Positions 1 through 32,077 of a DNA stretch of 32,077 nucleotides are shown here, in pieces. This stretch comes from an uncultured Clostridia bacterium (GTDB taxonomy: Bacteria; Bacillota; Clostridia; Christensenellales; CAG-138): positions 1 through 32,077 of the forward strand of contig CAMVGD010000019.1 in assembly GCA_947166925.1 (NCBI GenBank). Reading direction: 5' to 3'. The position numbers and the translations under genes are program-made. Each line of letters begins with the position of its first letter. Position 1 is the stretch's first letter. The notes beneath the pieces were generated by a model that was not told the origin of the DNA, searched no databases, and saw only the letters and a program-made list of their open reading frames with translations.

Positions 1-255
1 CAGAACAAGGACAAGGCCATGCAGATGCTGAAGGCCAAACTCTTTATTATGAAGCAGGAGGAGCAGGCTGAGAAGCTCTCCGGCATAAGAGGAGAAGTAA
101 AGGACAACGCATGGGGCAGTCAGATCCGCTCCTACGTCTTCCAGCCGTATACGCTCGTCAAGGACCATCGCACCGGCGCCGAAAACGGCAACATCCAGGC
201 GGTCATGGACGGCGACCTCGACCTGTTCATCTCGGCGTATCTGACCATGTCATAA
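1..255 (+). CDS. prfB: Peptide chain release factor 2, C-terminal fragment (5' truncated by window)
   Basis: Frame 1 reads [15 protein letters not shown]...[44 protein letters not shown], typical RF2 C-terminus. Confidence 0.93.
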
Positions 256-261
256 CACACG

Positions 262-286
262 GGCGTCTCGAAAGGGACGCCTTTTT
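262..286 (+). terminator. Rho-independent terminator after prfB
   Basis: GGCGTCTC-GAAA-GGGACGCC followed by TTTTT; one pair is a U-G wobble in plus-strand RNA. Confidence 0.8.
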
Positions 287-299
287 ATGACCGTCAGGG

Positions 300-385
300 C
301 AATTCACGTCGTGTAGGGGACGCCGACCCCGGCGTCCCGTCTGCAATTCGCAGTGCAGCCAATTCACGCACGCAGGGCAATTCAT
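300..385. repeat. Degenerate CAATTCA(C/T) linker array enclosing a GTAGGGG-type hairpin
   Basis: CAATTCAC/CAATTCG/CAATTCAC/CAATTCAT at 300, 344, 360, 378; hairpin GGGACGCCG-ACCC-CGGCGTCCC at 317-338. Confidence 0.6.
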
Positions 386-406
386 TCGGTATCGAGAGGA
401 GAGCAT

Positions 407-1093
407 ATGATCCGACCGGTGGTTTTTGTCAGCTTTGAGCAGGGGAAGATCGAGGAGAGACCGAACGATTTTCGCGGGCGCTTCTCGGTTTTGAAACGCT
501 ATCCGCTGCTTTACGCGGCGTATCGCGAGGAACAAAAGAACATTCGTCCGTTCTACGGGCATCCGTATACGGAACATCCGGAAAAGGTTTATAACGGAAC
601 GCAGAGAGAGGGACCGGACGTCTTTCACGGCGAGCTCAGGGAACCGACCTCCTTTCGGGAAAAGCGGCTGATCAGGCGGATCATGCGCGAAAGCAGACGG
701 CATGCGGCGCTTCGGACCGAGGCGGACGCAATGACGGCTTTTAACATGCTGCAGCATCCGGAGCAATATGAGATCATTCATACCAAAGTTGCGGGATCGG
801 GCGACGCATTTCCGCAGGATTGGACGTTTCTCGGATATGACGTCAGCTATGAGGTCGGCTTTGACGGTGCATATTCGATCCTTTGCGACTGCCTGTTCCT
901 TCCGCAATGGCACGGCTGCGACGAGGACGGCACGCTCTTTTCAGAGGATTACGCAAAGCTGAACGAAAACGGACTGTTTTCGAACTGGGACGACGCATAT
1001 GCCTATCTTGTGAAATATCGGAATGAGGAATGGTCGGAAATCGGTTGGTTCGAGATTTACGAGGTGCGGCGCAGGAAAGCGGACGATCAATGA
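407..1093 (+). CDS. Hypothetical protein (228 aa)
   Basis: In-frame ATG at 407 preceded by GAGAGGAGAG; no family recognised. Confidence 0.75.
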   Translation: MIRPVVFVSFEQGKIEERPNDFRGRFSVLKRYPLLYAAYREEQKNIRPFYGHPYTEHPEKVYNGTQREGPDVFHGELREPTSFREKRLIRRIMRESRRHAALRTEADAMTAFNMLQHPEQYEIIHTKVAGSGDAFPQDWTFLGYDVSYEVGFDGAYSILCDCLFLPQWHGCDEDGTLFSEDYAKLNENGLFSNWDDAYAYLVKYRNEEWSEIGWFEIYEVRRRKADDQ

Positions 1094-1142
1094 TCGTCCC
1101 TACGTGATGTAGGCGCAGGCACTCGCGGCAGTTTGTAGGGGG

Positions 1143-1185
1143 CGATGGTACGCGCGGGAAGCGCGCGATCTGCCTATGTAACGAA
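1143..1185. repeat. Dispersed repeat, copy 1
   Basis: CGATGGTACGCGCGGGAAGCGCGCGATCT shared with 9813-9855 (few mismatches). Confidence 0.75.
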
Positions 1186-1211
1186 GTGGAGAGATCCAGA
1201 CGCACCGCCGA

Positions 1212-1307
1212 ATGAATTGCGCAAGCGCATGAATTGTGCTTTGCACATGAATTGTCCAAAGGACGTGAATCGTGCCTTACGGCACATGAATTGACGACAA
1301 AGTCGTC
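1212..1307. repeat. Mini-hairpin array, ATGAATTG linkers
   Basis: ATGAATTG at 1212, 1229, 1247, 1286 (GTGAATCG at 1265) separated by GCGC-AA-GCGC, GTGC-TTT-GCAC, GTCC-AAA-GGAC, GTGCC-TTAC-GGCAC, then GACGAC-AAA-GTCGTC. Confidence 0.85.
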
Positions 1308-1318
1308 GTGGAGGGAAT

Positions 1319-2053
1319 ATGCAAAAACCGGTGATCGGCGTAACGCCGCTGTTCGATCGGGCGCGGGATTCCTATTGGATGCTGCCCGGGTATTTTCTTG
1401 CATTGGAGCAGGCGGGCGCGGTACCCGTGATGCTGCCGTTGACGAACGACGAGACGGCGCTTTCCCGCCTTGTCGGGACCCTCGACGGCTTTCTGATCGC
1501 GGGCGGGCAGGACGTTTCGCCATCCGTTTACGGCGAGGAACAAAAGCCGACCTGCGCGGAGACCTGCCCCGAGCGCGACGCGATGGAGACCGTGCTATTG
1601 CGGCTGCTGTGGGACGCGGACAAGCCGGTGTTCGGCATCTGCCGCGGGCTGCAGATCCTGAACGCGCACCTCGGCGGTACGCTTTTTCAAGATTTGAAAA
1701 CCGAGCATCCGTCGGACACGAACCACCGCATGGCGGCGCCGTACGACCGCGCCGAGCACACGGTTGCTTTGTGCAAGGACGCGCCGCTTTGTGCGCTTTT
1801 GAACGCGGAGGAGATCGGCGTCAACAGCTGCCACCATCAGGCGATCAAGACGCTTGCGCCGGCTTTGCAGCCCATGGCGATCGCGCCGGACGGGCTCGTC
1901 GAGGCGGTCTGTGCGCCGGAGAAACGCTTCATCTGGGCGGTGCAGTGGCATCCGGAATTCTTCTTCCGGAAGGATGAAAACAGTCGGAAGCTTTTCTCGG
2001 CGTTTGCGGACGCGGCAAAACCCGGCAGAACAGGAGCTTCGTATGGACGATAA
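1319..2053 (+). CDS. Gamma-glutamyl-gamma-aminobutyrate hydrolase family (class I glutamine amidotransferase-like, peptidase C26)
   Basis: GICRGLQILN nucleophile elbow, LDGFLIAGGQDVSPSVYGEE, AVQWHPEFF. Confidence 0.9.
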   Translation: MQKPVIGVTPLFDRARDSYWMLPGYFLALEQAGAVPVMLPLTNDETALSRLVGTLDGFLIAGGQDVSPSVYGEEQKPTCAETCPERDAMETVLLRLLWDADKPVFGICRGLQILNAHLGGTLFQDLKTEHPSDTNHRMAAPYDRAEHTVALCKDAPLCALLNAEEIGVNSCHHQAIKTLAPALQPMAIAPDGLVEAVCAPEKRFIWAVQWHPEFFFRKDENSRKLFSAFADAAKPGRTGASYGR

Positions 2054-2372
2054 AATAAAGCGTGCGGAGCGCATCTCTCTCGCGTCGATGCTCATCGGCG
2101 TCTGCACCGCGCCGGTGTGGATTTTGCTGGTTGTACTGAACGGCGTACTGGAGATCCCGTATATCCTCACGATCCTGAAGTTTCTGCCGCTTGCCGCTTC
2201 GCTTGCGGGGATCGTGTTCTGGATCGTCGGGCTGGTGCAGAGCATCCGCAAACGGTCGCGTTCAAAGAAGGGGATCGTTTTTTCCGTGATCGGCATCATA
2301 CTGAACCTGCTGACGTTCTGCGTGACCGTGCTTTTCTGGCTGCTGATCTCCGCGGTTTCGGTGTTTGCCTGA
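2043..2372 (+). CDS. Small membrane protein (hypothetical)
   Basis: ATG at 2043 overlapping upstream gene by 11 nt; three hydrophobic segments. Confidence 0.7.
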   Translation: MDDKIKRAERISLASMLIGVCTAPVWILLVVLNGVLEIPYILTILKFLPLAASLAGIVFWIVGLVQSIRKRSRSKKGIVFSVIGIILNLLTFCVTVLFWLLISAVSVFA

Positions 2373-2382
2373 GGAGGGATTT

Positions 2383-2808
2383 ATGCGAAATTTCGGTATG
2401 TCGATGCTCTGGTTTTGGGTTGCGTACATCGTTGTGACGCTGATCGGGATCGGACACACGATCTTCAATATCACCGTCCTGCACATGAAGTCCATGAAGG
2501 ACGGACCGGGCATGGGCGAGGGCTACGAAAGGACCAAACCGTGGCATCCGCTCTACAACATCGTGATCTTTTCGCTGTGCGGGTGGCTGTACATGCGCGG
2601 GCTCGATAATCCGACGCTTGCCGACGCGCTGATCACCGGCGCGATCTGGGCGGGCATCTGCATCGTGTTCGATCTCGTCGGTTGGGTGCTCGTCAGGCAT
2701 CCGTGGAGCCTTACCTTCCGTGAATTCTACGTCGACTATCAGCCGTGGATCTCGCTGATCTATCTTGCGATCTTCCTCGGTCCGCTTGTCGGGTTCCTGC
2801 TCTGCTGA
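2383..2808 (+). CDS. Integral membrane protein (hypothetical)
   Basis: GAGGAGGGATTT-ATG at 2383; four hydrophobic segments. Confidence 0.75.
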   Translation: MRNFGMSMLWFWVAYIVVTLIGIGHTIFNITVLHMKSMKDGPGMGEGYERTKPWHPLYNIVIFSLCGWLYMRGLDNPTLADALITGAIWAGICIVFDLVGWVLVRHPWSLTFREFYVDYQPWISLIYLAIFLGPLVGFLLC

Positions 2809-2917
2809 AACCTTTACGAGCAACTCCAAAATCATGAAACCGCCGCTTTTCATGCCGGAACGGATATGATATACTGATTACGAAGAACCGCAAAACGATG
2901 ATGAAAGGGGAAGGGAC

Positions 2918-4174
2918 ATGGAGAAGCCAGTCAGGAAACGCAAAGGGATGTCGCTTTCGACCGCCGTCCTGATCGGCGCGTCTGCGATCGTGCTTACGCT
3001 GATCGGCGGTTTTGTGCTGCTTTGGGTGACTGTGATCAAGCCGGGCCGCGATGCGCAGAGAAGCGCGGGAGCGAGCGCAGCGCCCACATCGGCCGTTCAG
3101 CCGACGCAGACGGCGGAGGACGTGCCGCCGGCGTCCGAAGAACCGGCAGTCGAGGCGAGCGAAGCGCCCGCATCGACGGCAGGGCTCCCTGTGATCACGA
3201 CGGCAGAGCCGGCAAAGACAGAGACGGAAGCGCCTGCGGACACGCCGACGGAGATCCCGACCGAAGCGCCGACGGAGGTCCCCACCGAAGCGCCTTCGCC
3301 GACGCCGACGGAGATCCCGACGCCGAAGCCCACGCAGACGCCGCAGCCGACCAAGGTCCCCGATTCGTTCAAGTTCGGCGGCAAGACGATCAAGCGCGGG
3401 ACCAAGACGATCGACGGGAGCAAGCTCGGCGTCAACGGAAAGAGCAGCAAGCTTCGCCATATCACAGCCGAGGAGGTGGAAAACCTCGTTGCGCTCTGTC
3501 CGGATCTCGAGGAGCTGTCGCTGGATTATTGCTACATGGACGATTATGAGCCGCTCGGAGCGCTTACAAAGCTCAAAACACTGAAGCTTCGTCACTGCAA
3601 TGAAAACGGAAAGGGGAACCCGGTCAAGGACATCGGCTGGGTCGAGGATCTGAAATCGCTGACCTATCTGCATCTTGCGCACAATGCGGTCAGCGACCCG
3701 GAGCCGTTGGAGAAGCTGAAGAATCTGACAAAGCTGAACCTTTCCTATAACGATCTCGAAAACGACGATCTCGAATCGATCGGGGAGCTCACGAATCTCA
3801 CGGAGCTTTCCCTGTACGGGCTTAAAATCACGGACGTTGCGCCGCTTTCCTCACTCACGAAGCTGACGTATCTGCATCTCGGTTATAACAAAAAGCTGAA
3901 AAACATCAAGGCGCTGACCTCACTGCCGAAGCTCAAATCGCTGCGGGTCAAAAAGACGAATATCAGCGACGTTTCGTATTTCAAAAACTTCAAGGCGCTG
4001 CAGAAGCTGGACATCTCGGGCTGCCCGATCCTGTTCCACGATTACTATAAGCTCGAGGACTGCAAGAAGCTGAAGCTGATCGTGCTCGACCAGAAGGACA
4101 CCGACGCGTCGCTCGCGATCGACGACATGATCAACAACGGCTTCGGCGTCGAGATCCTCTACGACTGGCCGTAA
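2918..4174 (+). CDS. Membrane-anchored leucine-rich repeat protein with Pro/Thr/Glu-rich spacer
   Basis: N-terminal TM (AVLIGASAIVLTLIGGFVLLWV), spacer PTEIPTEAPTEVPTEAPSPTPTEIPTPKPTQTPQPT, then repeated L..L.L..N.l.d...l..L..L LRR units. Confidence 0.9.
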   Translation: MEKPVRKRKGMSLSTAVLIGASAIVLTLIGGFVLLWVTVIKPGRDAQRSAGASAAPTSAVQPTQTAEDVPPASEEPAVEASEAPASTAGLPVITTAEPAKTETEAPADTPTEIPTEAPTEVPTEAPSPTPTEIPTPKPTQTPQPTKVPDSFKFGGKTIKRGTKTIDGSKLGVNGKSSKLRHITAEEVENLVALCPDLEELSLDYCYMDDYEPLGALTKLKTLKLRHCNENGKGNPVKDIGWVEDLKSLTYLHLAHNAVSDPEPLEKLKNLTKLNLSYNDLENDDLESIGELTNLTELSLYGLKITDVAPLSSLTKLTYLHLGYNKKLKNIKALTSLPKLKSLRVKKTNISDVSYFKNFKALQKLDISGCPILFHDYYKLEDCKKLKLIVLDQKDTDASLAIDDMINNGFGVEILYDWP

Positions 4175-4192
4175 GGCGGGATACGAACACAG

Positions 4193-4227
4193 AAAAAGGG
4201 AGCATCCGTGCGGATGCTCCCTTTTTT
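4193..4227. terminator. Bidirectional terminator between LRR gene and hpf
   Basis: AAAAAGGGAGCATCCG-TG-CGGATGCTCCCTTTTTT. Confidence 0.9.
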
Positions 4228-4237
4228 CGGGTGAAAC

Positions 4238-4759
4238 TTACAACGGCTCGATCAGGCCGAAATTGCCGTCTTTACGTTTATAAAGAACGTTGATTTCGTT
4301 CGTGTCCACGTTGCGGAATACGTAGAAGGCATGACCTAAAAGCTCGATCTGGAGCATGGCCTCCTCCTCGCTCATCGGCTTGACGGAGAACTGCTTCACA
4401 CGGACGATGCGCGGTCCGTCGTCTTCGTCCTCGTCGTCCTCGATAGGAAGATCGCGGAATGCATCCTGACGAAGTCCCTTCGCGAGACGCGTGCGGTTGC
4501 GCACGATCTGCTTTTCGAGCTTTTCGACGATGTTGTCGAGCGATGCATACATATCGCCCGAGACCTCCTCGCCGCGGATGATGCGACCCTCATGCGGGAT
4601 CGTTACCTCGACGATGTGGCGGTTCTTTTCGACGGAGAGAGTGACCTGTGCTTCTGTGTCCTGCGGGAAGTACCGATCCAACTTGGAAAGCTTCTTCTCT
4701 GCGACTTCGCGCATGTAATCGGAAACCTCCAAATTCTTACCGGAAATAGAAATACGCAT
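4238..4759 (-). CDS. hpf: Ribosome hibernation promoting factor, long form
   Basis: MRISISGKNLEVSDYMREVAEKKLSKLDRYFP... and C-terminal KPMSEEEAMLQIELLGHAFYVFRNVDTNEINVLYKRKDGNFGLIEP. Confidence 0.95.
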   Translation of the reverse strand: MRISISGKNLEVSDYMREVAEKKLSKLDRYFPQDTEAQVTLSVEKNRHIVEVTIPHEGRIIRGEEVSGDMYASLDNIVEKLEKQIVRNRTRLAKGLRQDAFRDLPIEDDEDEDDGPRIVRVKQFSVKPMSEEEAMLQIELLGHAFYVFRNVDTNEINVLYKRKDGNFGLIEPL

Positions 4760-5097
4760 ATGTTCCACTCCTTCTGACACGGGTATTGTGTTCGTGTCAT
4801 CTATATATTAACATACTTTTCCGGAAATATCTTCCCTTTTTTCAAAAAAACACAAAAATTTTGATATTCATACAGTATTCCCGCGTTTCCGGGCGTTTTT
4901 GACCGTCGACGGGAAGCAATTCCGCAAAAATGTTGCATTTCATTCACAGTTATAACGCGTTTATGACAAAACCGCGGGGTATACTGTATTTGCAAAGGTT
5001 GAAATCCCTTTGTATCAAGATCGTTCTTGATCAACTCTCCCCCCAAACGCAAGGGCGCTGAACCGTGAGGCTTCGGCGCCTTTGCGGTATCTGCGCT

Positions 5098-5409
5098 TTA
5101 CTGTCCGCACGGCGGCTTCGGACGGAACTGCTCGAAAAGCCGCATCATCTGAAAGAGCTTTTCCATGTCCGGCTGCGGCGGCTTCGGCGGCGCGGGCGGC
5201 GGAGGCGGCGGGGGACACGGCGCGGGCGCGGGGACCGGTACGTTCAGCCGGTAGGCAAGCTGGTCGCAAAGATCGCGCGGCAGAAGCGGCGCAAGCGCCT
5301 TAACATAGGCCTCGACGCCGGCGCGGCCGTGCTCGTCGCGCACGGCCTCGCCTAAAACGACGGCGCAGGAGAGCGGAGACGGACCGTTCCGTTGCAATTG
5401 TGCGTTCAT
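5098..5409 (-). CDS. Small proline-rich protein (hypothetical, 103 aa)
   Basis: CAAGGAGGAATTGCC RBS before ATG at 5409; VPVPAPAPCPPPPPPPAPPKPPQP tract. Confidence 0.65.
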   Translation of the reverse strand: MNAQLQRNGPSPLSCAVVLGEAVRDEHGRAGVEAYVKALAPLLPRDLCDQLAYRLNVPVPAPAPCPPPPPPPAPPKPPQPDMEKLFQMMRLFEQFRPKPPCGQ

Positions 5410-5596
5410 GGCAATTCCTCCTTGCAGCATGATATGCAGCGCGCACCGGAACCGTGCGCGCAGCCTGCCGCCGATCCGGCGAAAAACGACGAAAACGTCC
5501 TTCGATCGACGTGTTTCCGGCAAAAAGACGTAAAAGCATTTGACTTTACGGGCGCCCTATGATAAACTGTAAAAAAATATACAATGGAGGTTCAAA

Positions 5597-6007
5597 ATGG
5601 CAAACAGCTTAAGTGAAATGATCCAGGAGATCGTGAACAAATCGTACGAGGAAAAAGTAATGGGCGCAAAAATCGCGCTCGGCGAGTGCTTCGGTATTCT
5701 TAACCGGATCGGCCTTGAAAAGGAAAAATCAACCATGATGCTGATCACCTTCCTGACGGCTGCGGTCGCCGTAAACGGTGAATTCTCCGCACCCGAAAGA
5801 AGAATGCTGAAGGACATCTTTGACGATGATTTTGAAGGACTCGTCAAAGCAATGGATAAGAAAGCGTTTGACATGATGAACCAGATGGTCGACACCCTCG
5901 ACGGACGCGACAAGGCCAGCTTCTGCCTGCTTGCGAGCTTCATCCTCGCGGTTGACGACGAGATCGACGCCGACGAGTATAAGTATCTCATCAAGCTGCT
6001 GCAGTAA
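5597..6007 (+). CDS. Hypothetical acidic helical protein, TerB-like
   Basis: RBS ATGGAGG; TAAVAVNGEFSAPERRMLKDIF and AVDDEIDADEYKYL resemble TerB-type acidic loops; family assignment tentative. Confidence 0.6.
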   Translation: MANSLSEMIQEIVNKSYEEKVMGAKIALGECFGILNRIGLEKEKSTMMLITFLTAAVAVNGEFSAPERRMLKDIFDDDFEGLVKAMDKKAFDMMNQMVDTLDGRDKASFCLLASFILAVDDEIDADEYKYLIKLLQ

Positions 6008-6032
6008 CGGGCGTCAGTTGAATCGAATCACG

Positions 6033-6065
6033 GACCGGAGCGGGTTAAACCGTTCCGGTCTTTTT
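6033..6065 (+). terminator. Rho-independent terminator
   Basis: GACCGGAGCGG-GTTAAA-CCGTTCCGGTC-TTTTT (one G-U pair on plus strand). Confidence 0.85.
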
Positions 6066-6144
6066 ATGCGCTGCGTTTGTTTTCCGCACGGCGCGATGCA
6101 CGAAACCGATACGGCGCGCATAGGATACTGCGAGGTGAGACGAT

Positions 6145-6357
6145 ATGAACATCAACGAGCAGTATGAATCGTACCGGAATAAAACGAATGACGAGCTGAT
6201 GGAAACGCTCGTGAAGCTGACTGCGGAGCAGAAAAGCAACGGCGAGATGAGCGAGGGAAAGATGGAGGAGATCTATAGAATGCTTGCGCCGATGCTCTCC
6301 GAAAGTCAGAAGGCGCGCATGCGCGAGATCATTGCGCGGCTGAACACGCCGAACTGA
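6145..6357 (+). CDS. Small hypothetical protein (70 aa)
   Basis: TGCGAGGTGAGACGATATG start context; amphipathic helical composition. Confidence 0.6.
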   Translation: MNINEQYESYRNKTNDELMETLVKLTAEQKSNGEMSEGKMEEIYRMLAPMLSESQKARMREIIARLNTPN

Positions 6358-6598
6358 CAATCGCCGAAAAAAGGGTTTTCGGCGTACTGGTTCACCCCGC
6401 GCCTGCGGATCGGAGATCCGACGGGCAGCGCGGGGCGTAAGGAGTAAAATCCGCTGCGCATGTCGCCGGACTTTACGGATTGATGTGATATATGTTCTCC
6501 GGACTTACGCGCCGAACGGCGGAGCGCAAGGGCGTGTTTTCGGGATATTTGCGCCATAAATCCGCAAAATCGTTGCAACCCGTTCACAATCGCCCCCT

Positions 6599-6626
6599 TT
6601 GCAGAGGGGCGAAACTGTGATATAAT
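6599..6626 (+). promoter_or_regulatory. Candidate secA promoter with extended -10
   Basis: TTGCAG - 16 nt - TATAAT, with TGA immediately before TATAAT. Confidence 0.6.
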
Positions 6627-6654
6627 CATTTTAATATCGCATCAGGAGATACAT

Positions 6655-9399
<2,745 letters not shown>

Positions 9400-9400
9400 C

Positions 9401-9428
9401 ATAAAGGCGGTCATTTGACCGCCTTTAT
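9401..9428 (+). terminator. Hairpin after secA (terminator-like, weak U-tract)
   Basis: ATAAAGGCGGTCA-TT-TGACCGCCTTTAT, 13-bp perfect arms. Confidence 0.6.
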
Positions 9429-9430
9429 GA

Positions 9431-9492
9431 GTGATATCCGCCTGCGGCGGGTGATATCGCCCTTTGGGCGGCGATATCTTCCCTGCGGGAAG
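9431..9492. repeat. Mini-hairpin array, TGATATC linkers, 20-nt period
   Basis: GTGATATC at 9431 and 9451, GCGATATC at 9471; stems CCGCC-TGC-GGCGG, CGCCC-TTT-GGGCG, CTTCCC-TGC-GGGAAG. Confidence 0.85.
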
Positions 9493-9531
9493 GTTCATGA
9501 GAATTCTCCTCCGAGAATCGTCTGATTTTAT

Positions 9532-9623
9532 GCGGCCTTGCCGCAATTCACGTCCGGAGGACAATTCACGGCGCAGCCAATTCATGTTCCGAAGGAACAA
9601 TTCATGCGCGAAGCGCAATTCAT
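9532..9623. repeat. Mini-hairpin array, CAATTCA(C/T) linkers (same linker family as 1212-1307, opposite orientation)
   Basis: Linkers at 9544, 9562, 9578, 9598, 9616; stems GCGGC-CTT-GCCGC, GTCC-GGA-GGAC, GGC-GCA-GCC, GTTCC-GAA-GGAAC, GCGC-GAA-GCGC. Confidence 0.85.
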
Positions 9624-9639
9624 CGACAACCCTTCCGTC

Positions 9640-9800
9640 AGCTTGACGGCTGCCACCATCCTTTACACAGGGAGGGCGAAGCACCAAAAGCCTTCCCCCT
9701 TGGGTGGGGGCGCGGAGCCGAGCGCTCGCTGTGCGAGAACAACCCCTCAGTCACCTATCGGTGACAGCTTCCCTTACACAGGGGAGCCAAGAACTGAGGC
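9640..9800. repeat. Two adjacent copies of a dispersed CCCCTCAGTCACC...GGTGACAGCTTCCC-type repeat
   Basis: CCTTCCGTCAGCTTGACGGCTGCC...ACACAGGGAGG and CCCCTCAGTCACCTATCGGTGACAGCTTCCCTTACACAGGGGAGCC; homologous to reverse complement of 13415-13483. Confidence 0.7.
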
Positions 9801-9812
9801 GGAAGCGCGGGT

Positions 9813-9855
9813 CGATGGTACGCGCGGGAAGCGTGCGATCTACCGCTGTAATGAA
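9813..9855. repeat. Dispersed repeat, copy 2
   Basis: CGATGGTACGCGCGGGAAGCGTGCGATCT, near-identical to 1143-1185. Confidence 0.75.
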
Positions 9856-10088
9856 GCGCAGCGGAATGGAACAGGGAGAAAACCACACAGTGCGTGGTTT
9901 TCGACCATGTGAGGCCATCCAGGCGGCGAGGCTTGCCGAGCCGGATGAGGGGGATTATCACGCACGCCGCAGGCATATCGGGCTGAAGGCATATTAAATA
10001 TATTTTTGATTCATGGAACTTTTTACCTGCATTGCGCGTCTTGCGTTATGGAATGATCATTCAGAGCAATGAGTTGGGAGAAAAACCG

Positions 10089-10565
10089 ATGGGAGTAATT
10101 CGAGACGACGTGTTCGTGGAAGAGATCCGGAGCGTCAGGCAAACCGCGTTCGGTGTGGCGTATCTGATCCTGAAGAACACGTCTGACTGCGAGGATGCGA
10201 TGAGCGCGGCGATCGTCAAAGCGTACGAGCACCGCAATTCGCTGTTAAAGCGGGGCAGCTTCCGCGCGTGGTTTCTGCGTATTCTGCGAAATGAAGCGTA
10301 TACCATCCTGCGCGAGCGCCGCAAGGTCATAAAGACAGACGAGATTCCGGAATCGCCGCAGCCGTTTCCCGATGCGGACCGTTCGCTCGATCTGCGCGCC
10401 GCTTTGATGCGGCTCAAGAAGGATCAGCGGAACGTGCTGTATCTTCGGGAGGAGGGCTATTCCATGGAAGAGATCGCAGCCGTATTGCAGGTTCCCGTCG
10501 GCACGGTCAAGTCGCGCATCTCGCGCGCGAAAGAAACGCTTCGCTCGTATTTGGAGGTAAACTGA
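10089..10565 (+). CDS. RNA polymerase sigma-70 family (ECF) sigma factor
   Basis: Region 2-like FRAWFLRILRNEAYTILRERRK and region 4-like KDQRNVLYLREEGYSMEEIAAVLQVPVGTVKSRISRAKETLR; ORF may start upstream at 10032. Confidence 0.9.
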   Translation: MGVIRDDVFVEEIRSVRQTAFGVAYLILKNTSDCEDAMSAAIVKAYEHRNSLLKRGSFRAWFLRILRNEAYTILRERRKVIKTDEIPESPQPFPDADRSLDLRAALMRLKKDQRNVLYLREEGYSMEEIAAVLQVPVGTVKSRISRAKETLRSYLEVN

Positions 10566-13328
10566 ATGGAAAAGAAAGATATCCGTGTTTCCGACACGAT
10601 CCCGCAGCGTCCCGCGTCGTTCGACGATGCGGTGGAACGGACGCTTAAGCGCGTTGTTGAGAAGGAAGAGCAGAAGGAAACGCCTGCCCGCACGTGGAAG
10701 ACCGAAATCGGAAAGGAACGCAAACGCGGCAGCAAACGCAGCGTTCTCGATATCGTTGCCATCGCCGCGATCTTCGTGGTCTGCGTCGTTGCGATCGGCA
10801 CGGTGATCGGCGTCCGGACGCGTCTGAACAGGACCGTTCCGGCAGATCAGATCGCGGAGCTGCCGACGGCGCCTGTCAATATGTCAAATACCGTGTATGT
10901 ATCGACCGTCGACGAGCTGCTTGCCGCGCTCGCGCCGGACACCAGGATCGTCCTTGCCGACGGTACGTACGATCTGACCACGGCTTCGGATTACGGCACG
11001 GAAGGCGGAGAGTATTATACGTGGGAGGACCGGTCGGACAACTGGTTCCGCGAGCCGGAGGAGAACAGCTTTGAGCTGTGCTTGCAGAATCTCCAAAAAT
11101 GCTGCATCACCGGGTCGAGGAATGCGGAGATCGTGACGGTCCCGCGCACGGCGGCGGTCCTTTATGCACGTAACTGCTCCGGACTGGTGCTGTCCGGCTT
11201 TACGGCAGGACATACCGTCATGGCCGATCCGTGCGAAGGCGAGGTCATCCGTCTGGTTGAGTGCGCGGACGCGTGGGTCGAAAACTGCTCACTGTACGGC
11301 TGCGGCACATGGGGCGTCAACGCGGTCGACTGCGACAATCTCACCGTGACCGGATCCGACATCCATGAATGCAGCAGCGGCGGCGTTTCGTTCGCTCACT
11401 GCCGCAACACGCTGATGACCGGCTGTACACTGCGCAACTGCGGTTATCGCGATAACGCGTTCAGCATCGTCTACATCTACGACAGCAAAGACCTGCGGAT
11501 CACCGGGTGCGACGTGTATGAAAACCGCACGGACGTTCTCTTCAATCTGTACGGCGACGACGTCAAAAACGGTATGGGCGACGTTCTGATCCTGGGCACG
11601 AGCGTGCACGACAACGACGTGCTCGATCAGGGATTCTACAGCTACACGGGCAAAGGACCGGTCGTTGCGGGATGCGAATTCAAGAACAACAGCGGCGTTC
11701 TCCTTTCCGACGAGCAGCGTGTGTTCGACCGCGACGGGAACCGGCTCTATGAATCCGATCTTTTAGCCATGCAGCTCGACCGCACGCTCAACATAGAGCC
11801 CGCCGTGCTGCCGACGCCCGAACCGGAGACGCCGAACGCGCGCGTTCCGGCAATTCAGGTGAATGGTGAGATGTATGTCATCACCGAATTTGAGGCAGTG
11901 GGAGAACCGGATGAAAGCGCGATCGGATATGTTTCGTCCGTCGTGCCGCTTTCCGAGTGGCCGACAGAGGACGGACAGGCGAATTTCGGCGAAGTCGGTA
12001 CGCCTTTTACCCTGAGTGCTGACGGATTGTACGTATTGTACGGCAGCGAATGGCGGTTGTTTGAGGCGGAGGAATTTGGCGGCGATGAACCGACGCCCGA
12101 ACCGGCGATTGATCCCGTATCGGAAACGCTGTGTATGTTTTTCGACGGATGCCTGTATTATGAGCCGTTTGAAAATTGGATCTGGTCGGATCAGGACGAC
12201 GGGCTTGCCGCGGACGGCATGACCTTCCTTTGGAAAATGGAGGAAGTCAAGGACAAGATCCCGACGATCTATAACCCCGGAATGCTGACGGTCACGGCAG
12301 GGGACGGTGTGAACCTTGAACCGAAGGTCAACATCTACGACGCGGCGCTCAACACGGTCGCGTTCGGCGCCGATATTTCGACCGTCTGTACGCTTGATCC
12401 CGGCACATATTACGTCTCACAGCGCGTCTCGCGCCGCGAAACGGACGGCACCTCCGGCTATGAGTGCGTCGTGCGCGTCGTGATCGGCGAGACCGCAGAG
12501 CAGCCGACGCCCGAATCCGCTGAAGAGCCGCCGATGCAGGAATCGAGCTCTGTGCCGTCCACGTTCCGGTTCTGGGACTACGATGAGGAAAACGGATACC
12601 GCGAAGCGCCGACGGAAGGCGTGCTGTTCGTCTGCGATTTCGACGGCGACGGGACGGAGGATGAGATCGCCTACAAAATACACGGACAGTATCTGACGAT
12701 CTCCTTGGGTAAAAAATCGATCGACGTCAACTTCGGCGCCGGATTGGAGCAGGCGATCCTGCTCGATCTCGATCCCGACTCGGCGCGGCTGAATCTGCTC
12801 GTGGTCTACAATACCGGCTCGGAGGATTATGAAACTGTCGAGCTGCATATGGAAAACGGGCGTTTCGTCCGCGGTCCGGTCATCTATGCGTACTGCACCT
12901 ACGACGGCAAGACGCTGCGCGGCTCCGCGACGCAGACCGATATTCTGGGGACAAAAACCGGCGAACGCACGTATCACGGCGAAAACCTGACGCCGGATTC
13001 CGAATGGTACGACTGCGACGTGATCCCGGATGAGATCCAATCCGCATCCGATCGCGCGCGTCTCATTGAAGGCGGCAAGCTGCTGCACCTCGTGCGCGAT
13101 CTGCCCTGCACGATCGACGGCGCGGACGCGGTGATCCCCGCGGGCACGTACCTCTACATGACGCGCTGGCACGAATCCGGAATGCTTGCGGAGATCAGGA
13201 CGGAAGACGGAACGACCGCGCTGGTCGCGGTGCGGGAAGCGGATCCGAATGATCCGGATCTTGCCGGCTGTCTGATCGACGGCGTGATGCAGTACGAGTA
13301 CTTTGACAACATCTTTTTCGCCGATTGA
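10566..13328 (+). CDS. Membrane-anchored right-handed parallel beta-helix protein, possible anti-sigma/sensor
   Basis: ATG adjoins the sigma factor stop; about 60-aa cytosolic N-terminus, one TM (VLDIVAIAAIFVVCVVAIGTVIGV), beta-helix rungs (LVLSGFTAG, VENCSLYGC, LTVTGSDIHEC, LMTGCTLRNC, LRITGCDVYEN), PTPEPE linkers. Confidence 0.85.
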   Translation: MEKKDIRVSDTIPQRPASFDDAVERTLKRVVEKEEQKETPARTWKTEIGKERKRGSKRSVLDIVAIAAIFVVCVVAIGTVIGVRTRLNRTVPADQIAELPTAPVNMSNTVYVSTVDELLAALAPDTRIVLADGTYDLTTASDYGTEGGEYYTWEDRSDNWFREPEENSFELCLQNLQKCCITGSRNAEIVTVPRTAAVLYARNCSGLVLSGFTAGHTVMADPCEGEVIRLVECADAWVENCSLYGCGTWGVNAVDCDNLTVTGSDIHECSSGGVSFAHCRNTLMTGCTLRNCGYRDNAFSIVYIYDSKDLRITGCDVYENRTDVLFNLYGDDVKNGMGDVLILGTSVHDNDVLDQGFYSYTGKGPVVAGCEFKNNSGVLLSDEQRVFDRDGNRLYESDLLAMQLDRTLNIEPAVLPTPEPETPNARVPAIQVNGEMYVITEFEAVGEPDESAIGYVSSVVPLSEWPTEDGQANFGEVGTPFTLSADGLYVLYGSEWRLFEAEEFGGDEPTPEPAIDPVSETLCMFFDGCLYYEPFENWIWSDQDDGLAADGMTFLWKMEEVKDKIPTIYNPGMLTVTAGDGVNLEPKVNIYDAALNTVAFGADISTVCTLDPGTYYVSQRVSRRETDGTSGYECVVRVVIGETAEQPTPESAEEPPMQESSSVPSTFRFWDYDEENGYREAPTEGVLFVCDFDGDGTEDEIAYKIHGQYLTISLGKKSIDVNFGAGLEQAILLDLDPDSARLNLLVVYNTGSEDYETVELHMENGRFVRGPVIYAYCTYDGKTLRGSATQTDILGTKTGERTYHGENLTPDSEWYDCDVIPDEIQSASDRARLIEGGKLLHLVRDLPCTIDGADAVIPAGTYLYMTRWHESGMLAEIRTEDGTTALVAVREADPNDPDLAGCLIDGVMQYEYFDNIFFAD

Positions 13329-13344
13329 TCCGCCCAAAAACATG

Positions 13345-13370
13345 AAAGGACCGCGCCTGCGGTCCTTTTT
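13345..13370 (+). terminator. Rho-independent terminator
   Basis: AAAGGACCGC-GCCT-GCGGTCCTTTTT. Confidence 0.9.
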
Positions 13371-13414
13371 AACATGACTGCCCTTTCGTCTGCCTTCGGC
13401 ATCCACCCCTGATA

Positions 13415-13483
13415 AGGGAAGGTCACCTTGAGACAGTCGAGCGCCCCTTGACAGGGGAGCTGTCAGCGAAGGTGACTGAGGGG
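13415..13483. repeat. Dispersed repeat, inverted relative to 9743-9797
   Basis: Reverse complement reads CCCCTCAGTCACCTTCGCTGACAGCTCCCCTGTCAAGGGG. Confidence 0.7.
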
Positions 13484-13485
13484 TA

Positions 13486-13512
13486 GTAGGGGGCGTCGAC
13501 CCCGACGCCCCG
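13486..13512. repeat. GTAGGGG-type hairpin repeat, second copy
   Basis: GGGGCGTCG-ACCC-CGACGCCCC; same ACCC loop as 317-338. Confidence 0.75.
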
Positions 13513-13517
13513 AAAAA

Positions 13518-14366
13518 TCATTGCAGCGCGTCGATCACATCCCCGATGTCGGCGTTGACAAGAATCGCGCGGTCCTCGATTTGCTTCGGGCACTCCGCCT
13601 CGCCGAAATTGATGCACACGTACGTCGCGTTCGGGTTCTGCGCGGTCAGCCGCCAGAACGGGTATTTGATGATGCCCGGCGTGTTGCCGCCGACCCCAAG
13701 CTCTAAAAGCAGCAGCTTTTTGCCTTCGTGCGTCTGTACCCAGTTCACGTACCGCGACGCCGCCTCATTCCAGCCGAGGTCCTCGACGAAGGTTTCGTCG
13801 CTGCGCAGGTTCATCGCCATCGGCGCGCCGCATTTCGGACAGCGCGGCACGAGCGCGGAGGGGATGCGCATATCCTTCTGCTCGGCAACCATCTTCAAAA
13901 TGACTTCTTCGTTGTCGTAGGTACGGCGGTGACACGGCGTCGAGCATTGGAAGAGCCCGTAATCGCCCTGCGTGTAAAAGAGCCGCTGTTTGTCGACGCC
14001 CGCCTTCTGGAAGCAGTGGTCCACGTTCGTCGTGATCACGAAATAGTCCTTGTCCTTTACAAGGTTCAAAAGCCGCGCATAGACCGGCTTCGGCGGGTTT
14101 TCATAGCGGTTGATCAGAATATAACGGCTCCAGTACGCCCATTTTTCCTCCGGCGTGGAAAACGGATAGAACCCGCCGGTGTACATGTCGCGGAAGTGAT
14201 ACTTTCGGATGAAGTCGGAAAAGAACCGTTTGAAGCGGTCGCCGGCATAGGTAAAGCCCGCGGCGGTCGACAGCCCCGCGCCTGCGCCGATCACGATCGC
14301 GTCAGCGCTCCCCAGCGCGCTTTTCAGCCGGTTTATAAGCTCCGGCGTGATCTCGGTATTCTGCAT
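13518..14366 (-). CDS. Sir2-family protein, class M-like (SirTM) ADP-ribosyltransferase-type sirtuin
   Basis: GAGAGLSTAAGFTY, TTNVDHCFQKAG, TQGDYGLFQC (Gln where classical sirtuins have catalytic His), Zn cysteines CSTPC...CPKC; RBS AAAGGAG. Confidence 0.88.
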   Translation of the reverse strand: MQNTEITPELINRLKSALGSADAIVIGAGAGLSTAAGFTYAGDRFKRFFSDFIRKYHFRDMYTGGFYPFSTPEEKWAYWSRYILINRYENPPKPVYARLLNLVKDKDYFVITTNVDHCFQKAGVDKQRLFYTQGDYGLFQCSTPCHRRTYDNEEVILKMVAEQKDMRIPSALVPRCPKCGAPMAMNLRSDETFVEDLGWNEAASRYVNWVQTHEGKKLLLLELGVGGNTPGIIKYPFWRLTAQNPNATYVCINFGEAECPKQIEDRAILVNADIGDVIDALQ

Positions 14367-14384
14367 ACAAAAACTCCTTTCCGG

Positions 14385-15146
14385 CTATCTGAGAAGCGCC
14401 TGATAGAGCCGCAGGTCGGCTTCCTTGAACACGTTGAACACAACGACGATCGGGTGTTCCTTCTGAAACGCTTTTACGGTCTCGACGGCGATCTCTGCCG
14501 CCTCCCTTTGCGGAAAGCCGAACACGCCGGTCGAGATGCAGCAGAACGCGACGCTTCCGATCCCGTTTTCCTCCGCGAGGCGCAGACAGCTTTCATAGCA
14601 GGATGCAAGCTCTTGGCAATGCCGCTCACTGAGCCGTCTCGACACGATCGGACCCACCGTATGCAGCACGTACTTCGCGGGGAGGTTGAACCCCGGCGTG
14701 AGCTTTGCGCCGCCGGTCAGTTCCGCGTGCCCCTGCGCCCGCATAATTCTATCACATGCAAGCCGCAATTGCACGCCCGCATAGGTGTGGATCGCGTTGT
14801 CGATACAGCCATGGTTCGGCGAAAAGCAGCCGAGCAATGCGGAATTCGCGGCGTTTACGATCGCGTCGACCGCGAGCGTCGTGATATCCCCGCGCCAAAG
14901 ATACAGCCCTTCCTGCACAGGCGTGAGATCCAAAAGCCTTGTTACGCCCTTTTCGCGCGTCGCTTCCCGAAGATACGCGTCCTGCACGGCAAGGAATTCT
15001 TCGCCCGCTTCCATCGGCGGGCGCACATTGAACAATCCCCGCAGCAGCCGTTTCTGTTCAAAAACGTCCCGCGGGATCTCGTTCCGATATCCCTGTTCAT
15101 CCAGCATCGCCCGAATGAGCCAAACTCTGCGCTCGTCCTGTGTCAT
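14385..15146 (-). CDS. Zn-type macrodomain, protein-ADP-ribose hydrolase
   Basis: WRGDITTLAVDAIVNAANSALLGCFSPNHGCIDNAIHTYAG, STGVFGFP. Confidence 0.92.
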   Translation of the reverse strand: MTQDERRVWLIRAMLDEQGYRNEIPRDVFEQKRLLRGLFNVRPPMEAGEEFLAVQDAYLREATREKGVTRLLDLTPVQEGLYLWRGDITTLAVDAIVNAANSALLGCFSPNHGCIDNAIHTYAGVQLRLACDRIMRAQGHAELTGGAKLTPGFNLPAKYVLHTVGPIVSRRLSERHCQELASCYESCLRLAEENGIGSVAFCCISTGVFGFPQREAAEIAVETVKAFQKEHPIVVVFNVFKEADLRLYQALLR

Positions 15147-15152
15147 GCCGTT

Positions 15153-15182
15153 ATTGTATCACGCGGCGGTTTTGCTTGTAAA
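15153..15182 (-). promoter_or_regulatory. Promoter for macrodomain/sirtuin operon; transcription start predicted at or next to the ATG
   Basis: Minus strand TTTACA - 18 nt - TACAAT with TGA preceding; only 6 nt (AACGGC) to ATG. Confidence 0.55.
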
Positions 15183-15183
15183 G

Positions 15184-15213
15184 AAAAAAGCGGAGGGTTT
15201 TCCCTCCGCTTTT
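15184..15213 (-). terminator. Terminator downstream of rubrerythrin
   Basis: AAAAGCGGAGGG-AAAA-CCCTCCGCTTTTTT on minus strand. Confidence 0.88.
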
Positions 15214-15227
15214 GCGTGGTTGTTGGT

Positions 15228-15300
15228 TGTGTCGTTCTGAGGAGCGAAGCGACGAAGAATCGTTTGAGATCCGCGGAACGCCGAGGTCGCGTCCCCGCAA
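15228..15300. repeat. Dispersed repeat of GTC(A/G)TTCTGAGGAGCGAAGCGACGAAGAATC type
   Basis: gtcgttctgaggagcgaagcgacgaagaatcgtttgagatcc; recognised as a commonly seen intergenic repeat pattern. Confidence 0.55.
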
Positions 15301-15315
15301 TGTCCAAGCGAAGCG

Positions 15316-15852
15316 TCAATAATTTTCCGCGTTGACCTCGAAATACGCCTGCGGGTGCGCACAGGTGGGGCAGATCTCCGGCGCTTTTTCGCCGATCACG
15401 ATGTGTCCGCAGTTGCGGCATTCCCAGACCTTGACCTCGCTCTTTGCAAAGACTGCGGCGGTCTCGACGTTCCTTAGCAGTGCGCGATAGCGTTCCTCGT
15501 GGTGCTTTTCGATCGCGGCGACCAGACGGAATTTCTCCGCAAGCTCCGCAAAGCCTTCTTCCTCGGCGGTCACGGCAAAGCCCTCGTACATGTCGGTCCA
15601 TTCATAGTTTTCGCCGTCCGCAGCGGCCTTGAGGTTTTCGGCGGTCGTGCCGATGCCGCCGAGCTCTTTAAACCACATCTTGGCGTGTTCCTTCTCGTTG
15701 TCCGCGGTTTTCAGAAACAGCGCGGCGATCTGCTCATAGCCGTCCTTCTTTGCGCGGGAGGCGAAGTAGGTGTACTTGTTGCGCGCCTGTGATTCGCCCG
15801 CGAACGCGGCGAGCAGGTTCTGTTCGGTCTTTGTACCTGTATATTTGCTCAT
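15316..15852 (-). CDS. rbr: Rubrerythrin
   Basis: [27 protein letters not shown] ... [25 protein letters not shown] ... [27 protein letters not shown]. Confidence 0.96.
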
Positions 15853-15889
15853 ATGTCCTCCTTGTCGTGATCATGAATAAAGTAAATCC

Positions 15890-15922
15890 GTCAGATCCGG
15901 CGACATGCGCGGTGGATCTGAC
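15890..15922. promoter_or_regulatory. Inverted repeat upstream of rubrerythrin, possible operator or leader hairpin
   Basis: GTCAGATCC-15 nt-GGATCTGAC, perfect 9-nt arms, 38 nt upstream of ATG. Confidence 0.45.
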
Positions 15923-15972
15923 ACCTTGCAGTTTTTGCCGCCCGAAAATCCGTAGGATTTTAGGCAAAAGCT

Positions 15973-16008
15973 GAAAACCGGTCAGATGAAAATTCTTTCA
16001 TCCGACCG
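15973..16008 (-). terminator. Terminator after desulfoferrodoxin
   Basis: Minus strand CGGTCGGATGAAA-GAAT-TTTCATCTGACCG then GGTTTTC; the one non-Watson-Crick pair is G-U only on the minus-strand RNA. Confidence 0.65.
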
Positions 16009-16014
16009 AAGCGT

Positions 16015-16389
16015 TTACGCTTTCCAAAGCCCGTGCAGGTTGCAGTAGGCAAAGACCGCTTCGACCTCGTCGCCGTCGCAGATCTTGAAGCAGACCTCGG
16101 GCGCGTCGCCGGGGTTCAATGCCTTTCTCTGGTTGCCGTACTTGGTCTGCAGGCTGACCCATTCGATGTAGTGCTCGGGGAGCATCGGATGCGCGGCGGC
16201 GCCGATCTTCACCTTGACGCAGCAGCCGTCGACTTCGACGACGGGGACGTGCTTTTCAAGCGACGCGTCGGTCGTGCCGGGGACGATCTCCTTCATGGGC
16301 TTGCCGCAGCACATGACGGGGACGGGGGTCTTCTTGACGATCGCGATGATCTGGCCGCAGGTCTCGCAGCGATAGAACTTCATTTCCAT
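16015..16389 (-). CDS. dfx: Desulfoferrodoxin / superoxide reductase (two-iron type)
   Basis: YRCETCGQII...VMCCGKPM centre I; EKHVP, AAHPM, EHYIEW and AYCNLHGLW centre II; RBS GGAGG. Confidence 0.95.
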   Translation of the reverse strand: MEMKFYRCETCGQIIAIVKKTPVPVMCCGKPMKEIVPGTTDASLEKHVPVVEVDGCCVKVKIGAAAHPMLPEHYIEWVSLQTKYGNQRKALNPGDAPEVCFKICDGDEVEAVFAYCNLHGLWKA

Positions 16390-16420
16390 TGATTTTTGCC
16401 TCCTGTATGATTTTGTTCGT

Positions 16421-16446
16421 ACAAAAAACGCCCGCAACCGGGCGTT
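16421..16446 (-). terminator. Terminator after PRTase gene
   Basis: AACGCCCG-GTTG-CGGGCGTTTTTTGT on minus strand. Confidence 0.85.
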
Positions 16447-16454
16447 ATTCGGTC

Positions 16455-17099
16455 TTAAAAGCTTGAAAAGCCGTACGTGTTGACCATGGCGTCCAGTTTG
16501 ACGCCGGCCTTGCACAGCGGGCACTCGTGGGCGGAGAAGCTTTGATAATCCTCCCAGATGTGATTTGTATCGCAGATCGCGGTGACGGGATAGCCGCCGC
16601 ACTCCTTGATGTTGGCAAGGATCGAGCAGATGCCGACCGTTTCGCCGCCGTAGTAGCGGATCGCCTCGATCGCGCCGAGCGCGGTATAGCCCGTGGAGAC
16701 GGACGCCGCGAGAACGAGAACATTCTTATGACGGATCATCGGAATGGTGTTGTCGCGGAACAGAAGCTGACTGCCGGTCGTATGCTCGGGCGTGACGACG
16801 CAGATCGCGCGGTTTGCGTTCATACTCGTGAAGCTCTGCTTACTCAGTTCACTCGCCATACACGCGCCGATGACCTCGGTGCCGTCCAGACAGAGGATCG
16901 TATCGACGATCGTGGTCGACTTGAAGCGGTTTGCCAGATGGATCGCGGCTTCGCGCGCCTCGGGCAGACAGTACTTGGTCATGGTCAGGTCCACATAGTA
17001 GTTGATGTGGCTGTGGCTCGTCGCAAAATGACCCTTTGCCACACGCAGCGGCAGGTTGCTGTTGTTGGGGTTCCGGTATTCCCGCATTTGAATTGCCAT
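16455..17099 (-). CDS. Phosphoribosyltransferase family protein (orotate PRTase-like)
   Basis: ATILCLDGTEVIGACMA-type fold, KNVLVLAASVSTGYTALGAIEAIRYYGGETVGI; C-terminal CDTNHIW...HECPLCKAG. Confidence 0.75.
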   Translation of the reverse strand: MAIQMREYRNPNNSNLPLRVAKGHFATSHSHINYYVDLTMTKYCLPEAREAAIHLANRFKSTTIVDTILCLDGTEVIGACMASELSKQSFTSMNANRAICVVTPEHTTGSQLLFRDNTIPMIRHKNVLVLAASVSTGYTALGAIEAIRYYGGETVGICSILANIKECGGYPVTAICDTNHIWEDYQSFSAHECPLCKAGVKLDAMVNTYGFSSF

Positions 17100-17203
17100 C
17101 CGATAAGACCCTCCTCCTATTAGTCAACTTATATCATAGCAAACGCGGCCGTTATCGTCAAGATAGCGGCCGCCGATTTTTGCATTTTTATGAGAATAAA
17201 CTA

Positions 17204-18055
17204 TTATTTATAGCTGTGCAGTCCGGGCAGCAGCGTGTTGACGCCGATGTAGGTGAACAGCACGCAGATAAACCCGGCGACGCCGAAGATCGCGGCGGCC
17301 TTGCCGTTCCAGCCCTTCCGGATCCGCAGGTGCAGATAGACAAGGTAGATTACCCACGTCACAAGCGCCCAGGTCTCCTTCGGATCCCAGGTCCAGTAGC
17401 TGCCCCAGGCGTTTTCCGCCCAGATCCCGCCGATGCCGATCGTCACGGTCAGAAACATCATGCCGAGCGAGACGCAGCGGTAGCTGATCGTGTCGAGCTT
17501 CTCCTTCTTTGGGATATGCTGATCCCAGAAGCCGTTTTCCTTCATCCGGTCGCGCAAAAGGAAGATGATCGACAGCACGAACGACACGCCGAACGCGCCG
17601 TATGCGATGATGACGGTCGACACGTGTATGCCGAGCCAGCTGCTCCGCAACGCCGGCATCAGGTTTCGGATGCTGTCCACGCCGTTTGCCGCAATGACTT
17701 TAAGCTCGTTGAGTTTCTGCACGCCCGCATAGACCGCAAGAAGCAGCGTGACGGGGGAGGCGAAGGCGCCGAGCACCGGGAAGTTGAATTTCAGGATGAA
17801 GATCAAGCTGACAAGCGCCAAAGCCCAGGAAAACGCGGTGGCAAACTCGTACTGGTTCGCCATCGGGAGCCGTCCCATCGCAACGCCGCGCAGGATGATC
17901 GCCGCCGTATGCACAAGCAGCGTACAGATCTGTACGCGGATCGCAAACTTCGAAAGCGCGGGCTTTTTGACCGCAACGTACAGGAAGTACATGAGCATCG
18001 TGACAAAGTATGCCCCGAGCACAATCAGAAACAGAATGCTTTCCGCCCGGATCAT
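17204..18055 (-). CDS. ccsA: Cytochrome c biogenesis protein CcsA/ResC
   Basis: WAENAWGSYWTWDPKETWALVTWVIYLVYLH (WWD haem-handling motif), multiple TMs. Confidence 0.95.
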   Translation of the reverse strand: MIRAESILFLIVLGAYFVTMLMYFLYVAVKKPALSKFAIRVQICTLLVHTAAIILRGVAMGRLPMANQYEFATAFSWALALVSLIFILKFNFPVLGAFASPVTLLLAVYAGVQKLNELKVIAANGVDSIRNLMPALRSSWLGIHVSTVIIAYGAFGVSFVLSIIFLLRDRMKENGFWDQHIPKKEKLDTISYRCVSLGMMFLTVTIGIGGIWAENAWGSYWTWDPKETWALVTWVIYLVYLHLRIRKGWNGKAAAIFGVAGFICVLFTYIGVNTLLPGLHSYK

Positions 18056-19311
18056 TTCGACGCCTCCTTTCCTTTGCGTCCGCTTACGGCCTTTTCAAAC
18101 TGCTCGATAAACAGCGGCGCAAGCTTTTTGCTTTTGCCGTTGACCGTCCATGTGCCGTCCCCGTCCTTTACCGCCCAAAGGGTTTCCGGCACAACGTACA
18201 GCGCGAAGAACAGCCCGAGCGCGGTAAGGACCGCGCCGACCCCGACGAGCCACGCGAACGAATCCTTCTTGACGCGCAGCAGCGTATATTCGATCGGCTC
18301 GGACAGCGCGATCGCGTATGGATTCATGTCGATCACGGCGCCGGGCGCGAAGTAGGTCTTGCCGACGTCCATGTGCTGTCCGTTATAGAAGAACAGGATC
18401 TGATAGGCGGGAGCGCCGTTGTGATCCGGTTCGTACGAATTGAGAAACAGCGAAAACCCGGGCAGAAAGTCAATGGTCAGCTCCTCGCCGACACAAAGGT
18501 CCGCGCTTTCAAACGGGACGCCGTCTTCGGCAATCGTCACGCACACGGCGTCGCCGCTTGCCGTCTGGTACAGCTTATAGCCTTCGAGTACCGCGGGGTG
18601 GTTGACGCTCGACGTGCCGCGCTGCGTTTCACCGGTTTCGGTGTTTTTGACGGTCAGCGTCGAAACATACTGTTCAATGAAGCCGGTCTCGCTGCGGTCG
18701 ATCTGAAAATCCTCGATCGTGACCTCGTACGGCGTACCCTCGATCGGCTTCGTCTGCCCCGGCGTGCCGTAGACCTCGGTCGAAAACAGCGTCATCTGAC
18801 CCAAAGCATAACCGAGAACGATCAGCACGATGCCGATGTGGCAGACCCACGCGCCCCAGAAACCGAGACGGTTGCGGCAGGCAAACAGCGTTTCCTTTCC
18901 TTCGACGGTCGTTTTGAGCGGGCGATAGAAGTGCAGACGGCGGAAGACCGGTTCCGCATCAACGACGCCGGAAGCGGAAGCGGTCGGCGCTTCGGCAATC
19001 GCCTTCGCGGGGTCCGCGGCGTGCTTTGTCTGAAGGATCAGCGCTTTCACACGCGTCAGATTGCAGAGCAGGACAGACAGGCACAGAAGCGCTATGAGCG
19101 CGATAAACCACCAGCTCCTAAACACGTCGTCGAGATGAAAGGCGAGGATAAACGCCGCCGTGCGCTCGGAATACGAATTCCGGTACTGTGCGAACTGCTC
19201 GCCCTGCGGAACGAGACTTCCGACGACGCATGCGATCGCGACCACGATCAGAAGGATGATCGCGAACTTCATGGATGCGATAAACTTGCAGATTTTTTTC
19301 AGGATCTCCAT
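18052..19311 (-). CDS. resB: Cytochrome c biogenesis protein ResB
   Basis: MEILKKICKFIASMKFAIILLIVVAIACVVGSLVPQ; 4-nt overlap with ccsA; the ORF call at 19356 would start inside a hairpin. Confidence 0.92.
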   Translation of the reverse strand: MEILKKICKFIASMKFAIILLIVVAIACVVGSLVPQGEQFAQYRNSYSERTAAFILAFHLDDVFRSWWFIALIALLCLSVLLCNLTRVKALILQTKHAADPAKAIAEAPTASASGVVDAEPVFRRLHFYRPLKTTVEGKETLFACRNRLGFWGAWVCHIGIVLIVLGYALGQMTLFSTEVYGTPGQTKPIEGTPYEVTIEDFQIDRSETGFIEQYVSTLTVKNTETGETQRGTSSVNHPAVLEGYKLYQTASGDAVCVTIAEDGVPFESADLCVGEELTIDFLPGFSLFLNSYEPDHNGAPAYQILFFYNGQHMDVGKTYFAPGAVIDMNPYAIALSEPIEYTLLRVKKDSFAWLVGVGAVLTALGLFFALYVVPETLWAVKDGDGTWTVNGKSKKLAPLFIEQFEKAVSGRKGKEASK

Positions 19312-19324
19312 CGGATTTGAAAGA

Positions 19325-19356
19325 ATGCGGCAAAGGGCGGAAACCCTTTGCCGCAT
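19325..19356 (-). promoter_or_regulatory. Intercistronic hairpin between nrfA and resB
   Basis: ATGCGGCAAAGGG-6 nt-CCCTTTGCCGCAT, 13-bp perfect arms, no strong U-tract. Confidence 0.7.
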
Positions 19357-19369
19357 GTGTGATTATTGT

Positions 19370-20692
19370 TTATTCGCCGAGTGCGGCAAGCAGCTGCATG
19401 CCCTCGTTGATGAGACTCTCGGCAGTTTCAAGACAACGGGTCGAAAGCGCGGAGTTGTGCGCGCCTTCGGAGTTCTCGACATAGCAGAAATCGAAGAACC
19501 ATTGCGCTTTGCGATAGAGCTCGCGGATCGGATCAAGCTGTTCGCTTGTCCATGCGCCGCTCTGATTTGCCGCGGCAAGCGCTTTCTTGAACTCCATGAG
19601 CAGGTTGCCGACGCGCGTCTCTTCCGCCGTAATGCGGTTCTGGATGTTCCTGACGAACGCGATCATTTCGTCCGTGTTGCTGACGCCCAGATCCTTGTGG
19701 CAGACAAGACAGCTTTCCAGTAGGGTCTTGTTCTTCAGCGGGCTCATGAGCGTATGGCTGTGGTAGATGTTCTGCGTGTCCGCATTCTGTACGACCGGCA
19801 TATGGCAGTCAGCGCAGTTCAGCACACCTGCGTGCTTGCCGAGAAGAACGGTCTCCATCTCAGGATGCTGCACCTTCAGCATCTTTGCGCCGGTGCTTTC
19901 CTGCGTCCAGTCGGAGAAGCCGATCGCCGCAAAGTAGTCGTAGGTCGCTTCCGGCGTCATGGCGTCGACGGAGCCGTGCGGCATGCGGGTCGCTTTTGTT
20001 TCCGGATCGAAGTAGTATTCGATATGGCACTGTCCGCAGGCAAGGATGCCGGGATCGATCGAAGTGATATTGTCGCCGAGCGCAAGCTTGATGTAGCCAT
20101 GCGTGACCTCAAGGTTCTCCATGGGCTGCGTGCCGTTGCCCGGGTTGTTGCCGTGGCAGGTGTAGCAGCTGACGGTTTCGGCATTGTTGCCGGTGATCTG
20201 CGCATAGACCTCGTCGAACGGGCGGGAGTAGACCCCGTCGCCCTCGTCGTTTACGAGCTTTGTGAAGTTCGGCGTCTTGCAGGTCAGGCAGTTTGCCATG
20301 CCGTGCGGACGCTTGGTCTTTGCAACGTCGGTGAGCGTGTAGTTATGTCCGCGCGCACTGCCGTAGTCCTTCGCAAAGCCGTAACCCTCGTAGATCTCGA
20401 CCAGATACGGATCCAGCTCCAGATAATCGACGACCTCTTCGTTATCGGCGTTCTTGCCCCACGACACGACGATGTCGGGATAGATCGCGCTCCAGTCGGA
20501 CGCCGTGATCGTTCCGTCCGCGCTCGTCGCCTTCGGCGCTTCGACCTGCCGGTAGCTGATATCCTCGCGCGAAAGCGGAGCAGACTTGTACGTGATGTCG
20601 TGCCGGCTGACGATACCGACCAGGAACAGCACGGCAATGATCACGACGACCGCGCCGATGATGAGCTTTGCAGCCTGATTGCGTTTTTCCAT
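19370..20692 (-). CDS. nrfA: Pentaheme cytochrome c nitrite reductase (ammonia-forming), membrane-anchored N-terminus
   Basis: Haem motifs CLTCK, CYTCH, CGQCH, CADCH, CLVCH; IEYYFDPETKATRMPHG; N-terminal TM LIIGAVVVIIAVLFLVGIV. Confidence 0.94.
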   Translation of the reverse strand: MEKRNQAAKLIIGAVVVIIAVLFLVGIVSRHDITYKSAPLSREDISYRQVEAPKATSADGTITASDWSAIYPDIVVSWGKNADNEEVVDYLELDPYLVEIYEGYGFAKDYGSARGHNYTLTDVAKTKRPHGMANCLTCKTPNFTKLVNDEGDGVYSRPFDEVYAQITGNNAETVSCYTCHGNNPGNGTQPMENLEVTHGYIKLALGDNITSIDPGILACGQCHIEYYFDPETKATRMPHGSVDAMTPEATYDYFAAIGFSDWTQESTGAKMLKVQHPEMETVLLGKHAGVLNCADCHMPVVQNADTQNIYHSHTLMSPLKNKTLLESCLVCHKDLGVSNTDEMIAFVRNIQNRITAEETRVGNLLMEFKKALAAANQSGAWTSEQLDPIRELYRKAQWFFDFCYVENSEGAHNSALSTRCLETAESLINEGMQLLAALGE

Positions 20693-20695
20693 TGC

Positions 20696-21514
20696 TTACG
20701 CCTCCTTTTTGACGGGGCAGGGCGGCGTGATGACGTCGACCGGGCATTTCTCCGCGCACTTGCCGCACTGGGTGCAGTTTTCATAGGTGATCCGCGCAAG
20801 ATTGCCGTCCATATGGATCGCGTCATGCTCGCACTGCCGCGTGCACAGCGTACAGCCGATGCAGCCGGCGGAGCAGACCTTCTTGACCTGCGGTCCCTTG
20901 TCGCGGTTCATACACTGCACCGCTACGTGTTTGCTTTCCGGAACGAGCTCGATGAGCCCCTTCGGGCAGGCCTTGACGCACAGCCCGCAGGCGACGCACA
21001 GCTTGCGGTTTACGACCGCAACGCCGTCGATGATCCGGATCGCGCCCTGCGGACAGACGTTCACGCAGGAGCCGAGCCCCATGCAGCCGTAGTCGCAGTT
21101 TTTGAGGTTGATGCCGCCAAGCGCCGCCGAACGGCAGTCCTGAATGCCGACGTAGTTGCCCTGAAGACCCGAAGCTTCACACGTGCCCTTGCAGCGGACG
21201 AACGCGATCTTGCGCTCGACAAACTCTGCATCGGCGCCCATGATGCCGCCGATCTTCTGCGCGACCGGCGCGCCGCCGACCGGACAGACGTTGACGGGCG
21301 CGTCGCCCGCGACGATCGCCGCCGCAGCCGCGTCGCAGCCTGCAAAGCCGCACGCGCCGCAGTTGTTGCCGGGCAGGCATTCGCGGACCTCCGCTTCGCG
21401 CTCATCGACCGGAACATGGAATTTCTTGCCGGTGAACACGAGCCCCACGCCGACAATGATGCCGATCGCGGTGATGACGCCGGTGGTGATCAGAATAATA
21501 ATCGGTGCGCTCAT
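20696..21514 (-). CDS. rnfB: Rnf complex subunit B (polyferredoxin)
   Basis: N-terminal TM, CLPGNNCGACGFAGCDAAAAAI, multiple 4Fe-4S motifs. Confidence 0.95.
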   Translation of the reverse strand: MSAPIIILITTGVITAIGIIVGVGLVFTGKKFHVPVDEREAEVRECLPGNNCGACGFAGCDAAAAAIVAGDAPVNVCPVGGAPVAQKIGGIMGADAEFVERKIAFVRCKGTCEASGLQGNYVGIQDCRSAALGGINLKNCDYGCMGLGSCVNVCPQGAIRIIDGVAVVNRKLCVACGLCVKACPKGLIELVPESKHVAVQCMNRDKGPQVKKVCSAGCIGCTLCTRQCEHDAIHMDGNLARITYENCTQCGKCAEKCPVDVITPPCPVKKEA

Positions 21515-22125
21515 TGTCCGACCCCCTTCAATATCGTTTCAATGGCCGGCTGCAGTTCCGAGAAGCCCATGAATGCAATGGACATCAGCGCTGCCGCGAG
21601 CATGACGACGGGTGCGCCGCGCACGGGACGGGGGAGATCCTCCTCGCTGATGCGTGAACGGATGCCCGCAAGCAGGACGATCGCGATCGTATAGCCGATC
21701 GCCGTGCCGAAGCCGGAGAATACGCTCTCGATGAAATTGTAGCCGAACTTGTCGATGTTGTCGATCGCAATGCCGAGCACCGCGCAGTTGGTGGTAATCA
21801 GCGGCAGATAGATGCCGAGCGCCTTATAGACCGAGGGAGATTTCTTTTTGAGGAACATCTCCACGATCTGGACAAGCGCCGCGATGACGAGGATGAAGAC
21901 GATCATCTTCATGAACTCCAGATGCAACGGAACGAGGATCCCGGTGTACAGGAGACTTGCGACCGCGGATGCGATCGTGATGACGAAGATGACCGCGCCG
22001 CCCAGCGATGCGGACGCCTTGATCTGCCGCGATACGCCGAGGAACGAGCAGATGCCGAGGAACTGATTCAAAACGACGTTCGAGATCAACGCGTTCAGAA
22101 TGACGATCAATACCAAACGAATCAT
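21511..22125 (-). CDS. rnfA: Rnf complex subunit A
   Basis: ISNVVLNQFLGICSFLGVSRQIKASASLG; TTNCAVLGIAIDN. Confidence 0.95.
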   Translation of the reverse strand: MIRLVLIVILNALISNVVLNQFLGICSFLGVSRQIKASASLGGAVIFVITIASAVASLLYTGILVPLHLEFMKMIVFILVIAALVQIVEMFLKKKSPSVYKALGIYLPLITTNCAVLGIAIDNIDKFGYNFIESVFSGFGTAIGYTIAIVLLAGIRSRISEEDLPRPVRGAPVVMLAAALMSIAFMGFSELQPAIETILKGVGQ

Positions 22126-22805
22126 TTTGCTTCCTCCTTTGCTTCCTCACAGCGCATTGCGCAGGTCGCGCAGCAGCCGTTGCAGCCGTCGCTTTCGACG
22201 AGCTCGCGCTGACGCGTCTTGATGCCGATCGCGTTCATGATCATGATGAACAGCGCAATGACCAGGAACGCTCCCGGAGGCTGGATCATGATGCCGACCG
22301 CGTATTCCTGCGGGAATACGGTGATGCCGAACACCGTGCCTGCGCCCAGGAGCTCACGGACGAGACCCGCAAGCGTCAAAGCGACGGTGAAGCCGAGGCC
22401 CATGCCGATGCCGTCCATGACGGAGAGCCCGGGGGTATGCTTGTTCGCGTACGCTTCTGCGCGGCCGAGAATGATGCAGTTGACGACGATCAGGTCGATG
22501 TAGGTGCCGAGCGCCGTATCGACGTCCGGCAGATACGCCTTGATCAGCAGCTTGACCACCGTAACGAGCGACGCCACGATGACGATGTAGGCGGGGAGGC
22601 GGACTTCGTCGGGGATGATGTTGCGCATCACGGAGATCAGGAAGTTGGACAGGATCAGAACCGCCAGCGTGGAAAGACCCATGCTGATGCCGTTGATCGC
22701 CGCAGTGGAGACCGCCAGCGTCGGGCACATGCCGAGCATCAGGACGAGCGTCGGATTCTCCTTGATGAGGCCGTTGTACAGCCGTTCCAGATACTTATTC
22801 TTCAT
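22122..22805 (-). CDS. rnfE: Rnf complex subunit E with Cys-rich C-terminal tail
   Basis: NPTLVLMLGMCPTLAVSTAAING; VNCIILGRAEAYANKH; tail DGCNGCCATCAMRCEE. Confidence 0.95.
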   Translation of the reverse strand: MKNKYLERLYNGLIKENPTLVLMLGMCPTLAVSTAAINGISMGLSTLAVLILSNFLISVMRNIIPDEVRLPAYIVIVASLVTVVKLLIKAYLPDVDTALGTYIDLIVVNCIILGRAEAYANKHTPGLSVMDGIGMGLGFTVALTLAGLVRELLGAGTVFGITVFPQEYAVGIMIQPPGAFLVIALFIMIMNAIGIKTRQRELVESDGCNGCCATCAMRCEEAKEEAK

Positions 22806-22806
22806 A

Positions 22807-24381
22807 TTACTTGCCTCCCTCCATGATCACGGTCCGGAAGAAGTCGAGACCTGCGTTGACCGCATTCAGAACCGCTTTTGAGGTGACGGTCGCGCCGGAC
22901 ATGGAGTCGATGCCGGCGGTATCCGTCTGCCCGACGAACTGATCCTTGAACGCCGGTTCATCCGCCTTGGAGCCCTTGCCGGGCGTTTCGTTCAGCTCAA
23001 TGAACGCGATCTTTTTGATCTTTCCGTCCGGATCGACGCCGAGCGCAAGCTTCAGCGGGGGATTGTAAGCGTTTCGGTTGGTGATCGCGAATACATAACC
23101 CACAGTGTTGCCGTTTACGTCGACGGCTTCAAGCACTTCGTCGATCGTCGTGGTGCCGAATTTGCCGTTTGCATAGGAACCGTTCTGCGAATTGAGCGCA
23201 TCAATGGCAGCGTTGACATCAAGGAAGTCCGCAGCGTTCTCGCAGACGACGATGTAGGATTCGCGCTTCTTCAAAAGCTCGTTCGCTTCGATCGGCTCCT
23301 TGGTCATCGAGAACACGCCGGAGAGCGCAACGCCCGCCAGCGCGGCGATCAGCGTCAGCGCGATGACCGGCTTCGGAATGCGCTTTAGGACCGGCGGCTT
23401 CACGACGCCGGCTGCCTTTTCGATCGCGCTCTTGCGGTACGCATAGGGCTTCGGAATGATGTACATGTCGATGAGCGGCGTGAACAGGTTCGCGATGATG
23501 ATCGAATAGCTGAAGGAGTCCGCGCTCTTTCCGAAGATGCGGAACAGCGCGCCGATCACGCCGATGAGACAGCCGTAAACGAACTGTCCGAGACGGCTCA
23601 CCGGCGAGGTGGTGTAGTCGGTCGCCATGAAGAAGGCGCCCATGACCACGCCGCCGCTGCACAGATGCGCGGCAAGGAATCCGGGATCGAACCCGTGTCC
23701 GCCGAACAGCGCCAGGCAGAGGGTAAAGCCGCCGAGGACCGAGAAGCAGATCTCACCGTGGATGATATCCAGTCCCCAAAGCACGAGACCGCCGACCAGA
23801 AGCGCGAGGATCGAGCTTCCGATGACGCCGCCCGCGGTGCCGAGGAACATCTTGGTCACGTTGACCATGCTGCCCGCCTTGAGCATCGCAACGGGCGTTG
23901 CGGAGGACAGCGCGTCTATGCCCGCAGCGTTTACGCCGGGGTAGTTCGTCATGCCGTTAGAGAACGACAGGAGCAGGAAGCACCGCGCCGCCAGCGCCGG
24001 GTTGATGAAGTTTTTGCCCAGACCGCCGAACAGGCACTTGACCACGAGGATCGCGAACATCGAACCGACGATCGGAAGGACCACCGGCGTTTCGGGCGAA
24101 AGGCACAGGGCAAGCAGCATGCCGGTCACGGCAGCGCTGCCGTCCCAGATCGAGATCCTGCGGCGCGTCGCGAGGCAGAACAGAAGCTCGGTGAGCATCG
24201 CGGAGCCGATCGAGGCGAGAATGATCCACAGCGCGTTCAGGCTCTGGAACTTCATCCAGTGCACGATCACGCCGATCACAGCGGCAGGCAGTAGCGCGAT
24301 CAGGACGATCATCATGATAAACGGCGTCGTCCAGCGATCGCGTACGTGCGGACCGGCAGAAAGATTCAGTCTTTGATTCAT
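22807..24381 (-). CDS. RnfD-RnfG fusion protein (524 aa)
   Basis: N-terminal RnfD (FGGLGKNFINPALAARCFLL, SSATPVAML, GGHGFDP, MATDYTTSPV) continuous with C-terminal RnfG (second TM IALTLIAALAGVALSGVF, GYVFAITNRNAY, NETPGKGS, DSMSGATVTSKAV); junction near 23430. Confidence 0.92.
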   Translation of the reverse strand: MNQRLNLSAGPHVRDRWTTPFIMMIVLIALLPAAVIGVIVHWMKFQSLNALWIILASIGSAMLTELLFCLATRRRISIWDGSAAVTGMLLALCLSPETPVVLPIVGSMFAILVVKCLFGGLGKNFINPALAARCFLLLSFSNGMTNYPGVNAAGIDALSSATPVAMLKAGSMVNVTKMFLGTAGGVIGSSILALLVGGLVLWGLDIIHGEICFSVLGGFTLCLALFGGHGFDPGFLAAHLCSGGVVMGAFFMATDYTTSPVSRLGQFVYGCLIGVIGALFRIFGKSADSFSYSIIIANLFTPLIDMYIIPKPYAYRKSAIEKAAGVVKPPVLKRIPKPVIALTLIAALAGVALSGVFSMTKEPIEANELLKKRESYIVVCENAADFLDVNAAIDALNSQNGSYANGKFGTTTIDEVLEAVDVNGNTVGYVFAITNRNAYNPPLKLALGVDPDGKIKKIAFIELNETPGKGSKADEPAFKDQFVGQTDTAGIDSMSGATVTSKAVLNAVNAGLDFFRTVIMEGGK

Positions 24382-25730
24382 TTCTTACCTCCCTGCGCCG
24401 CACGCTTGCGTGCCATGATCTCGGATTTGGTTTGTTTGAACGTCTGGGTCAGCGGACGCTTCGCCGGACAGATATAGGTGCAGGAGCCGCAGGAGATGCA
24501 GTCGAGTCCGTACAGCTTCTTCTCGTAGCGCTCAAAGTCGCCTGCCGCGACGGCGTCCGCCATCATCTGCGGCATCAGACCGTTCGGACAGACCGTGGTG
24601 CAGCGTCCGCAGTGCAGACATGCCGTCATCTTTTTGTCGGCCTTCTCCACGGGATCGTCCGCCAGTACGGTGATCGCGTTGGTCGTCTTGGTGATCGGGA
24701 CCTCGGTTGTGCTGACCGCGATGCCCATCATCGGACCGCCGGAGATGATCTTTTTCGCTTCGACGCCTTCCCGGATGCCGCCGGCCGCTTCGATGAGCTC
24801 CGCAAAGCTCGTGCCGTCGCGCGCGATGAAGTTCGAAGGCTCCCTGATCGCTTCGCCGGTCACCGTCATGACGTGCCGGAACAGCGGCTCGTGATAGACG
24901 ACGGCGCGCTCGATCGCATAGATCGTGCCGACGTTGTCGACGATGCAGCCGACGTCGGCGGGCAGCTTTGTGATCGGATAGTCGACGCCCGCGATGACCT
25001 TGATGAGGCTGCGCTCGCCGCCCTGCGGGTATTTCGTGCGGAGTCCCATCACGCGGATGCGTTTGTGTCCGTTTGCCGCTTTCTGCATGGCGGCGATCGC
25101 TTCGGGCTTGTTGTTTTCGATCGCGATCACGCCCTGCGCGTTCGGGAACAGACGAAGAACGATCTCCATGCCCTCCACGATCTCTGCTGCGTATCCGCGC
25201 ATCAGCTGGTCGTTGCAGGTCAGGTACGGTTCGCACTCCGCGCCGTTCGCGATCAGATATTTGATTGCGAGCGGGTCCTTCGGCGCAAGCTTGACGTGCG
25301 TCGGAAATCCCGCGCCGCCGAGACCGATGATGCCCGCGTCCTTCACGGCACCCAGGATATCCTCATTGGTCAGGTTGTCGATGCGCAGCGGCTGATCGAA
25401 GATGTCGCCGGTCTCCGTGTACTTTCCGTCGTTGTCCACCACGATGCATTCCTGCATGGCGCCGGAGATCGTGCGGCGCTTTTCGACCGCCTTGACCGTA
25501 CCGGAGCAGGAGCAGATGATGTTGGCGGAGACGAAGCCGTCGGCTTCCGCAATACACTGTCCGACCAGCACGGGATCGCCTTTTTTGACGATCGCCTTCG
25601 CCGGCTTTCCGATGTGCTGTGCAAGCGGAAATACCATTTCTCCTTTTGCGTCAAAGACGCGCAGCGCCGCTTTCCGACTCAGATCCTTGTGTTCCTTCGG
25701 ATGCACGCCGCCGCGAAACGTGTCTCTCAC
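24378..25730 (-). CDS. rnfC: Rnf complex subunit C
   Basis: FRGGVHPKEHKDLS, GLGGAGFPTHVKL, NGAECEPYLTCNDQLM, CLHCGRCTTVCPNGLMP, CISCGSCTYICPAKRPL. Confidence 0.97.
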   Translation of the reverse strand: MRDTFRGGVHPKEHKDLSRKAALRVFDAKGEMVFPLAQHIGKPAKAIVKKGDPVLVGQCIAEADGFVSANIICSCSGTVKAVEKRRTISGAMQECIVVDNDGKYTETGDIFDQPLRIDNLTNEDILGAVKDAGIIGLGGAGFPTHVKLAPKDPLAIKYLIANGAECEPYLTCNDQLMRGYAAEIVEGMEIVLRLFPNAQGVIAIENNKPEAIAAMQKAANGHKRIRVMGLRTKYPQGGERSLIKVIAGVDYPITKLPADVGCIVDNVGTIYAIERAVVYHEPLFRHVMTVTGEAIREPSNFIARDGTSFAELIEAAGGIREGVEAKKIISGGPMMGIAVSTTEVPITKTTNAITVLADDPVEKADKKMTACLHCGRCTTVCPNGLMPQMMADAVAAGDFERYEKKLYGLDCISCGSCTYICPAKRPLTQTFKQTKSEIMARKRAAQGGKK

Positions 25731-25767
25731 GATTGTGACCCCTCCTTAATGCGTCAGAGATTCATTC

Positions 25768-25788
25768 GTGCCGAACCGGTTTCGGCAC
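25768..25788. promoter_or_regulatory. Palindrome at the rnf operon start, candidate operator
   Basis: GTGCCGAA-CCGGT-TTCGGCAC, just downstream of a minus-strand TATACT (25797-25792); -35 is poor. Confidence 0.45.
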
Positions 25789-25935
25789 AAAAGTATACAC
25801 ACTATTAGATTAACAGAAATCACGGTTTTTGTAAACAAGAAAGTCCTGTATTCACGGGGAAGAAATCATATATTATCGGGCGGCGAACACGCCTGCTGCA
25901 CATGCGGCGTTCGCGGACAATGTGCAAATCATTTG

Positions 25936-25964
25936 TTGCAAAACATCGGGAATCATGCTAAACT
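25936..25964 (+). promoter_or_regulatory. Candidate promoter of the channel/YbjN/AAA-M41 cassette
   Basis: TTGCAA - 17 nt - TAAACT with TGC preceding (extended -10). Confidence 0.5.
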
Positions 25965-25995
25965 ATATCAGATAAATGAGGGGCGGGGGTGTGCT

Positions 25996-28080
25996 ATGCT
26001 GAAAAAGCTGCGGGAAAGGATCAGCATTTTTACGGTAAAGAATCCATCCAGAGCGATCCTGATCGGCATATTGCTCATGAACGTCGTTCTGTTTATGGCA
26101 GCCGCGGGCGTGATATCGCTGCTTGCGCCGAAATCGCTCAGCAGCTCCGGCTTCTGGAGCTCGGTGTATTATACGATCACCATGGTCCTGGATGCGGGAT
26201 GCATCGAATACGTGATCCAGGACATCGGACAGGCAAGCGTCGCATTGATCCTGGTTTGCATCTTTACGGTCCTGATCGGCATGATCACGTTCACCGGCGC
26301 GGTCATCGGTTATGTGACGAACTACATTTCCAACTTCATCGACAATTCCAAATCCGGCATCCGTGCGCTGAAAGCGTCGGGGCATACCGTCATTCTGAAC
26401 TGGAATTCCAGAGCGTCGGAGATCATCAACGACCTTCTCTACACCGGTCAGAAGGAGATCGTCGTCGTTCTTGCCAATCAGGATTCGGACGACATTGAAC
26501 GGGAGATCGGCGAGCGTCTTTCCTCCACACTGAAGATGGAGAACGCCCACATCAAGGCCGAAAGCAAAAAGCTGCCGGGCCTGAGACGCTTCTTCTATTA
26601 TCGGAAGCACCGTCTCAAGAACCGCGTGGTCGTGATCGTCAGAGACGGCGAGACCTATTCCACGAAGCAGCTGAACGATACGTCCATCGCGCAGGCGAGG
26701 ACTGTCATGCTTCTTACGAAGGAATACCGGAACGAGATCTGCCGGTACGGCAACCGCGAACGGCAGGACCTGCTGGAAAAGGGAAACGCAAATACGGTCA
26801 AGACGCTCGTACAGGTCGCGGAGATCACGTCCGGCGAGGATTCCGCGGACGCGCAGACGATCATCGTCGAGGTCGAGGACAACTGGACGGCAATGCTTGT
26901 GGACCGGATCATTGCGCACAAGGAGAAGATGTCCAAGTGCCACATCATCCCGATCTATGTCAACAAGGTCCTCGGACAGATCCTGTCGCAGTTCTCGATC
27001 ATGCCGGAGCTGAACACGGTTTACAGCGAGCTGTTCTCCAACCGCGGCGCGGAATTCTTCTATCAGAAGCACGCGTGGGAAAACGACGTCGCCGCAGCGA
27101 CGGAACAGTATCTCATGACGCACCGTCACGCGATCCCGCTTACGATCATGAAGACGGCGTCCGGCAATCATGCGTTCTCGGTCGCCAACTCCGAGGCGGA
27201 AGCAGAGCTTGCCTGCGAGCCGATCGAGACCGTCATGCAGACGGAGCTGAACAAGCAGTATCGGATGATCCCGAGGAATATCGTGATCATCGGACACAAC
27301 AGCAAGTGCGAGGACATCATGGGCGGCTTCGATGCGTTCAGGGGCGAGCAGGGAGATATCCTGAACATCACGGTCATCGACGATGCCAAGAGCCTGGAGC
27401 GGCTGAACAACTACGAGAAATACCCGTATGTGACGAAAAAGGTGGCCGCGGATATTTACGATTCCGAAAAGATCAAGGATACGATCAGAACGGCGATCGA
27501 TTCGTTCGACGGCGACACAAGTCTTCTGATCCTTTCGGACGACCAGACGATCGAGGAGGATATCGATTCGGCGGCGCTCACCTATCTGATCTATGTGCAG
27601 GACATCATTGCGGAGCGGATCGCCGCGAACCCGGATTTCAAACGCGAGAGCATCGACGTCATCGTGGAGATCCTGAACCCCAAAAACTACGACGTCGTGC
27701 ATAATTTCAGCGCGGACAACGTCGTCATCAGCAACCGCTACATCAGCAAGATGGTCACGCAGATCGGACGTAAGCAGCCGCTGTTCGAGTTCTATTCGGA
27801 TATTCTGACCTATGACGAGGAAGGCGCGAACACGTTCAACAGCAAGGAGCTGTACGCAAAAGAGGTCAGACTGCTGTTCAAAGACGGAAAGATCCCGCCG
27901 AAGTGCACCGCCGGAGAGCTGATCCGCAGCGTGTATAAGGCGTCGCCGTCCGACAACAAGATGATCGTCATCGGCTATGCGCGTCCGGGAGAGGATCTGG
28001 TCCTGTTTGCAGGTGATCAATACGCGATCGAAGTGGAGCTGACCGGCGAGGACAAGCTGATCGTATTCAGCAACCACTGA
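25996..28080 (+). CDS. CASTOR/POLLUX-related putative ion channel (2-TM pore plus RCK-like domains)
   Basis: ATG at 25996; pore SSVYYTITMVLDAGCIEYV; TM2 then GYVTNYISNFIDN; HTVILNWNSRASEIINDLL, IVVVLANQDSDDIEREI, VVVIVRDGETYSTKQLNDTSIAQARTVMLL. Confidence 0.85.
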   Translation: MLKKLRERISIFTVKNPSRAILIGILLMNVVLFMAAAGVISLLAPKSLSSSGFWSSVYYTITMVLDAGCIEYVIQDIGQASVALILVCIFTVLIGMITFTGAVIGYVTNYISNFIDNSKSGIRALKASGHTVILNWNSRASEIINDLLYTGQKEIVVVLANQDSDDIEREIGERLSSTLKMENAHIKAESKKLPGLRRFFYYRKHRLKNRVVVIVRDGETYSTKQLNDTSIAQARTVMLLTKEYRNEICRYGNRERQDLLEKGNANTVKTLVQVAEITSGEDSADAQTIIVEVEDNWTAMLVDRIIAHKEKMSKCHIIPIYVNKVLGQILSQFSIMPELNTVYSELFSNRGAEFFYQKHAWENDVAAATEQYLMTHRHAIPLTIMKTASGNHAFSVANSEAEAELACEPIETVMQTELNKQYRMIPRNIVIIGHNSKCEDIMGGFDAFRGEQGDILNITVIDDAKSLERLNNYEKYPYVTKKVAADIYDSEKIKDTIRTAIDSFDGDTSLLILSDDQTIEEDIDSAALTYLIYVQDIIAERIAANPDFKRESIDVIVEILNPKNYDVVHNFSADNVVISNRYISKMVTQIGRKQPLFEFYSDILTYDEEGANTFNSKELYAKEVRLLFKDGKIPPKCTAGELIRSVYKASPSDNKMIVIGYARPGEDLVLFAGDQYAIEVELTGEDKLIVFSNH

Positions 28081-28151
28081 CGGGACGCGCGGCGGCATGA
28101 AACAAACGGAAACAATGCCTTTCAGGCAATAAAAGAAAAGGAGATATCACT

Positions 28152-28559
28152 ATGGTAACCAATGCAGAAATGTTTATCGCGACGCTGGAAGCAAGAGGCC
28201 TCAAGTACACGACCAACGATCTCGGCAACGGCGGCGTGGCTGTCGGCGTTATGTTCGACTATATCATGACGCATGTCATTTTCGACGGCCGTGACGACGG
28301 ATCGCATGTTGCTTTCCGTACCAGACTGGAAGGCTGCCCGGCTGACAAGATGACGGATATTATAGTCCTCTGCAATTCTCTGAATGAGAAATACAGATGG
28401 GTCAAGTTCTATGTCAGCACGGAAAACAACATCATGATCGAGGACGACGCGATCGTCAGCCCGGACACCGCAGGCGAAGAATGCTTTGAACTGTTGATCC
28501 GGACCGTTTCGATCATCAAGGACGTTAAGCCGTCCTTCATGAAGATCATCTATTCCTGA
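28152..28559 (+). CDS. YbjN-like small protein (type III secretion chaperone-like fold)
   Basis: AAAGGAGAT RBS; LEARGLKYTTNDLGNGGVAVGVMF..HVIFDGRDDGSHVAFRTRLEGCPADKMTDIIVLCNSLNEKYRWVKFYV. Confidence 0.65.
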   Translation: MVTNAEMFIATLEARGLKYTTNDLGNGGVAVGVMFDYIMTHVIFDGRDDGSHVAFRTRLEGCPADKMTDIIVLCNSLNEKYRWVKFYVSTENNIMIEDDAIVSPDTAGEECFELLIRTVSIIKDVKPSFMKIIYS

Positions 28560-28578
28560 TCTTATCGCGGATCCTTTT

Positions 28579-28609
28579 CTGCTCCCGGGATCGGAACGCC
28601 CGGGAGCAG
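28579..28609 (+). promoter_or_regulatory. Intercistronic hairpin between YbjN-like gene and AAA-M41 gene
   Basis: CTGCTCCCGGG-ATCGGAACG-CCCGGGAGCAG, 11-bp perfect stem, no U-tract. Confidence 0.7.
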
Positions 28610-28631
28610 CATTCATAAAAGGGGGAATAAT

Positions 28632-31600
28632 ATGCAGTATATCAAGTTGTCTGTGTTTTCACGGTCTCCGATCACCCTGCTGGATTATCAAAAGAAGGGC
28701 CGCACCTTTTGGGACGACCTGAATGCAGCGATGCAGAAAAAACACGCCGAGCTGATCATGGAAAAGCAGAGCGGCGTACAGTACATTTTCTATCTTCCGT
28801 TCAACGGCGAAAAGGAAAGCGCGATCGAGGAAACGCGGGATGCGATCTCAGGGCTGGACATGGATGCAAATACCTTTCTGATCACGGTCAAGGAGATGGA
28901 CGCTTCGGAAATCGAAAAGCTGCAGAAGACGTCCGGCGGACAAGAACCCGGGAGAGATTGGCTTCATACCGCCGCGGCAGGCGCGTCTGCAGGGCAGGCC
29001 GCTTCCGGGAGCAGAGCGCCCGAACATGAGCGTGAGCAGGAGCGGGAAGCGGAAGAAAAGCCTGCGCCCGCTGTCGTCCGGGAGGACAAGGCGCCGCAGC
29101 AGGATCCGCACGGCAGGAGCGATGCGGATCAGAATGAGATCATGGACATCGCATCGGAAGCGGCACGGATCAGCGATATCAGCCAAAGGCTTCTGAAAAA
29201 GGTGCATGGTCAGCGTCACGCGGTCGACGAGGTCGTACAGACGATCTTCGAGTGCGACGCGTTCAACCGTCAGAATGGGAAACGCCGCGGACCGCTTGCC
29301 ACATTCCTGTTCACCGGACCGTCCGGCGTCGGCAAGACATACCTTGCGACGCAGTGCGCCGAAATGCTCGGCGTCGAGCCGCTCGTTGTCGATATGAGCG
29401 AGTATTCCGACAACCTTGCGAATCTGAAATTCAACGGAGATCACGGTCAGCCGGCGATCGTAACGGGATATGTGCGCAATCATCCGAACGGCATCATCAT
29501 ATTCGACGAGATCGAAAAAGCGCATATCAATACGATCTACCTGTTCCTGCAGATCCTGGATTCCGGCAAGCTGAAGGATTATAAGCTGAACAAGGACATT
29601 TCGTTCAGGGATACGATCATCTTCATCACGACAAATGCAGGACAAAGCCTGTATGACGATCCGACGGTGATCGATCTGTCCAATGTGCCGCGCCGCGTGA
29701 TCCTGGAGGCGCTGCGTACCGATATCAAGCCCGGCACGAACAACGAGCCGTTCTTCCCAGAGTGTATTACGACAAGGTTTGCGAACGGACACGTCATTCT
29801 GTTCAATCACCTCGAACCGTACGCGCTCATGCAGATCGTACGCGACGAGATCGAACTGCAGATCTCCTTCTTCCAGAGAACGTACAATATCCGGGTCAAC
29901 TGCGATCTTAAGATGCTCTCCGCCCTCGTGCTGTATTCGGCAGGCGGCGTTTCGGACGCGCGCACGCTGCGCGGGATCGCAAAGAACATGATCGTCAAGG
30001 AGCTGCAGGACATCGTTCTGCAGGCATACCGGAAGGACGGAGAAGGCATCAGACAGATGAAGGAGATCGATATCGTCGTGTCGCCTGAACAGGGCGATGA
30101 CGAAGTGGTGAATCTGTTTGTCGGGCATCAGACGATGAACGTTCCGGTCTTTGCGGACAAGGAAGTGATCGAGCAGATCTGCGGCATCCTGAAGAACGGG
30201 CACGCGCAGTATGAATTCTACAGCGACGTGAATGCGTTCAAGCGCCGCGCGAGAGGGGTCGTGGACTATATCCTGCTGGATCCGGTCGCCGGCTGCCGCC
30301 CGATGGAACGCACGCCGAACGATCTGGAGGATTATGACGCCGACGGTATTACGGTCTTCGAGTATCTCAAGGAGTTTTTCCCGGAGATCCCGATCTATTT
30401 CATGGACGTCAAGGGGTATGGAAACAATGCCTTCGGGACGCTGCTCGCAAGGGGCGGCAAGGACGTGATCCGCATCGATTCGTCCGTGCCGGAACAGGTG
30501 AAGGAGCAGCTTCTGACCCTGTCGTTTGCAGCGCAGGTCAACAATTCGACCTTCTCGCTCGGACGGTCCGGCAAGATCCTTTCCTACAACTGTTCGCAGT
30601 ATCTGCTCGATCGGGAGCATGCTGTGATCGCATTCGATACGCTTTCGATCGGCTATGCGCCCGCGTCCAAGGATACCGGTGTGATCACGCATTTTGACGA
30701 GAACACAGGCGTGTCCTTTGAAGATGTGATCGGCTGCAAGGAAGCAAAGAAAGCGCTCAAGGACTTCTGCCGGTTCGTTTCGGATCCGCGGCGGCTGCTT
30801 GCGGAGGGAAAGAAACCGCCGAAGGGCGTTCTGCTGTACGGCCCTCCGGGAACCGGCAAAACGATGCTTGCGAAAGCGCTTGCCAGCGAAGCGAAGGCCG
30901 CGTTCATTCCCACAACGGCGACGTCGTTCTTCGGTTCCCTGGTCGGTGAAAGCGAACGAAACGTCCGGGAGCTGTTCAACCGGGCAAGACGCTACGCGCC
31001 TTCGGTGATCTTCATCGACGAGGTGGATGCGATCGCCAGAGCGCGCACCGGGTCCGTCAGCACCGCGCACAACGAGGATACGCTGAATGCGTTCATTGCG
31101 GAAATGGACGGATTCTCAACGGATGAACGGCGTCCGGTGTTTATTCTTGCCGCGACGAACTACGACGTCTCCGGAGAAGGTCCCCGCGTGCTGGACGCCG
31201 CGTTCGTTCGCCGGTTTGATCGAAAGATCTTTGTCGGATTGCCGGACGCGGACGACCGTTTTGAACTGCTGAACAAGATCCTTGCCCGCCACAGCGTACA
31301 CTTCGGCGAGGATCACGACGCGATCGTTCGGAATCTTGCGGAACGCAGCTCCGGCATGAGCAATGCGGATCTGACCGTTGTGGTCGATATGTTCCTGCGC
31401 GAGTGCGAGGACAGGGAGCCGACGAGCGCGAAACTCATGGATGCATTGGATGCGTTCCGGTTCGGCGAAGTGAACGAATACGATCCGGAGGATCTGAAAC
31501 AGACCGCCTGCCACGAGTCCGGACACGCGCTGGTTGCCCGGCTGCTCGGAGAAACGCCGTCTTTCCTGACGATCGTTGCAAGAAAAAACTTCGGCGGCTT

Positions 31601-31982
31601 CATGGAGCATGCGCACAACGAGAAAAAGATGACGGCGTCGTTTACGGAGCTCATGAACCGCGTCTGTACGTCGCTGGCGGGACGCGCGGCGGAGATCGAG
31701 GTATACGGAAAGGACGCCGGCATGAACTCCGGTGCGTCTTCCGATATTGCTAATGCAAGAAAGCTGATCAAGATCGCGCTGAACGAATTCGCGATGGGCG
31801 ACAAGCTGTATCTCTCCGGAACGGACGAGGAGTGCGAGAAGCTGATGCAGGAGCAGATGGATCGGACAGCGAAGATGATCTCTGAACATCGCTCGGCGCT
31901 GGATGCGCTGACGGAACTGCTGTATGCAAGGAAAAGCCTCGATCAGACCGAACTGGAGGCATTTTTCAAAGGGCAGCTGTGA
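28632..31982 (+). CDS. Tandem AAA+ metalloprotease: N-terminal domain, ClpB-type AAA+, middle domain, FtsH-type AAA+, peptidase M41
   Basis: Walker A GPSGVGKT (29316-29339) with IIIFDEIEKAH; second Walker A GPPGTGKT (30840-30863) with VIFIDEVDAI; zinc motif HESGH (31512-31526); GASSDI third-ligand region (31731-31748); no hydrophobic TM segments. Confidence 0.93.
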   Translation: MQYIKLSVFSRSPITLLDYQKKGRTFWDDLNAAMQKKHAELIMEKQSGVQYIFYLPFNGEKESAIEETRDAISGLDMDANTFLITVKEMDASEIEKLQKTSGGQEPGRDWLHTAAAGASAGQAASGSRAPEHEREQEREAEEKPAPAVVREDKAPQQDPHGRSDADQNEIMDIASEAARISDISQRLLKKVHGQRHAVDEVVQTIFECDAFNRQNGKRRGPLATFLFTGPSGVGKTYLATQCAEMLGVEPLVVDMSEYSDNLANLKFNGDHGQPAIVTGYVRNHPNGIIIFDEIEKAHINTIYLFLQILDSGKLKDYKLNKDISFRDTIIFITTNAGQSLYDDPTVIDLSNVPRRVILEALRTDIKPGTNNEPFFPECITTRFANGHVILFNHLEPYALMQIVRDEIELQISFFQRTYNIRVNCDLKMLSALVLYSAGGVSDARTLRGIAKNMIVKELQDIVLQAYRKDGEGIRQMKEIDIVVSPEQGDDEVVNLFVGHQTMNVPVFADKEVIEQICGILKNGHAQYEFYSDVNAFKRRARGVVDYILLDPVAGCRPMERTPNDLEDYDADGITVFEYLKEFFPEIPIYFMDVKGYGNNAFGTLLARGGKDVIRIDSSVPEQVKEQLLTLSFAAQVNNSTFSLGRSGKILSYNCSQYLLDREHAVIAFDTLSIGYAPASKDTGVITHFDENTGVSFEDVIGCKEAKKALKDFCRFVSDPRRLLAEGKKPPKGVLLYGPPGTGKTMLAKALASEAKAAFIPTTATSFFGSLVGESERNVRELFNRARRYAPSVIFIDEVDAIARARTGSVSTAHNEDTLNAFIAEMDGFSTDERRPVFILAATNYDVSGEGPRVLDAAFVRRFDRKIFVGLPDADDRFELLNKILARHSVHFGEDHDAIVRNLAERSSGMSNADLTVVVDMFLRECEDREPTSAKLMDALDAFRFGEVNEYDPEDLKQTACHESGHALVARLLGETPSFLTIVARKNFGGFMEHAHNEKKMTASFTELMNRVCTSLAGRAAEIEVYGKDAGMNSGASSDIANARKLIKIALNEFAMGDKLYLSGTDEECEKLMQEQMDRTAKMISEHRSALDALTELLYARKSLDQTELEAFFKGQL

Positions 31983-32024
31983 ACCGGCGAAACAAAACAG
32001 TCAAAAAGAGCGGACCGTACAGAA

Positions 32025-32077
32025 TGATCTGAACCCAAAAAGTTAGACACGAAACGGAAATTAAGCGGCATCAAGGG
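32025..32077. mobile_element. Probable terminus of an IS3-family element (truncated by window)
   Basis: TGATCTGAACCCAAAAAGTTAGACAC resembles IS3/IS150-type terminal inverted repeats; reverse strand reads ...LDAA-stop before the end, compatible with a transposase C-terminus. Confidence 0.5.

Follow-up and report, generated by a model that had tools for sequence, protein, structure and literature searches.

What kind of element is the chain of five small hairpins, here called array B, that occupies positions 1213–1307 on the forward strand of the 32,077-nucleotide stretch of Clostridia DNA analysed in this study (the window)? From the letters alone it had been read as an array of complementary stems that vary freely between constant linkers, belonging to no named family, and generated either by selection on structure or by a palindrome-copying mechanism. 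Below we dissect the array, follow its relatives through the genus and beyond, and weigh a DNA reading of it against its rivals.

Anatomy of array B and its neighbours in the window

Read along the forward strand, array B is a row of five mini-hairpins with (A/G)TGAATT between them, a linker that is constant but for one TGAATC copy: TGAATT-GCGCAAGCGC-A-TGAATT-GTGCTTTGCAC-A-TGAATT-GTCCAAAGGAC-G-TGAATC-GTGCCTTACGGCAC-A-TGAATT-GACGACAAAGTCGTC. In order, and all on the forward strand, the hairpins are GCGCAAGCGC (1219–1228; arms GCGC/GCGC), GTGC-TTT-GCAC (1236–1246), GTCC-AAA-GGAC (1254–1264), GTGCC-TTAC-GGCAC (1272–1285; its opposite-strand loop, GTAA, being of the cGNNAg type) and GACGAC-AAA-GTCGTC (1293–1307); the first, drawn as GCGC-AA-GCGC, would actually fold as GCG(CAAG)CGC. 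All five spacers are palindromic, in agreement with the sequence-only reading. That reading gave the linker as ‘ATGAATTG’: its constancy stands for four copies, the remaining one being a GTGAATC that had been overlooked, and the final G belongs to the stem, such that the linker proper is the 7-nt RTGAATT. As TGAATT or TGAATC precedes each palindrome, and the joints are single purines, the repeating unit can be described as RTGAATT plus a hairpin with G as its first letter and C as its last.

The fifth hairpin runs right up to GTGGAGG, the ribosome-binding site of the gene that follows, placing the array immediately upstream of the translation signal of a Peptidase_C26 / class-I glutamine amidotransferase (1319–2053, forward strand; Pfam PF07722, E 1.9e-61). 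Array B itself beats shuffled sequences only moderately in folding (z −2.3 and −3.1 as DNA, −2.4 and −3.4 as RNA), and just one loop of its five conforms to the GNNA rule described below. Two familiar candidates could be set aside: an intrinsic terminator, defined as a G+C-rich hairpin followed by a T run, with no T run seen after any unit; and a CRISPR array, defined by direct repeats of at least 20 nt and spacers that are unrelated and non-palindromic, the repeat here being 7–8 nt in length and the spacers palindromic.

Array B is accompanied by several other repeats. A second RTGAATT array (hairpins GCGC, GTTCC, GGC, GTCC and GCGGC) is found on the reverse strand at 9532–9616, and adjoining it, at 9429–9499 on the forward strand, an array with the linker RTGATAT and the hairpins CCGCC-TGC-GGCGG, CGCCC-TTT-GGGCG and CTTCCC-TGC-GGGAAG, which resembles the Gut-1 motif (40.9 bits to Rfam RF01706; gathering threshold 50). 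On the reverse strand, at 295–384, degenerate units of the RTGAATT type are interspersed with a GTAGGGG palindrome. A separate, genus-wide repeat of ~45 bp (GATGGTACGCGCGGGAAGCGCGCGATCTGCC...) occurs at 1142–1194 of the window, at G003:C40, G010:C122 and many other congener loci, and also near some RAYT-like genes, along with GTAGGGG palindromes; whilst a third dispersed palindrome family (AAAAGCCTTCCCC...GGGGAAGG...CGGATGAGG), present at 9690–9712 and 9880–9950 of the window as well as at many other loci, often supplies the immediate neighbours of RTGAATT arrays.

Abundance, pairing and the compound form

All statistics were computed on retrieved genome stretches. The genome to which the window belongs, a 2.53 Mb draft in 145 contigs, contains 207 exact pairs of the form TGAATTG-N6-18-TGAATTG (100 forward and 107 reverse), as against none for the reversed-pattern control, and the same kind of search across congeners, as the sequence-only reading had proposed, yields between 0 and 177 adjacent linker pairs per genome. 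Counted by variant, the linkers are ATGAATT (361), GTGAATT (125) and ATGAATC (22). The stems vary, the 108 hairpin units of the window's own genome having 21 different 5′ arms between them, and are nonetheless paired: perfect stems are seen in 52 of its 67 distinct units, compared with 17.4 (maximum 25) when 3′ arms are swapped among units of equal length, and in 144 of the 227 units of the wide set, compared with 23.6 (maximum 35) after the same re-dealing. When an unbiased census, which accepts three different hairpins joined by any identical linker of 5–9 nt, is run on 2.4 Mb of the genus, AATTCAY dominates among the linkers; the census finds no triplets in locally shuffled DNA, nor in 517 kb of non-carrier bacteria that merely match the linker pattern. 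The original impression, that the stem changes and complementarity is kept, was thus correct, with the genus-wide signal far stronger than that of array B alone. The architecture of the arrays is real, abundant and structurally constrained. A chance or compositional artefact has next to no probability; the isolated pairs seen in other taxa are plain tandem repeats without hairpins, as such an account would have it, but the reversed-pattern, shuffled and non-carrier controls all stand at zero.

Constraint is also apparent between species. In orthologous units, substitutions fall at 2 of 386 stem sites and 10 of 147 loop sites, with flanks ~89% identical; the alignment takes near-identical units only, and so measures constraint in retained units rather than wholesale replacement, which also occurs. 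Neighbouring arrays are, for the most part, inverted with respect to each other (51 in (+)(−) and 13 in (−)(+) arrangement, versus 7 in the same direction), and many prove to be halves of a compound element, in which three to four hairpins, a centre, and a further three to four hairpins with the inverted linker follow one another. In G000 and G006 this element is ~290 bp long, often flanked by terminator-like hairpins and positioned just past stop codons. Across 14 copies, 13 of the drawn base pairs change on both sides with pairing kept; cells are paired in 97.3% of cases, compared with 89.1% when shuffled and 34–50% when slid, and one-sided intermediates are nearly absent from the mini-hairpin stems. 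Adjacent units share a stem in 0 cases in the genus set, where 14.8 would be expected, and in 4 in the wide set, where 6.1 would be; as the effect is weak in the wide set, despite the strong genus signal, we do not treat neighbour avoidance as a main argument.

These patterns bear directly upon a passive account, in which the arrays are functionless repeats, template switching copies one arm to the other (quasipalindrome correction), and slippage between the 7-nt linkers deletes units. The scarcity of one-sided intermediates would fit with this, as would the tandem block amplification seen at G013:C61 and the lack of shared stems between neighbours in the genus set, as if identical neighbours had been deleted. 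We nevertheless judge it improbable: avoidance between neighbours is only weak in the wide set, changes are rarer in stems than in loops, and neither the strand-specific loops with their C-G closure (see below) nor the constant linkers common to several families, with ordered types such as GCC-GAAATC-GAGCC, find an explanation in it. Of the two mechanisms put forward in the sequence-only reading, selection on structure is therefore the one we favour; pure copying of palindromes sits poorly with loops that are strand-asymmetric and with orthologous changes that fall in loops, not stems.

Distribution, strand and the nature of the folded molecule

In a class-wide sample of Clostridia, 23 of 391 genomes match a three-linker pattern, a few of them by chance tandem repeats only. 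Array carriers outside the genus are uncultured gut and rumen Clostridia of many families, in which the arrays mostly come as facing pairs; members of many families share a recurring ordered type, GCC-GAAATC-GAGCC facing GACAAC-GGC-GTTGC; copies in this wide set may be old and immobile. Pattern matches outside the Clostridia are without hairpins, except for one bin labelled Synergistes that contains real units. A phage origin was considered and rejected, true arrays being present on only a few IMG/VR contigs, which are plausibly bacterial fragments.

At the array B locus itself, G013 carries an identical array, G007 and G010 carry arrays in the same position whose stems differ, G011 and G012 have a single unit, and four congeners have a plain terminator and ribosome-binding site with no array. 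A similar picture holds across loci, where the site is often empty though both flanks align, and at others the stems differ; no target-site duplication, clean empty site or exact insertion site was recognised among the loci compared. The intergenic region containing array B (1094–1318) is 97% identical between G000 and G013 (C97), with flanking genes 73–81% identical, which suggests that the region was either transferred recently or is strongly constrained. Elsewhere in G013 (C61, 6096–6276), a block of three hairpins (GCGC, GTCC and GGC) has been tandemly amplified, indicating that arrays can grow by blocks. The arrays are essentially always intergenic, with an approximately 3-fold enrichment between convergent genes: such gaps are 12% of the total, yet hold 26 of the 75 arrays that were classified.

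The loops have a clear polarity. Read on the linker strand, triloops of the form TNC outnumber GNA by 71 to 6, and tetraloops of the form TNNC outnumber GNNA by 52 to 2; the closing pair is C-G in 242 of 302 hairpins, whereas such a loop with C-G closure is found in 108 of 2665 background triloop hairpins. It follows that the CAATTCAY strand is the one to bear c(GNA)g and c(GNNA)g loops, and this strand specificity is new here. Seated on at least two G-C pairs, loops of this kind make extraordinarily stable, nuclease-resistant DNA mini-hairpins (PMC4686876). Taken from the loop list, the GNNA loops split into ~29 GNRA and 21 GNYA, and the RNA GNRA rule is thus not followed; among single-mismatch units there are 13 G·T and 17 A·C, hence the wobble preference looked for as a sign of RNA is absent, a test that is weak when taken alone as arrays occur on both strands of genes. 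Together, the mismatches, the strand-specific loops and the non-GNRA loops favour a DNA structure over an RNA one.

Copy number, patchy presence, conservation of structure, strand-specific loops, inverted pairing and the existence of several linker classes are demonstrated by these data. Our preferred reading, which we hold tentatively and at somewhat less than even confidence, is that array B belongs, as one copy among many, to a non-autonomous mobile element which is scattered between the genes of Clostridia and read as folded single-stranded DNA; the single-stranded stage, the enzyme and mobility as such are what we infer. The element would be a chain of three to eight mini-hairpins with a fixed 7-nt linker, its full form consisting of two chains that face each other. 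Upon exposure of the CAATTCAY strand, each unit would snap shut as a hairpin with a loop of the c(GNA)g or c(GNNA)g type, and the linkers would stay single-stranded, forming sequence tags at regular intervals; an enzyme acting in trans would then recognise the linker sequence in combination with the shape of the hairpins, and would mobilise the chains or rearrange them. Were only the linker and the hairpin shape to be read, the letters of the stem would be free to drift for as long as they pair. No mobilising enzyme was found, the Y1_Tnp domain being no commoner in carriers than in non-carriers across 35 genomes.

Some of the data pull in another direction. The failure to recognise any target-site duplication or clean empty site, and the single rule-abiding loop among the five of array B, both weigh against our preferred reading. 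Near co-directional genes the arrays lean towards the sense strand (26:12), and they lean towards the G-rich strand (30:13); both would also be predicted by an RNA role, and count against the DNA element. The same is true of a perfect, promoter-like TATAAT that, in 9 of the 22 compound elements from distant families (loci L459–L476), closely precedes the first hairpin on its 5′ side and fits a role as RNA or untranslated region. A structured RNA element is, accordingly, a reading to which we attach an appreciable though lesser probability: either a non-coding RNA similar to Gut-1, itself catalogued as such (PMC2864571), or hairpins in untranslated regions, which would stabilise mRNA or terminate transcription and whose unpaired UGAAUU linkers would serve as sites for a protein or RNase. 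The position of array B, immediately 5′ of a ribosome-binding site, and the terminator-like hairpins that bound some compound elements are in keeping with this. It is harder to reconcile with arrays in both orientations, with G-U pairs that show no excess over A-C, and with loops that conform to the GNA/GNNA rule of DNA rather than the GNRA rule of RNA, and do so on the complement of the strand annotated as RNA; moreover, transcription starting ~6–7 nt past the TATAAT would probably leave the 5′ arm of the first hairpin partly missing from the RNA. As a separate observation, the motif GCATCTAAAYCKT...TATAATG recurs both before and after the distant compound elements (L459–L476).

Comparison with known systems

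Repetitive extragenic palindromes provide an obvious point of comparison. REPINs and REP/BIME elements with their RAYT (PMC3116915) are likewise short, high-copy, intergenic palindromes, with inverted doublets, patchy copy number and a proposed single-strand folding. In REPs, however, it is the sequence of the palindrome that is conserved, whereas the present arrays keep the linker and leave the palindrome free: inverted doublets are present (51 + 13 versus 7), but with 21 distinct 5′ arms in 108 units there is no conserved palindrome bearing a GTAG/GGAG-type tetranucleotide, and no RAYT (Y1_Tnp) that is consistently present and adjacent. That the arrays are REP/BIME-type elements moved by a RAYT, a Y1 transposase, with TGAATT standing in for the GTAG tetranucleotide, thus appears very unlikely to us. 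RAYT-like genes do exist in seven array-bearing congeners, one of them near a TGAATT array (L355), and the inverted pairing of arrays resembles that of REPINs (PMC3116915); yet the RAYT-like genes examined within the genus have GTAGGGG palindromes beside them and not, as a rule, TGAATT arrays. Y1_Tnp (PF01797) is found in 14 of 18 carriers and 12 of 17 non-carriers, which amounts to no association across the 35 genomes, and was undetected in G075, a carrier with 25 pairs whose genome is rated 100% complete. Neither gene neighbourhoods nor presence across these genomes lends support to Y1/RAYT as the mobilising enzyme and, unlike for REPs, no requirement for a RAYT was found for the arrays.

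The repetitive, double-hairpin elements of mitochondria (PMC2800124) offer a second likeness, being mobile-looking hairpins that are missing from close relatives and vary mainly by loop substitution; their stems are, in contrast, conserved within a genome, they have no constant linker, and strand-specific GNA loops are not described for them. Mini-hairpins of the d(GCGAAGC) type (PMC4686876) share with the CAATTCAY strand of the arrays their C-G closed GNA/GNNA loops. They are known as a physical motif used in aptamers. We know of no genome-wide repeat family built from them; if the DNA reading is true, the arrays would be a case in which nature employs the hyperstable DNA mini-hairpin throughout a genome, and in which selfish DNA keeps its identity in a new way, through shape and not sequence.

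The closest relative, however, is Gut-1 RNA (Rfam RF01706), catalogued as a non-coding RNA and as ‘Human gut only’ (Weinberg et al. 2010, PMC2864571), which qualifies the earlier statement that no named family could be recognised. The Rfam comparison suggested at that stage gives nothing at the gathering threshold, for either the window or the compound elements; a permissive search (cmscan), on the other hand, aligns the arrays to RF01706 hairpin for hairpin with linkers in register, at 14.8 bits for array B, 25.4 bits for the L468 array (from another family) and ~30–36 bits for other RTGAATT arrays that are recognised, all of them below the gathering threshold of 50. True Gut-1 matches, in excess of 50 bits, are found in RTGAATT-carrying genomes; Gut-1 matches occur in 18 of 20 carriers as against 3 of 20 non-carriers, and show the same (+)(−) inverted pairing. 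Judged by these scores, the RTGAATT arrays are a sister class of Gut-1 and not members of it. We found no description of TGAATTG arrays in the open-access literature.

At least seven further linkers join similar arrays in the carriers, TCGATAT, AGCTAAAT, GCGATAT, GTGAAGT and ACATCGTT among them; arrays with these, RTGAAAT and CATCAT linkers were noted at L141, L125, L477, L459, L471, L146, L038, L473, L094 and L248. It is possible, and we suggest it with some reserve, that Gut-1 and its sister arrays (RTGAATT, RTGATAT, TCGATAT, AGCTAAAT, GCGATAT, GTGAAGT and ACATCGTT) form a single undescribed class of bacterial mobile DNA, whose machinery would read a constant linker and the shape of hyperstable single-stranded DNA hairpins whilst leaving the stems free; the filing of Gut-1 among non-coding RNAs would then be an error. 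In any case, an orphan ‘RNA’ motif that has been on record since 2010 is now tied to a large repeat superfamily of gut and rumen bacteria, and the RNA status of Gut-1 itself comes into question. With rules that can be measured (the linker is constant, stems vary but pair, one strand bears GNA/GNNA loops closed by C-G, and arrays are paired in inverted orientation), what Gut-1 is becomes a testable matter.

The likeness between the two is close: three successive mini-hairpins are chained by one short linker that stays constant, loops are of the C-UUC-G and C-UUGC-G kinds, and the two have in common both the bacteria that carry them and the inverted pairing. They differ in the linker, which is (G)UGAAAU in Gut-1 (GUGAAAU in full) and RUGAAUU here (as DNA, ATGAATT 361, GTGAATT 125 and ATGAATC 22); in length, the arrays having up to eight hairpins and the Gut-1 consensus three; and in the manner of their occurrence, Gut-1 having been described as an RNA of the human gut only, and the arrays being a multi-copy, dispersed element of many gut and rumen Clostridia.
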